This document shows, in pieces, positions 1 to 64,000 of a stretch of 64,000 nt of DNA. Each line of letters starts with the position of its first letter. Position 1 is the stretch's first letter. This DNA comes from Candidatus Nanopelagicales bacterium (lineage in GTDB: Bacteria; Actinomycetota; Actinomycetes; S36-B12): contig JAURFD010000001.1 in the NCBI GenBank assembly GCA_030827125.1, positions 124,001 to 188,000 of the forward strand, given 5' to 3'. The notes below the pieces were generated by a model that saw only the letters and a program-made list of their open reading frames with translations, ran no database searches and was not told where the DNA came from. The position numbers were made by a program, and so were the translations under genes.

Positions 1-80
1 GCGGCGGTGTGGGTGCTGCGGCCCTGTGCGGTGGCGGCGGCCAGGGCGATGCATTGATCGTGAGCGTGCCGACGGCGTGA
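1..80 (+). CDS. Thiolase (acetyl-CoA acetyltransferase), C-terminal end only
   Basis: The first 80 bases read in frame 3 as the last 25 residues of a thiolase, ending in GAAALCGGGGQGDALI and a few more residues before TGA at 78-80. The CGGGGQGDA block is the C-terminal signature of the thiolase family; its Cys is the catalytic acid/base of the Claisen condensation or thiolysis of acetoacetyl-CoA. The rest lies outside the window. The stop overlaps the GTG start of meaB (GTGA), so the two are probably translationally coupled. Confidence 0.85.
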   Translation, partial: GGVGAAALCGGGGQGDALIVSVPTA

Positions 81-1027
81 CCGAGTCGGTCGTCGACCTC
101 GTCGATCGGGCTCGCGCAGGCGAGGCCCGCGCGATCGCGCGCCTGATCTCCATGGTGGAGGATGGCTCACCACACCTGCCCGAGATGCTCGCGGCACTGC
201 GCGGCGGCGGTTCGGCGTACGTCGTAGGAGTGACCGGAGCGCCCGGCGTGGGCAAGTCGACGGCGACGAATGCGCTGGTGACGGCGTACCGGGAGCGTGG
301 GCAGCGCGTCGCGGTCCTCGCGGTCGATCCGAGTTCGCCCTTCACCGGTGGCGCGTTGCTCGGCGATCGCATTCGGATGCAGGAGCACGCGGGCGACTCC
401 GGTGTCTACATCCGCTCGATGGCCTCCCGCGGTCAACTCGGTGGACTGGCCGCGGCCACTCAGCAGGCCGTGCGAGTGCTGGAGTCGGCGGGTTTCGACG
501 TCGTGCTGGTAGAAACGGTCGGCGTCGGTCAATCCGAGGTGGATGTCGCAGCAACCGCGGATGCCACGGTGGTGCTGCTGGCGCCGGGTATGGGGGACGG
601 CATTCAGGCAGCCAAGGCCGGAATTCTGGAGATCGGCGACATCCTGTGCGTCAACAAGGCCGACCGCGATGGGGCGGCCAATACGGTGCGCGAGGTGCGC
701 AACATGCTGCAGTTGGGGGGTGATCGCGACGGCTGGCGGCCGGTGGTGGTGACGTCGGTCGCTGCGCAGGGGCAGGTGGACGATCTGGTTGCTGCGCTCG
801 ATGAACGACGTGTCTGGCTCGATGAAGGAGATCACCTGGCCATGCGCCGTCGGCAACGTGCCCGCGGCGAGGTGTTGGCCCTCGCCTTGGGTGGCGTGCG
901 CGCGCGTCTGGAGGAACAGATGCTGGGGGAGGGTGCGGCCGACGTTCACGCTGTCGCTGAGGGCTCGATGACCCCCTACGAGGCAGCAGCGCGCTTGGCG
1001 GCCGAGGATGACAGGATGGGAGCGTGA
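77..1027 (+). CDS. meaB: MeaB/ArgK-family G3E GTPase, methylmalonyl-CoA mutase chaperone
   Basis: Family members load and protect adenosylcobalamin-dependent methylmalonyl-CoA mutase using GTP hydrolysis. Visible motifs are the P-loop GVTGAPGVGKST (about residues 51-62), the DPSSP segment with the GGALLGDR block, ETVGVGQSE and the NKAD guanine-specificity motif. At 316 aa the length is normal. I chose GTG 77 because it overlaps the thiolase stop; a longer frame from ATG 26 would begin inside thiolase coding sequence. Thiolase plus MeaB suggests a short-chain acyl-CoA/propionate context, but no mutase gene is in the window. Confidence 0.9.
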   Translation: MTESVVDLVDRARAGEARAIARLISMVEDGSPHLPEMLAALRGGGSAYVVGVTGAPGVGKSTATNALVTAYRERGQRVAVLAVDPSSPFTGGALLGDRIRMQEHAGDSGVYIRSMASRGQLGGLAAATQQAVRVLESAGFDVVLVETVGVGQSEVDVAATADATVVLLAPGMGDGIQAAKAGILEIGDILCVNKADRDGAANTVREVRNMLQLGGDRDGWRPVVVTSVAAQGQVDDLVAALDERRVWLDEGDHLAMRRRQRARGEVLALALGGVRARLEEQMLGEGAADVHAVAEGSMTPYEAAARLAAEDDRMGA

Positions 1028-1923
1028 CTGACCAGCCCTCCCTGTCCCTGCGCGGAGCCGTCGACCTCGGAGCCCTTGCGAGTCAGCGCGAGGCCGAGCA
1101 AAGGCGCTCGACCGCCATGTCGAGCGCTCCGGCGGGAGTCGTCATTGATGTGACCGAGGCCACCTTCGAACGCGACGTCATCATCCAGAGCCAGACCGTC
1201 CCGGTCGTCCTCGACCTCTGGGCATCCTGGTGCGGCCCCTGCAAGACGCTGTCACCGATATTGGAGTCGCTTGCCGCCGAATACGCGGGCCGCTTCGTGT
1301 TGGCCAAAGTCGATGTCGATGCCGAGCAGCAGATTGCGGCGGCGTTTCAGGTGCAGTCGATCCCCAGCGTCTTCGGGGTCATCGCCGGGCAGCCAGTTCC
1401 ACTATTCCAGGGCGCGTATCCCGAGCCGCAGATCCGGCAGGTGCTTGATGAGTTGTTGCGGGTTGCCGCCGAGAACGGCGTCAAGGGCACGCTCGCGGCT
1501 AGTGAGCCGGATGCGGAGGATGTGACCGAGGCCGCTGGCGAGGTGGAGGAGCCCGACGACCCGCGCTTTAACGCGGCTTTTGACGCCATCGAGGCGGGAG
1601 ACTGGGCGGCGGCGGCGGACGCCTACCGCGCAGTGCTCGCGCAGTCACCGGTCGATGCTGACGCGCAGGCAGGCCTGGCAATGTGCGAGTTGCAGGTTCG
1701 GTTGGAGTCCGGGGGTGAGTCCGGTGCCTTTCGCGACGCCGATGTCGCGGCGGCCGAGGGCGATTGGGCCACGGCGTTCGCTGCGCTGATCGCCGAGGTC
1801 AAGGCGACGGCTGGTGACGAGCGGGAGGCCGCACGTCAGCGGCTTCTCGAACTCTTCGCCATGGCCGGCGATGACCCGGCTGTGCAGCCCGCGAGAGTAT
1901 CCCTCGCCTCCGCCCTTTTCTAG
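1024..1923 (+). CDS. Thioredoxin-domain protein with C-terminal TPR-like region (YbbN/CnoX type)
   Basis: Residues about 40-150 form a thioredoxin fold with active site WASWCGPCK (Cys70 and Cys73) and the cis-Pro segment SIPSV. Residues about 185-299 are an Ala-rich, helical TPR_20-like domain, the layout of the YbbN/CnoX chaperone-redoxin family, which protects client proteins during oxidative stress. The GTG start overlaps the meaB stop by 4 nt, so this is the third gene of a coupled operon. It converges with glgB and the two stop codons share the palindrome CTAG at 1920-1923. Here the CxxC is intact, unlike E. coli YbbN. Confidence 0.87.
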
Positions 1924-4115
1924 ACCGGCCGCAGCCAGATAGTCGCCAGGGGCGGCAGCGTCATTTCGGCGCTCGAGGGTCGGCCGTGCCACTCGATGCG
2001 TTCGGCGTGTACGGCGCCCATGTTGCCGACGCCACCCCCGCCGAACTCGGTGGCATCGGTGTTGAGAACCTCGGCCCACACACCACCCTGGGGAAGCCCG
2101 ATGCGATACCCCTGCCGCGGCACCGGCGACATGTTGGCCACACTCACGAGCGGATTGCCGTCGTCGTCCCAGCGAATCCAACTGAAGATGTTCGCCTCGG
2201 CATCGTTGGCATCGATCCACTCGAAGCCTGAAGGGTCGTCATCGCGCTGCCAGAGGGCCGGCGTCTCGGTGTAGATCCGGTTGATCTGCGCTACGGCCCG
2301 TGAGATGCCCTGGTGCTCGTCGTATTGGAGCAGCCACCAGTCCAGCCCGGCATCGGCGTTCCACTCCGCCGACTGGGCGAACTCCGCACCCATGAACAGC
2401 AGCTTGCGTCCCGGATGCGACCACATGAATCCCATGTAGGCGCGAAGGTTCGCCAACTCCTGCCAGCGATCGCCGGGCATGCGCTCGATGAGCGAACCCT
2501 TGCCGTGAACTACCTCGTCGTGCGAGAGGGGAAGCACAAAGTGCTCGCTGTAGGCATACATCATCGAGAAGGTCATCTCGTTGTGGTGGTACTGGCGATG
2601 GATTGCCTCACGCTGCATGTAGCCGAGCGAATCGTGCATCCAGCCCATATTCCACTTCAGGCCAAAACCGAGGCCGCCGAGGTACGTCGGTCGCGTGACA
2701 CCGGGCCACGCAGTCGACTCCTCGGCGATCGTGACAATGCCGGGCACGCGCTTGTAGACCGTCGCGTTCATCTCTTGGAGGAACGCAACAGCGTCAAGGT
2801 TTTCGCGACCACCGAACTGGTTCGGCGTCCACTGCCCAGGTTCGCGCGAGTAGTCGAGGTAGAGCATCGAGGCGACGGCGTCTACGCGTAGGCCATCGAC
2901 GTGGTATTCCTCCAGCCAATACACCGCGTTAGCAACGAGGAAGTTGCGCACCTCGGTGCGGCCGAAGTCGAAGATGTAGGTGCCCCAGTCAGGATGTTCA
3001 CCGCGCTGCGGATCGGCGTTCTCATACAGCGGCGTCCCATCGAAGCGCGCCAGGGCCCACTCGTCACGAGGGAAGTGCGCAGGGACCCAGTCGATGATGA
3101 CGCCGATGCCCGCCTGGTGGAGGCGGTCGATGAGGTAGCGCAGGTCGTCGGGGCTGCCGAACCGCGGGGTGGGTGCGAAGTACGACGTCACCTGGTAGCC
3201 CCAGGACCCGGCGAAGGGATGCGCTGCCACCGGGAGGAACTCCACGTGGGTGAAGCCCTGCTCAACGACGTACGCCGTCAACTCCTCGGCCAACTGCCGA
3301 TAGTCCAAACCAGGACGCCACGAGCCCAGGTGCACCTCGTACGTCGACATCGGTTGATGGAGCGGATCGGACCGGTAGCGATTTTTCAGCCAGGCACTAT
3401 CGCCCCAGGTGTAGTGCGACGTGTAGACCACCGAGCCCGTTGCCGGCGGCACCTCGGTCGCGAAGGCAAAGGGATCGGCCTTCTCGCGCCACACACCGTC
3501 CTTGCCCAGGATGGAGAACTTGTAGACCGTGCCGTCGCCAATGTCGGGGATGAACAGTTCCCAGACACCGGTCGAGCCGAGGCTGCGCATTGGATGCGCC
3601 TGGCTATCCCAGTGATTGAAGCTCCCGGTGACACGAACGCCCTGGGCATTGGGGGCCCACACGGCGAAGGACACGCCCGTGATGTCGCCGTGCAGACTCG
3701 AATAGGTGTGCAGGTGGGCGCCGAGCACCTTCCACAGTTCCTCGTGTCGGCCCTCGGAGATGAGGTGGAGATCGAGTTCGCCCAGTGTGGGCAGGAATCG
3801 GTAGGGGTCATCCGCGGGGATGACCTCACCGCCGTAGGTCACATCGAGGCGGTAGTCCGGTACGTCGGTTCCGGGCAGGAGTCCCACCCAGACGCCGCGG
3901 TGCTCGTGCTTGAGCGCGATGCTCTCATCCCCGACGACCGCGACCACGGCCTCAGCCATCGGTCGCAGGACGCGCAGCGTGACAGCGTTCTTGCCGACGT
4001 GCGGCCCAAGGACCGAGTGGGGGCTGTAGTGCGCACCGTCGACGATGCGATCGAGTTCGGCCGTGTCGACCTTGACCGGCTTGGGCGCCTTTGGCGCCTT
4101 GTCCTGCTTGCTCAT
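1920..4115 (-). CDS. glgB: 1,4-alpha-glucan branching enzyme, GH13
   Basis: Cytoplasmic enzyme that cuts alpha-1,4-glucan and re-joins the segment through alpha-1,6 links. The 731-aa protein has two N-terminal beta-sandwich (CBM48-like) regions, then the GH13 barrel with [11 protein letters not shown] (nucleophile Asp), TIAEES (acid/base Glu) and [12 protein letters not shown] (transition-state Asp). ATG 4115 was chosen over upstream in-frame codons because it overlaps the glgE stop (ATGA); the frame before it codes for glgE. Co-translation with GlgE fits the GlgE pathway, in which GlgE extends chains and GlgB branches them. Confidence 0.95.
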
Positions 4116-6361
4116 GATGGGCGCACCTCGACGATATGGCCGACCGTGAAGTCGGGATCGAAACGGACGTAGGTGGCCTGGCCCCAACTGAAGGTCTGAC
4201 CGGTGACGTGATCGTGCGCAATGAAGCGGTCGGACCAGTCCATGCCGAGTGCCGGCATGTCCCACCACACCGTGGTCTCGTGCACGTGGTGAGGATCGAG
4301 GGTGCACGCGACGAGGGCGATCTCGTTGCCCACCTGTTTGGAGTAGGCGATGATTGACGGATCGTCGGTGTGATGGAAGCGCAGACTCCGCAGATCCTGC
4401 AGCGGTGCGAGCCGCCGACGAATGTCGTTCAACGTGGTGATGTACGGGGCGAGGGTGCGGCCCTCGGCCTCAGCGGCTGCCCAGTCGCGGGGTCGGTATT
4501 CGAATTTTTCGGAGTCGAGGTACTCCTCACTGCCCGGGCGCACCGCCGCACTTTCAAAGAGTTCGAAGCCGGAGTAGACACCCCAGGTGGGCGAGAGCGT
4601 CGCCGCAAGAGTCGCTCGGATGGAGAAGGCGGGCCGACCCCCGGTCTGAAGGTACTCGGTGAGGATGTCCGGGGTGTTGACGAAGACATTCGGTCGCATA
4701 TACGCGGACGCAGGACCGGCGAGTTCGCTGAGGTACGCCTCAAGTCCCTCCTTGTCATTGCGCCAGGTGAAGTAGGTGTAGCTCTGCTGGAAGCCGACCT
4801 CGGCCAGGGCGCGCATCATCGGCGGACGCGTGAAGGCCTCGGCGAGGAACAAGACATCGGGGTCGCCGGCGTTGATCTCGCTGATGAGTCGGTCCCACAC
4901 CCACAGGGGCTTGGTATGCGGATTGTCGACGCGGAAGATGCGAACACCGAGCGTGATCCAGTGCCGCACCAGGCGCAGCACCTCGGCGTAGAGCCCCTCG
5001 GGATCGATATCGAAGTTGAGGGGGTAGATGTCCTGATACTTCTTCGGGGGATTCTCCGCAAACGCGATCGTCCCGTCCGCGCGGGTGGTGAACCATTCGG
5101 GATGATCGACCACCCAGGGATGGTCGGGGGAGGCCTGCAGGGCGAAGTCCAGGGCGACCTCCATGCCGAGTTCGCGCGTGCGATCGACGAACGCAGCGAA
5201 GTCCTTTTCGGTTCCGAGGTCGGGGTGAATGGCGTCGTGGCCACCGGTTGAGGCCCCGATGGCCCACGGGGAACCGGGGTCGCCGGCACCGGGGGTCAGC
5301 GTGTTGTTACGGCCCTTGCGGTGTTTCTGCCCGACCGGATGGATCGGGGGGAGGTAGACCACGTCGAAGCCCATCTCCGCGATGGCGTCGAGCCGCTTCA
5401 TCGCGGTGCGGAAGGTCCCCGATTTCAGTGGCCGACCGTTCGCCCCCTCACTCCGTGGGAAGAACTCGTACCAGGATCCGACGAGAGCTCGGCGGCGCTC
5501 AACGAGAAGCGGCCACGGGCCGGACACGGTGATGTGCTCGCGAATGGGGGCCGTCGTCGTCGCGTCGACCACGGCCTTGTCCCGCGATGCGGCGAGGCGG
5601 ACCGCGGGTGGAAGGTCGGTGTTGCGCATTGTGGTGATCGACGCTGTGAGATCGCCCTGTGCGCGCTCAAGGATGAGCGCGCCCTCAGCCAACTCCAACT
5701 CAATGTCGATTCCCGCGGGCACCTTGATGTCGGCGCGATGCAACCAGGTTGCCCAGGGGTCGCCCCAGGACTCGACGGTGAACGTCCACAATCCCTCGGC
5801 GTCAGGAACGACCGTGGCACCCCAACGGTCGACACCGGTGCCCAGATCGATCATGCGCCGACGCATGTGCTCGCGCCCCGAAGGATCGCGCAGCACGACT
5901 TCGACGCCGAGCAGGTCATGACCTTCGCGGAACGCCGTCGCCACCACGGGGATGTGCTCGCCGACCACGGCCTTCGCCGGTCGGCGACCGGACTCCACCG
6001 TGGGGGAGATGTCCGTGATGGGGAATCGGCCGGTCAACACGTTGGGGACCACGGCCTCATGGGTGCTCACGGCGTTCGACGCCTCGCGGGCAGTGGCCGG
6101 GGGAGCCTTCTTCGCCGGCGCGGTTTTCTTCGCCGGCGCGGCCTTCTTGGTGGGCGCGGCCTTCTTCGCCGGGGCCTTCTGGGCGGGCGCGACCTTCTTT
6201 GTGGGCGCGACCTTCTTCGCCGGGGCCTTCTGGGCGGGCGCGGCCTTCTTGGCAACCTTCTTGGCCGCGGTCTTCTTCGCTGCTGCCGTGCTCCGCGTAT
6301 CGGAGCGATCCCCGGGTGCCGCGGAGAATTCGGGCACCGTCGGTGGATTGCGCTGCGTCAT
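4112..6361 (-). CDS. glgE: Alpha-1,4-glucan:maltose-1-phosphate maltosyltransferase, GH13_3
   Basis: GlgE adds maltosyl units from maltose-1-phosphate to alpha-1,4-glucan. Residues about 110-749 match the family: the phosphate-site region around [14 protein letters not shown], nucleophile Asp in [10 protein letters not shown], acid/base Glu in [10 protein letters not shown], and a C-terminal beta domain. Unusually, residues about 25-90 are an Ala/Lys/Pro repeat resembling the tail of actinobacterial HU (see separate entry). ATG 6361 (MTQRNPP) follows a TAGGCT box 8 nt upstream, suggesting a leaderless mRNA; upstream in-frame codons extend into untranslated sequence. TreS/Pep2 or GlgM, the donors of maltose-1-phosphate, are not in the window. 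Confidence 0.95.
6092..6289 (-). repeat. Lys/Ala/Pro-rich repeat at the N-terminus of GlgE
   Basis: About 66 codons (GlgE residues 25-90) encode imperfect copies of AAPAKK, APAKK and APTKK units. At DNA level this appears as repeated gcc-ttc-ttc style blocks with a degenerate period near 15-30 bp. The segment is strongly basic and presumably disordered. The same kind of unit makes up the tail of the HU protein near 59.5 kb. Confidence 0.85.
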
Positions 6362-6369
6362 AGTTCGCA

Positions 6370-6375
6370 AGCCTA
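6370..6375 (-). promoter_or_regulatory. -10 box TAGGCT of glgE, leaderless
   Basis: Read on the minus strand, TAGGCT lies 8 nt before the glgE ATG, leaving no room for a Shine-Dalgarno site. The glgE-glgP gap (6362-6562, about 200 bp) is a divergent promoter region; apart from this box and the one for glgP I see nothing in it. Confidence 0.6.
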
Positions 6376-6549
6376 TCGGCGCACGAGGCGTCGCGGGGCC
6401 GCTCGCGCCCGGGACTTGCCCAACGCCCACCAAGCCCGAATGTCCTGGAAACGGACTGAAAGGGCCCCGTGCATTCCAGCAATAATCGGTGTCGTTTCGG
6501 CCTACCGACGGGTTTAGATGCGCGTCACGAGCCGGTCATGTGCACCCGC

Positions 6550-6555
6550 TAGGTT
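6550..6555 (+). promoter_or_regulatory. -10 box TAGGTT of glgP, leaderless
   Basis: TAGGTT ends 7 nt before GTG 6563 with no ribosome binding site between. This decides the glgP start: the upstream in-frame ATG 6518 precedes the promoter. Confidence 0.6.
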
Positions 6556-6562
6556 GGCCGCC

Positions 6563-9166
6563 GTGAAGGCTATTCGACGGTTCACTGTCCGCACGGTCCT
6601 GCCGGAGTCGCTGCAGCCCCTTGAGGAGCTCGCCGCGAACCTGCGCTGGTCCTGGCATCCGGAGACACGCGATGTCTTCGCTGCCATTGATCCGGACCTG
6701 TGGCACCGGGTGGGGGACGACCCGATCCGCATGCTCGGTGAGGTTCCCGCCGAACGCCTCAACGAACTTGCTGCCGATCCGGACTATGTCGAGTGGGTAC
6801 GTCGTACCCGCGATGAGCTCCACGCCTACCTGCATCGCGACGCGTGGTTCCAGCATCAGCCGGATGACCGTCCGTCCGGCATCGGGTACTTCTCCCCGGA
6901 GTTCGGCATTGCCGCAGCGTTGCCGCAGTACTCCGGCGGTTTGGGCATCCTTGCCGGCGACCACCTCAAGGCGGCCTCCGATCTCGGGATCCCCATCATC
7001 GGCGTTGGATTGTTCTACCGCGCGGGGTACTTCCGGCAAACGCTGTCGCGTGAGGGCTGGCAGCAGGAGACCTACCCCGTACTCGACCCCGACGGCAGCC
7101 CGGTCTCGCTCCTGCATGACACGTCCGGTGAGCCCGTCGTCATCACTATCGGTATGCCCGGCGGTCGCACGATGTACGCCCGCGTGTGGATCGCGCAGGT
7201 GGGTCGAGTGGCGCTACTGCTGCTCGATACCGACATTGAGGCCAATGAGGCCGCCGAGCGTGAGGTCACCGATCGCCTGTACGGCGGCGGTAGTGAACAT
7301 CGCCTTGCGCAGGAGGTCCTCCTCGGGATTGGTGGCGTTCGCGCCATCCGCGCCTACTGCGAGATCACCGGAGCGCCAGCGCCCGAGGTCTTCCACTCCA
7401 ACGAGGGGCACGCCGGCTTCCTCGGCCTGGAGCGTATTCGCGAACTCGTCGAGGGCGGCCTCGACTTCGGCGCGGCCCTCGAGGTGGTGCGCGCAGGCAC
7501 GCTCTTCACCACGCATACGCCCGTGCCCGCCGGAATTGATCGTTTCCCCCGTGAACTCATCGAGAACTTCTTCGGGGGCGACAACGCCGTGGAGGGCGTC
7601 CCCGTTGATCTCGTCCTCGATCTCGGCCGCGAGAGCTACACCGGCGGTGACCCGGCCGTGTTCAACATGGCGGTCATGGGGCTGCGACTGTCTCAGCACG
7701 CCAACGGCGTGAGCCTCCTGCACGGTCAGGTCAGCCGCGGCATGTTCAACGGCCTGTGGCCGGGATTCGACTCCGCGGAGGTCCCCATCACCTCCATCAC
7801 CAACGGCGTACACGCGCCAACCTGGGTAGCCCGTGAGGTGCGCGACCTCGCTGCCCGCGAGGTGGGCCCCGAACTCATCGAGCAGGGTCAGGGCTGGGAT
7901 GCGATCGGTCGCATTCCCGATCATGCGATCTGGCCGGTCAAGCGCATCCTGCGCGAGCACCTCGTCGCCGACGCGCGCGAGCGTCTGCGTGCCTCCTGGT
8001 TGACCCGCGGCGCGAGCGAGGCCGAACTCGGCTGGATCGATGACGTCCTCGATCCGGACATTCTCACGATTGGCTTCGCACGCCGCGTGCCGTCGTACAA
8101 GCGACTTACGCTCATGCTGCGCGACCAGGAGCGACTGCGGGAATTGTTGCTGCACGCTGAGCGCCCGATCCAGATCGTGGTCGCGGGCAAGGCGCATCCG
8201 GCGGACGACGGTGGCAAGCGCCTGATCCAAGAGCTCGTGAGGTTCGCCGACGATCCCGAGGTGCGCCATCGCATCGTCTTCCTGCCCAACTACGACATCG
8301 GGATGGCGACGATCCTGTATCCGGGTTGCGATGTCTGGCTGAACAATCCGATCCGCCCGCTGGAGGCCAGCGGCACGTCGGGCATGAAGGCCGCATTGAA
8401 TGGCGCACTCAACCTCTCCATCCTTGACGGCTGGTGGGACGAGTGGTTTGACGGCGAAAACGGCTGGGCGATCCCGTCCGCCGATGGGCTCACCGACGTC
8501 GATCGCCGTGATGACCTCGAGGCGGCTGCGCTCTATGACCTCATCGAGCGTGAGGTAGCGCCCACCTTTTACCAGCGGGGCGACGATGGCCTGCCGCATC
8601 GATGGATTGAACGCGTGCGGCACACACTGCAGACGCTCGGCCCCAAGGTGCTCGCGAGCCGGATGGTCAGTGAATACGTCACCCGGCTCTACACGCCCGC
8701 CGCGATCGGCACACGCGCGTTCAGCGCGGATGACTTCGCGCTCGGCAAGGAGTTGGCGGCATGGAAGGCTCGCGTCATCGCGGCCTGGAGCCAGGTCGCG
8801 GTTGAGCATGTGGAGTCGACGGGTGTGGGTGATGCTCCTTCACTTGGCGCTCCTGTGCACCTGCGCGCGCACGTGCGCCTCGGCACCTTGATGCCGGAGG
8901 ATGTCGTCGTCCAGGTGGTGTCCGGTCGCGTGGATGCCAACGATCAACTTGTCGATCCGCAGGTCGATGAACTCTCCGCGGTGGAGTCCTGGGAGGGCGG
9001 CCGTTGGCTCTTCGAGGGCGAACTATCGCTTGGTCGGACCGGACCTTTCGGTTACACGGTCCGTGTCCTTCCGCGCCACGAGGGTCTGGTGACCCCGGTG
9101 GAACTCGGCCTGGTGACGCTGCCAGCGGAGACCGGCTCACCGGTGGATGCGGCGGGACTTCGCTAG
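6563..9166 (+). CDS. glgP: Alpha-glucan phosphorylase, GT35 short form
   Basis: PLP enzyme that releases glucose-1-phosphate from alpha-1,4-glucan ends. The 867-aa protein begins with the DUF3417 domain typical of the TIGR02094 'alpha-glucan family phosphorylase' subgroup, then the two-lobed phosphorylase fold. FHSNEGHAG and the PLP-lysine region GTSGMKAALNG (about residue 610) are clear. GTG 6563 (VKAIRRFTV) follows a leaderless promoter. It diverges from glgE-glgB and converges on glgX with only 14 bp between. In mycobacteria glgP sits in the same position next to glgE. Confidence 0.93.
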   Translation: MKAIRRFTVRTVLPESLQPLEELAANLRWSWHPETRDVFAAIDPDLWHRVGDDPIRMLGEVPAERLNELAADPDYVEWVRRTRDELHAYLHRDAWFQHQPDDRPSGIGYFSPEFGIAAALPQYSGGLGILAGDHLKAASDLGIPIIGVGLFYRAGYFRQTLSREGWQQETYPVLDPDGSPVSLLHDTSGEPVVITIGMPGGRTMYARVWIAQVGRVALLLLDTDIEANEAAEREVTDRLYGGGSEHRLAQEVLLGIGGVRAIRAYCEITGAPAPEVFHSNEGHAGFLGLERIRELVEGGLDFGAALEVVRAGTLFTTHTPVPAGIDRFPRELIENFFGGDNAVEGVPVDLVLDLGRESYTGGDPAVFNMAVMGLRLSQHANGVSLLHGQVSRGMFNGLWPGFDSAEVPITSITNGVHAPTWVAREVRDLAAREVGPELIEQGQGWDAIGRIPDHAIWPVKRILREHLVADARERLRASWLTRGASEAELGWIDDVLDPDILTIGFARRVPSYKRLTLMLRDQERLRELLLHAERPIQIVVAGKAHPADDGGKRLIQELVRFADDPEVRHRIVFLPNYDIGMATILYPGCDVWLNNPIRPLEASGTSGMKAALNGALNLSILDGWWDEWFDGENGWAIPSADGLTDVDRRDDLEAAALYDLIEREVAPTFYQRGDDGLPHRWIERVRHTLQTLGPKVLASRMVSEYVTRLYTPAAIGTRAFSADDFALGKELAAWKARVIAAWSQVAVEHVESTGVGDAPSLGAPVHLRAHVRLGTLMPEDVVVQVVSGRVDANDQLVDPQVDELSAVESWEGGRWLFEGELSLGRTGPFGYTVRVLPRHEGLVTPVELGLVTLPAETGSPVDAAGLR

Positions 9167-9180
9167 GACCGGGCGTCGCG

Positions 9181-11277
<2,097 letters not shown>

Positions 11278-11392
11278 GGTCCTTCCCGAGTCGTGGTCGA
11301 GGGTCACGCTACTAGGCTGACGACACCAGGACGGGGATGTCCGTCGCGGGCGGCGCGGATGGGTCGCCCAGCCACACCGATGAGGAGAGCGC
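11278..11392. promoter_or_regulatory. Divergent promoter region glgX / enoyl-CoA hydratase
   Basis: This 115-bp gap holds TAGGCT on the plus strand at 11313-11318 and TAGCGT on the minus strand about 25 nt upstream of the glgX start, both plausible -10 boxes. Each gene has its own Shine-Dalgarno site (GGAAGGA for glgX, GAGGAGA for the hydratase), so both transcripts have leaders. Confidence 0.45.
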
Positions 11393-12172
11393 ATGCCGGA
11401 GTTCGTATCGCTCGAAGTTGTCGACGCGATCGCGACGATGCGGATCGAACGCCCACCGATGAATGTCTTGTCATCGGCGGTTCAGGCGGAGATCCGGATG
11501 GCGGCCGAGGAGGTTGCCCGACGCCAGGATGTGGCGGCCGTGATCGTGTACGGCGGCCCGAAGGTCTTCGCGGCCGGTGCGGATGTCAAGGAGATGCTCG
11601 ACTGGTCGCTCGCCGATGCCCTGCGTCGTACGCAGGGACTTCAGGACGCGTTCACCGCGGTCGCGTCCATTCCGCAGCCGACGATCGCCGCGGTGACAGG
11701 GTTCGCGCTCGGCGGTGGATGCGAACTCGCTCTCACCTGCGACTTCCGGGTGGCCGGGGACAACGCCAAACTGGGCCAGCCGGAAATCCTCCTCGGGATC
11801 ATCCCTGGCGCCGGTGGCACCCAGCGGCTGCCGCGACTCATCGGCACCGCGCGGGCCAAGGAGATCATCTTCAGCGGCCGTTTCGTCGGAGCTGACGAAG
11901 CGCTCACCATCGGGTTGGTCGATCGGGTCGTGGCACCTGACGCGGTGTATGGCGAGGCACTCTCATGGGCTCGCACGTTGGCCCAGGGCCCCGCTCTGGC
12001 CCTACGTGCGGCCAAGGTTGCCATCGATCGCGGTATGGACGCCGATCTGGGCACCGGACTGGAGATCGAGCGCGGGCACTTCGCTGCGCTCTTCGGGACC
12101 GAGGATCAGCGGGTCGGCATGGCCACCTTCGTGGAGAAGGGGCCGGGTCAGGCGGAGTTCACCGGATCATGA
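11393..12172 (+). CDS. Enoyl-CoA hydratase/isomerase family protein
   Basis: A 259-aa crotonase-fold protein. The oxyanion-hole segments are present (AAGADVKEM and GFALGGGCELAL), as are catalytic Glu candidates in GQPEILLGIIPGAGG, the typical double-Glu region of true hydratases. It most likely hydrates 2-trans-enoyl-CoA in fatty-acid oxidation. ATG 11393 has GAGGAGA 5-11 nt upstream. The stop overlaps the next start (ATGA). An enoyl-CoA hydratase upstream of a methyltransferase matches the order echA17-Rv3038c I recall in mycobacteria, just outside the MGLP genes. Confidence 0.9.
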   Translation: MPEFVSLEVVDAIATMRIERPPMNVLSSAVQAEIRMAAEEVARRQDVAAVIVYGGPKVFAAGADVKEMLDWSLADALRRTQGLQDAFTAVASIPQPTIAAVTGFALGGGCELALTCDFRVAGDNAKLGQPEILLGIIPGAGGTQRLPRLIGTARAKEIIFSGRFVGADEALTIGLVDRVVAPDAVYGEALSWARTLAQGPALALRAAKVAIDRGMDADLGTGLEIERGHFAALFGTEDQRVGMATFVEKGPGQAEFTGS

Positions 12173-13101
12173 GTGTGGACGAAGAACGCCTGCGCGAGGC
12201 GTGGGCCGATCCCAAGGTGGCGAACATCGTCTACCACGATTGGGAAGCGTCGACATACGACGAGAAGTGGAACATCAGCTACGACGAACGCTGCGTGTCC
12301 TACGCGCGCGATCGGTACACCCATGTCGCAGGCGATACGGGGTGGCCGTTCGACCGCATGCTTGAGATCGGCGCCGGCACCGGATTTTTCACCCACAACC
12401 TCCTTCAGGCCGGGGTGGCGCGCTCCGCTGTCGTCACCGATATCAGCCAGGGCATGGTCGATGTGGCGGTGCGCAATGGCCGCGAACTCGGCCTGGATGT
12501 TGATGGCCGTGCCGCGGACGCCGAATCGCTGCCCTTTGGCGACGCCGAGTTCGATCTGGTGATCGGTCACGCCGTTCTCCACCACATCCCGGATCTCGAC
12601 CTGGCCTTCCGTGAGATATTGCGCGTTCTCAAGCCCGGTGGACGATTCGTCTTCTGCGGTGAGCCGACACAGCGTGGAGATGTGGTGGCACGCAAGCTGT
12701 CGGCACTGGCCTGGTGGAGCGCCGGACGCGTGACACGGTTGCCCGTCCTTCGCGAACGATTCGCGCGCAGCGCCGATGAGTTGGCGGCGTCATCCGCCGA
12801 GGCGCACCTGGAGGCAATCGTCGACCTGCACACCTTCGACCCCGACCGCCTCGCGGCTTTGGCGATGCGCGCGGGTGCCATCGAGGTGAGCACGGCGACG
12901 GAGGAGCTCACCGCCTCCTGGTTCGGCTGGCCGATACGCACCATTGAGGCCGCGGTCAAGCCGGGCTCGCTGGGATGGAACTGGGCGATCTTCGCCTATC
13001 GCACCTGGTTAGCCCTTGACGCGGCGGACCGCCATTTCTTCGCTCACTGGGTTCCCGACGAGTTCTTCTACAACGTCAGTGTCACGGGGGTTCGGCCCTG
13101 A
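12169..13101 (+). CDS. Class I SAM-dependent methyltransferase
   Basis: 310 aa. The methyltransferase_11 core is at about residues 55-170: SAM motif I MLEIGAGTGFFT, motif II VTDISQGMVDVA, and the post-II acidic segment DLVIGHAVLHHIPD, followed by VLKPGGRFVF. The C-terminal 140 residues are uncharacterised. Its ATG overlaps the hydratase stop. Position and family match Rv3038c/Rv3037c-type proteins near the mycobacterial MGLP cluster. The substrate cannot be read from the sequence; a glucan or lipid hydroxyl is only a guess from context. Confidence 0.85.
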   Translation: MSVDEERLREAWADPKVANIVYHDWEASTYDEKWNISYDERCVSYARDRYTHVAGDTGWPFDRMLEIGAGTGFFTHNLLQAGVARSAVVTDISQGMVDVAVRNGRELGLDVDGRAADAESLPFGDAEFDLVIGHAVLHHIPDLDLAFREILRVLKPGGRFVFCGEPTQRGDVVARKLSALAWWSAGRVTRLPVLRERFARSADELAASSAEAHLEAIVDLHTFDPDRLAALAMRAGAIEVSTATEELTASWFGWPIRTIEAAVKPGSLGWNWAIFAYRTWLALDAADRHFFAHWVPDEFFYNVSVTGVRP

Positions 13102-13151
13102 GCGAAGATCCACGGCAGGCCCGCTTCCTCACCCGCGCGTCACTGCGCTGG

Positions 13152-13832
13152 GTGTGGCGACATCGCGCCTGGTCATGGTGGTACCTCGTGCGTTACTGGC
13201 GGTTCCTTGTGTTCCGCATCCGCAATCCGCACATCATCACTGAAGGCTTCGTGTTCCTCGGTCGCCGCGTGGAGGTGCAAGCGCGCCGCGGTTACGGCCG
13301 GTTGATCCTCGGTCGTTGGGTGCACCTCGGTGATGAGAATCGCATCCGCTGCCACGAGGGAACGATGCGCATTGGCGACAAGTGCGTCTTCGGTCGCGAC
13401 AACACGGTCAACGGCTTCCTCGACATTGAGTTCGGTGAGGGGACCATCGTGGCGGACTGGGTCTACATCTGCGATTTCGACCATGTCACCGACGACATTC
13501 ATGTGCCGATCAAGGACCAGGGCATCCTCAAGTCCCCGGTCCGAATCGGATCGGACGTGTGGATCGGCGCCAAGGCCAGCGTTCTGCGCGGCACGCGTAT
13601 CGGCCACGGCAGCGTCGTGGCCGCACATGCGGTGGTGCGCGGTGAGGTCCCGCCGTATTCCATCGTGGGGGGCATTCCCGCGCGTGTCCTCAAGGATCGT
13701 CGCGAGGTGTACGCCGCCGAGGAGCAGCGGCGCATTGACGTGGCGGATATCGCGCGCAAGACGGCCGTCGCGGCCGAGGGAAATGCTCACAGCGAGCCGG
13801 AGCGTCCCGGTCCTATGCGCGCAGGAGGTTGA
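13152..13832 (+). CDS. Left-handed beta-helix (hexapeptide) acyltransferase
   Basis: LbetaH-fold transferase of the maltose/nodulation O-acetyltransferase type: repeated hexapeptide turns from about residue 45, with the catalytic-His-type region DFDHVTDDIHVPI and the C-terminal VRIGSDVWIGAKASVLRGT and GGIPARV blocks. It probably uses acetyl- or another acyl-CoA; Rv3034c, an acetyltransferase-like protein, holds the same position in mycobacteria. The N-terminus is uncertain. GTG 13152 is the first conventional start, but the frame is open back to CTG 13098, which overlaps the preceding TGA (CTGA) and would add 18 residues. The 3' end overlaps the convergent glycosyltransferase by 20 bp. Confidence 0.85.
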   Translation: MWRHRAWSWWYLVRYWRFLVFRIRNPHIITEGFVFLGRRVEVQARRGYGRLILGRWVHLGDENRIRCHEGTMRIGDKCVFGRDNTVNGFLDIEFGEGTIVADWVYICDFDHVTDDIHVPIKDQGILKSPVRIGSDVWIGAKASVLRGTRIGHGSVVAAHAVVRGEVPPYSIVGGIPARVLKDRREVYAAEEQRRIDVADIARKTAVAAEGNAHSEPERPGPMRAGG

Positions 13833-15063
13833 CCCCGCGGGGCGGGATCCACACTGGTGGCGCTGTCGTGCGGCCGTGGTGTGCGCGCGCCTCCTCGTAG
13901 GTGTCTCGCGTCTGCCCGGCGAGCAATTCCCATCTGTACGACGATTCCAGTCGATCGCGTGCCGTGCGTGCCATGGCGGCTGAGGCGTCCGCATCGTTGA
14001 TTGCCTCCGTGGCCGCCCGCGCGAGGTCGGCCACGTCTCCGGGCACGAAGACTCGGCCGGTCACGCCGTCCTCGACGAACTCGGCGAGCCCACCGGTGCG
14101 GGCGACGACAAGGGGCGCTCCCAGCGCGGCTCCTTCCAGTGCGACGAGCCCGAACGGTTCGTAGATGCTGGGAATGACGAGGGCATCAGCGGCCGCGATG
14201 AGGGCGTGCAATTCGTGCTCGGGGAGCCAACCGGTGAATTCGATGATGTTGGCGACGCGGCGCTCGCGCGCAAGACGTTGGAGATCCTCGCTCGCCCCTC
14301 CACGGCCCGCGATGACCACGCGCAGGCCAGGGAGTCGCCGCCGCAATCGAGGGAGCGCATCAATGAGCGTGTGGGCACCCTTCTCCCACTCGAGTCGACC
14401 GACGAAGACCAGGAGCGGCCCGGCGGCACCGAAGCGATCGCGTACCGCCGCCACTGCCGAACGTGAGGCACGCCAGCGATCACGATCAATGCCGTTGGCG
14501 ATGACGTGGACATGGCGGGGCTCGAGTGCGCCCTCGGCGAAGAGCTTCTCGACCTCGGCGTACATGTGCTGCGAACAGACAATGATCCGGTCCGACTCAT
14601 GGACAAGCCAGTGCTCGACGGAATGAATCGCCTCGGACAGGGGGCCTGGTAGCCACCCCTGGTGCCGACCCGCCTCCGTCGCATGCATGGTGGACACCAG
14701 GGCGGCGCTTGGGAAGTGTGTGCGGAGCGCTACGGCGGCGTGAGCAACGATCCAATCGTGGGCGTGTACGACATCGGGTTCGTCTTCCAACACGAGTCCG
14801 GCGCGGATCATGGCGGACTCCAGTGCCATAACCCAGGCGAGCAGGTGCTCTTCATCGAAGGGCAACGCTGGCGGGTCATGAGGTACGCGAATCACGCGAA
14901 CACCGTTGATGAATGCATCGGATGACTCGCCGGGCGACAGCTGGGTGATGACGGTGACCGCGTCCCCGCGTGCGGCCTGCGCCTCAGCAAGGGCATGCAC
15001 GTGACGACCGAGCCCGCCGTAGACGAGCGGTGGGTATTCCCACGACAGGTGAAGCACGCGCAC
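13813..15063 (-). CDS. GT4 glycosyltransferase, Rv3032/GlgA-like alpha-1,4-glucosyltransferase
   Basis: 416-aa GT-B enzyme. N-terminal GT5/GT4 signature SWEYPPLVYGGLGRHVHALA; C-terminal donor site with FVGRLEWEKG, E(x7)E region SIYEPFGLVALEGAALGAPLV. This matches Rv3032-type enzymes, which elongate the alpha-1,4-glucan of methylglucose lipopolysaccharide and contribute to capsular glucan; ordinary ADP-glucose-dependent GlgM (maltose-1-phosphate forming) is the alternative. GTG 15063 lies 6 nt after a TATGCT box, so the mRNA is probably leaderless even though the gene follows GH57 by only 27 bp. Confidence 0.85.
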   Translation of the reverse strand: MRVLHLSWEYPPLVYGGLGRHVHALAEAQAARGDAVTVITQLSPGESSDAFINGVRVIRVPHDPPALPFDEEHLLAWVMALESAMIRAGLVLEDEPDVVHAHDWIVAHAAVALRTHFPSAALVSTMHATEAGRHQGWLPGPLSEAIHSVEHWLVHESDRIIVCSQHMYAEVEKLFAEGALEPRHVHVIANGIDRDRWRASRSAVAAVRDRFGAAGPLLVFVGRLEWEKGAHTLIDALPRLRRRLPGLRVVIAGRGGASEDLQRLARERRVANIIEFTGWLPEHELHALIAAADALVIPSIYEPFGLVALEGAALGAPLVVARTGGLAEFVEDGVTGRVFVPGDVADLARAATEAINDADASAAMARTARDRLESSYRWELLAGQTRDTYEEARAHHGRTTAPPVWIPPRGVNLLRA

Positions 15064-15069
15064 GCGACG

Positions 15070-15075
15070 AGCATA
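15070..15075 (-). promoter_or_regulatory. -10 box TATGCT of the GT4 gene, leaderless
   Basis: On the minus strand TATGCT ends 6 nt before GTG 15063, inside the 27-bp gap after the GH57 stop. This gives the third gene of the run a promoter of its own. Confidence 0.5.
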
Positions 15076-15090
15076 GGGCGCGCGCGGCCG

Positions 15091-16632
15091 TTACCAGCGC
15101 TCGGCGAATCCGTCGCGTGTCATGAACCGGCGCGCATCAATCAGCCCAAAGGGATGATCGACGGCGAATGCACGATGTGCGCGATCCTCAGCGACTTGGG
15201 CATCCGCGCGCATGAGAGCGGTCACGATGCTTTGAGCGCGCTCCGCGTGATCGTGAAATCGTCGCCGCGCATAGTCGGCTGCTGAATCGTGACTGACCAT
15301 GAAGGCCCAGTCTGATGACAGAGCCAGCAGCAGTTCGCGTACGAGTTGATCGTGCGTTGTTGAGCGAGAGTTTCGCGGGTGCGTCGTGCGGAGGGCGGCA
15401 AGAACTTCCTTTGTCAAGCCCTGTTGGCGGTCGGCGATCTCGTGCGGATCTGTCCAGATGTGCCAGTCCTTGTGCAGTCCCCAAGAGCCGGGTTGAGGGA
15501 ACACCGCCCCCGCGGTCTCACGGGCGGCCTGCTGCATGGTGACGACCTCGATCCCCGCCTCGGGCATCGCGCGCAGGACGCGTTCGAGCCAGTCCGGTCC
15601 TTCATGCCACCAATGCCCGAAGAGTTCGGTGTCGAAGGCAGCGACGACGAGTGGGGACGACTGCCCATCGGATAGATCAAGGAGTCGGCGCCGTACGACG
15701 TCGACGAAGTCGGTGGCATCGCGCGCGACCGAGTCGGCGGCGCGCCCCGCGTCGTAGGGAGCTTTGTCGCCGGGTTCGACCGTGTGGCCCGTCACTCGCG
15801 CGGTGCGGAACCCCCATTCGTGATCAAACGTGTGGAAGTCGCGGTACCAGCGATCACCGGGATAGCCGCGGCGCGGCGACCAGACCCGGTAGGTGACCTC
15901 GAGGTCGCGGCCCACGACGGCGACGTCGCTCTCTCCGAGTCGCCACGCGTGATGGGTGTCGGCCCCCGCGCCGAGCAGGCTGGGGCCGTCCAGCATGAGG
16001 TGGGTGACGCCTGCCTGAGCGAAGATCGACTCGAGTCCCGGTGCGTAGGCGCATTCGGGTGTCCACATCCCTGTCGGCCTGGTACCGAGGCGGACCGCGG
16101 TGTCGTCCATGCCTGCCGTGAGGGTGGCGCGTGCCAACGCATCGGGGAGCAGGGGAGTGAAGGAGTGTGTCAGCGGACCGCTCAACAACTCGACGACACC
16201 GGCATTGACGAGGGGACGGAGGGCCGCGGACCCGCCACTGGCCCAGTCACGTTCGAACAATTCGAGTGCCCACGTTGCTTCGGCGAACTCGCGCCGCCCT
16301 GCGGTGCGGCGATCCGACTCGGCAGCGTTCGCCATGCCGGACGCCCGCGTCTGCCAATGCGCGAGCCATCGTCGCTGCTCCGCGATGACGTGCGGGTCGT
16401 CCCATTGGGCCGCCAGGACGGGGGTGACGCCCAGGGTGAGAACGTCGCGCATGCCCTCATTGCCGAGGCGGGTGAGAACGTCGAGAACCCGCAGGTACGA
16501 CGTTCCCCATGCCTGGTGAAGCCACTCTTCCCCCACCGGCCAGGTGCCGTGGTGGGTGAGCCACGGCAGGTGCGTATGCAGGACAAGGGCAAACCGGCCG
16601 ACGCGTTGCGTACGGGCCCCGACGGTGCTCAC
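15091..16632 (-). CDS. GH57 family 1,4-alpha-glucan branching enzyme-like protein (Rv3031 type)
   Basis: 513 aa with GH57 conserved regions in order: ALVLHTHLPW (region 1), GPLTHSFTPLL (region 2), GMWTPECAY with the nucleophile Glu (region 3), AAFDTELFGHWWHEG with the acid/base Asp (region 4), plus a C-terminal DUF1957 domain containing the region-5 type motif KDWHIWTDPHE. The family branches alpha-1,4-glucans; the mycobacterial counterpart beside the GT4 and methyltransferase is assigned to MGLP synthesis. GTG 16632 overlaps the stop of the upstream methyltransferase (GTGA). It is a second branching enzyme beside GH13 glgB, probably for a different glucan. Confidence 0.9.
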   Translation of the reverse strand: MSTVGARTQRVGRFALVLHTHLPWLTHHGTWPVGEEWLHQAWGTSYLRVLDVLTRLGNEGMRDVLTLGVTPVLAAQWDDPHVIAEQRRWLAHWQTRASGMANAAESDRRTAGRREFAEATWALELFERDWASGGSAALRPLVNAGVVELLSGPLTHSFTPLLPDALARATLTAGMDDTAVRLGTRPTGMWTPECAYAPGLESIFAQAGVTHLMLDGPSLLGAGADTHHAWRLGESDVAVVGRDLEVTYRVWSPRRGYPGDRWYRDFHTFDHEWGFRTARVTGHTVEPGDKAPYDAGRAADSVARDATDFVDVVRRRLLDLSDGQSSPLVVAAFDTELFGHWWHEGPDWLERVLRAMPEAGIEVVTMQQAARETAGAVFPQPGSWGLHKDWHIWTDPHEIADRQQGLTKEVLAALRTTHPRNSRSTTHDQLVRELLLALSSDWAFMVSHDSAADYARRRFHDHAERAQSIVTALMRADAQVAEDRAHRAFAVDHPFGLIDARRFMTRDGFAERW

Positions 16633-17396
16633 GCGACGCCTTGAGCCACGAGGTCCTGGGCGGTCTGGACCTCGCCCGAGAACTCGAAGTCGGCGGCTGT
16701 CACGGAGGACACCATGTCACCCAGTTCGACGCTCCACTTCCCGGTGGTCATCGCGGTCACCTGGGCCGCGACCAAGGACCCGTGTGTGGATTCCCATTCC
16801 TGGAGGCGGGGACCATGGTGGAGACCGAAGACGCCGATGTCAGCGAAACCGGCCTGCTTCAGCAGGCTTCGTACCTGTTCGGCGTCGAACTCCTCCACGT
16901 GGAATGGATTCGCGGGCTTCTCCCCCCTGCCCAGTCCGGGGGAGAAGGTGAGTCGATTGGGAGTGGTCAGCAGCAGGCGGCCACCCGCACGCAGAATGCG
17001 TCGTGCCTCCGCAAGGAAGCCGAGTGGATTCCAGATGTGCTCGAGGACCTGGAGCGTGACCACCGCGTCCACGCTCTCATCGGCTATCGGCAGGGCAGCC
17101 AGGTTCGCGGTGACGGGTGCGATGGTCGGATAGTGCGCGCGCATGTGAGCGCAGGTGGCCCTGTCGTAGTCCACGGCGAGTCTCAGTCGTCCGGGCAGCA
17201 GGGAGGGGCCGTAGCCTTCGCCGGCGCCCGCATCCACGACCACGCCGTGGGACGAGAGTCGCTGGGCGCTCCAGTGATACGCCACGAGATGGCGAGCAAA
17301 CCAGTACTCCTCGTGCGGCAGTCCCGGTGCTGTGCGCTCGCCGGTGGCCGGGAGACCGTCCAGCCCATGTTCGAGAGGAGCACCGTCACGGGACAC
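16629..17396 (-). CDS. SAM-dependent methyltransferase (Rv3030-like)
   Basis: 255-aa class I methyltransferase: motif I VVDAGAGEGYGPSLL, acidic loop LAVDYD, motif IV region VDAVVTLQVLEHIWNP, then ILRAGGRLLLTTPN. It is first in the run methyltransferase-GH57-GT4, the order of Rv3030-Rv3031-Rv3032, where Rv3030 is implicated in 6-O-methylation of MGLP glucose. Start GTG 17396 is tentative; a TAGCCC-like element lies directly upstream on the minus strand, too close for a normal -10. Function here is inferred from family and neighbours. Confidence 0.83.
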   Translation of the reverse strand: MSRDGAPLEHGLDGLPATGERTAPGLPHEEYWFARHLVAYHWSAQRLSSHGVVVDAGAGEGYGPSLLPGRLRLAVDYDRATCAHMRAHYPTIAPVTANLAALPIADESVDAVVTLQVLEHIWNPLGFLAEARRILRAGGRLLLTTPNRLTFSPGLGRGEKPANPFHVEEFDAEQVRSLLKQAGFADIGVFGLHHGPRLQEWESTHGSLVAAQVTAMTTGKWSVELGDMVSSVTAADFEFSGEVQTAQDLVAQGVA

Positions 17397-17557
17397 GGGG
17401 CTAGGGTGCCGCGTGTTGGGGTTGTTCGTCCATCGGCGCCACCCGCGTGGCCACGGTGACGGCCCAGCGGCGATCCTCGACGCGACAGCCTAAATACTGG
17501 CGAGTAACATAGCCGCGAGCACCTCAAATCGGGGTCGCCGGCTGCCAAGGAGTACGC
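17397..17557. promoter_or_regulatory. Divergent intergenic region, methyltransferase / etfB
   Basis: 161 bp. On the plus side TAACAT at 17505-17510 is a plausible -10 box for etfB, followed by a leader of about 40 nt ending in AAGGAG before GTG 17558. I see no clear operator or riboswitch. Confidence 0.4.
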
Positions 17558-18337
17558 GTGAAGATCGCCGTATGCGTGAAGCAGGTGCCCGACACCTGGG
17601 CCGAGAAGAAGCTCAAGTCTGACGACTCGACGCTCGATCGCGAATCTGCCGAGGGAGTGCTGAACGAGCTTGATGAGTACGCCGTCGAGGAGGCCCTTCG
17701 CCTGATCGAGGCCCACGGTGGCGAGGTCGTCGTCGTGTCGATGGGCCCGGAGCGGGCCGGTGAGACGGTCCGCAAGGCGCTCAGCATGGGTGCCGACGCG
17801 GGGATTCACGTGGTCGACGACAACCTGCGCGGCTCTGATGCTCTCGCCACGTCGGCAGTGCTCGCCAAGGCACTTGAGGGACGCGGCTTCGACCTCATCA
17901 TCTTCGGCTCGGAGTCCACCGACGCTCGCATGAGCGTTGTGCCGGCGATGGTGGCCGAGCGGCTCGGAATCCCGCAGGTCACCTTCAGCCAAAAGGTCGA
18001 GGTGGAGGGATCTACGGTGCGCGCCGAGCGAGTGACCGAGTACGGATTCGACACCGTGGAGGCCGCACTGCCGGCCGTCGTCTCCGTGGTCGAGAAGATC
18101 AACGAGCCGCGATACCCGTCTTTCAAGGGCATCATGGCGGCGAAGAAGAAGCCCGTCGAGACACTTGCCCTCGCTGAACTCGGCATTGAGCCGACCGCGG
18201 TGGGCCTCGCGGGTGCGTGGACCGCGGTCGCCGACTTCGCTGAGCGCCCCCCGAAGGCCGCTGGCACCATCGTCACTGATGAAGGTGAGGGCGGTGCGCG
18301 CATCGCCGACTACCTCGTCGAGCAGAAGTTCATCTAG
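17558..18337 (+). CDS. etfB: Electron transfer flavoprotein subunit beta
   Basis: 259 aa, beginning KIAVCVKQVPDTWAEKKL, the classic ETF-beta N-terminus, with the AMP-binding signature region DLIIFGSESTDARMSVVPAMVAERLGI. With EtfA it forms the FAD- and AMP-containing heterodimer that passes electrons from acyl-CoA dehydrogenases to the membrane ETF:quinone oxidoreductase. GTG 17558 has AAGGAG upstream. etfBA followed by a cysteine desulfurase and mnmA is the order also found in mycobacteria (fixA-fixB-iscS-trmU). Confidence 0.95.
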   Translation: MKIAVCVKQVPDTWAEKKLKSDDSTLDRESAEGVLNELDEYAVEEALRLIEAHGGEVVVVSMGPERAGETVRKALSMGADAGIHVVDDNLRGSDALATSAVLAKALEGRGFDLIIFGSESTDARMSVVPAMVAERLGIPQVTFSQKVEVEGSTVRAERVTEYGFDTVEAALPAVVSVVEKINEPRYPSFKGIMAAKKKPVETLALAELGIEPTAVGLAGAWTAVADFAERPPKAAGTIVTDEGEGGARIADYLVEQKFI

Positions 18338-18349
18338 GAGGGCTGGGAC

Positions 18350-19306
18350 ATGGCAGAGATTCTGGTTGTTGTGGACCACGCCGAGGGCGCGGTCAAGAAA
18401 GTCACGCTCGAGCTGCTGACACTCGCGCGTTCGCTCGGTGAGCCGTCGGCGGTGTGGCTCGGGTCCGGTGCAAGCGCTGATGCCCTCGCATCCCTGGCGG
18501 AATACGGTGCCCAGACGGTGTACGTCGCCGAGGGCAGTGACCTCGACGAGTTCGTCGTCGCTCCCAAGACAGAGGTCCTGGCCCAACTCGTGGCAGAGAA
18601 GTCACCGGCCGCAGTGCTGTTGGCCTCTTCGGCCGAGGGCAAGGAGATTGCCGGACGGCTGGCGGTCAAGACCAACTCCGGTGTCATCACTGATGCCGTA
18701 GCCGTCGAGCCGGACTTCACCGCGACCCAGAGTGTGTTCGGCGGCGCTGTCGTCGTGCACTCCCGTGTCAACACAGGTACGCCGATCATTACGGTACGGC
18801 CGAACTCGACCGCGCCCGAGCCCGCGGCCGCAGCCGGTGCTCGCGTCGATGTTGCTGTCAACGTCTCGGATGCCGCCAAGGGTGCCAAGGTCACCGGCCG
18901 CACGGTTGCGCAGAAGGGTGGTCGCCCGGAACTCAGCGAGGCCGCCATCGTGGTATCCGGCGGTCGCGGCGTGGGCGGGGCGGAGGGCTTCGGCGTGGTC
19001 GAGGCGCTCGCCGATTCACTTGGTGCTGCCGTGGGTGCTTCTCGCGCGGCAACCGACGCTGGCTGGTACCCGCACCAGTTCCAGGTTGGCCAGACCGGCA
19101 AGACCGTGTCACCGCAGCTCTACATTGCCAATGGCATCAGCGGTGCGATCCAGCATCGTGCCGGAATGCAGACCTCCAAGACGATCGTGGTGGTCAACAA
19201 GGATCCCGAGGCGCCGATCTTCGAGCTCGCGGACTTCGGTGTCGTCGGCGATCTGTTCGCCGTCGTGCCGCAACTGACCGATGAGATCGGGAAGCGCCGC
19301 GGCTGA
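18350..19306 (+). CDS. etfA: Electron transfer flavoprotein subunit alpha
   Basis: 318 aa. N-terminal domain about 1-190, then the FAD domain with VVSGGRGVGGAEGF (glycine loop) and the signature YIANGISGAIQHRAGMQ, VVNKDPEAPIFELADFG and VVGDLF, characteristic of ETF-alpha C-termini. AGGAGGG precedes ATG 18350 and the spacing to etfB is 12 bp, so they form one operon. Confidence 0.95.
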   Translation: MAEILVVVDHAEGAVKKVTLELLTLARSLGEPSAVWLGSGASADALASLAEYGAQTVYVAEGSDLDEFVVAPKTEVLAQLVAEKSPAAVLLASSAEGKEIAGRLAVKTNSGVITDAVAVEPDFTATQSVFGGAVVVHSRVNTGTPIITVRPNSTAPEPAAAAGARVDVAVNVSDAAKGAKVTGRTVAQKGGRPELSEAAIVVSGGRGVGGAEGFGVVEALADSLGAAVGASRAATDAGWYPHQFQVGQTGKTVSPQLYIANGISGAIQHRAGMQTSKTIVVVNKDPEAPIFELADFGVVGDLFAVVPQLTDEIGKRRG

Positions 19307-19317
19307 CGCACCACAGG

Positions 19318-19323
19318 TAGGCT
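19318..19323 (+). promoter_or_regulatory. -10 box TAGGCT of the cysteine desulfurase gene, leaderless
   Basis: TAGGCT starts 12 bp after the etfA stop and ends 7 nt before GTG 19331. No ribosome binding site intervenes, so the desulfurase-mnmA-metE-like-ligA run can be transcribed independently of etfBA. Confidence 0.6.
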
Positions 19324-19330
19324 CCTGCGC

Positions 19331-20518
19331 GTGACCGACCGCCGCGTGTACCTCGATCACGCCGCGACCACACGCCTGCTGCCCGCCGCGGCCCAAGCGT
19401 GGGCCGCGGCGGCGGCGCAGGTGGGCAATCCCAGTTCACTGCACACGTCCGGGCGCCGGGCCCGGCGGCTCGTGGAGGAGTCCCGGGAGTCCATCGCCGA
19501 GGATCTCGGCGTACGACCGAGCGAGGTTGTCTTTACCTCGGGTGGGACCGAGGCGGACAACCTGGCCGTGAAGGGATTCGCCTGGTTGGGCGATCCCCTC
19601 GGCCGGCAGGGATCACGTCGGCGGATCCTCGCCTCACCCATCGAACACCACGCGGTGCTCGACGCGGTGCTGTGGCTGCAAGAGCAAGGTCAACCCGTCG
19701 AGTGGATTCCCGTTGATGCGCTCGGCCGCGTTGATCTTGATTATCTGCAGCAGCACCTGGACTCCGACGTAGCCCTCTGCACGGTCATGTGGGCGAACAA
19801 CGAGGTGGGGACGGTTCAGCCCGTCGCCGACATCGCCGCAGCCTGTCGTGAAGCGGGCGTGCCCTTCCATTCGGATGCCGTTCAGGCACTCGGTGCGCTG
19901 CCGCTCGATCTCACACTGCCCGGCCTCACGTCGGTTGCGCTGAGTGGCCACAAGATTGGCGCTCCGGTGGGCGTGGGTGCGCTCATCCTGGACCGCGATG
20001 CGGCGTTGGTGCCCCTCCAGCACGGCGGAGGTCAGGAGCGCGAGGTGCGTTCGGGCACGGTCGACGCTGCCTCCATTGCCGCCTTCGCCGTCGCAGTCCA
20101 CGAAGCGGTCACCGAGCAGGTGGTGAGCGCGGCTCACATGGCGATGCTGCGCGACCGACTCATCGAGGGCATCACGGGCCTGGCCCCCGACGCGGTCGTC
20201 AATGGTGACCTTGTCGATCGGCTGCCCGGCAATGTGCACGTGACCTTCCCGGGCTGCGAAGGCGACGCACTGCTCATGTTGCTCGATGCCGCCGGAGTGG
20301 AATGCTCCACCGGCTCGGCATGCACGTCGGGCATCCCGGAGCCCTCCCATGTGTTGATTGCCATGGGGGTGGATCCCCGAACCGCCCGTGGTTCCTTGCG
20401 ATTCAGCCTCTCGCGCAACAGCACTGATGCGGATGTCGATCGTGTCCTCGAGGTGTTGCCCGCGGTTCTTGATCGCGCGGCTCGTGCGTCGAGCCCGCGA
20501 CTGCGATCGAGGGTGTGA
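19331..20518 (+). CDS. iscS: Cysteine desulfurase, NifS/IscS family
   Basis: 395-aa fold-type I PLP enzyme. [12 protein letters not shown] opens the protein; PLP is bound through the Lys of [14 protein letters not shown], and the catalytic persulfide Cys is in [10 protein letters not shown] with the long mobile loop of group I. It transfers cysteine sulfur to acceptors; directly downstream MnmA (1-nt gap) is the likely partner for tRNA 2-thiouridine. It may also serve iron-sulfur assembly, although actinobacteria usually have a separate SUF operon. Confidence 0.93.
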
Positions 20519-20519
20519 C

Positions 20520-21589
20520 GTGAGAGTCATCGCCGCACTGTCCGGCGGGGTCGACTCCGCTGTCGCTGCTGCGCGCGCCATCGACGCTGGACATGAGGTC
20601 GTGGGCGTACATCTGGCGCTGGCGCGTGTGCCCGGTGCCGGCACTGGATCGCGCGGCTGCTGCTCCCCGGCGGACGCACGCGACGCTCGGCGTGTCGCCG
20701 ACGTTCTCGATATTCCCTACTACGTGTGGGACGTGAGCGAGGAGTTCAGTGCGGAGGTGATCGACGACTTCGTGGCGGAGTACGACCAAGGACACACACC
20801 GCATCCATGTTTGCGGTGCAACGAGTCCATCAAGTTCTCCGTCGTCCTTGAGCGAGCCCGAGCACTCGGATTCGACGCGGTCTGCACGGGGCACTACGCC
20901 CGCCTGGTCGAAGGGCCGGAGGGCCGGGAACTGCACCGCGCCTTCGACGCCGCGAAGGATCAGTCTCCGGTCTTATCGGTCCTCGACGCCGACCAACTTG
21001 CCGGCGCACTGTTTCCGCTGGGGGAGTCCACGAAGGGTGAGGTGCGCGCGGAGGCGGCTGCGCGCGGCTTGCGCGTCGCGGACAAGCCCGACAGCCACGA
21101 CATCTGCTTCATCCCGGACGGCGATACGCGCGGATTCCTGCAGCAGCGGCTCGGGGATCGCCCCGGCGATCTTGTTGATGTCGCGACCGGTGAAGTCGTC
21201 GGCCAGCACGAGGGCACCTACGGATTCACGATCGGGCAGCGGCGTGGACTTGATCTGCGCGTGCCCACCGAGGCGGGCGACCGTCGTTACGTCGTCGACA
21301 TCGATGCCGCGTCCCATCGCGTTTACATCGGTGCACACGAGCTGCTCGCCGTACGACGGATTGACGCCGAACGGCCCCGCTGGTGTGGTCCGCCGCCCAC
21401 CGAGGACCTCCTTGGTCAGATTCAGTTCCGCGCGCATGCCGCCCCTGTGGATGCCCGCGTCGTCGTTGACGGGGATCGCGTGTCGGCACACCTCGCCGAA
21501 GCCGTGCACGGTGTCGCACTGGGTCAGGCGCTGGTGATGTACGCCGGGAGTCGGGTCGTCGGCTCCGCCACCATCAGTGGCAGGGCGGG

Positions 21590-21593
<4 letters not shown>
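20520..21593 (+). CDS. mnmA: tRNA-specific 2-thiouridylase
   Basis: 357 aa. PP-loop ATPase motif [12 protein letters not shown] at the N-terminus, first catalytic Cys in [13 protein letters not shown], and the second in HDICFIPDG. The enzyme adenylates U34 of tRNA-Lys, Glu and Gln and inserts sulfur. GTG 20520 is 1 nt after the desulfurase stop. Two of its substrates, tRNA-Gln and tRNA-Glu, are encoded later in the window, but with CTG and CTC anticodons whose position 34 is C, so those isoacceptors themselves are not thiolated. Confidence 0.95.
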
Positions 21594-24801
<3,208 letters not shown>

Positions 24802-24802
24802 C

Positions 24803-24823
24803 CCCACTCGCGGAAGGAGTGGG
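24803..24823 (+). terminator. Weak hairpin after ligA
   Basis: CCCACTC pairs with GAGTGGG around a 7-nt loop immediately after the ligA stop. There is no T-run, so it may be only a weak or factor-assisted terminator. Confidence 0.35.
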
Positions 24824-24861
24824 TGGGAAGCACCGGCTGAGCGCTGCCGGACGGCGCTTCC

Positions 24862-24867
24862 TAGACT
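24862..24867 (+). promoter_or_regulatory. -10 box TAGACT of gatCAB, leaderless
   Basis: TAGACT ends exactly 7 nt before ATG 24875 without a Shine-Dalgarno site. It fixes the gatC start and starts the gatCAB operon. Confidence 0.65.
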
Positions 24868-24874
24868 GGCCGGC

Positions 24875-25177
24875 ATGTCCGCGATCACCCGCGGGGAGGT
24901 CGCCCACCTCGCCCGCCTTGCCCGCCTCGCCCTAGAGGAGTCCGAGCTCGATCACTACGCCGAGCAACTCGACGTCATCCTCACCTCGGTGGCTCGGGTT
25001 TCGGAGGTCGCGGCCGACGACATCCCGCCGACGTCCCACCCCCTGCCGCTGGTCAACGTCATGCGTGAGGACGTGGCCCGACCGGGCCTGACCCGCGAAG
25101 CCGCCCTGGCCGCGGCCCCGGCTGTCGAGGACGATCGCTTCCGCGTCCCGCGAATTCTTGATGGGGACGACGAATGA
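24875..25177 (+). CDS. gatC: Aspartyl/glutamyl-tRNA amidotransferase subunit C
   Basis: 100 aa. The family N-terminus [19 protein letters not shown] is followed by the [14 protein letters not shown] helix, and the C-terminus ends with FRVPRIL. GatC stabilises GatA in the GatCAB complex that converts Glu-tRNA(Gln) and Asp-tRNA(Asn) to the amides. The ATG follows a leaderless promoter and the stop overlaps gatA (ATGA). Confidence 0.95.
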
Positions 25178-26682
25178 GCAGCGCGATGGAGTCCGACCTG
25201 ATCCACCAGAGCGCGGCCACGCTGGCCCAGGCCATCGCTGAGGGCGAGGTGAGCTCGCGCGAGGTGACCCAGGCACACCTTGACCGCATCGCGGCCGTCG
25301 ACGATCGCGTCCATGCCTTCCTGTACGTCGATACCGAAGGCGCCCTCGCGGCTGCCGAGGCTGTCGATTCTCGTCGGGCTGCGGGTGAGGAACTCGGCCC
25401 ACTCGCGGGCGTCCCCCTGGCGCTCAAGGATGTCCTCGCGATGAAGGGTGTCCCGACCACATGCGGTTCGCGGATCCTCGAGGGCTGGCGACCACCGTAC
25501 GACGCCACCGTTGTTGAGCGGCTGCGTGCCGCCGACGTCGTCATCCTTGGCAAGACCAACATGGATGAGTTCGCCATGGGCTCCTCCACCGAGCACTCGG
25601 CCTACGGACCCACGCACAACCCGTGGGATCTTGACCGGATCCCCGGCGGCTCCGGTGGCGGTTCCGCCGCGGCCGTTGCCGCCTTTGAGGCGCCGCTCGC
25701 CATCGGCACTGACACCGGCGGCTCCATCCGCCAGCCCGCCGCGGTCACCGGCACGGTGGGTGTCAAGCCCACCTACGGCGGTGTCTCGCGCTTCGGTCTC
25801 GTCGCTCTTGCCTCCAGTCTTGATCAGGCCGGACCGTGCACGCGGACGGTCATGGATGCGGCCCTGCTCCACGCGGCCATTGGCGGTCACGACCCGCGTG
25901 ATTCCACCTCGATTCCGGATGCGATGCCCGACGTCGTCGCGGCGGCCCAGCAGGCGGACGTTCGCGGCATGCGCATTGGCCTGGTCCGCGAACTCTCCGG
26001 TGAGGGCTACCAGGCCGGAGTGGAGCAACGCTTCCGCGAGGCCGTGCATGTCCTCGAGCACCTCGGTGCCGAGGTGGTCGAGGTGTCCTGCCCGATCTTC
26101 GACTATGCCCTCGGCGCGTACTACCTCATCCTGCCGAGTGAGTGCTCGTCCAACCTCGCGCGATTCGACGGCATGCGCTACGGACTGCGCGTGGGCGATG
26201 ACGGCGAGCGATCGGTGGAAGAGGTGATGTCGCTGACCCGTGAGGCCGGCTTTGGCGCCGAGGTCAAGAGGCGCATCATGCTCGGCACCTACGCCCTGTC
26301 CAGCGGCTACTACGACGCCTACTACGGCCAGGCCCAGAAGGTCCGCACCCTCATCCAGCGCGACTTCGACGCCGCCTTCGCGCAGTGCGACGTCCTCGTC
26401 TCGCCGACGGCGCCGACGACGGCCTTCAAACTGGGGGAGAAGGTGGACGATCCGCTCGCGATGTATCTCAACGATGTCGCGACGATCCCGGTGAACCTCG
26501 CCGGCAACTGCGCGATGTCGCTCCCGGTCGGACTCGCTCCGGAGGATTCGCTGCCGGTCGGCCTGCAGATCATGGCCCCGGCGATGGCCGACGATCGCCT
26601 CTATCGCGTGGGATCAGCCCTCGAAGGGGCGCTGCAGGATCGCTGGGGACACCTGCTCATCGAGGAGGCACCGGCGCTATGA
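25174..26682 (+). CDS. gatA: Aspartyl/glutamyl-tRNA amidotransferase subunit A
   Basis: 502-aa amidase-signature protein that releases ammonia from glutamine. The Ser-cisSer-Lys triad is visible: Lys85 in PLALKDVLA, and the two serines in [13 protein letters not shown] and [29 protein letters not shown] is the typical GatA block. ATG 25174 and the stop at 26682 overlap gatC and gatB respectively. No glutaminyl-tRNA synthetase is in the window; gltX here would supply the misacylated Glu-tRNA(Gln). Confidence 0.96.
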
Positions 26683-28187
26683 CCGAACCCATGCCTTACG
26701 CCGAGGCCGTGGCGGAGTTCGAACCCGTCATCGGGCTCGAGGTTCACGTCGAACTCGGCACCGAATCCAAGATGTTTTGCTCGTGCCCCACGGCGTTCGG
26801 CGCCGAGCCGAACACCCAGGTCTGCCCGGTGTGCCTCGGCCTGCCCGGTTCAATGCCGGTGATGAACGGCGCTGCGATCGAATCCATCATCCGCATGGGT
26901 CTGGCGCTCAATTGCTCGGTCGTCGACTGGTGTCGGATGGCACGCAAGAACTACTTCTATCCCGATATGCCGAAGGACTACCAGGTCAGTCAATACGACG
27001 AGCCGATCTGCGTCGACGGCTACCTCGACGTCACCGTGACGACCGATGACGGTCCGCGGGTCTTCCGTGTCGAGATTGAGCGCGTTCACATGGAGGAGGA
27101 CACCGGCAAGCTCACCCACGCCGGTGGTGCCACGGGTCGCATTCACGGCGCGGACTACTCGCTCGTCGATTACAACCGAGCGGGTATTCCGCTCGTCGAG
27201 ATCGTGACTAGGCCGGTGACCGGCACCGGTGCGCTTGCACCGGAGGTCGCCCGCGCCTACGTCACCGAGTTGCGCGACATCATGCGTGGCCTCGGCGTCT
27301 CCGACGTCAAGATGGAGGAGGGTTCGTTGCGCTGCGACGCCAACGTTTCCCTCAACCGCCCCGGCGACGAATGGGGCACGCGCTCCGAGACCAAGAACGT
27401 CAACTCCCTGCGTTCGGTCGAGCGCGCCGTGCGTTCAGAGATCGAGCGCCAGGCAGGTGTGCTGGCCGCGGGCGGGCGCGTCGTCCAGGAGACCCGCCAC
27501 TTTCATGAGGACACCGGTCAAACCACGCCGGGTCGATCCAAGGAGCAAGCCGAGGACTACCGCTACTTCCCCGAGCCCGATCTCGTCCCAATCGCTCCTG
27601 ATCCGGCCTGGGTTGAGCAGTTGCGCGCGGCACTGCCGGAGCAGCCGTCGGTCCATCGCGCGCGCCTCGCCGAGCAATGGGGCATCGGCGATTTCGAGAT
27701 GGCCACGCTGGTCAACGCCGGGGTGCTCGGCCTTGTCGAGGAGACGGTGGCGGCCGGAGTTGCGCCCGATGCCGCTCGCAAGTGGTGGGCCGGTGAACTC
27801 ACACGCGTGGCCAACGAGCGTGAGGTGGAGCCGGGGGAGTTGGGCGTCACGCCGGCGGACATTGGTCGCGTGGAGGAACTCATCGCGACCGGATCGCTCA
27901 ACGACAAGCTCGCGCGTCAGGTCTTCGAAGGAATCATGGCCGGGGAAGGCTCCGCGGATGAGGTCGTCGCTGCACGCGGACTCGCCGTGGTGTCCGACGA
28001 CGGTGCGCTGCTCGCCGCCATCGATGAGGCCCTCGCCGCCCAGCCGGATGTGGCCGAGAAGATCAAGGGCGGCAAGGTGCAGGCCGCCGGCGCCATCGTC
28101 GGCGCGGTGATGAAGGCCACACGCGGACAGGCCGACGCCGGCAAGGTGCGCGACCTGCTGCTTGAGCGACTCGGGGTTACGGAGTAG
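26679..28187 (+). CDS. gatB: Aspartyl/glutamyl-tRNA amidotransferase subunit B
   Basis: 502 aa. Kinase-like cradle domain with [37 protein letters not shown] and [10 protein letters not shown], then the helical and tail (YqeY-like) domains that bind the tRNA elbow. It phosphorylates the tRNA-bound carboxylate and performs transamidation. ATG 26679 ([11 protein letters not shown]) overlaps the gatA stop; the upstream in-frame extension is gatA sequence. Confidence 0.96.
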
Positions 28188-28193
28188 GTCGCT

Positions 28194-29261
28194 GTGATTC
28201 GCCGCATGGCCATCGCCACGTTTGCCACCCTCACGCTGGCGGCTTGCGGTGGAGGGGCCAGCGTCCCTGAGGCGGTGTACGTCGACCCGGTGCGCGCTGC
28301 CCCCACGGTGTCGGCGGCGTCGACATGGGTGGAGGGTCTGCAATCACCCTGGTCGATCCTGCCCAATGCAGACACGGCGCTGGTGAGTGAGCGGGACTCC
28401 GGTCGGATCGTGCGGGTGGACGCCGACGGTTCGGTCTCGACCGTGACGACGATCGATGGGGTCGTCCACGAAGGCGAGAGTGGACTGCTCGGACTCGCTG
28501 TGCCGCCGTCGGGCGGCGAGCTGTACGCCTACTACACGTCGGACACGGACAACCGCGTTGTGCGCATGCCGTGGGACGGACAGACCCTCGGTGCCCCGGT
28601 GGACGTCGTGACCGGGATCGACAAGAACACCTTCCATGACGGGGGTGGCCTGGCCTTCGGCCCGGACGGCATGCTCTACATCGCCACCGGCGACGCGGGG
28701 GCACCTGAGCTCTCGCAGGACATGGCCAGCCTTAACGGCAAGATCCTGCGCGTGACTCCGAACGGCGGCATACCCGCAGACAATCCGTTCCCCGACTCAC
28801 CGATCTACAGCCTCGGCCACCGCAACGTGCAGGGCCTCGCCTTCGATGGGAGCGGACAACTGTGGGCGACGGAGTTCGGTACGTCGGAGGCGGATGAGCT
28901 GAACCGCATCGTGGCCGGTGGCAACTACGGGTGGCCGATGCACGAGGGCACGGCTGGTGCCGAGGACTTCATCGACCCGGCGGCGCAGTGGTCGCCGACT
29001 TCCCTGGCCTCACCGAGCGGCCTGGCGATCCTTGATGATGTGGCCTATGTCGCCTCCCTACGCGGCCAGGTCGTGTGGCAGGTCCCCCTTGTTGGCGACG
29101 CGGCCGCGGAGCCGATCGCACTGAATCTCGGCGACCTCGGCCGTCTGCGGGCCATCACCGTCGATGGGCCAGGGCGACTCCTGCTGGCGACGAGCAATAC
29201 CGATGGCCGTGGCGACGTGCGCAACGGCGATGACCGCATCATCGTGCTGGAGGTCGAATGA
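28194..29261 (+). CDS. Lipoprotein PQQ-type glucose/sorbosone dehydrogenase-like protein (LppZ-like)
   Basis: 355 aa. A signal peptide with lipobox LAAC (Cys about residue 18) predicts an outer-face membrane lipoprotein. The mature part is a six-blade beta-propeller of the GSDH/YliI family: LQSPWSILP, HEGESGLLGLAV, FGPDGMLYIATGDAG, LGHRNVQGLAFD and EFGTSEADELNRI. Family members may oxidise sugars with PQQ, but many have unknown substrates; LppZ (Rv3006) is the recalled mycobacterial counterpart. GTG 28194 lies 6 bp after gatB with only a weak GGAG. Its stop overlaps the next start. Confidence 0.85.
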   Translation: MIRRMAIATFATLTLAACGGGASVPEAVYVDPVRAAPTVSAASTWVEGLQSPWSILPNADTALVSERDSGRIVRVDADGSVSTVTTIDGVVHEGESGLLGLAVPPSGGELYAYYTSDTDNRVVRMPWDGQTLGAPVDVVTGIDKNTFHDGGGLAFGPDGMLYIATGDAGAPELSQDMASLNGKILRVTPNGGIPADNPFPDSPIYSLGHRNVQGLAFDGSGQLWATEFGTSEADELNRIVAGGNYGWPMHEGTAGAEDFIDPAAQWSPTSLASPSGLAILDDVAYVASLRGQVVWQVPLVGDAAAEPIALNLGDLGRLRAITVDGPGRLLLATSNTDGRGDVRNGDDRIIVLEVE

Positions 29262-30145
29262 CGACTCAAATCCTCGTTGAGGACTACATCGCTGTATCAA
29301 TCGACGGCGACGATGTGGCCTCGTACGTCGATGTCCCCTTGGGAGACGTGAGCGCCGTCCGCTTCTATGTCCCGCCGTACATGGGCACACCCGCGGGCTT
29401 CGAGGTCATGGCTCACATGACCGCGCTCGAGGTCTGCCAGTTGCCTACCGCCGGATTCGAGCACGCCCTCGCGCACGTCCCCGATGGCGTCACCGTGTGC
29501 AATGCGGCCGGGGTCCACGACGCCAGCACGTCCGAACTCGCCGTCGGTCTCATCCTCACGAGCCTGCGCGAACTTGACACCTTCGCCCGGGCAATGCCGA
29601 CGGGCGAGTGGCGGGTTGGTGATGGCGTCTCCCTCGCTGACCGCTCGGTCCTCGTCGTGGGGGCGGGGGGCATCGGTAGGGCGTTGCGTCGCCGGCTCGA
29701 GCCGTTCGAATGTGAGGTCACCCTCGTGGGGCGAACGGCCCGAGACGGCGTGCGGGGGATGGCGGAGATTGACGCACTGCTGCCAAACGCCGACATCGTC
29801 GTACTCGCGGTGCCCCTCAACGAGTCCACGCGCGGGTTGGTGGACGCCACCTTCCTCGCTCGGATGCGCGATGGTGCGCTCCTGGTCAACGTCGCCCGGG
29901 GTGGCGTCGTCGTGACCGATGACCTCGTCGCGGAGGTCGGACCCGGTCGCCTGCGTGCCGCGTTGGATGTCACGGACCCCGAGCCGCTCCCTCCTGATCA
30001 CCCACTCTGGCGCCTGCCGGGGGTCTTCATCGCGCCACATGTTGGGGGTGACTCGACGGCATTCATTCCGCGTATTCGTTCGTTGGTCGCCGATCAGGTC
30101 GGTCGCTGGCGGAGGGGCGAGGCGCTGCGCAACGTGGTGGCCTAG
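29258..30145 (+). CDS. D-isomer-specific 2-hydroxyacid dehydrogenase family protein
   Basis: 295-aa NAD(P)-dependent dehydrogenase. The catalytic triad is visible: Arg in [10 protein letters not shown], Glu in [15 protein letters not shown], His in IAPHVGGDS. The Rossmann loop is [11 protein letters not shown]. The N-terminal lobe is short, giving a protein smaller than SerA or lactate dehydrogenases. The substrate (hydroxypyruvate, glyoxylate or a sugar-derived 2-hydroxyacid) cannot be told. The ATG overlaps the lipoprotein stop, and its own 3' end holds the -10 box of ilvD. Confidence 0.85.
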
Positions 30146-30148
30146 GCT
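30143..30148 (+). promoter_or_regulatory. -10 box TAGGCT of ilvD, leaderless
   Basis: The box begins within the stop codon region of the dehydrogenase gene and ends 7 nt before ATG 30156. This excludes the long upstream in-frame extension as the ilvD start. Confidence 0.6.
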
Positions 30149-30155
30149 TCCTCGT

Positions 30156-31844
30156 ATGGCCGACATCAAGCCCCGTAGTCGCGACGTCACCGATGGTCTC
30201 GAGCGCGCCGCCGCTCGCGGCATGCTCCGTGCGGTTGGTATGGGCGATGAGGACTTCGCCAAGCCACAGATCGGCATCGCGTCGTCCTGGAACGAGATCA
30301 CCCCGTGCAATCTCTCCCTCGAACGATTAGCGCGTTCAGCCAAGGAGGGTGTGCACGCGGCCGGGGGCTACCCGCTGCAATTCGGCACCATCTCGGTGTC
30401 CGATGGCATCTCCATGGGTCATGAGGGCATGCACTTCTCGCTCGTGAGCCGCGAGATCATCGCTGACTCGGTCGAGGCCGTCATGGAGGCAGAGCGCCTC
30501 GACGGCATGGTGACCTTCGCCGGGTGCGACAAGAGCCTGCCCGGCATGCTCATGGCCGCTGCCCGCATCAACCTCGCCAGCGTCTTCGTGTACGCCGGAT
30601 CTATCCTCCCCGGACACGTGAAGCTGTCGGACGGCACGGAGAAGGACGTCACGATCATCGATGCCTTCGAGGCCGTCGGTGCCTGCTCCCGAGGCCTGAT
30701 GTCTCGTGAGGACGTCGACGCCATCGAACGCGCTATCTGTCCCGGTGAGGGTGCCTGCGGTGGCATGTACACCGCCAACACGATGGCGAGCGCGGCCGAG
30801 GCGATGGGCATGTCGCTGCCGGGCTCCGCGGCACCGCCCGCCGTCGACCGACGACGCGACGGCATCGCCCGCCGCTCAGGTGAAGCGGTCGTCGAACTCA
30901 TCCGGCAGGGCATGACGACCCGCGACATCATCACGCGTCAGTCGCTGGAGAACGCCATCGCCGTGGTCATGGCGTTCGGCGGATCCACCAACGCGGTCCT
31001 CCACCTGCTCGCCATTGCTCACGAGGCGGGGGTGGAGTTGGACATGGAGGATTTCCACCGCATCGGCTCCAAGGTGCCGCTGCTCGCCGATGTGAAGCCC
31101 TTCGGCCGCTACGTCATGAGCGACGTGGACCGAGTGGGCGGTGTGCCGGTGATCATGCGGGCACTGCTCGACGCCGGCCTGATCCACGGCGACTGCCTCA
31201 CGGTGACGGGCAAGACGGTGGCGGAAAACCTCGCCGATATCGACCCGCCGGACCCCGATGGCGACATCCTGCACGCGTCCCAGTCCGCCCTTGCGGCCAC
31301 AGGCGGCATCACGATCCTGTCCGGCTCACTCGCCCCCGAGGGCGCCGTGGTCAAGAACGCCGGCGTACCGGTCGACTCCTTCGAGGGCACCGCGCGCGTG
31401 TTCGAGCGTGAGCAAGCAGCGATGGCGGCTCTGGAGGACGGCACCATCCAGGCCGGAGACGCTGTCATCATTCGCTACGAGGGCCCCAAGGGCGGCCCCG
31501 GCATGCGCGAGATGCTCATGATCACCGGCGCCATCAAGGGCGCAGGGTTGGGCAAAGATGTCCTGCTCATCACTGATGGCCGCTTCTCCGGCGGCACCAC
31601 CGGATTGTGCGTCGGTCACGTTGCGCCCGAGGCGGTCGATGGCGGCCCCATCGGTCTGGTGCGTGATGGTGACCGCATCCGAATCGACATCCCGTCACGC
31701 ACCCTCGATCTGCTGGTCGATGACGCCGAGATCGAACGTCGTCGGGCGGAGTTCGCTCCGCTGCCGCCGCGCTATACGCGTGGTGTGCTGGCGAAGTACG
31801 CCAAGTTGGTGGGTTCCGCGAGCCGCGGCGCCGTCTGCGATTAG
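30156..31844 (+). CDS. ilvD: Dihydroxy-acid dehydratase
   Basis: 562 aa. Third shared step of valine/isoleucine synthesis: dehydration of 2,3-dihydroxy-isovalerate and 2,3-dihydroxy-3-methylvalerate. Iron-sulfur cysteines are Cys51 (EITPCNLSL), Cys124 (AGCDKSLPG) and the Cys of [15 protein letters not shown]; the conserved [11 protein letters not shown] (Asp83-Gly84) and the C-terminal [13 protein letters not shown] are intact. The N-terminus [14 protein letters not shown] closely resembles M. tuberculosis IlvD, so this copy looks like the biosynthetic one even though it is 9 kb from ilvB. A diverged second copy starts at 37273. Confidence 0.93.
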
Positions 31845-31856
31845 GAGAAGACCTCG

Positions 31857-32717
31857 GTGAAGCTCATCCGCGTCGGCGCCCCGGGCGCCGAGACCCCTGC
31901 TGTACTCGGACCCGCGGGGGAGCGGTTCGACATCTCATCGATCACTTCAGATTTCGACGGGTCTTTCTTCGCCCGGGATGGCCTTGCTGACCTGCAGCGG
32001 CGGTGGGACAGCGGTGAGATTCACAGCCTTCCCTCACTCGATCCGGCCGCCCGACTCGGTGCGCCCATCGCCCGCCCCGGCCATCTGCTCTGCGCGGGCC
32101 TGAACTACGCCGACCACGCCGCGGAGTCCAACATGGCCATTCCGGATGAGCCGCTGCTCTTCACCAAGGCACCCAACACCGTCGTGGGTCCCTATGACGA
32201 TGTCCCGATGCCGCGCGGGGCCACCAAGGTGGACTACGAGGTGGAGTTGGGCATCGTCATCGGGAGCACCTGCCGTTACCTGGAATCCACTGACGATGTG
32301 TGGTCGCACATTGCTGGCTTCGTTCTGTCCAACGATCTATCCGAGCGGGCCTTTCAGCTCGAACGCGGCGGTCAGTGGCTCAAGGGCAAGTCGTGCGAGG
32401 CCTTCAATCCGCTCGGGCCCTGGCTGGTGACGCGCGACGAGGTTGACCTGGCCGGTGGGCTTGATCTGTGGCTGGACGTCAACGGCGAGCGACGTCAGAC
32501 CGGGAGCACCAACTCGCTGATCTTCCCGGTCGACGTCCTGATCCACTACATCTCGCAGTTCCTCGTCCTTGATCCCGGTGACCTCATCAACACCGGTACG
32601 CCGCCCGGCGTCGCCATGGGTATGGCGGAGCCGGCATGGGTGCAGGAGGGTGACGTACTCACCCTGGGCATCAGCGGGCTTGGCGAGCAGCGCACCGCTT
32701 TCACCGCAGCGGTCTGA
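31857..32717 (+). CDS. Fumarylacetoacetate hydrolase (FAH) family protein, copy 1
   Basis: 286 aa. The FAH fold is at about residues 75-286 with metal ligands in the order ExE...D: VDYEVELGIVIG provides the glutamates, and GFVLSNDLSERAFQ the Asp; NTGTPPGVAMGM is the family C-terminus. Members hydrolyse or isomerise 1,3-diketo acids or dehydrate 2-keto-3-deoxy sugar acids. AGGAGA lies 9 nt before GTG 31857, just after ilvD. It converges on a minus-strand sugar-oxidation-like operon, so a role in a sugar-acid pathway is possible but inferred. Confidence 0.85.
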   Translation: MKLIRVGAPGAETPAVLGPAGERFDISSITSDFDGSFFARDGLADLQRRWDSGEIHSLPSLDPAARLGAPIARPGHLLCAGLNYADHAAESNMAIPDEPLLFTKAPNTVVGPYDDVPMPRGATKVDYEVELGIVIGSTCRYLESTDDVWSHIAGFVLSNDLSERAFQLERGGQWLKGKSCEAFNPLGPWLVTRDEVDLAGGLDLWLDVNGERRQTGSTNSLIFPVDVLIHYISQFLVLDPGDLINTGTPPGVAMGMAEPAWVQEGDVLTLGISGLGEQRTAFTAAV

Positions 32718-32740
32718 GGGTCTCAATCTGTCTCACGACA

Positions 32741-32766
32741 TACCGTGTGAGCGCTTCGAAACGGTA
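32741..32766. repeat. Inverted repeat between convergent genes
   Basis: TACCGT and ACGGTA (6-bp arms) flank GTGAGCGCTTCGAA in the 75-bp gap between the FAH gene and the SDR gene. It could be a bidirectional terminator stem or a binding site; there is no T-run. Confidence 0.3.
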
Positions 32767-32792
32767 CGTAGTGCGACGGACTCAGGGAGGTC

Positions 32793-33590
32793 TCAGACGG
32801 GGAAGTCGCGGTAGGCGTCCCAGTCGGCACCGGCGGTGAGTCCGCCGTCGATGACGATCGTCTGGCCCGTCACCCACGATGAGGCGTCGCTGGCGAGGAA
32901 CACCACCGAGCCCACCAACTCCTGGGGTGTGCCGAGGCGTCCGGCGGGGGTGATGTGGTCGAACCACCGCTGGCGGTGCTCCTCGCCCCACAGTGGCTTG
33001 GTGAACTCGGTCTTGATGACGAAGGGCTCGATGGCGTTGACGCGCACGTTGTCCCGTGCCCACTCGCGGGAGCAACTCCGCGTTAGTGACGTAACGCCGG
33101 CCTTGGTTGCCGAGTACACCGAGATCGTGTTGAAGCTGAACCGGGCGCTCAGCGAACTGAGGTTGACGATGGTGCCACCACCTGCGGTGCGCATGACGGC
33201 GTGCGCCGCCTGGCTAGCGAAGTAGACGGCGCGCAGATTCACCGCGACGATTGCGTCGAAGTCCTCCTCCGTCACCTCGTCGATGGGCTTGCGGCGGTTG
33301 ATCCCGGCACCATTGATCAGCACGTCAAGCCCACCGAGTTCCTCGGCTCCTCGGCGTACCACCTCGGCGGCGCCCGCGGCGTCGGACATGTCGGCGGCCA
33401 GGGGGACCGCCCGTCCACCGGCCGCCGCGATCTCCGCCGCCACCGCATCCACACGCTCCGGGGTGATGTCGTGAACGCCGACCACCGCCCCCCGCTCGGC
33501 GAGGGCTCGTGCGAGCACCGAGCCGATCGCCCCCGCGGCGCCGGTGATGAGCACTCGTCGCCCTTCTAGGTCGAACAGCGGGTCGTTCAC
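32793..33590 (-). CDS. Short-chain dehydrogenase/reductase, gluconate-5-dehydrogenase-like
   Basis: 265-aa classical SDR. Cofactor loop [14 protein letters not shown], structural motif [11 protein letters not shown], and active site Ser in NLSSLSARF with YSATKAGV giving Tyr-x3-Lys. The INRRKP and [12 protein letters not shown] segments resemble gluconate 5-dehydrogenase and keto-deoxy sugar-acid dehydrogenases. GTG 33590 overlaps the stop of the apionate-lactonase-like gene, so it is last in a four-gene coupled operon. A likely role is oxidation or reduction of a sugar-acid intermediate. Confidence 0.88.
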
Positions 33591-35320
33591 TCGGGACTCC
33601 TTTGGAGGTCGACGGCGGTCATGGACTGTGGCGGAAGTTCGATGGAAGCCTCGATGATGCCGGTCATGAGGACCTGTCGCGACTCGGCGTCGAGGTTGAT
33701 GAGCCAGGCGCGGGCGCCCTCGGGGCCCTGCGTGACGAGCGCATCGGCGACCTCCGGTTGATCGGAGGACGTGAGGAGCACCTCGGTTTGGTCGGCCAGC
33801 CCGGCGAAGAGTCGATAGACCGGGAATTCCTCAGCCGGACCGGACCCGAAGGCCGCGGCGTCCGGTGATCCGGCATCGCGCTCACGCAGACCGCGCCAAC
33901 CGAGCGCTTCGAAGTAGGTCGCGGCGGTGACGCTCCCCGCGAGGGCCAGGCTGCGAAGTGAGAGCGCGGTCCACGCGGCGCCCCGCCACGTGCGTTGACG
34001 GGCATCGACCGAACTCGGGAGGGCGGTGCTGCTCACGTCGGACGCGGGGTCGGTCGCGTTCGGGTTGAATCGGGGTCTCAGGGTGATCGGACCCACGGCG
34101 ATTCGAGCGTGGCCCGCCAGCGGCTTCGCCGCCTCCGCGACCACTCGCTGTGTCGCTGTGTTCTGCATGATCGTGCGGTCGTCAAAAGCGTGCACCTGCG
34201 GATTGAGGCTGAAGGTGAACCACGACAGGTCCGTCGGATCCGGCGGTTCGCGATTGACCTCCGTGAAGTACAGGTCTGTCCCGGTTGCCCACGGCAGATC
34301 GGGGCCGAGTTCGAAGCGCGCCGCATCGAGGGACCCCCGTGACGTGACCTTCTCCTCGCTGCGCACGACCATCCACGAATCGACGAGGTGCGCGATCTCG
34401 CGACTGACGTCGTGGAGGCGCTGATAGTCCTCGGGTCCGGCATCGCGCAGACGCACGTGCAGCCGCACGTCAAGGTGCGTCGCGAGAAGCGCAGCTTCAC
34501 GCAGGTGCTGCTCTGCCGAAGGCTCACCCGCGTTGATCGTCACCATGAGGTGGCTGAGTCCCAGTTGCGCGATGGCCTCGATTTCGGTGTCCGTCCACGG
34601 CGTATCGGTCATGTGTGTGCCGATCGCCGGCAGGGGTACGCCGTCCTCGGCGACGGTGATGGTGACGACATCGGGTGGCCGCACTGCGGGTGGCAGACTG
34701 CCGTCGAGGGTCAGTATCACGGTCTGCTCAATGACGTCACCGGGTTGCACGGTGACCGGGAAGGGCAACGAGATCGGGGTGCAGTAGGTCTTGTAGGACG
34801 CGTCGGTCCAGTTGCGATGGTCCTCGGTCTCGAAGACGTCGCCGGTGAATTCCAGGCGCGCGACCGCATCGGCTCCGACGGGAAACTCCATGGCCGCGAT
34901 ATCGAGGAACGGCTGGTGGGGTGAGATCGCGTCGGGGAAGACCGACAGGTGCCGCTGGCCGGTGGGCGTGGTGATCGTGCACGGTCGCCCGGCGAAGTCA
35001 GCCATCGGGTGCAGCACGCATAGCCCGAGTCGATTGCGCACGAAGGGCACCGAAGTCGAGCCACTCACGGCGTAGCGGATGGTGCCGTCGGGCGCCCCGG
35101 TGATCTCGGCGGTCCAAGTGAACGGGGCCGCATCGAAGGTGCCGTGCGCCGTGAAGGTGATTCGGAAGGAGTCCTCGGTCGCCTCAATGGCCTCGTCGTG
35201 GATCGACCAGGGCCGGGCCGTCCAATTGCGATCCTGGAAGACGACGTAGATGCGGCGGACGATCTCCAACTCACCGACAGCGATTCCGCGCAGGTCCCCG
35301 CTGTCGTAGTCCAGGTGCAC
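33587..35320 (-). CDS. D-apionate lactonase-like protein (uncharacterised here)
   Basis: About 577 aa, cytoplasmic, no signal peptide. From memory, the central block [17 protein letters not shown] and the N-terminal pattern [19 protein letters not shown] resemble ApnL, the D-apionolactone hydrolase of apiose catabolism; the remainder looks like a beta-sandwich followed by a TIM-barrel-like region and a small C-terminal beta domain. GTG 35320 is the first conventional start, but the frame is open to CTG 35353, overlapping the Gfo/Idh stop (CTGA) and restoring an LRAGP segment that I recall in the family. The neighbouring Gfo/Idh dehydrogenase is the class that makes apionolactone from apiose. 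Confidence 0.6.
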
Positions 35321-35349
35321 CGGACCCGCGCGCAGCGGAGTTACGGTGC

Positions 35350-36378
35350 TCAGAGCGAGCTCCCGACTCGGTAGGGCAGCCCGGTTGCGAGGGACTCATA
35401 GGCGCCGAGGGTGATGTCGAGCAATCGCAGCGTGTCCTCGCCGGAAGTCTCCGGTGTGCGCCCTGTGTCGAGGCATTCGATCCAGTGCCGCTGCACACCG
35501 GACACGCTGTCCTGGATGCCGTTCCACGGTTCCGAGGTCCAGGTGTGTTCGGGAATCCTGAGCGTCTCGTCGAGCACCTCCCCGCGGGAAACCACCTGAA
35601 GTTGGTAGTCGGGGCCAAGGTGGATGACGCCCTCGGTGCCCTCGATGGTGACGAAGGTCTGGGGATAGGTGGAGTGGTCCGATCGGGTCTCGTAACTCGC
35701 GTCGACGATCACCGTCGCCTCGTCCATCCTCATGAGGATCGTCGCCACGTCCTCGCCGCGGATGCGGGGGTTGACGCGGAGGGCCTCGGTGTAGAGCGAC
35801 TTCGGCTCGCCGATGAAGAAGCGTGCGAGATCGAACAGGTGCACCGCCACATCGACGATGATCATGCGTTCGCTGTCGACGAGCCAGGGCTGATTGGAGT
35901 AGCAGTCGTAGTCGGTGCGGAAGCTCATCCGACCGAAGAAGGGCCGACCGATCGCCCCGCTGTCGAGGATTTCCTTAACGCGACGCATCGGGTACTGGAA
36001 GCGGAAGTTCTCGTGCACCATGAAGGGCAGGTTCTTGGCCTTCATGGCGTCCACCATCGCTTTGGCATCGGCCATCTCCCACGCGAGCGGCTTTTGGCAG
36101 AGGGCGGCCACGCCGTACTCGGCAGCCAGTTCGACCATCATCCGATGTGTCGGGGGAGTGGTGGCGATATCAATGAAGTCGACGTCCTCGTTCTCCAGCA
36201 GCTCGCGCGCGTCGGTGTACGGGGTTCCGCCGAACTGCGCGGCGGCGGCCGCGAGACGCTCCTCGTCGACATCGCACACGGCCACGAGTTCGACCTCGGG
36301 CATCTCGGCCCAGGCGTGCAGATGGTTCTGCGCAAAGAAGCCGGTCCCGATGAGGGCGTAGCGGTAGCCCGCGCTCAT
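35350..36378 (-). CDS. Gfo/Idh/MocA family sugar oxidoreductase
   Basis: 342 aa. N-terminal Rossmann domain with ALIGTGFFAQNHLHAW and AVCDVDEERL; the conserved catalytic-Lys motif is CQKPLAW; the C-terminal alpha/beta substrate domain contains DVAVHLFDLARFF with the usual His. Such enzymes oxidise C1 or another hydroxyl of sugars with NAD(P)+. D-apiose dehydrogenase (ApsD) belongs to this family, and the next gene looks like apionate lactonase, so lactone formation from a pentose is the best guess. ATG 36378 overlaps the sulfurtransferase stop. Confidence 0.85.
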   Translation of the reverse strand: MSAGYRYALIGTGFFAQNHLHAWAEMPEVELVAVCDVDEERLAAAAAQFGGTPYTDARELLENEDVDFIDIATTPPTHRMMVELAAEYGVAALCQKPLAWEMADAKAMVDAMKAKNLPFMVHENFRFQYPMRRVKEILDSGAIGRPFFGRMSFRTDYDCYSNQPWLVDSERMIIVDVAVHLFDLARFFIGEPKSLYTEALRVNPRIRGEDVATILMRMDEATVIVDASYETRSDHSTYPQTFVTIEGTEGVIHLGPDYQLQVVSRGEVLDETLRIPEHTWTSEPWNGIQDSVSGVQRHWIECLDTGRTPETSGEDTLRLLDITLGAYESLATGLPYRVGSSL

Positions 36379-37223
36379 AGCTCGACCGGCCGTGACGGGT
36401 CGGTGATCCATTCGCTCCAGGACCCGACGTACATCCGGGAGCCGGGCAGGCCAGCGACGGTCATCGCGAGCACATTCTGCGCGGCGGTGATGCCGGAGCC
36501 GCAGTAGAAGATGATGTCCTCCGGGGCTTGGTCGCCGATCAACTCGACGTAGTGCTCGCGCAACTCGTCGGCGGATCGGTAGCGCTTGTCGGCGGTGAGG
36601 GTGTGGGCCCGGTCCGCCAGTCCCGCGCCAGCAATGTGGCCACGCACCGGATCGTGATAGACGCCGCCACCGTGATACCCCTCCGCGCCGCGCGAGTCGA
36701 AGACGCAGGTGAGCGGGCGCTGGCGGGCGGTGTCTACCTCGTCCACGTCGGCGAGGAGTTCCGGGCGCAGTCGCGGGGTGAAGGTGCGCGGAGTGGGGGT
36801 GGGGGCGGCGGATTCCACGGGTCCGCCGGCGGCCAACCAGGCCTGCCAGCCACCGTCGAGGACGGCGACGCGGTCATGGCCCATCCAGCGCAGCATCACC
36901 CAGACGCGGGCGGCGGACATGAGGCCACCGTCGGCGTCGTAGGCGACGACCTGGGTTGATTCGTCGATTCCCCACGCTCCCAGGGTCGCGGCGAAGTCCG
37001 CGGGGTCGGGGAAGGGGCGGCGACCGGTGACCCCGGTGATGATCGGTCCCGCGAGATCGTCGGCGGTGTCCGCCTGTCGCGCGCCGGGGATGTGCCCCTC
37101 CGCGTACACCGCCTTGCCCCACTGCTCATCGTCCAGGGTGAACCGCGCGTCGAGGATCACCAGGGCGGGATCGTCGAGGTGCTCACGCAACTCATCGACG
37201 GTGATGAGTGTGGTGAAGTCCAT
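36375..37223 (-). CDS. Sulfurtransferase, thiosulfate/3-mercaptopyruvate type
   Basis: 282 aa, two rhodanese domains. Inactive N-terminal domain (residues about 5-125) and active C-terminal domain with the Cys loop [19 protein letters not shown] resembles 3-mercaptopyruvate sulfurtransferases (CGSGVTA) more than rhodaneses. ATG 37223 ([13 protein letters not shown]) has GGAG 8 nt upstream, which decides it over the longer frame. Its metabolic link with the downstream sugar-oxidation-like genes is unclear although their codons overlap. Confidence 0.88.
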
Positions 37224-37259
37224 TCTTTGCTCCTTCGGCCGCTGCCCCCGCGTTGATCC

Positions 37260-37265
37260 TATTGT
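37260..37265 (+). promoter_or_regulatory. -10 box TATTGT of the second ilvD, leaderless
   Basis: TATTGT ends 7 nt before ATG 37273 in the 49-bp gap facing the sulfurtransferase operon. The two genes are therefore divergent with overlapping promoter regions. Confidence 0.55.
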
Positions 37266-37272
37266 TGTGGCC

Positions 37273-38973
37273 ATGACGTCGTCCGGCACTTCGCTGACCC
37301 CTCGCAGCTACCTCGCCACCCAGGGCCGTGATCGATCGCCAAACCGCGGCATGCTGCGGGCACTCGGCATGGGTGATGACGACTTCGACAAGCCACAGAT
37401 CGGCATTGCCTCCTCGTTCAACCAGATCACCCCCTGCAACATGTCCTTGCGCGACGTGGCGAGCGAGGTCGCCAACGGCGTCCGCGCGGGCGGTGGATTC
37501 CCTATGGAGTTCGGCACGATCACCGTCTCGGACGTCATCTCGATGGGCCATGAGGGCATGCACTTCTCGCTGGTGAGTCGTGAGGTGATCGCGGACTCGG
37601 TGGAGACGGTCATGCAGGCCGAGCGACTCGACGGCATGGTCACGCTGGCCGGCTGTGACAAGTCGATCCCGGCCATGATGATGGCGGCGGCTCGCCTGGA
37701 TGTGGCCAGTGTCCTGCTCTACGCCGGATCGCTGCTGCCGGGCAAGGTGCGGCTGTCTGATGGCGAGGAGCACACCGTCAACATCGTCACCTCCTTCGAG
37801 GCTGTGGGCGCCAATGCTCGAGGACTGATGTCTGATGAGGATCTTGACCGGATTGAGCGTGCGGTGTGCCCGACGGCGGGCACCTGCGGAGGGATGTACA
37901 CCGCGAACACGATGGCGAGCGCCGCGGAGGCCATGGGCATGGCGTTGCCCGGATCTTCGTCACCACCCGCGGTGGACGCCCGTCGTGAGGTGCTGGCCCG
38001 TGAGTCCGGCCGCGCGGTCATCGAGATGATCCGCCAGGGCATCACCGCGCGCGACATCATCACGCGGGAGTCGATCGAGAACGCGATCACGGTCATCATG
38101 GCGCTCGGTGGCTCGACGAACTCCGTCCTGCACCTCCCGGCCATCGCTCATGAGGCCGGGTTCGAGTTGGATCTCGATGACTTCCAGCGCATTAGCGACC
38201 GCACGCCGCTTATCGCCGACCTCAAGCCCTTCGGCGAGTTCGTCATGTTCGACCTCGACCGCGTCGGCGGAGTGCCGGTCGTCATGAAGGCTCTGCTCGA
38301 TGAGGGGCTGCTCCACGGCGATTGCCTCACGGTGACCGGGCGCACCCTGGCCGAGAACCTCGCGATGGTCGATCCGCCGGCGCCGGATGGCCACGTGGTG
38401 CGGCCCCTGGACCGTCCCCTTGATGCGACGGGTGGGATCACGATTCTGGCGGGCTCACTGGCGCCCGAGGGTGCGGTCGTGAAGACGGCCGGCGTACCGG
38501 TCGAGGTTTTCGAGGGCACCGCACGCGTCTTCGATCGCGAGGAAGCCGCGATGGTCGCTTTGGCAGACGACACCATTCAGGCGGGCGATGCCGTCATCGT
38601 CCGCTACGAGGGTCCGAAGGGTGGTCCCGGCATGCGCGAAATGCTGGCCATCACCGGGGCGATCAAGGGGGCTGGTCTGGGCAAGGAGACCCTGCTCATC
38701 ACCGACGGCCGCTTCTCCGGCGGCAGCACGGGGCTGTGCGTCGGTCACGTGTCGCCCGAGGCCACCGACGGCGGCCCGATCGGACTGGTGCGCGACGGGG
38801 ATCGCATCCGGATCGATATCGGCACCCGCACCCTGGATCTGCTGGTGGACGAGGAGGAGTTGGCGCGTCGTCGGGCCGAGTTCACCCCCTTGCCGCCGCG
38901 CTATGACCGGGGCGTCCTCGCAAAATACGCTCGTCTCGTGGGATCGGCGAGCCGCGGAGCGGTCTGCGACTAG
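37273..38973 (+). CDS. ilvD2: IlvD/Edd family dehydratase, diverged paralogue of IlvD
   Basis: 566 aa. The iron-sulfur cysteines are kept (Cys55 in QITPCNMSL, Cys128 in AGCDKSIPA, and [15 protein letters not shown]), and the C-terminal third is very similar to the first IlvD. The N-terminal half diverges: SSFNQ replaces SSWNE, and SDVISMG replaces the almost invariant SDGISMG (Gly to Val88) near the active site. Such a change suggests another substrate or altered activity. It is divergent from the Gfo/Idh-lactonase-SDR operon and 0.35 kb upstream of ilvB, so it could serve either; a plain second biosynthetic IlvD cannot be excluded. Confidence 0.85.
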
Positions 38974-39021
38974 GCCCACTCGCCCGGCTCTGCGGGCCGA
39001 TCTGCGACCGAGATCCACTCG

Positions 39022-39071
39022 GTACGCGATAGCAAGGGTTAGCGGCCGCCGTAACCCTGGCTATCGCGTAC
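39022..39071. repeat. Long inverted repeat between ilvD2 and the ilvB leader
   Basis: Two 20-nt arms (39022-39041 and 39052-39071) are complementary at 19 of 20 positions around a 10-nt loop that itself contains GCGGCCGC. There is no T-run, so it is not a standard intrinsic terminator. The rest of the gap 38974-39149 holds no other feature I can support. Confidence 0.8.
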
Positions 39072-39149
39072 GAACCGCTGAATTCTCTCGGGGGCCGGCT
39101 ACGGGAGCCCGGACATACCCCGGGGGTAGCGCGGTCGGCCGGGACCGTC

Positions 39150-39155
39150 TAGCCT
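39150..39155 (+). promoter_or_regulatory. -10 box TAGCCT of the ilvB leader transcript
   Basis: TAGCCT ends 7 nt before the leader-peptide ATG at 39163, giving a leaderless start for the attenuator transcript. Confidence 0.65.
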
Positions 39156-39162
39156 TATCCCC

Positions 39163-39201
39163 ATGCAGCAGATTCTCGTAGTAGGCAGGCGCGCGGGCTA
39201 A
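39163..39201 (+). CDS. ilvB leader peptide (MQQILVVGRRAG)
   Basis: A 12-codon frame, too short for ordinary gene finding, reads Met-Gln-Gln-Ile-Leu-Val-Val-Gly-Arg-Arg-Ala-Gly-stop. Four consecutive codons are for the three branched-chain amino acids made by the downstream operon, the hallmark of an attenuation leader. It starts 7 nt after a -10 box and its terminal codons form one arm of a downstream hairpin. Scarce charged Ile, Leu or Val tRNA would stall the ribosome at 39172-39183. Confidence 0.85.
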   Translation: MQQILVVGRRAG

Positions 39202-39264
39202 CCCCGGCATCTGTCGCTACGGCGACCCGCGCGCACCCTCCGAGCCTTCAGGGCCGGGGGGTTT
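39189..39264 (+). terminator. Transcription attenuator of ilvBN
   Basis: Segment 39189-39197 (GCGCGCGGG) pairs perfectly with 39226-39234. Next to it ACCCTCCG (39235-39242) pairs with CGGGGGGT (39255-39262), with an inner GCC/GGC, followed by TTT: a terminator stem. CCCCGGC at 39202-39208, just after the leader stop codon, can instead pair with GCCGGGG at 39253-39259 and destroy the terminator. A ribosome finishing the leader would cover that segment and allow termination; one stalled at Ile-Leu-Val-Val would leave it free. The mechanism is inferred from the pairing. Confidence 0.7.
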
Positions 39265-39325
39265 CGTGTTGAAGGGGCCCATACGAGACCATGGTCCCCG
39301 CGAATGAAGTGGAGTGAGGCAGCAG

Positions 39326-41077
39326 ATGAGCACAAGCCCCGAGCAGATCACGGGCGCCCAGAGCCTGATCCGGTCGCTGGAGTACGCCAATGCGGACGTG
39401 GTCTTCGGCATCCCCGGCGGAGCGATCCTGCCGGCATATGACCCGCTCATGGACTCCACCAAGGTCCGCCACATCCTCGTCCGCCATGAGCAGGCGGCCG
39501 GCCACGCTGCCGAGGGCTATGCGGCGGCGACTGGACGGGTCGGCGTCTGCATGGCCACCTCGGGCCCGGGCGCGACCAATCTGGTCACTCCGATCGCCGA
39601 CGCCCACATGGACTCCGTGCCCATGGTGGCGATCACCGGCCAGGTGCCCTCATCGGCCATCGGGACCGATGCCTTCCAAGAGGCGGACATTCGGGGCATC
39701 ACGATGCCCATCACGAAGCACAACTACCTCGTGACCAACCCGGATGACATCCCCCGTGCGGTCGCCGAGGCCTTCCACGTCGCCGCCACCGGTCGACCCG
39801 GTCCGGTGCTCGTCGATGTCTCCAAGGACGCCCTCCAGGCGATGACGACGTTCGACTGGCCGACCGACGTGGCGCTGCCGGGCTATCACCCGGTGACGAA
39901 GCCGCACAATAAGCAGATTCGCGAGGCAGCCCGGCTCATCAGCGAGGCCAAGCGGCCGGTTCTCTACGTCGGTGGCGGAGTCATCCGGGCCAACGCCTCT
40001 GGCGAACTCATGGAACTCGCGTCGCTGACGGGGATCCCGGTCGTCACGACCTTGATGGCGCGCGGCGTCTTCCCGGACAGCCACCCGCAGAACCTCGGCA
40101 TGCCGGGCATGCACGGGACTGTCTCCGCGGTCGGAGCCCTGCAGAAGTCAGACCTGATCATCGCGATCGGCGCACGCTTCGACGATCGCGTGACGGGCAA
40201 GCTCTCAAGTTTTGCCCCCGGCGCCACGGTCGTTCATGCCGATATCGATCCAGCGGAGATCTCCAAGAACCGCACGGCCGACGTGCCGATTGTCGGAGAT
40301 GCCGCCGAGGTGATGCGCGAACTCGTCGCCGCGGTGCGCGAGGAGCAGAATGCTGGCCGCGTGGGTGACTACGCAGCATGGTGGGTGACCATCGATCGCT
40401 GGCGCGACACCTATCCGCTGGGCTACGACGCTCCTGCCGACGGCACGCTGTCCCCGCAGTACGTCATCGAGCGACTCGGGGTCCTCAACGGCCCCGATGC
40501 CATCTACGCGGCGGGTGTGGGCCAGCACCAGATGTGGGGTGCGCAGTTCATCTCCTATGAGAATCCGCGGACGTGGCTCAACTCCGGTGGACTCGGCACC
40601 ATGGGGTACGCCGTACCGGCCGCCATGGGGGCCAAGGTGGGTCGTCCAGACGCCGCGGTGTGGGCGATCGACGGGGACGGCTGCTTCCAGATGACCAATC
40701 AGGAACTTGTCACGTGCGCGATCAACGACATCCCGATCAAGGTGGCGCTCATCAACAACTCCAGCCTTGGCATGGTGCGCCAGTGGCAGACCCTGTTCTA
40801 TAACCAGCGCTACTCGGAGACGGACCTGCATAGCCACCGGATCCCGGACTTCGTGAAATTGGCGGATGCCTACGGCTGCCACGGCTTGCGGTGTGAGAGT
40901 CCCGAAGAGGTCGACGCCACGATCGAGAAAGCGATGTCGATGAATGACGCCCCCGTCGTCATCGACTTCGTTGTGCACCGCGATGCGATGGTCTGGCCGA
41001 TGGTCGCCGCCGGCACCAGCAATGACGACATCATGGTCGCGCGTGAAATGGCGCCGACCTGGGACTCGGAGGAGTGA
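39326..41077 (+). CDS. ilvB: Acetolactate synthase large subunit
   Basis: 583-aa ThDP enzyme that makes acetolactate and acetohydroxybutyrate. The ThDP Glu is in [14 protein letters not shown], followed by the central FAD-binding domain and the C-terminal ThDP motif [18 protein letters not shown] with the Asn in [13 protein letters not shown] 39326 ([10 protein letters not shown]) was preferred to GTG 39314; GGAG lies 11 nt upstream, although the in-frame GTG cannot be excluded. Transcription is probably controlled by the upstream attenuator. Its stop overlaps or abuts ilvN. Confidence 0.95.
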
Positions 41078-41079
41078 CC

Positions 41080-42679
<1,600 letters not shown>

Positions 42680-42702
42680 GGCTGCGCGAAGAGGCTGACC
42701 AG

Positions 42703-43362
42703 ATGCGTACGCCACCGTCGTCCATCTACACCAAACCGAGCGACATCAGTCCGGATACGCTCGCCAATCTCGGTCCGCTGCGTGCGCTCGCAGGAGTCTG
42801 GCAAGGAACGCTCGGAGCCGATGACCACCCCAACCGGTCCGGTGGCAAGGATGACGTCTACGTAGAGCACTACGAGGCGCAGCCGATCGACCCCCAGACG
42901 AATGGACCGCAGTTGTTCTACGGGCTGCGCTACCACACGCACATCACCAAGCCTGGCCAGGTGGCGACGTTCCACGACCAGGTGGGGTACTGGCTCTGGG
43001 AGCCGGCCACCGGCACGGTGATGCTCACCGTGGGAATTCCGCGGGGAGAGGTGCTCCTCGCGGGTGGCCAGTGCGATGCCGACGCCAAGAACTTCACCGT
43101 GAAGGCGGCACTGGGCGCCCCCGACTACGGCATCTGCTCCAACCCCTTCCTGACGGCTCACTTCAACACGACCGCCTTCTCCATGGCGATCACCGCCCAT
43201 CCCGACGGCACCTGGTCCTACGTCGAGGACACGACCATGACCATCACGGGTCGGACGGAGCCGTTCCAGCACACCGATGGCAACACCCTTCACCGCATCG
43301 CGCCTCCCACACCGAATCCCATGGCCCAGGCCGCGCCGGCGCCGTCCACGACCAACCCCTGA
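42703..43362 (+). CDS. Heme-binding beta-barrel (nitrobindin/DUF1794-like) protein
   Basis: 219 aa. The motif LAGVWQGTLGAD matches the GxWxG N-terminal signature of the FABP-like, nitrobindin-type ten-stranded barrel; FHDQVGYWLWEPATGTVMLTVGIPRGEVLLAGG continues the barrel pattern. Nitrobindins bind ferric heme and handle nitric oxide or peroxynitrite; the proximal His cannot be assigned here with confidence. The C-terminal 30 residues are Pro/Ala-rich. AGAGG precedes ATG 42703. Function in this organism is unknown. Confidence 0.7.
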   Translation: MRTPPSSIYTKPSDISPDTLANLGPLRALAGVWQGTLGADDHPNRSGGKDDVYVEHYEAQPIDPQTNGPQLFYGLRYHTHITKPGQVATFHDQVGYWLWEPATGTVMLTVGIPRGEVLLAGGQCDADAKNFTVKAALGAPDYGICSNPFLTAHFNTTAFSMAITAHPDGTWSYVEDTTMTITGRTEPFQHTDGNTLHRIAPPTPNPMAQAAPAPSTTNP

Positions 43363-43399
43363 GGATGCGCTCGCGGCACCTCGCGTCGAAGATGTAGTC

Positions 43400-43774
43400 G
43401 TGCCCCCGGAGCCCAAGAACTGTGCCCGCTGCGGTCGCGCTATGGAGTGGCGCAAAGCCTGGGCGCGGAATTGGGATTCGATGCGCTACTGCTCCGACGC
43501 GTGCCGCCGGCGCAAACTCACCGCCACGGACAAGGCGCTTGAGGCTTCCATCCTCGACCTCATCGATGCCCGTGCCGCGAGCGCGACCATCTGCCCGAGT
43601 GAGGCGGCCCGCGCGGTGGATCCCGAGGGATGGCGCGACCTCATGGAGCCGGCCCGTCAGGCGGCGCGCCGTCTGGTCGCCCGCGACGAGGTCGAGATCA
43701 CCCAGGGCGGGCACGTCGTCGACCCCAGTACGGCCAAGGGTCCCATCCGCATCCGCCGAGTACGCCGTGGCTGA
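43400..43774 (+). CDS. DUF2256-DUF3253 zinc-ribbon protein, photolyase-associated
   Basis: 124 aa from GTG 43400. Residues 6-38 are DUF2256, a Cys4 ribbon with Cys8, Cys11, Cys31 and Cys35 and the typical MEWRKAWARNW; residues about 42-124 are DUF3253 (ATICPSEAARAVDPEGWRDL, GGHVVDP, GPIRIRR), a winged-helix-like domain. Both are often found next to cryptochrome/photolyase genes, as here: its stop overlaps the start of the photolyase-like gene. The biochemical role is unknown. GTG 43400 is the only conventional start close to the domain. Confidence 0.8.
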   Translation: MPPEPKNCARCGRAMEWRKAWARNWDSMRYCSDACRRRKLTATDKALEASILDLIDARAASATICPSEAARAVDPEGWRDLMEPARQAARRLVARDEVEITQGGHVVDPSTAKGPIRIRRVRRG

Positions 43775-44975
43775 GATCCCCACCCCCGAGGTCGGGATCG
43801 AACGCGAGTGGGTCGCGGCCCACCTCGCCGACCTGCTGCGACCGGGCGACGACGTGACGGCCAGCACCTCACATCGCGGGGGCCAAACGGCGGCGGACAC
43901 CGCGCTTGCGGCCTACGACGTCCGCGGCTATGCCGCCCGCCGCAACGAGGTGTGGCCCACTTCGCGGCGCGGCGCCTCGGCCCTGTCGCCGTACATCCGA
44001 CACGGCCTGCTCACGTTGCCGCGCGTGTGGGATCACGTTGGCGGGGGACCGGCTCGCGATGTCTCGACCTTCCGAGACGAGTTGCTCTGGCAGGAGTACG
44101 CGCGGCACCTCTATGCGCGGCTGGGCGAAACGACCAGGCGCAGCCTGCGCTTCGCCGTCGAGGAACGGGGATCGGCGTATCAGTGGCCGACCGAGATGGC
44201 CTGTGTCGACCTCGCGGCCACTGAGCTCCACCGAGATGGCTGGCTACCCAACCAAATGCGCATGTGGTTGGCGAGCCAGTGGACCGTTCGTGATGGCAGC
44301 GGTTGGCGCGACGGTGAGGATGAGTTCTTCCGCCACCTGCTCGATGGTTCCCGTGCGGCCAACCGCGTGGGCTGGCAGTGGACGGTCGGCGCGCTCACCG
44401 GCAAGCCCTACGGCTTCAGCCGGTGGCAGGTGGGCAAACGGGCGCCAGGACTGTGCGATCGCTGCGCCTTGCGTGCTGCCTGCCCGATCGAGGAGTGGCC
44501 ACCGGAGAATCCACCCGAGCCGCGCGCATACGTCGACCCGCAGATGCGGCGGGCCGCAGACGGGCCGACGTCGGTCCCCCCACTAGCGGCGACCGCCCCC
44601 GAGGCCGTCTGGATCACCGCCGAGTCCCTCGGTGACGACGATCCAGCGCTTGCCGCCTATCCAGACCTGCCGGTGCACTTCGTCTGGGATCGTCCCCTGC
44701 TTCAGCGATTGCGTCTGGCTTCCATCCGCCTGGTCTTCCTCGCTGAGACCCTTGCGGATCTAGCGCAGCGGCGCACTCTTCATGTCCACCTCGGGGACCC
44801 TCGCGAGGAACTTGTGGGAGTGCCCCTCGCGGCCACGGTCGCCCCCGTCCCGGGCTGGGACCAGCGCGCTTCGGCGCTCACCATCGCCTCAGTTCAGAAC
44901 TGGCCGTGGCTCGTCCCTCCGCACGACGGACCTGTGACCTCGTTCACCGCTTGGCGACGCCGCGCGAGGGTGTGA
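43767..44975 (+). CDS. Photolyase/cryptochrome-like FAD-binding protein with permuted domains
   Basis: 402 aa. Residues about 25-260 are the C-terminal FAD-binding helical domain of photolyases: TASTSHRGG, RGASALSPYIRHGLL, FRDELLWQEYARHLY, the GWLPNQMRMWLAS and DGSRAANRVGWQW blocks. There is no N-terminal alpha/beta antenna domain; instead residues about 300-375 (FVWDRPLLQRLRLASIRLVF, LHVHLGDPREELV) look like part of that domain placed last, so the order is swapped. Cys230, Cys233 and Cys239 (CDRCALRAAC) may hold a metal or iron-sulfur cluster. GTG 43767 overlaps the DUF2256 stop. DNA repair or a light/redox sensor role is inferred. Confidence 0.8.
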   Translation: MAEIPTPEVGIEREWVAAHLADLLRPGDDVTASTSHRGGQTAADTALAAYDVRGYAARRNEVWPTSRRGASALSPYIRHGLLTLPRVWDHVGGGPARDVSTFRDELLWQEYARHLYARLGETTRRSLRFAVEERGSAYQWPTEMACVDLAATELHRDGWLPNQMRMWLASQWTVRDGSGWRDGEDEFFRHLLDGSRAANRVGWQWTVGALTGKPYGFSRWQVGKRAPGLCDRCALRAACPIEEWPPENPPEPRAYVDPQMRRAADGPTSVPPLAATAPEAVWITAESLGDDDPALAAYPDLPVHFVWDRPLLQRLRLASIRLVFLAETLADLAQRRTLHVHLGDPREELVGVPLAATVAPVPGWDQRASALTIASVQNWPWLVPPHDGPVTSFTAWRRRARV

Positions 44976-44986
44976 GGGCCGCTGAC

Positions 44987-44992
44987 TAGACT
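44987..44992 (+). promoter_or_regulatory. -10 box TAGACT upstream of serA
   Basis: TAGACT lies 69 nt before GTG 45062. A start of transcription near 45000 would give a leader of about 60 nt. A small frame beginning at ATG 44998 runs to 45090 and overlaps the serA start (see findings). Confidence 0.5.
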
Positions 44993-45061
44993 CCACCATG
45001 CTGATGCCTTCCGCTGACGCCGACTGTGAAGGTCGCCCTTCCGCACAAACGAGGTACCCCC

Positions 45062-46651
45062 GTGAGCAAGCCCGTCGTCCTCATCGCTGAGGAACTCTCA
45101 CCGGCCACCGTGGAGGCTCTCGGCCCCGACTTTGAGATCCGCAGTTGCGACGGCGCTGACCGAGGTCAACTCCTTGAGGCGATCGCCGACGCCGACGCGA
45201 TCCTCGTGCGATCGGCCACCAAGGTGGATGCCGAGGCGATCGCTGCGGCCAAGAAGCTCCGCGTGGTTGCCCGTGCGGGCGTGGGCCTCGACAACGTTGA
45301 TGTGAAGGCGGCGACCCAGGCCGGCGTCATGGTGGTCAACGCACCCACGTCGAACATCGTCAGTGCCGCCGAACTTGCGGTGGCGCTGCTGCTCTCGGTG
45401 GCCCGCAACGTCGTCCCCGCCAACATCGCGCTGAAGAACGGCGAGTGGAAGCGCTCGAAGTACAACGGTGTGGAGTTGTCGGAGAAGACCGTCGGCATCG
45501 TCGGTCTCGGGCGCATCGGTGTCCTCGTCGCGCAGCGACTGTCGGCGTTCGGCGTCAAGCTCATCGCCTACGACCCCTACGTGCAGCCGGCACGCGCCGC
45601 GCAGATCGGCGTACGCATGGTGCCGCTCGAGGAGCTCATGGCCGAGTCAGACTTCATCACCGTCCATCTGCCCAAGACTCCGGAGACTCAGGGACTCATC
45701 GGCGACGAGCAGTTGGCGCTCGCGAAGCCGACGATGTACCTCATCAATGCCGCGCGGGGTGGGATCGTCGATGAGGACGCGCTCTACCGCGCGATTTCTG
45801 AAGGTCGCGTGGCCGGCGCCGGGCTCGATGTGTATGCCAAGGAGCCGTGCACTGACTCACCGCTCTTCGGGCTCGAATCGGTCGTGGCTACCCCGCACCT
45901 CGGGGCGTCAACCGACGAGGCCCAGGAGAAGGCCGGTATCGCGGTTGCTAAGAGCGTGCGCCTCGCACTCGCCGGGGAGCTCGTCCCCGACGCTGTCAAC
46001 GTGCAGGGCGGCGTACTCGCCGAAGCCATTCGCCCCTTCGTCCCGCTCGCGGAGCAACTCGGCGCCATTGCCAGCCCACTCTTCGATGGAGCCCTACAGC
46101 GCGTCGACGTTGAGGTGCGCGGTGAGGTGGCCGACCTTGACGTGCGCGTGCTTGAACTGGCCGCCCTCAAGGGTGTCCTCCAGGGATTGGTCCACGATCC
46201 GGTCTCCTATGTCAATGCTCCGGTGCTCGCACAGCAACGTGGCGTCGAGGTCGCCCTCATCACCGATCGCGAGAGCGAGGACCACCGCACCCTCGTTCGC
46301 GTGCGCCTCACCGGCAGTGACGGTGAAACGGTGAGCGTCGCCGGGACCGTGACCGGCCCCCGCGATGCCGAGAAGCTGGTCGAGATCGATGCCTACGACA
46401 TCGACGTCCCGCTGAGCGAACACATGGTCTTCTTCCGCTACCACGATCGTCCCGGCATCGTCGGATCCGTGGGCCGCATCCTCGGTGACCACGCGATCAA
46501 CATCGGCGGCATGCAGGTGAGCCGCGAGGAGTCTGGCGATCACGCGATGATCGTGCTCACGGTTGACAGCGACGTGCCGGCCGAGGTGCTCGAGCAGATC
46601 GTGACGGAGATCGGCGCCCACACCGGCCGCGCGGTCGACCTCATCGTCTAA
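45062..46651 (+). CDS. serA: D-3-phosphoglycerate dehydrogenase
   Basis: 529 aa, the long actinobacterial form. Substrate and nucleotide domains (ARAGVGLDNVD, GIVGLGRIGVLVAQR, catalytic Arg in NAARGGIVDE, Glu in DVYAKEPCTDSPL, His in TPHLGASTDEAQ), then an intervening ASB domain (about 315-450) and a C-terminal ACT domain (FFRYHDRPGIVGSVG) that mediates serine inhibition. It catalyses the first step of serine synthesis. GTG 45062 is preceded by a weak GAGG; longer in-frame codons start upstream at 45026. A strong hairpin follows the stop. Confidence 0.95.
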   Translation: MSKPVVLIAEELSPATVEALGPDFEIRSCDGADRGQLLEAIADADAILVRSATKVDAEAIAAAKKLRVVARAGVGLDNVDVKAATQAGVMVVNAPTSNIVSAAELAVALLLSVARNVVPANIALKNGEWKRSKYNGVELSEKTVGIVGLGRIGVLVAQRLSAFGVKLIAYDPYVQPARAAQIGVRMVPLEELMAESDFITVHLPKTPETQGLIGDEQLALAKPTMYLINAARGGIVDEDALYRAISEGRVAGAGLDVYAKEPCTDSPLFGLESVVATPHLGASTDEAQEKAGIAVAKSVRLALAGELVPDAVNVQGGVLAEAIRPFVPLAEQLGAIASPLFDGALQRVDVEVRGEVADLDVRVLELAALKGVLQGLVHDPVSYVNAPVLAQQRGVEVALITDRESEDHRTLVRVRLTGSDGETVSVAGTVTGPRDAEKLVEIDAYDIDVPLSEHMVFFRYHDRPGIVGSVGRILGDHAINIGGMQVSREESGDHAMIVLTVDSDVPAEVLEQIVTEIGAHTGRAVDLIV

Positions 46652-46689
46652 TTGCGGTCTCCGCACAGGGATTCCGCGCGAAGACCGCA

Positions 46690-46721
46690 GAAGGGACGAA
46701 GCCGAGCGGCTTCGCCCCTTC
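46690..46721. terminator. Bidirectional hairpin between serA and leuA
   Basis: GAAGGGACGAAGCCG (46690-46704) pairs with 46707-46721 at 14 of 15 positions around a 2-nt loop. An outer TGCGGTCT/AGACCGCA pair lies just upstream (from about 46654). It serves both convergent genes; T-runs are poor on either side. Confidence 0.7.
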
Positions 46722-46741
46722 GTGCTCTCTGCTGGTCGCGA

Positions 46742-48583
<1,842 letters not shown>

Positions 48584-48599
<16 letters not shown>

Positions 48600-48628
48600 C
48601 GACCAAGGAGGAGTCGCTGCGTGGACAT
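48584..48628 (-). CDS. leuA leader peptide (MSTQRLLLGRRDEA)
   Basis: A 14-codon frame contains three consecutive Leu codons (CTC CTC CTT) followed by Gly-Arg-Arg. It begins 8 nt after a TACCCT box and ends 87 nt before leuA. Content, position and overlap with a hairpin arm make it an attenuation leader sensing leucyl-tRNA. The Gly-Arg-Arg after the sensing codons is shared with the ilvB leader. Confidence 0.8.
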
Positions 48629-48636
48629 CACCGCCG

Positions 48637-48642
48637 AGGGTA
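48637..48642 (-). promoter_or_regulatory. -10 box TACCCT of the leuA leader transcript
   Basis: Read on the minus strand, TACCCT ends 8 nt before the leader ATG, giving a leaderless attenuator transcript. Between here and 48813 I see no further feature except a GGGAG ribosome binding site for the next gene. Confidence 0.55.
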
Positions 48643-48812
48643 CCAGCCCATCCCCAAGGACTCCTCCTGCGAGTCATCCACAGGCTGGTTGTCGGGGCTC
48701 TCAGCGGTGGGGTCGGCGTACCTACGGTCGCGGCGACCAATTCGCACGGCCATGGCTTCAGGGCTCGTCCACGACGGCCCCGACGCTGCGGCTGACTTCA
48801 CCGGGAGTTCCC

Positions 48813-49415
48813 ATGTCCGCACCCATCGCACGTTTCCTTCCGGCAGCCGTGGCCGCCGCCCTCATTGCCCCGATGCTGTGGGCCAGTCCGGCGCAGGCTG
48901 CCCGCACGACCGCGCCTGACCTGCCCGATGTACGTCGCACAGTGAGCTTGTCCGTGAGCGGGGAGTGGAGCGGCGACATCATCTTCGGCCAACTCGTGAC
49001 CGGTCCATCGCGCGCGATGCGACCGATGCCCGTCGCGCTCGCTCTCACCCACTCCGGCTGTGATCTGGCTGGATGCCTCACGACGACGATCACGCTCGCC
49101 GAGTCAGCGGGCGTGCCCAGTGCGACGCGCATCGCTTCGGGCCTGTCCAGCGCGGCATTGAAGCCCACTGTTGTCGGGGTCGTCGTCCGCAGATCTGTGG
49201 GAGGGCTGGTGCTCGCAGAGCACGACGCCACGCTGACGATCGCGGCGATGGCCAAGCGCAGTGGTCCGGTGATTCGGCGTACGACGTTGGAGCAGGGCCC
49301 CACCGGCGAGGTCCTCACGGTGGCGCGCATCGCGCCCGTGCGCGCCACCATCACGATCGACGACCAGACGTTGAGCGGGACCGGAGAGTTGGTGAGGTCC
49401 CAGATCGTCGACTAG
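48813..49415 (+). CDS. Secreted protein of unknown function
   Basis: 200 aa. A Sec signal peptide is clear: MSAPIARFLP, a hydrophobic stretch, then ASPAQA before Ala32, so the mature protein is about 169 aa and exported. The mature part is rich in Thr, Val and Ala, alternates polar and hydrophobic residues like a beta-sandwich, and has one possible disulfide pair in SGCDLAGCLT. I do not recognise the family. GGGAG precedes ATG 48813. It sits alone between leuA and leuB, followed by a long palindrome. Confidence 0.7.
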   Translation: MSAPIARFLPAAVAAALIAPMLWASPAQAARTTAPDLPDVRRTVSLSVSGEWSGDIIFGQLVTGPSRAMRPMPVALALTHSGCDLAGCLTTTITLAESAGVPSATRIASGLSSAALKPTVVGVVVRRSVGGLVLAEHDATLTIAAMAKRSGPVIRRTTLEQGPTGEVLTVARIAPVRATITIDDQTLSGTGELVRSQIVD

Positions 49416-49431
49416 GTCCCCCCACTGTCGC

Positions 49432-49489
49432 CGAGTGTGCGCTCCCGTGCACGATCTCTGTCCGATCCGTGCACGGGAGCGCACACTCG
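49432..49489. repeat. Perfect 22-bp-arm palindrome, family member A
   Basis: Arms 49432-49453 and 49468-49489 are exactly complementary over 22 bp (arm begins CGAGTGTGCGCTCCCGTGC) around a 14-nt loop, preceded by GC and followed by a GT-GGGGGG tract. A second, degenerate copy of the same sequence lies at 56171-56234, so this is a dispersed element rather than an ordinary terminator. Confidence 0.85.
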
Positions 49490-49528
49490 TGGGGGGTGGC
49501 CGAGGCGGGACCGCGCCCGCCGCCCCAC

Positions 49529-49534
49529 TAGCCT
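49529..49534 (+). promoter_or_regulatory. -10 box TAGCCT of leuB, leaderless
   Basis: TAGCCT ends 7 nt before ATG 49542 with no ribosome binding site, fixing the leuB start against a longer frame from 49437. Confidence 0.6.
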
Positions 49535-49541
49535 TCGGGCT

Positions 49542-50582
49542 ATGGCGCGCACACTGAATCTGGCCCTCATCCCCGGTGATGGCATCGGCACCGAAGTGGT
49601 GGCCGAGGCCCTCAAGGTCCTCGACGCCGTCCGCGGCGACATGACCGTCATGACGCAGGAGTACGACCTCGGTGCGCGCCTGTACAACCGCACCGGCGAG
49701 ACCCTCCCCCCGGCGATGCTGGAGGAGTTGCGCGGGTACGACGCGATCTTGCTCGGCGCCATTGGTGACCCCAGCGTCCCGCCCGGCGTCCTCGAGCGCG
49801 GTGTGTTGCTGCCGCTGCGGTTCGAGCTCGACCATCACCTGAACTACCGTCCGGTCAAGCTCTACCCGGGTGTCACCTCACCGCTCGCGGGCAAGGGCCC
49901 GGACGAGATCGACTTCGTCGTCTTCCGCGAGGGCACCGAGGGACCGTACGTGGGCGCCGGCGGCGTCCTGCGCAAGGGCACCCCCCAAGAGGTCGCCACC
50001 GAGGAGAGCATCAACACGGCCTACGGCGCCGAGCGCATCATCCGCGAGGCCTTCCTGCGCGCGATGCGCCGCCGCAAGCACGTGACACTGGTGCACAAGA
50101 CCAACGTGCTCACCAACGCGGGCAGTATGTGGAAGCGCACCTTCGATCGCGTGGCCGCCGAGTTCCCCGAGGTCGCCACCGACTATCAGCATGTCGACGC
50201 CGCAGCGATGTTCTTCATCACCCAGCCCGAGCGCTTCGACGTCGTCGTCACCGACAACCTCTTCGGCGACATCCTCACCGACATTGGCGCGGCCATTGGG
50301 GGTGGCATTGGCCTCGCGGCCAGCGGCAACCTCGATCCAAGCCGCAGCAATCCGAGCATGTTCGAGCCGGTCCACGGCTCGGCGCCGGACATCGCCGGCC
50401 AGGGCAAGGCCGATCCGACCGCCACGGTGCTGAGCCTCGCGCTGCTGTTGGACTTCATCGGCGAGGAGGACAAGGCCGCCCGAGTCGAGGCGGCGGTGGC
50501 TGCCGATCTCGCCGCACGGGGAGACGCCGTCCGGTCCACCAGTCAGATCGGCGATGCCCTCGGCGCCGGGTCGGCGGACTAA
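49542..50582 (+). CDS. leuB: 3-isopropylmalate dehydrogenase
   Basis: 346 aa. Isocitrate/isopropylmalate dehydrogenase fold: [14 protein letters not shown], the substrate arginines in [42 protein letters not shown] with catalytic Lys, and the metal-binding [21 protein letters not shown]. It oxidatively decarboxylates 3-isopropylmalate in leucine synthesis. It is followed after 13 bp by ilvE, which has its own -10 box. Confidence 0.95.
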
Positions 50583-50583
50583 G

Positions 50584-50589
50584 TACCCT
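50584..50589 (+). promoter_or_regulatory. -10 box TACCCT of ilvE, leaderless
   Basis: TACCCT begins 2 nt after the leuB stop and ends 6 nt before ATG 50596. Confidence 0.5.
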
Positions 50590-50595
50590 TCGTCC

Positions 50596-51738
50596 ATGAC
50601 GACTTCGGCCGACGCCCCTCGACTCGCAGACACTCATCTGTGGCCGATTGAGGTAACGCCGAATGACGCCCTCGTCCCCGCTGGGCGCCGCGCGGAGATC
50701 CTCGCCAACCCCGGATTCGGCCAGCACTACACCGACCACATGGTCCGGGCGACCTGGACCGAGGGTGAGGGCTGGCATGACGCCGAACTCGTGCCCTACC
50801 AGCCGTTGACGTTCGATCCGGCGACCAACTTCCTGCACTACGGCCAGGCGATTTTCGAGGGCCTCAAGGCATACAAGCACGCCGACGGCTCCATCTGGCT
50901 CTTCCGGCCGCTCAAGAACGCCACCCGGTTCAACAACTCCGCCCGCCGCCTCGCGATGGCTGAGTTGCCGGCGGAATTGTTCATCGCGTCGATCGCAGCA
51001 CTCGTGAGTGCTGATCGCGACTGGACCCCGAGTGGCGCCGAAGCATCGCTCTACCTGCGTCCGTTCATGCTCGGCACCGAGCGTGGCCTCGGCGTTCGCC
51101 CATCCCGGGAGTACCAGTACCTCCTCATCGCGTCGCCGGCCGGTGCGTACTTCTCGAAGGGGATTCATCCCGTGACGGTGTGGCTCTCCGACGACTACGT
51201 GCGCGCAGCACCCGGTGGCACCGGCGAGGCCAAGTGCGCGGGCAATTACGCCGCCTCCCTGGTTGCCCAAGCCGAAGCCGCCCAGCATGGCTGTGATCAG
51301 GTCGTCTGGCTCGACGCCGCCGAGCATCGGTGGATCGAAGAAATGGGCGGCATGAACCTGTACTTCGTCTACGGGTCCGGTGATCAGGCCCGCATCATGA
51401 CCCCGTCGCTCACCGGCGCGTTGCTGCCGGGTGTGACCCGCGACTCGCTCCTTACCGTCGCGCAAGACCTCGGCATCAGGGCCGAGGAAGGGCGCATCAG
51501 CGTCGAGGAGTGGAAGGCCGGCTGCGCCTCAAGGGAGATCACCGAGGTCTTCGCCTGTGGCACCGCCGCCGTAGTGACTCCCGTCGGTGAGGTGAAGTCG
51601 CGCATGGGCAACTGGACCGTGGGCAACGGCGGAGCGGGTGAGGTCACCATGCGCCTGCGCCAGGCCCTGCTCGATATCCAGACCGGCGCGGTGCCCGACA
51701 AGCACGCCTGGATGCACAAGATCATCGACGCTGACTAG
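50596..51738 (+). CDS. ilvE: Branched-chain amino acid aminotransferase
   Basis: 380-aa fold-type IV PLP enzyme of the long BCAT-II type. LHYGQAIFEGLKAYKHADGSIWLFRP near the N-terminus, PLP lysine in GEAKCAGNYAASLVAQ, EEMGGMNLYFVYG, and the C-terminal EVFACGTAAVVTPVG phosphate loop. It makes Val, Leu and Ile from their 2-keto acids. ATG 50596 (MTTSADAPRL) follows a leaderless box. Confidence 0.95.
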   Translation: MTTSADAPRLADTHLWPIEVTPNDALVPAGRRAEILANPGFGQHYTDHMVRATWTEGEGWHDAELVPYQPLTFDPATNFLHYGQAIFEGLKAYKHADGSIWLFRPLKNATRFNNSARRLAMAELPAELFIASIAALVSADRDWTPSGAEASLYLRPFMLGTERGLGVRPSREYQYLLIASPAGAYFSKGIHPVTVWLSDDYVRAAPGGTGEAKCAGNYAASLVAQAEAAQHGCDQVVWLDAAEHRWIEEMGGMNLYFVYGSGDQARIMTPSLTGALLPGVTRDSLLTVAQDLGIRAEEGRISVEEWKAGCASREITEVFACGTAAVVTPVGEVKSRMGNWTVGNGGAGEVTMRLRQALLDIQTGAVPDKHAWMHKIIDAD

Positions 51739-51817
51739 GCGTCCCGTGCGCGAGGCGCCCCCGGTGTGTCGCCGAGGGTTCCCCGAGGATCCCTTCAAAG
51801 ACCAAGCCCAGAAGGGG

Positions 51818-51823
51818 TATGCT
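51818..51823 (+). promoter_or_regulatory. -10 box TATGCT of the cimA leader transcript
   Basis: TATGCT ends 6 nt before the leader-peptide GTG 51830. Confidence 0.6.
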
Positions 51824-51829
51824 CTTCCC

Positions 51830-51859
51830 GTGCTTCACGCCAGCATCATCATTACCTAG
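51830..51859 (+). CDS. cimA leader peptide (MLHASIIIT)
   Basis: Nine codons: Met(GTG)-Leu-His-Ala-Ser-Ile-Ile-Ile-Thr-stop. Three consecutive Ile codons (ATC ATC ATT) precede a citramalate synthase, the entry enzyme of the pyruvate route to isoleucine, so this is an isoleucyl-tRNA-sensing attenuation leader. It is leaderless and directly followed by two hairpins. Confidence 0.8.
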   Translation: MLHASIIIT

Positions 51860-51919
51860 CGCATCGGCGCCGCGACGCGGCATCGATGCGCAGCCCTTCG
51901 CACCCGCGGGGGGCTTTTT
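51859..51919 (+). terminator. Transcription attenuator of cimA
   Basis: Immediately after the leader stop, GCGCATCG (51859-51866) pairs with CGATGCGC (51884-51891). Next, AGCCC (51892-51896) pairs with GGGCT (51911-51915) followed by TTTTT, an intrinsic terminator. A ribosome at the stop codon would cover the first arm; stalling at the Ile codons changes the folding. The stem-loop order parallels the ilvB attenuator. Confidence 0.65.
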
Positions 51920-51936
51920 GCTTGAGGAGGACCGAC

Positions 51937-53526
51937 ATGGCCACGCTGCCTCTCGGCGATGACTTCCACGTCTACGACACGACCCTGCGCGACGGCGCGC
52001 AGCGTGAGGGAATCGCCTACTCGGTCGCTGACAAGCTGGCGGTGGCCCGCCTACTCGACGACTACGGGGTCGGCTTCATCGAGGGTGGTTGGCCTGGCGC
52101 CCTGCCGAAGGACACTGAGTTTTTCGCGCGGGCTCGCGAGGAGATCGACTTCAAGACCGCCCAACTCGTCGCCTTCGGTGCGACCCGCAAGGCGGGGGTC
52201 ACGGTGCAGGACGATCCGCAGGTCAAGGCCCTGCTCGACTCCCAGGCTCCTGTCGTCACCCTGGTGGCCAAGTCCGACGTCCGCCATGTCGCCGAAGCGC
52301 TGCGCACGACCAACGAAGAGAACCTCGCGATGATCGCCGACACGGTGCGCTTCTTGCGCGAGCACGACCGCCGCGTCTTCGTCGACATGGAGCACTTCTT
52401 CGACGGTTATAAGCACGATCGTGACTACGGCGTGCGCATCCTCGAGGTGGCCTTCGAGGCTGGCGCCTCGGTCGGCGTCATGTGCGACACCAACGGGGGC
52501 ATGCTCCCGCAGGGCATGTATGCCGTGGTGCAGGACGTCCTCGCGCGCTCCGGCGTGCGCCTCGGCATTCACTGCCAGGACGACACCGGCTGCGCCATCG
52601 CCAACACGATCTCGGCGGTCGAGGCAGGCGTCACCCATGTGCAGTGCACGGCCAACGGCTACGGCGAACGCACCGGCAACGCCGACCTCTTCCCGGTCGT
52701 GGCCAACCTCGAGACCAAGCTCGATCTTCGCGTGCTCCCCGAGGGCAAACTCCGCGAGACGATGCGCATCTCGCACGCCATCGCCGAGATCGCGAATATC
52801 GCTCCGGACACCCACCAGCCCTACGCCGGCGTGTCCTCCTTCGCCCACAAGGCGGGCCTGCACGCGAGCGCGCTCAAGGTCAACGCCGAGCTCTACAACC
52901 ACATCGATCCGGCGCTGGTCGGCAATGACCAGCGCATCCTCATCACCGAGATGGCGGGGCGCGCCTCGGTGGAGCTGAAGTCGCGAGAACTCGGCCTCGA
53001 TATCGCTGATGACCCCTCGACACTCTCCAAGGTCGTCGAACGGGTGAAGGAGATGGAGGCACGCGGCTGGACCTTCGAAGCTGCCGATGCCTCGTTCGAA
53101 TTGCTCGTGCTCGATGCCGGCGACCAGGGTCGGCCACAACCGTTCACCGTGGAATCGTGGCGCACCATCGTCGAGCAGCAGACCGACGGCCGCGTGCTCA
53201 GCGAGGCAACCGTGAAGGTTCATGCCGGTGGACGACGAGCGATCGCCACCGCTGAAGGCAACGGCCCCGTCAACGCACTCGACCGGGCGATGCGCGAGGC
53301 GCTCGTCGAACTCTTCCCGGCACTGCAGTCCGTGCACCTCACCGACTACAAGGTGCGCATCCTCGAGGGCGTTGCTGGCACCGACGCAGTGACACGAGTC
53401 CTCATCGGCAGCAGCGACGGTCGCAAGAACTGGACCACCGTCGGGGTCCACGAGAACGTCATCGCCGCGTCCTGGACCGCGCTCGAGGACGCTCTGGCCT
53501 ACGGACTCCTGCGCTCGGCCGACTGA
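51937..53526 (+). CDS. cimA: (R)-citramalate synthase
   Basis: 529 aa, CimA/TIGR00977 subgroup of the HMGL family. HVYDTTLRDGAQREGIAYSV (metal Asp), FIEGGWPGALPKDTEFF, which distinguishes it from LeuA, GIHCQDDTGCAIANT with the metal His, and a C-terminal LeuA-dimer domain. It condenses acetyl-CoA and pyruvate to citramalate, bypassing threonine for 2-ketobutyrate; the later steps use LeuCD and LeuB, all encoded nearby. ATG 51937 has GAGGAGG upstream. Regulation by an Ile-rich leader supports the isoleucine role. Confidence 0.92.
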   Translation: MATLPLGDDFHVYDTTLRDGAQREGIAYSVADKLAVARLLDDYGVGFIEGGWPGALPKDTEFFARAREEIDFKTAQLVAFGATRKAGVTVQDDPQVKALLDSQAPVVTLVAKSDVRHVAEALRTTNEENLAMIADTVRFLREHDRRVFVDMEHFFDGYKHDRDYGVRILEVAFEAGASVGVMCDTNGGMLPQGMYAVVQDVLARSGVRLGIHCQDDTGCAIANTISAVEAGVTHVQCTANGYGERTGNADLFPVVANLETKLDLRVLPEGKLRETMRISHAIAEIANIAPDTHQPYAGVSSFAHKAGLHASALKVNAELYNHIDPALVGNDQRILITEMAGRASVELKSRELGLDIADDPSTLSKVVERVKEMEARGWTFEAADASFELLVLDAGDQGRPQPFTVESWRTIVEQQTDGRVLSEATVKVHAGGRRAIATAEGNGPVNALDRAMREALVELFPALQSVHLTDYKVRILEGVAGTDAVTRVLIGSSDGRKNWTTVGVHENVIAASWTALEDALAYGLLRSAD

Positions 53527-53533
53527 CTGGGCC

Positions 53534-53580
53534 TTCTTTCGTCACATGTGGGGGCTAAGCCCCCGGAACTGGCGAAAGAA
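53534..53580. repeat. Nested imperfect palindrome after cimA
   Basis: TTCTTTCG (53534-53541) pairs with CGAAAGAA (53573-53580), enclosing a second inverted repeat GGGGGCT/AGCCCCC in the middle. Intervening bases are unpaired. No T-run follows, so it is either an unusual cimA terminator or a mobile palindrome. Confidence 0.6.
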
Positions 53581-53619
53581 CGAGGGTGGTTGCCGTTCGG
53601 CTCGGGCGAGCCTGACAGG

Positions 53620-53625
53620 TAGGGT
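53620..53625 (+). promoter_or_regulatory. -10 box TAGGGT of the FAH-gltX operon, leaderless
   Basis: TAGGGT ends 6 nt before GTG 53632 with no Shine-Dalgarno site. Confidence 0.55.
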
Positions 53626-53631
53626 CACGGC

Positions 53632-54423
53632 GTGCGTATCGCCCGAGTTGCCCTAGGTACCGACGTGGTCTTTGCCTCCGTGGAGGGGGATATCGACGAG
53701 CGGATGTCCGTCCTGCCCGACGATGCCCTCCTGCGGATCATCGATGTGCATCCCTTCGGTGAAATCACCTTCACCGGCCAGCAGATCACCGGCGCCCAGG
53801 CCCGGCTTCTGGCCCCTGTGCTGCCGAGCAAGATCGTCGCGGTGGGCAAGAACTACGCCGCCCACGCGGCGGAGATGGGCGGCACTCCGCCGGCCGAGCC
53901 GATGATCTTCCTCAAGCCCAATACCTCCGTCATTGGACCCGATACGCCGATCCGACTGCCAGCGATGTCCCAGCAGGTCGAGCACGAGGCTGAACTCGCG
54001 ATCGTCATTGGACGGCTCTGCCAGGACGTGCCCCTGGAGCGCGTCAACGAGGTCATCCTCGGCTACACCTGCGCCAACGACGTGACCGCGCGCGACCTGC
54101 AGAGGACCGATGGCCAGTGGGGGCGGGCGAAGGGGTTCGACACCTTCTGCCCGCTCGGCCCCTGGGTGGTCACCGACCTCGACCCGAGTGACCTGGCCAT
54201 CTCGTGCGAAGTGGAAGGCGAGACGCGCCAGTCCGGGCGCACCAGTGAACTCGTACACGACGTACCGAGCCTGGTGTCGTGGATCAGTCAGGTGATGACG
54301 CTGCTGCCCGGCGACGTCATCTTGACCGGCACCCCCGCCGGAGTGGGGCCGCTGCGCGATGGAGAGGAAGTGACCGTGACCATTGAGGGCATCGGCACGC
54401 TGGCCAACGAGGTGATCGCGTGA
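53632..54423 (+). CDS. Fumarylacetoacetate hydrolase family protein, copy 2
   Basis: 263 aa. N-terminal RIARVALG, then the FAH domain: [30 protein letters not shown] with the metal-binding glutamates, [14 protein letters not shown] with the Asp, and [10 protein letters not shown]. Annotated relatives are 2-hydroxyhepta-2,4-diene-1,7-dioate isomerases or acylpyruvases. A FAH gene directly upstream of gltX is conserved in actinobacteria (Rv2993c, from memory), so its role is probably housekeeping, such as oxaloacetate tautomer or acylpyruvate handling. The stop overlaps the gltX start (GTGA). Confidence 0.88.
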
Positions 54424-55889
54424 GCGACGTGCGCGTCCGGTTCTGTCCCTCGCCCACGGGCAATCCACACGTCGGCATGGTGCGCACGGCGCTGTTCAAC
54501 TGGGCCTACGCGCGGCACACCGGCGGCACCTTCGTCTTCCGCATTGAGGACACCGACGCCGAACGTGACTCCGAAGAGTCCTACGACATGTTGCTGGACT
54601 CCCTGCGCTGGCTCGGACTGGACTGGGACGAGGGCCCCGAAGTTGGTGGCCCCTACGGTCCCTACCGGCAGTCCGAGCGCATGGACATCTATGCCGATGT
54701 GGCCCGGCGACTTCTGGAGTCCGGTCACGCCTACCCCTGCTACTGCACGGCCGAGGAGTTGGAGGCCGAGCGGGAGAAGGCGCGCGCCGAGGGTCGCGCG
54801 CAGGGATATGTCGGCACCTGCCGCCACCTGACCGCGCAGGAGCGTTCGGCCCGCGAAGCCGAGGGCCGCCCCGCGGTCATCCGCTTCGCCATGCCTGAGC
54901 ACGACTTCACCTGGGACGACCTCGTCCGCGGCGAGATCACCTTCACCCGCGACAACGTGCCCGACTACGTCATCGTGCGCGCGAACGGCGACCCGCTCTA
55001 CACGCTCGTCAACCCGGTCGACGACGCGCTCATGCGGATCACCCACGTGTTGCGCGGGGAGGACCTGCTGTCGTCAACGCCTCGCCAGATCGCGATGTAC
55101 GCCGCGCTCGCTGACATCGGTGTCGGCGACGGTGGCACGCCGCGCTTCGGTCATCTGCCCTATGTGATGGGGGAGGGCAACAAGAAGTTGTCGAAGCGCG
55201 ATCCGGAGTCCTCACTGCTCATGTATCGCGAGGAGGGCTATCTGCCCGAAGGCCTGCTCAACTACCTAGCGTTGCTCGGCTGGTCAATGGGCGATGACCA
55301 GGAGTTCTTCTCCCCGCAGCAGATGGCGGAGGCGTTCGACGTCTCACGGGTGAGCCCTAACCCGGCTCGTTTTGACCTGAAGAAGTGCACAGCCATCAAC
55401 GGCGACTGGATCCGCAGTCTGTCGGTCGACGACCTTGCGCAGCGGATCGTGCCCTACCTCGCGGCAGCCGACCTGGTCGGCGTACCCCTGACGCCGGAGC
55501 AGGAGCGCATCCTCGACGAGGGGGTGCCTCTGGTCCAGGAGCGCATGGAGACGCTCAAGCAGGCGGTCGGGATGCTCGGGTTCCTCTTCGTGGCGGACGA
55601 CGACTTCGCGATCGACGAGGGCCAGTCGGTCGCCGACGAGTCCTCCCAGGCCGTGATCGGCGCAGCAATCGAGTCCCTATCGGGCCTGCGGGAGTGGAAG
55701 GCGGCGGATATCGAGACTGGTCTGCGCGCCGCCCTGATCGACGGGTTGGGGCTGAAGCCCAAGCTCGCCTTCGGTCCGGTCCGGGTCGCCGTCACCGGAC
55801 GCAAGATCTCTCCACCGCTCTTTGAGTCGATGGAGATCCTCGGTCGCGACCGCTCCCTGGCCCGCTTGGCCGCTGCACGAGTCATCTGA
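54420..55889 (+). CDS. gltX: Glutamyl-tRNA synthetase
   Basis: 489-aa class I synthetase. The HIGH-type motif appears in [20 protein letters not shown], and the KMSKS-type motif as KKLSKRDP (about 250-257); [16 protein letters not shown] is typical of GluRS. With GatCAB present it is presumably non-discriminating and also charges tRNA(Gln). Its own tRNA-Glu and the tRNA-Gln lie just downstream. The start GTG overlaps the FAH stop. Confidence 0.95.
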
Positions 55890-55898
55890 ACGGACGGG

Positions 55899-55904
55899 TA
55901 TACT
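55899..55904 (+). promoter_or_regulatory. -10 box TATACT of the tRNA-Gln/tRNA-Glu unit
   Basis: TATACT is the best match to the consensus in the window and lies 39 nt before the first tRNA, after the gltX stop, as expected for a strong stable-RNA promoter. Confidence 0.6.
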
Positions 55905-55942
55905 CTCCGGGTCGCTTCGCGCACCACGCGAGGAGATGCCCA

Positions 55943-56014
55943 TGGGGTATGGGGTAATTGGCAGCCCAACTGATTCTGGTTCAGTTAGTCTAGGTTCGAG
56001 TCCTGGTACCCCAG
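55943..56014 (+). tRNA. tRNA-Gln (anticodon CTG)
   Basis: 72 nt. Acceptor TGGGGTA pairs with TACCCCA, anticodon stem ACTGA/TCAGT encloses loop TTCTGGT with anticodon CTG, and the T-loop is GGTTCGAGTCC. The discriminator base is G and CCA is not encoded. It lies directly after gltX and is a substrate of the mischarging plus GatCAB route. Confidence 0.95.
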
Positions 56015-56043
56015 CGAGTTCACGTGCTCTCTCACGTGCGCAC

Positions 56044-56116
56044 GGCCCCGTTGTGTAGCGGCCTAGCACGCCGCCCTCTCAAGGCGGTAGCGCGGGTTCG
56101 AATCCCGTCGGGGCTA
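56044..56116 (+). tRNA. tRNA-Glu (anticodon CTC)
   Basis: 73 nt. Acceptor GGCCCCG pairs with CGGGGCT (first pair G-T), anticodon stem CCGCC/GGCGG encloses CTCTCAA with anticodon CTC, and the T-stem/loop is GCGGGTTCGAATCCCGT. CCA is not encoded. It is 29 nt after tRNA-Gln and followed by a strong terminator, so the two are co-transcribed. Confidence 0.95.
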
Positions 56117-56122
56117 CGCGAT

Positions 56123-56156
56123 GAGGGGGGTCTGCTTCGGCAGGCCCCCCTCTTTT
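56123..56156 (+). terminator. Intrinsic terminator of the tRNA unit
   Basis: GAGGGGGGTCTGC pairs with GCAGGCCCCCCTC (one G-T) around a TTCG tetraloop, followed by TTTT. This is the clearest classical terminator in the window. Confidence 0.9.
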
Positions 56157-56170
56157 GGTTCCCGATACCT

Positions 56171-56234
56171 CGCCGAATGTGCACTCCCGCGCAGGATTTC
56201 GCGGCGTTTCGTGCGCGCCGGTGCACACTCGGCG
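56171..56234. repeat. Degenerate palindrome, family member B
   Basis: Arms 56171-56193 and 56212-56234 match at 19 of 23 positions. The element lines up along its whole length with the perfect palindrome at 49432-49489 (shared GTGTGC, CTCCCG, GCGCA/GTGCA, GATTTC/GATCTC-like loop and the trailing GGGGGGT). It sits just beyond the IclR stop codon. Confidence 0.8.
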
Positions 56235-56239
56235 GGGGG

Positions 56240-56929
56240 TTAGGTCGACAGGCGCTGGACCTCAGCGAGCAGCTGCTCGCGCAGGCGCGCGGACGGCTTG
56301 GCGAGCCGGTCGGCCGGTCCCGAGATGCTTACGGCGAGCAGCACGTCGCCGTCGGCCGAGCGAATCGGCGCGCTGATCGACCCCACTCCCGGGGCCCGTT
56401 GTCCCACGCTGTGCGCCCATCCGCGTCGGCGCACTGCCGCCAGATCCGCCTCGTCGTACGCCGCCCCGTTGAGCAGCCGGGATCGCTCGAATTCGTCGAG
56501 CCACGCGACCAGCACCTGGGCACCCGAGCCGGCACCGAGCGTGAGCAAGGAGCCCACCGGCACGGTGTCGCGTAGACCCGACGGCGGTTCGGCGGCCGCG
56601 ACGCACAGGCGTTGGTCACCGATGCGGCGATAGGCCTGGGCGCTTAGTCCGGTGGCTTCACGCAGGCGATGGACGGCCTCCTCGGCAATGGGGCGCACCT
56701 CGTCGAGGCCCGCGGCCCAGCGAGCGGTGCGCGGGCCGAGGGTGAAGCGGCCGAGGTCATCGCGCATAAGCACGCCGTGGCACTCCAGCGCAACGGCCAA
56801 CCGGTGCGTCGTGGCCCGCGGGATTCCGGTGCGCTTGGCCAGCTCCGCCAGGGGGAGTGGCTCGGTGGCCACGGCATCGAGGAGGGCCACGGTCTTGTCC
56901 ACGACGCCGACTCCGCTAGACTCGTCCAT
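56240..56929 (-). CDS. ndgR: IclR-family transcriptional regulator (NdgR/LtbR type)
   Basis: 229 aa. N-terminal winged helix with PLAELAKRTGIPRATTHRLAVAL, then the C-terminal effector domain with TVPVGSLLTLGAGSGAQVLVA and the SISAPIRSADGDVLLAVSISGP block. Divergent IclR regulators beside leuCD (NdgR in Streptomyces, LtbR in Corynebacterium) control leuCD and other amino acid genes. ATG 56929 (MDESSGVGVVDKTV) was chosen because the longer frame to 56965 would run through the operator-like repeats. Confidence 0.88.
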   Translation of the reverse strand: MDESSGVGVVDKTVALLDAVATEPLPLAELAKRTGIPRATTHRLAVALECHGVLMRDDLGRFTLGPRTARWAAGLDEVRPIAEEAVHRLREATGLSAQAYRRIGDQRLCVAAAEPPSGLRDTVPVGSLLTLGAGSGAQVLVAWLDEFERSRLLNGAAYDEADLAAVRRRGWAHSVGQRAPGVGSISAPIRSADGDVLLAVSISGPADRLAKPSARLREQLLAEVQRLST

Positions 56930-56992
56930 ACAGTGATACTGGCGTCTCACATACTGAGATGTCAATCATGAACACGGATGCAGGAGGCGCAC
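56930..56992. promoter_or_regulatory. Divergent IclR-leuC control region with two inverted repeats
   Basis: This 63-bp gap holds CAGTGATACTG (56931-56941, arms CAGT/ACTG) touching the regulator start and TCTCACATACTGAGA (56945-56959, arms TCTCA/TGAGA) in the middle. Both are candidate sites for the IclR protein. AGGAGG at about 56982-56987 is the leuC ribosome binding site. Confidence 0.5.
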
Positions 56993-58399
56993 ATGGGCCG
57001 CACACTCGCCGAGAAGGTCTGGGAAGACCACGTCGTACGACGTGCCGAGGGCGAACCGGACCTGCTCTACATCGACCTGCACCTCGTGCACGAGGTGACG
57101 AGCCCGCAGGCCTTTGATGGACTACGCGCGAGCGGCCGCGTCGTGCGACGCCCCGACCTCACCGTGTCCACCGAGGACCACAACGTCCCGACGATCGATA
57201 TCGACAAACCGATTGCCGATCCGGTGAGTGCAGCGCAGGTCGACGCATTGCGGCGCAATTGTGCGGAGTTCGGCGTCCCGCTGTACTCCCTGGGCAATGT
57301 CGAGCAGGGCATCGTGCACGTTGTCGGGCCGCAGATGGGCTTGACCCAGCCGGGCATGACCGTGGTGTGTGGCGACTCGCACACCTCGACACACGGAGCC
57401 TTCGGCGCCCTCGCCTTCGGCATTGGCACCAGCGAGGTCGAGCACGTGCTCGCCACGCAGACGCTGCCGCTCAAGCCGTTCAAGACGATGGCCATCACCG
57501 TGAACGGTGCGCTCCCCGAGGGCGTGACCGCCAAGGACTTGATCCTCGCCGTCATCGCCAAGATCGGGACCGGAGGCGGTCAGGGCTACGTCCTGGAGTA
57601 CCGCGGCGAGGGTGTGCGCGGCCTGTCGATGGAAGGCCGCATGACGCTGTGCAACATGTCGATCGAGGCCGGTGCCCGCGCGGGCATGGTGGCGCCCGAT
57701 GAGACGACGTTCGCCTACCTCGAGGGCCGCGACCGCGCGCCCAAGGGAGCGGAGTGGGATGCCGCGGTCGAGTACTGGCGCTCTCTGGTCACCGACGACG
57801 ATGCGGAGTTCGACGCCGAAGTGGTGATCGAGGCCAGTGAACTCAGCCCATTCGTCACGTGGGGCACCAATCCCGGCCAGGGTGCGCCCCTATCGGCGAC
57901 GGTCCCGTCGCCGGACGACGCCAAGGATGAGGTCGAGCGCGTTGCGATCGAGCGGGCGCTGGACTACATGGGACTGACCGCGGGGATGCCGTTGCGCGAC
58001 ATCACCGTCGACACCGTCTTTCTGGGCTCCTGCACCAACGGTCGCATCGAGGACCTGCGAGCGGCTGCCGACGTGCTGCGCGGTCACCAGGTCGCGGACG
58101 GCGTTCGCATGCTCGTTGTCCCCGGGTCCGCGCGCGTGCGGTTGCAGGCGGAGAGTGAGGGACTGGACCAGATCTTCCTCGACGCGGGCGCTGAGTGGCG
58201 TGGCGCCGGATGCTCGATGTGCCTGGCGATGAACCCCGACAAGCTCGCACCGCAGGAGCGCAGCGCGTCCACGTCGAACCGCAATTTCGAGGGCCGCCAG
58301 GGCCCGGGTGGTCGCACGCACCTGGTGTCCCCGCAGGTGGCTGCGGCCACCGCCGTCACCGGGCACCTCGCCTCGCCCGCCGACCTCGCCAACGCCTAG
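56993..58399 (+). CDS. leuC: 3-isopropylmalate/citramalate isomerase large subunit
   Basis: 468-aa aconitase-family protein. The 4Fe-4S cysteines are in [14 protein letters not shown] and [31 protein letters not shown] and [16 protein letters not shown] are family blocks. With LeuD it isomerises 2-isopropylmalate to 3-isopropylmalate and, in the CimA route, citramalate. ATG 56993 has AGGAGG at good spacing; MQEAH upstream belongs to the leader. Confidence 0.95.
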
Positions 58400-58409
58400 G
58401 AGATCTGTC

Positions 58410-59000
58410 ATGGACGCTTTCACCACGCACACCGGTACGGCCGCTCCGCTCCGGCGCAGCAACGTCGACACCGATCAGATCATTCCGGCTGAATTCCTCA
58501 AGCGGATCACCCGGCACGGCTTCGAGGACGCGCTCTTTCAAGCCTGGCGCCAGGACCCCGAGTTCGTGCTCAATCGCCCCGAGTACCACGGTGTTTCCAT
58601 CCTTGTGGCCGGTCCGGACTTCGGTACCGGATCTTCGCGCGAGCACGCGGTGTGGGCGCTGCAGGACTACGGCTTCGCGGTTGTCCTGTCATCTCGGTTC
58701 GCCGACATCTTCCGCGGCAACTCGGGCAAGGCCGGCTTGCTCACCGCCCTGGTCGATCAGGACGTCATCGAGCAACTGTGGACCCTCGTCGAGGCGGATC
58801 CCAGCACGTCGATCACGGTTGACCTTGACGCGCAGACGGTCGCGGCCGGGGACCTCACCGCCACCTTCGAGGTCGATCCCTACGTTCGCTGGCGGTTGAT
58901 GGAGGGCCTCGACGACGTGGGAATCACGCTCCAGAACGAGCACCTGATCTCAGAGTTCGAAGGCTCTCGTCCGTCGTTCAAGCCGACCACCGTCGGCTGA
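58410..59000 (+). CDS. leuD: 3-isopropylmalate/citramalate isomerase small subunit
   Basis: 196 aa swivel domain: [20 protein letters not shown], the substrate-binding [21 protein letters not shown], and [21 protein letters not shown] 58410 with AGGAGA upstream, 10 nt after leuC, so the two form one operon. Confidence 0.95.
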
Positions 59001-59106
59001 CATCCGCGGACCTTGGTCGCAGGCCCAGATCACGTTGCCCAGCAACGAGATTCATGTCACGCGACATTCCGGGGAGTCGGTGGTGAAAGCACCCTGTACG
59101 TCGTAC

Positions 59107-59112
59107 TAGGGT
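59107..59112 (+). promoter_or_regulatory. -10 box TAGGGT of the HU gene
   Basis: TAGGGT lies 73 nt before GTG 59185, giving a leader of roughly 65 nt. A 7-bp hairpin (GCCGGTC/GACCGGC, about 59121-59138) and a GGAGGGG ribosome binding site lie in this leader. Nothing else was recognised in the 184-bp gap after leuD. Confidence 0.45.
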
Positions 59113-59184
59113 GAGGTCGACGCCGGTCACCGGACCGGCCCTGCCGACTACAGTCGGCCTGACTTCCCTCCGGAGGGGACTGAC

Positions 59185-59649
59185 GTGAACAAGCAAGATC
59201 TCATCGAGTCTGTGTCGACTCAGCTCGGCCACAGCAAGCGCGATGTCACCGACATCGTTGAGGCGACTCTCACCGAACTCAAGCGCGCCGTGTCGCGTGG
59301 CGAGAAGGTGGCCCTCAGCGGTTTCGGCGTTTTTGAGCGCGCCCAGCGCAATGCCCGCATGGGCCGCAATCCGCAGACCGGCGAGGCCGTGAAGATCAAG
59401 GCCACCAAGCTGCCGAAGTTCCGCGCTGGCGCGGAGTTCAAGGCTGTTGTTTCGGGCGCCAAGAAGGTCGCCGCCCCGGCGAAGCCCGCCGCCAAGAAGG
59501 CCGCTCCGGCCAAGAAGGCTGCACCGGCGAAGAAGGCTGCCGCCAAGAAGGCCGCTCCGGCGAAGAAGGCTGCCGCCAAGAAGGCTCCGGCCAAGAAGGC
59601 TCCCGCCAAGAAGACCGCGGCCAAGAAGACCACCACGCGCAAGCGCTAG
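59185..59649 (+). CDS. hup: HU-type DNA-binding protein with basic Lys/Ala tail
   Basis: 154 aa. Residues 1-90 are a normal HU dimer subunit (MNKQDLIESVS, ALSGFGVFERAQRNARMGRNPQTGE arm, KFRAGAEFK). Residues 91-154 are a histone H1-like tail of AAKK, APAKK and APAKKA units ending in TTTRKR, as in mycobacterial HupB and Streptomyces HupS. It compacts the nucleoid; the tail binds DNA less specifically and is a known acetylation/methylation target in HupB. GTG 59185 is preceded by GGAGGGG. In mycobacteria hupB also sits next to leuCD. Confidence 0.93.
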   Translation: MNKQDLIESVSTQLGHSKRDVTDIVEATLTELKRAVSRGEKVALSGFGVFERAQRNARMGRNPQTGEAVKIKATKLPKFRAGAEFKAVVSGAKKVAAPAKPAAKKAAPAKKAAPAKKAAAKKAAPAKKAAAKKAPAKKAPAKKTAAKKTTTRKR

Positions 59650-59667
59650 GACTTCTGCACGACATCG

Positions 59668-59703
59668 CGAAGGGGTCGGATCCGCAGGGATCCGGCCCCT
59701 TCG
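59668..59703 (+). terminator. Terminator hairpin after the HU gene
   Basis: A 16-bp stem with one G-T pair (59668-59683 with 59688-59703) and a 4-nt loop directly follows the HU gene. The T-run is poor, but the stem is one of the strongest in the window. Confidence 0.8.
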
Positions 59704-59716
59704 TCATTCCCGGTGT

Positions 59717-59766
59717 CCGACCCTTGTGGTGGGTTGCGCGGCAAAGAAACCCACCACGACGGTCGG
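59717..59766. repeat. Long inverted repeat between hup and cofC
   Basis: Arms 59717-59735 and 59748-59766 are complementary at 17 of 19 positions around a 12-nt loop, between two convergent genes and just beyond the HU terminator. It has no T-run and its sequence is unrelated to the other palindromes reported. Confidence 0.75.
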
Positions 59767-59778
59767 AAACCGGGGTTT

Positions 59779-60390
59779 CTACAGCAACGCCGCAGTGTGT
59801 GGGCCGACACCGAGGCGACGGGCATCCCACAGCCCGATCTCGTCGTCGACGTCGCGACGTAGCCGTGCAAACTGTCCGGGGACATCGTCGAGGATCGGCG
59901 CAGCGCCACTCGCTGCGTGGGCGGCACACGATCGATCGCCGAAGGCGGGGGCCAGTTCGGCTCCCAGGCGACTCATGAGCATCGTCGTCCCGACCCCCTC
60001 CGCGTCAGCGATGAACGCGCGCTCGTGGTGGGCTCCGCGATCGAGAGCCGTGGTGAGATCCCCAGTCGTCACGGCAGGGACATCGGGGAGCAGGACCGCG
60101 ACGGCTGCGTAGTGTGCGGCGGCGCGGGCAACTTCGGCGTTCAACCCAGCTCCCGAATCCGGCACGACCTTCACCTCGTCTAGGACGGCCGCCGCTTCGC
60201 TATCAGCGACAACGACGATGTGGTCGACGAATTCGCACGATCGGGCCGCATCGATGACGTCCCGAACCATGGCCTCGGCCAGCGCCATCCGGTCGGTGCG
60301 GTCCCAGGTGGCAAGCCTGCCTTTGGGCGTGGCCAGCCGCACCGGCAGCAGCAGGGTCCAGCGGGCGGGCACCTCGCCATCCAAGCGCAC
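59779..60390 (-). CDS. cofC: 2-phospho-L-lactate/phosphoenolpyruvate guanylyltransferase
   Basis: 203 aa, CofC/FbiD family (nucleotidyltransferase fold): TLLLPVRLATPKGRLA is the conserved N-terminal nucleotide loop (LPVK/R..KSRL type), HIVVVADSEA, VLLPDVPAVTTGDL with metal-binding Asp, and the C-terminal FGDRSCAAH. It activates phosphoenolpyruvate or 2-phospholactate with GTP for coenzyme F420 synthesis, implying that the organism makes F420. The basic residue after LATPKG differs slightly from the usual KSR. GTG 60390 is tentative. It diverges from plsC. Confidence 0.85.
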   Translation of the reverse strand: MRLDGEVPARWTLLLPVRLATPKGRLATWDRTDRMALAEAMVRDVIDAARSCEFVDHIVVVADSEAAAVLDEVKVVPDSGAGLNAEVARAAAHYAAVAVLLPDVPAVTTGDLTTALDRGAHHERAFIADAEGVGTTMLMSRLGAELAPAFGDRSCAAHAASGAAPILDDVPGQFARLRRDVDDEIGLWDARRLGVGPHTAALL

Positions 60391-60480
60391 CCGACGTCAT
60401 CGGCAGGTCGCGGGACCGCTGAGATCAGGACAGCGGGCGCCGCTTCCTGACAAACTCGAGGGGGACATGGAGGTGGAGCA

Positions 60481-61170
60481 TTGAGACGGGTGAGCAAGCG
60501 CGACGGGTTGGGATTCGCCTACCGGTTTGCGGCGCTCATTCTCCACCCGCTCATGCGACTGATCACCAAGCGCGAGTGGTGCGGCACGGAGAATCTCGAC
60601 GTCGACTCCGGCATCGTGGTCGCCGCCAATCATCTGTCCTGGTTCGACCCCATCGTGATCTCGCATGTCCTGTGGGACAACGATCGTCCGCCGCGGTTCC
60701 TGGCTAAGGACGTGCTTTTTCGAGCGCCCGTGGTGGGCTGGATCATGCGCAACGCGGGGCAGATCCCCGTGGTCCGCGGAACCAAGGATGCGGCGGCGGC
60801 GGTGCAGGCCGCTGTGGACGCCGCCCAGGCGGGGGAGTGTGTCCTGGTCTACCCCGAGGGCACCATCACCAAGGATCCGGACCTGTGGCCGATGTCCGCC
60901 AAGACCGGCGCCGCCCGAATCGCCTTGACCGCCGGTGTGCCCGTCATCCCGCTGGCACACTTTGGCGCGCAGGACGTGATGGGCCCCTACCGCAAGGAGT
61001 TCAAGGCCTTCCCGCGCAAAACCATGCGGGTCATCGTCGGACCACCGGTGGCACTCGACGACCTCTACCGCGGTGGACAGGTGGACAATGCCACCTTGCA
61101 CGAGGCCACGGACCGCATCATGGCCGCCATCACCGAACTGCTTCGACAGATTCGCAAGGAGGAGTCATGA
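60481..61170 (+). CDS. plsC: 1-acyl-sn-glycerol-3-phosphate acyltransferase
   Basis: 229 aa. Acyltransferase box NHLSWFDP (H-x4-D) at about residue 44, then FLAKDVLFRAPVVGW, and the third block VYPEGTITKDPDLWPM followed by AGVPVIPLAHFG. It acylates lysophosphatidate at the membrane. TTG 60481, with GGAGG upstream, or GTG 60490 may be the start. The stop overlaps gpsA, whose product supplies glycerol-3-phosphate, so the pair is a phospholipid synthesis unit. Confidence 0.9.
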   Translation: MRRVSKRDGLGFAYRFAALILHPLMRLITKREWCGTENLDVDSGIVVAANHLSWFDPIVISHVLWDNDRPPRFLAKDVLFRAPVVGWIMRNAGQIPVVRGTKDAAAAVQAAVDAAQAGECVLVYPEGTITKDPDLWPMSAKTGAARIALTAGVPVIPLAHFGAQDVMGPYRKEFKAFPRKTMRVIVGPPVALDDLYRGGQVDNATLHEATDRIMAAITELLRQIRKEES

Positions 61171-62174
61171 GCCGAGTCGCCGTCATGGGGTCGGGTTCCT
61201 GGGGCACGGCATTCGCCATGATTCTGGCCGATGCCGGTGGGGACGTGGTCATGTGGAGCCGCGATCCCGAAGCGGCCCGGGAGATCAACGAGGAACACGT
61301 CAACCGTCGCTACCACGATGGCATTGCCCTGCCCGTGGGAATCCGCGCCACCGGGGACGCGGCCGAGGCACTCGCGGACGCACCCCTGGTGGTGCTCGCC
61401 GTTCCCGCGCAGACCCTGCGCGACAACCTTGGTCGGTGGCGTGATCAGGTCGCCGACGGAGCGGTTCTCGTGAGTTTGATGAAGGGCATCGAGGCGGGCA
61501 CGACGATGCGAATGAGCCAGGTGATCGAGCAGGTGGCCGGGGTCTCCCCGGCTCAGGTCGCCGTCGTCTCCGGGCCCAACCTCGCGCGCGAGATCGCGTT
61601 GCGGCAGCCCGCGGCAACCACGGTGGCCTGTTCTGATGAGGGCAGCGCTCGTCGCCTACAGGATGCGTGTACGACGGACTACTTCCGCGCGTACTGGACC
61701 ACCGATGTGGTGGGTGTCGAGATCGGCGGCTCGGTAAAGAACGTCATCGCGCTCGCCAACGGCATTGCCGTCGGTGCCGGATTTGGCGAGAACTCGCAAG
61801 CTGCGCTCATCACCCGTGGACTTGCCGAGATGGCGCGACTCGGGATGGCGCTCGGGGCGGACCCACTCACCTTCCAGGGGCTGGCGGGTGTGGGCGATCT
61901 CATCGCCACCTGCCAGTCACCCCTCTCACGCAATCGCACCTTCGGGGTCAACCTCGGCAAGGGGCTCACGGTCGAGGAGACCATCGCGAAGACCCAGCAG
62001 ACCTGTGAGGGGGTCAAGAGTTGCCAGTCCATCCTTGACCTCGCCCGGGCAACCGGTGTCGAGATGCCCATCACCGAACAGGTGGTGCAGGTTGTTCATC
62101 ACGGGATGGGTCCGATGGACATGCTGCAGGCTTTCATGTCCCGCTCCCCGAAGCCGGAAGCCTCCCTGTACTAG
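61167..62174 (+). CDS. gpsA: Glycerol-3-phosphate dehydrogenase [NAD(P)+]
   Basis: 335 aa. Rossmann motif VMGSGSWGTAFAMILADAGG, catalytic Lys in EIGGSVKNVIALANGIAVG, GLAGVGDLIATCQSPLSRN and QVVHHGMGP. It reduces dihydroxyacetone phosphate to glycerol-3-phosphate for phospholipids. ATG 61167 overlaps the plsC stop; AAGGAGGAG gives a strong ribosome binding site. Confidence 0.95.
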   Translation: MSRVAVMGSGSWGTAFAMILADAGGDVVMWSRDPEAAREINEEHVNRRYHDGIALPVGIRATGDAAEALADAPLVVLAVPAQTLRDNLGRWRDQVADGAVLVSLMKGIEAGTTMRMSQVIEQVAGVSPAQVAVVSGPNLAREIALRQPAATTVACSDEGSARRLQDACTTDYFRAYWTTDVVGVEIGGSVKNVIALANGIAVGAGFGENSQAALITRGLAEMARLGMALGADPLTFQGLAGVGDLIATCQSPLSRNRTFGVNLGKGLTVEETIAKTQQTCEGVKSCQSILDLARATGVEMPITEQVVQVVHHGMGPMDMLQAFMSRSPKPEASLY

Positions 62175-62177
62175 GCG

Positions 62178-63275
62178 TCACACATTCGCGAGCGCGGCGG
62201 CGAGGTCCTGCCAGAGATCCTCGACGGATTCGATGCCGACAGAGAGCCGTAGGAGGTTCTCGGGGACCTCGGCGCTCTCCAATGGCCAGCGTCGACGCCG
62301 TTCGATCAGCGACTCCACACCCCCGAGGCTGGTGGCGTGCACCCACAGGTCTGTGCTGCGCGCGACTCGCTCGGCGCCTTCGGCGCCTCCAGCGACCTCG
62401 ATCGACAACATCGTTCCCGGCCCGGACATCAGACGCCGCATGCGCTCGTAGCCAGGGTCATCCTTCAGTCCTGGATAGCGCACGCGCTCAACAGCCGCAT
62501 GCTCCCCCAGGCGCTCAGCGAGCACCAGGGCGCTGGCCTGTGACCGGTCATAGCGGACCGACAAGGTGCGCAACCCGCGCAGGATCAGGTAGCACTCCAA
62601 TGCACCCGGCGCGCCACCAAGGATCGTTCGACGGAAGCGCAGCGCCGCCGCGCGGTCCGCATCCGCCGTCACGGCGATGCCCATCAAGCCGTCCGAATGC
62701 CCTCCGATGGACTTGGTGGCGCTGTGGAGGACGACGTCCGCCCCCATCTCGAGGGGACGCTGACCCAGGGGAGTGGCGAAGGTGCTGTCGACGACCAGGA
62801 GCCCGGAAGCGCCCGCGCGAATCGCCGGGATATCGGCGATCTCCAGCATGGGGTTCGTCGGTGACTCCACCCAGATCGCATCGGCCCCTGCCGCGGCGGC
62901 GATGACCGCCTCAGTGTCGGCAATGTCGACCAGACGTAGTGCGATGCGTCCGATGTCGTTCAACTCGCGCAGACGTACCGAGACCCCGGTGTACGTAAAC
63001 CGGGCCGCGACGACGACAGCTCCCATGGGCAGCAGATCGATAATCGCTCCTGCAGCAGCCATGCCGGACGCGAAGGCGACGGCTTCGCCGCCTTCGAGTG
63101 GGCCCATGGCCTCCTCGAGTGCCTGCATGCCGTGCGTGCCATCGCGCGCGTACTCCGGCTCGGCTCCGGCGTAATACGTCGAGGCCGGCTCGATCGGCTG
63201 ATTGATCGGCTGCCCCGGCTCGACCGGGGGCCGTCCCCCATGCACCAGCCAGCTCTCCATGGACCACTTCGGCAT
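62178..63275 (-). CDS. Trans-sulfuration PLP enzyme (cystathionine gamma-lyase/synthase family)
   Basis: 365-aa Cys/Met metabolism PLP enzyme. PLP Lys is in LHSATKSIGGHSDGLMG; GMQALEEAMGPLEGGEAVAFASGMAA and WVESPTNPMLEIADI are family blocks, and the C-terminus carries SLGGVESLIE and LRLSVGIE. The position corresponds to a cystathionine gamma-lyase-like gene beside ddl seen in some actinobacteria. Cystathionine gamma-lyase, gamma-synthase or methionine gamma-lyase activity cannot be told apart here. The ATG is 6 nt after a TAGGGT box. Confidence 0.88.
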   Translation of the reverse strand: MPKWSMESWLVHGGRPPVEPGQPINQPIEPASTYYAGAEPEYARDGTHGMQALEEAMGPLEGGEAVAFASGMAAAGAIIDLLPMGAVVVAARFTYTGVSVRLRELNDIGRIALRLVDIADTEAVIAAAAGADAIWVESPTNPMLEIADIPAIRAGASGLLVVDSTFATPLGQRPLEMGADVVLHSATKSIGGHSDGLMGIAVTADADRAAALRFRRTILGGAPGALECYLILRGLRTLSVRYDRSQASALVLAERLGEHAAVERVRYPGLKDDPGYERMRRLMSGPGTMLSIEVAGGAEGAERVARSTDLWVHATSLGGVESLIERRRRWPLESAEVPENLLRLSVGIESVEDLWQDLAAALANV

Positions 63276-63281
63276 GGCGTG

Positions 63282-63287
63282 ACCCTA
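63282..63287 (-). promoter_or_regulatory. -10 box TAGGGT of the trans-sulfuration gene, leaderless
   Basis: On the minus strand TAGGGT ends 6 nt before ATG 63275. It lies back to back with the ddlA box, 17 bp away. Confidence 0.6.
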
Positions 63288-63304
63288 GCCCCCGCGTGAG
63301 CAGA

Positions 63305-63310
63305 TAGCGT
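63305..63310 (+). promoter_or_regulatory. -10 box TAGCGT of ddlA, leaderless
   Basis: TAGCGT ends 7 nt before GTG 63318. The -35 regions of the two divergent promoters must overlap within the 42-bp gap. Confidence 0.6.
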
Positions 63311-63317
63311 CTCGGGC

Positions 63318-64000
63318 GTGACCGAACGACCGCTGCGCGTGCTCGTGATCTTCGGTGGCCGCAGTAGCGAGCATGAGATCTCCTGTCTCAGTGCCGCGGG
63401 GGTGCTGCGTGCGCTGGATCGCACTCGCTACGACGTACGCGCGGTGGGCATCTTGCCGGACGGTCGGTGGGTCAGCGCCCCGGACGATCCAGAACTCATC
63501 ACCGCGGCGCCTGGTCAGGCGCTCCCCAGCGTCCCGGAATCGGGTGAGCACGCCGTGCTATTGCCGGAGCCGCTGGGCACCCGTGGGATCGCCGAAGCGG
63601 TCGCCAACGTCGACGTCATCTTCCCGGTGCTTCATGGACCTTGGGGTGAGGATGGCACGATTCAAGGGCTGCTTGAGATGGCCGGGGTCCCCTATGTCGG
63701 ATCGGGTGTCTTTGCGTCCGCCGCGGCCATGGACAAGGGCCACATGAAGGCAATGCTGGCGCACGCGGGATTGCCGGTGGGGGACTACGTCATGGTGACG
63801 CCGCGCGATCGTGCGCGCGGAGTTGACCTGGCTGCGCGGCTGCGGCATTTGGCGTTGCCATGGTTCGTGAAGCCAGCGCGTGCGGGGTCCTCGGTGGGGA
63901 TCACTCGCGTGGTGGATGCCGCGCGAGTGCAGGAGGCGTTCGACGAGGCCGTGCGCTGGGATCCGCGCGTCATCGTTGAAGCGGGCGTGATCGGCGCCCG
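63318..64000 (+). CDS. ddlA: D-alanine--D-alanine ligase, N-terminal part (runs off window)
   Basis: The first 227 codons are present and open to the edge. VLVIFGGRSSEHEISCLSA is the Ddl N-terminal signature; PVLHGPWGEDGTIQGLLEMAGVPYVGSGV and MDKGHMKAML follow, then the ATP-grasp segment FVKPARAGSSVGITRV. It makes the D-Ala-D-Ala dipeptide of peptidoglycan. Order gpsA-ddlA matches mycobacteria. Confidence 0.95.
   Translation, partial: MTERPLRVLVIFGGRSSEHEISCLSAAGVLRALDRTRYDVRAVGILPDGRWVSAPDDPELITAAPGQALPSVPESGEHAVLLPEPLGTRGIAEAVANVDVIFPVLHGPWGEDGTIQGLLEMAGVPYVGSGVFASAAAMDKGHMKAMLAHAGLPVGDYVMVTPRDRARGVDLAARLRHLALPWFVKPARAGSSVGITRVVDAARVQEAFDEAVRWDPRVIVEAGVIGA

Follow-up and report, generated by a model that had tools for sequence, protein, structure and literature searches.

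The citramalate synthase gene cimA is very likely preceded by an isoleucine-controlled switch, both in the DNA analyzed here (a stretch of 64,000 nucleotides, referred to as the window) and in the majority of its relatives throughout the Actinomycetes. Based on the features identified in the window (Table 1) and on comparisons of upstream regions, we are confident that the cimA leader acts as a ribosome-mediated transcription attenuator responding to charged tRNA-Ile. The original prediction knew of no described attenuator for cimA, and none was found in open full texts on citramalate combined with leader peptide and attenuation; hence, a class-wide Ile attenuator on cimA is provisionally regarded as previously unreported.

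Table 1. Positions of the cimA leader, cimA, and the related ilvB cassette in the window (R1 is the covariance model described in the text)
Feature	Position	Strand	Details
-10 box TATGCT	51818-51823	+	6 nt 5' of leader GTG; transcript presumed leaderless
Leader ORF (V-L-H-A-S-I-I-I-T)	51830-51859	+	GTG-CTT-CAC-GCC-AGC-ATC-ATC-ATT-ACC-TAG
Sensor codons	51845-51853	+	ATC ATC ATT, three tandem Ile
Hairpin H1	51859-51891	+	RNA fold; 5' arm begins 5 nt past last Ile codon
Intrinsic terminator T	51892-51919	+	10-bp stem (51892-51915), ACCC loop, TTTTT tail; abuts H1
Candidate weak antiterminator	51887-51902	+	UGCG (51887-51890) with CGCA (51899-51902)
cimA ribosome binding site	51924-51930	+	GAGGAGG
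cimA, citramalate synthase	51937-53526	+	ATG 51937; TIGR00977, 612.7 bits (curated cutoff, 450)
ilvB sister cassette	39163-39267	+	Leader MQQILVVGRRAG (39163-39201), H1 and T; R1 match at 39184-39267, E 3.6e-6

The original prediction had placed a TATGCT box 6 nt ahead of a GTG-to-TAG leader within positions 51818 to 51936, and these positions were found to be correct when re-read in the sequence; the leader runs from GTG 51830 to TAG 51859, and the spacer between the box and the GTG is CTTCCC (positions 51824 to 51829). We infer a leaderless start for the cimA leader transcript: transcription would begin at or beside the leader GTG, so that the leader would probably be translated from a leaderless 5' end. 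The extended -10 motif TGn is absent from the window copy of this promoter. Of 64 short ORFs located behind a -10-like box on either strand of the window, only the cimA leader contained Ile-Ile. The two hairpins predicted 3' of the leader ORF, the second with TTTTT, were recovered by RNA folding and a terminator scan. The fold of positions 51830 to 51925 had a minimum free energy of -47.5 kcal/mol (z = -3.84 relative to shuffles), and the scan identified T with 10 pairs, seven of them G-C, compared with 0.1 expected.

To establish how widely the leader occurs, cimA upstream regions (n = 233) were taken from named genomes and from actinomycete genomes across the class and searched for a short ORF 5 to 8 nt behind [TC]ANNNT. 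Ile-Ile was present in these ORFs in 153 of the 233 regions (dinucleotide shuffles, 0.65 on average; reverse strand, 1), and Ile-Ile-Ile was present in 63 (0 expected in shuffles), although these counts are not independent because several regions come from close relatives. Leu-Leu (8 versus 2.65 expected) and Val-Val (6 versus 2.1) showed small excesses only. Ile is thus favored over Leu and Val in front of citramalate synthase, in line with the fit between codons and pathway that had originally been proposed. Beyond the Ile run, which is kept as III, II, VII, or IVI in relatives, the leader peptides are diverse (VLHASIIIT, VQQFIVIIS, VTSTIIIT, MSRTGSIIIA, VSTQVIIT, and VLSFAMIIGSRRAGPQ). Across 141 distinct leaders, Ile accounts for 368 of 1,347 codons (27%), with no use of ATA. 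In all 141, [TC]ANNNT is found 6 to 8 nt before the leader start; an extended -10 TGn is present in 130, and no TTGAC -35 was found at 12 to 23 nt. Conservation of the leader frame had been set as a check of the prediction, and the frame, the codons, the promoter distance, and both hairpins are kept across the class Actinomycetes. Among 70 regions upstream of cimA in other classes of the phylum, almost none had a comparable Ile leader. Four of these regions (L269, L270, L297, and L300) carry longer Ile-rich leaders with IIII or III before cimA, such as GAIVRAIAIIIIRSLP; these have no covariance model match and are possibly of independent origin.

Two hairpins and a T tract were identified in 178 of 180 leaders. 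H1 starts 5 nt past the last Ile codon in 94 of the 178, and within 4 to 8 nt in 171. The stop codon is located 5' of the H1 arm in some lineages (NNN-TAG-CGCG), and in others the leader itself encodes the arm (IIGRRAG-TGA). As the distance from Ile to H1 is kept while the stop codon moves, stalling at Ile, not termination, seems to set the geometry. The spacer between H1 and T is 0 nt in 143 of 158 leaders. Both hairpins showed strong covariation: with anchoring at the stem bases, canonical pairs made up 95.6% of H1 and 99.6% of T, compared with 65.6% and 80.2%, respectively, when 3' arms were re-dealt among loci, the unshuffled figures being favored by construction as the arms were taken from folds. 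Using RNAalifold, double changes were found in 9 of 16 pairs.

A covariance model of H1 and T, designated R1 and trained on cimA leaders only, matched 166 of 194 class genomes and, in a direct check of 98 regions upstream of cimA (a few of which had served for training), 68; the 70 regions taken from elsewhere in the phylum gave no match. In the genome to which the window belongs, R1 hits beyond the window score only 16 to 17 bits and look like chance. Copies matching R1 were identified before ilvB, with the leaders VRFGILVLH, VRIPRLVVG, VHSRFIVVIRRAS, and MRTRILVLGKRVG, the last of which (L360) is identical to the IlvL peptide of S. lividans (PMC8079986). Further copies were found before a LeuA-like gene encoding an HMGL-like domain (MKHLLLIESARH) and before leuS (L362 and L364 to L366), including VTAYRLLLPEPR and MRTTQLLLIEPR. 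In one family (f23; L369 to L373), the R1 cassette precedes the gene for an IlvA-like threonine dehydratase and its leader peptides end in MVIT, MAIT, or MGIT, and most cimA genes are without the leader; here, regulation seems to have shifted to the other entry point of isoleucine biosynthesis. Sensor codons of the leaders found with R1 suit the product of each gene. Since a model built from cimA leaders retrieves those of ilvB, leuS, LeuA-like, and IlvA-like genes, the cimA leader, judged by these sequence and structure matches, is an actinobacterial branched-chain attenuator cassette of the ilvB/leuS type with Ile codons. This kinship with known ilvB and leuS leaders was missed by the original prediction. 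Cassettes with the Ile leaders PRIII and MFALVIIM were also observed (L343 and L375) before a small ORF of approximately 100 amino acids, which has no Pfam or NCBIfam match and by eye resembles an IlvM-type ACT protein.

For the proposed switch, we infer the following direction of regulation. When charged tRNA-Ile is ample, the ribosome would pass the Ile codons and depart at the stop codon; with the ribosome gone, H1 and the abutting T would fold, and transcription would terminate upstream of cimA. When charged tRNA-Ile is scarce, the ribosome would stall on the Ile codons, its front reaching the base of H1. The stalled ribosome would disturb H1, the freed GCG 3' strand may interfere with nucleation of T, and RNA polymerase would read through into cimA, whose product opens the pyruvate route to isoleucine.

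A classical strong antiterminator was unsupported in 158 distinct leaders, as an intermediate formed by the H1 3' arm and the T 5' arm was no stabler than shuffles (mean z = +0.44) and the H1 and T strands of the same leader paired no better than crossed pairs. The trp, his, and ilv attenuators of E. coli have sensor codons, a stalled ribosome, and a terminator in common with the cimA leader; however, their leaders are not leaderless, and they possess a strong overlapping antiterminator, which was not found for cimA. The candidate antiterminator in cimA leaders is a complement of 3 to 4 bp and is energetically weak, with GCG in the H1 3' arm of 155 of the 158 leaders and CGC, CGU, or UGC in the T 5' arm of 157. 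In modeling of ribosome footprints, this pairing delayed T nucleation only with a ribosome covering the last Ile codon, where the length of T 3' arm needed for nucleation increased on average from 3.3 to about 5 nt, an effect that is modest and model-dependent. GCG in the H1 3' arm is a weakly supported candidate for the antiterminator. The effect on nucleation recalls the switch at a 3-nt boundary that has been put forward for C. glutamicum ilvBNC, whose terminator and antiterminator have only the trinucleotide GCC in common. Tentatively, and with a good deal less than even confidence, a single Actinomycetes cassette may be envisaged (extended -10, leaderless leader, H1, and abutting T, with codons swapped per gene) that operates with no overlapping antiterminator of the classical kind: the ribosome would open the H1 stem at its base, and a strand of 3 to 4 nt would thereby delay T nucleation.

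A different use of the same Ile leader, which we consider doubtful, would have H1 beside a ribosome on the Ile codons as the structure that allows read-through, with H1 masked and termination permitted once the ribosome is at the stop codon. In the scheme published for M. tuberculosis ilvB1, about 26 nt are masked by a ribosome at the stop, which blocks the antiterminator, and a ribosome stalled at the first Ile codon of the cimA leader would leave H1 free; however, H1 and T abut without overlap, so that both can form together and nothing in H1 excludes T. It is very improbable that T is a constitutive partial terminator tuning the level of cimA, with a leader ORF that is due to chance or decaying and no Ile sensing. 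Taken by itself, T makes a good intrinsic terminator (mean energy, -17.8 kcal/mol), and a strong antiterminator was not found, but the Ile runs (153 of 233 versus 0.65 expected), the small excess of Leu and Val, and the fixed Ile-to-H1 spacing argue against this explanation. There is hardly any likelihood of a T-box or other aptamer sensing Ile-tRNA or a metabolite directly: T-boxes before ileS in some Actinobacteria are reported (PMC1262725), but with the covariance models of Rfam 15 the only matches in the window were two tRNAs, no match at E 0.1 was obtained in 14 relatives, and the leader is short, with the codons and two hairpins as its conserved parts. Scarcely credible also is an N-terminal extension of CimA, which the open frame from GTG (51766 to 53526) would allow, because leader-to-cimA distances (-107 and -94) differ by amounts that are not multiples of 3 and so break the frame, a ribosome binding site precedes 51937, and the supposed coding sequence would contain a covarying terminator. 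No stop interrupts the cimA frame as far upstream as GTG 51766 (51766 to 51936, forward strand), and automatic annotation may therefore yield a CimA that is wrongly extended and conceals the leader.

In Actinobacteria, Seliverstov et al. in 2005 described attenuation of trp, ilvB, and leuS and, for leuA, a LEU element (PMC1262725); cimA is absent from the abstract and opening part of that account. Likewise, a reannotation of S. lividans lists eight leaders, none of them for cimA (PMC8079986). The ilvB (ilvBNC/ilvBHC) attenuators of Streptomyces, Corynebacterium, and Mycobacterium similarly consist of a short leader with branched-chain codons, a hairpin, and a terminator with a U tract, and the Streptomyces ilvB type is leaderless, like the cimA leader, and is matched by R1. 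However, ilvB leaders carry mixes of Leu, Val, and Ile codons before acetolactate synthase, whereas the cimA leader is Ile specific. The leuS and leuA leaders of Streptomyces (LeuL2 and LeuL1, respectively) are also leaderless with a run of sensor codons near the stop, R1 matching the leuS type, but differ in having Leu codons. In most Actinobacteria, leuA leaders are described as having a LEU element or as lacking a typical terminator. The ilvB-II motif and three-hairpin attenuator of Corynebacterium resemble the cimA leader in having a uORF rich in branched-chain codons followed by P1 and then the terminator P2; they are described for ilvB only, and the peptide is longer, at about 15 to 17 amino acids. 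Changing the LVVI sensor codons of the M. tuberculosis ilvB1 leader to AAAA abolished induction (PMC13236596). For S. coelicolor, codon mutations in the ilvB leader are reported to have no effect on regulation (as cited in PMC1262725). As codon dependence was shown in one system and reported absent in the other, cimA would also bear on the conflict.

If the proposed switch is correct, Ile-tRNA directly controls entry into the citramalate route throughout most of a major bacterial class, Streptomyces-like genomes included. Notable features of the switch would be how widely it occurs, its specificity for Ile, and its membership in a cassette family with matched codons, of which the sister cassettes with Leu or Leu/Val codons would form a natural codon-swap series for studying the actinobacterial attenuator mechanism. 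In practical terms, removal of the cimA terminator would be an obvious modification of actinomycetes meant to produce isoleucine.

The annotation as CimA over LeuA, which the original prediction took the leader to support, was borne out by the TIGR00977 score (Table 1), and the LeuA models score far below their own cutoffs on the window protein; the Ile-favoring leader agrees with this assignment. The preference for Ile over Leu and Val in cimA leaders, together with Leu before leuS and Leu, Val, and Ile before ilvB, provides independent support for CimA over LeuA, and the Ile codons would therefore serve as evidence of function in an enzyme family easily confused with LeuA. The nearest named relatives of the genome are 'Candidatus Nanopelagicales' metagenome-assembled genomes. 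A search of the genome with PF00585 gave no match, but an IlvA of the TIGR01127 type is present with 425 bits, above the cutoff, and citramalate as the sole route to Ile in this genome was thus ruled out. In the window, cimA is situated downstream of leuB and ilvE, with a separate leuA gene on the minus strand (positions 46742 to 48544). Within this single stretch, Ile-Leu-Val-Val precedes ilvB, Leu-Leu-Leu precedes leuA, and Ile-Ile-Ile precedes cimA. The promoter of the ilvB leader reads TAGCCT-N7-ATG (region 39150 to 39267, forward strand). The leuA leader, MSTQRLLLGRRDEA, is found at 48628 behind TACCCT-N8 (48642 to 48584, minus strand); over the next 100 nt or so no T5 tract follows, and the start of leuA itself is likely ATG 48496 rather than GTG 48544 (minus strand).
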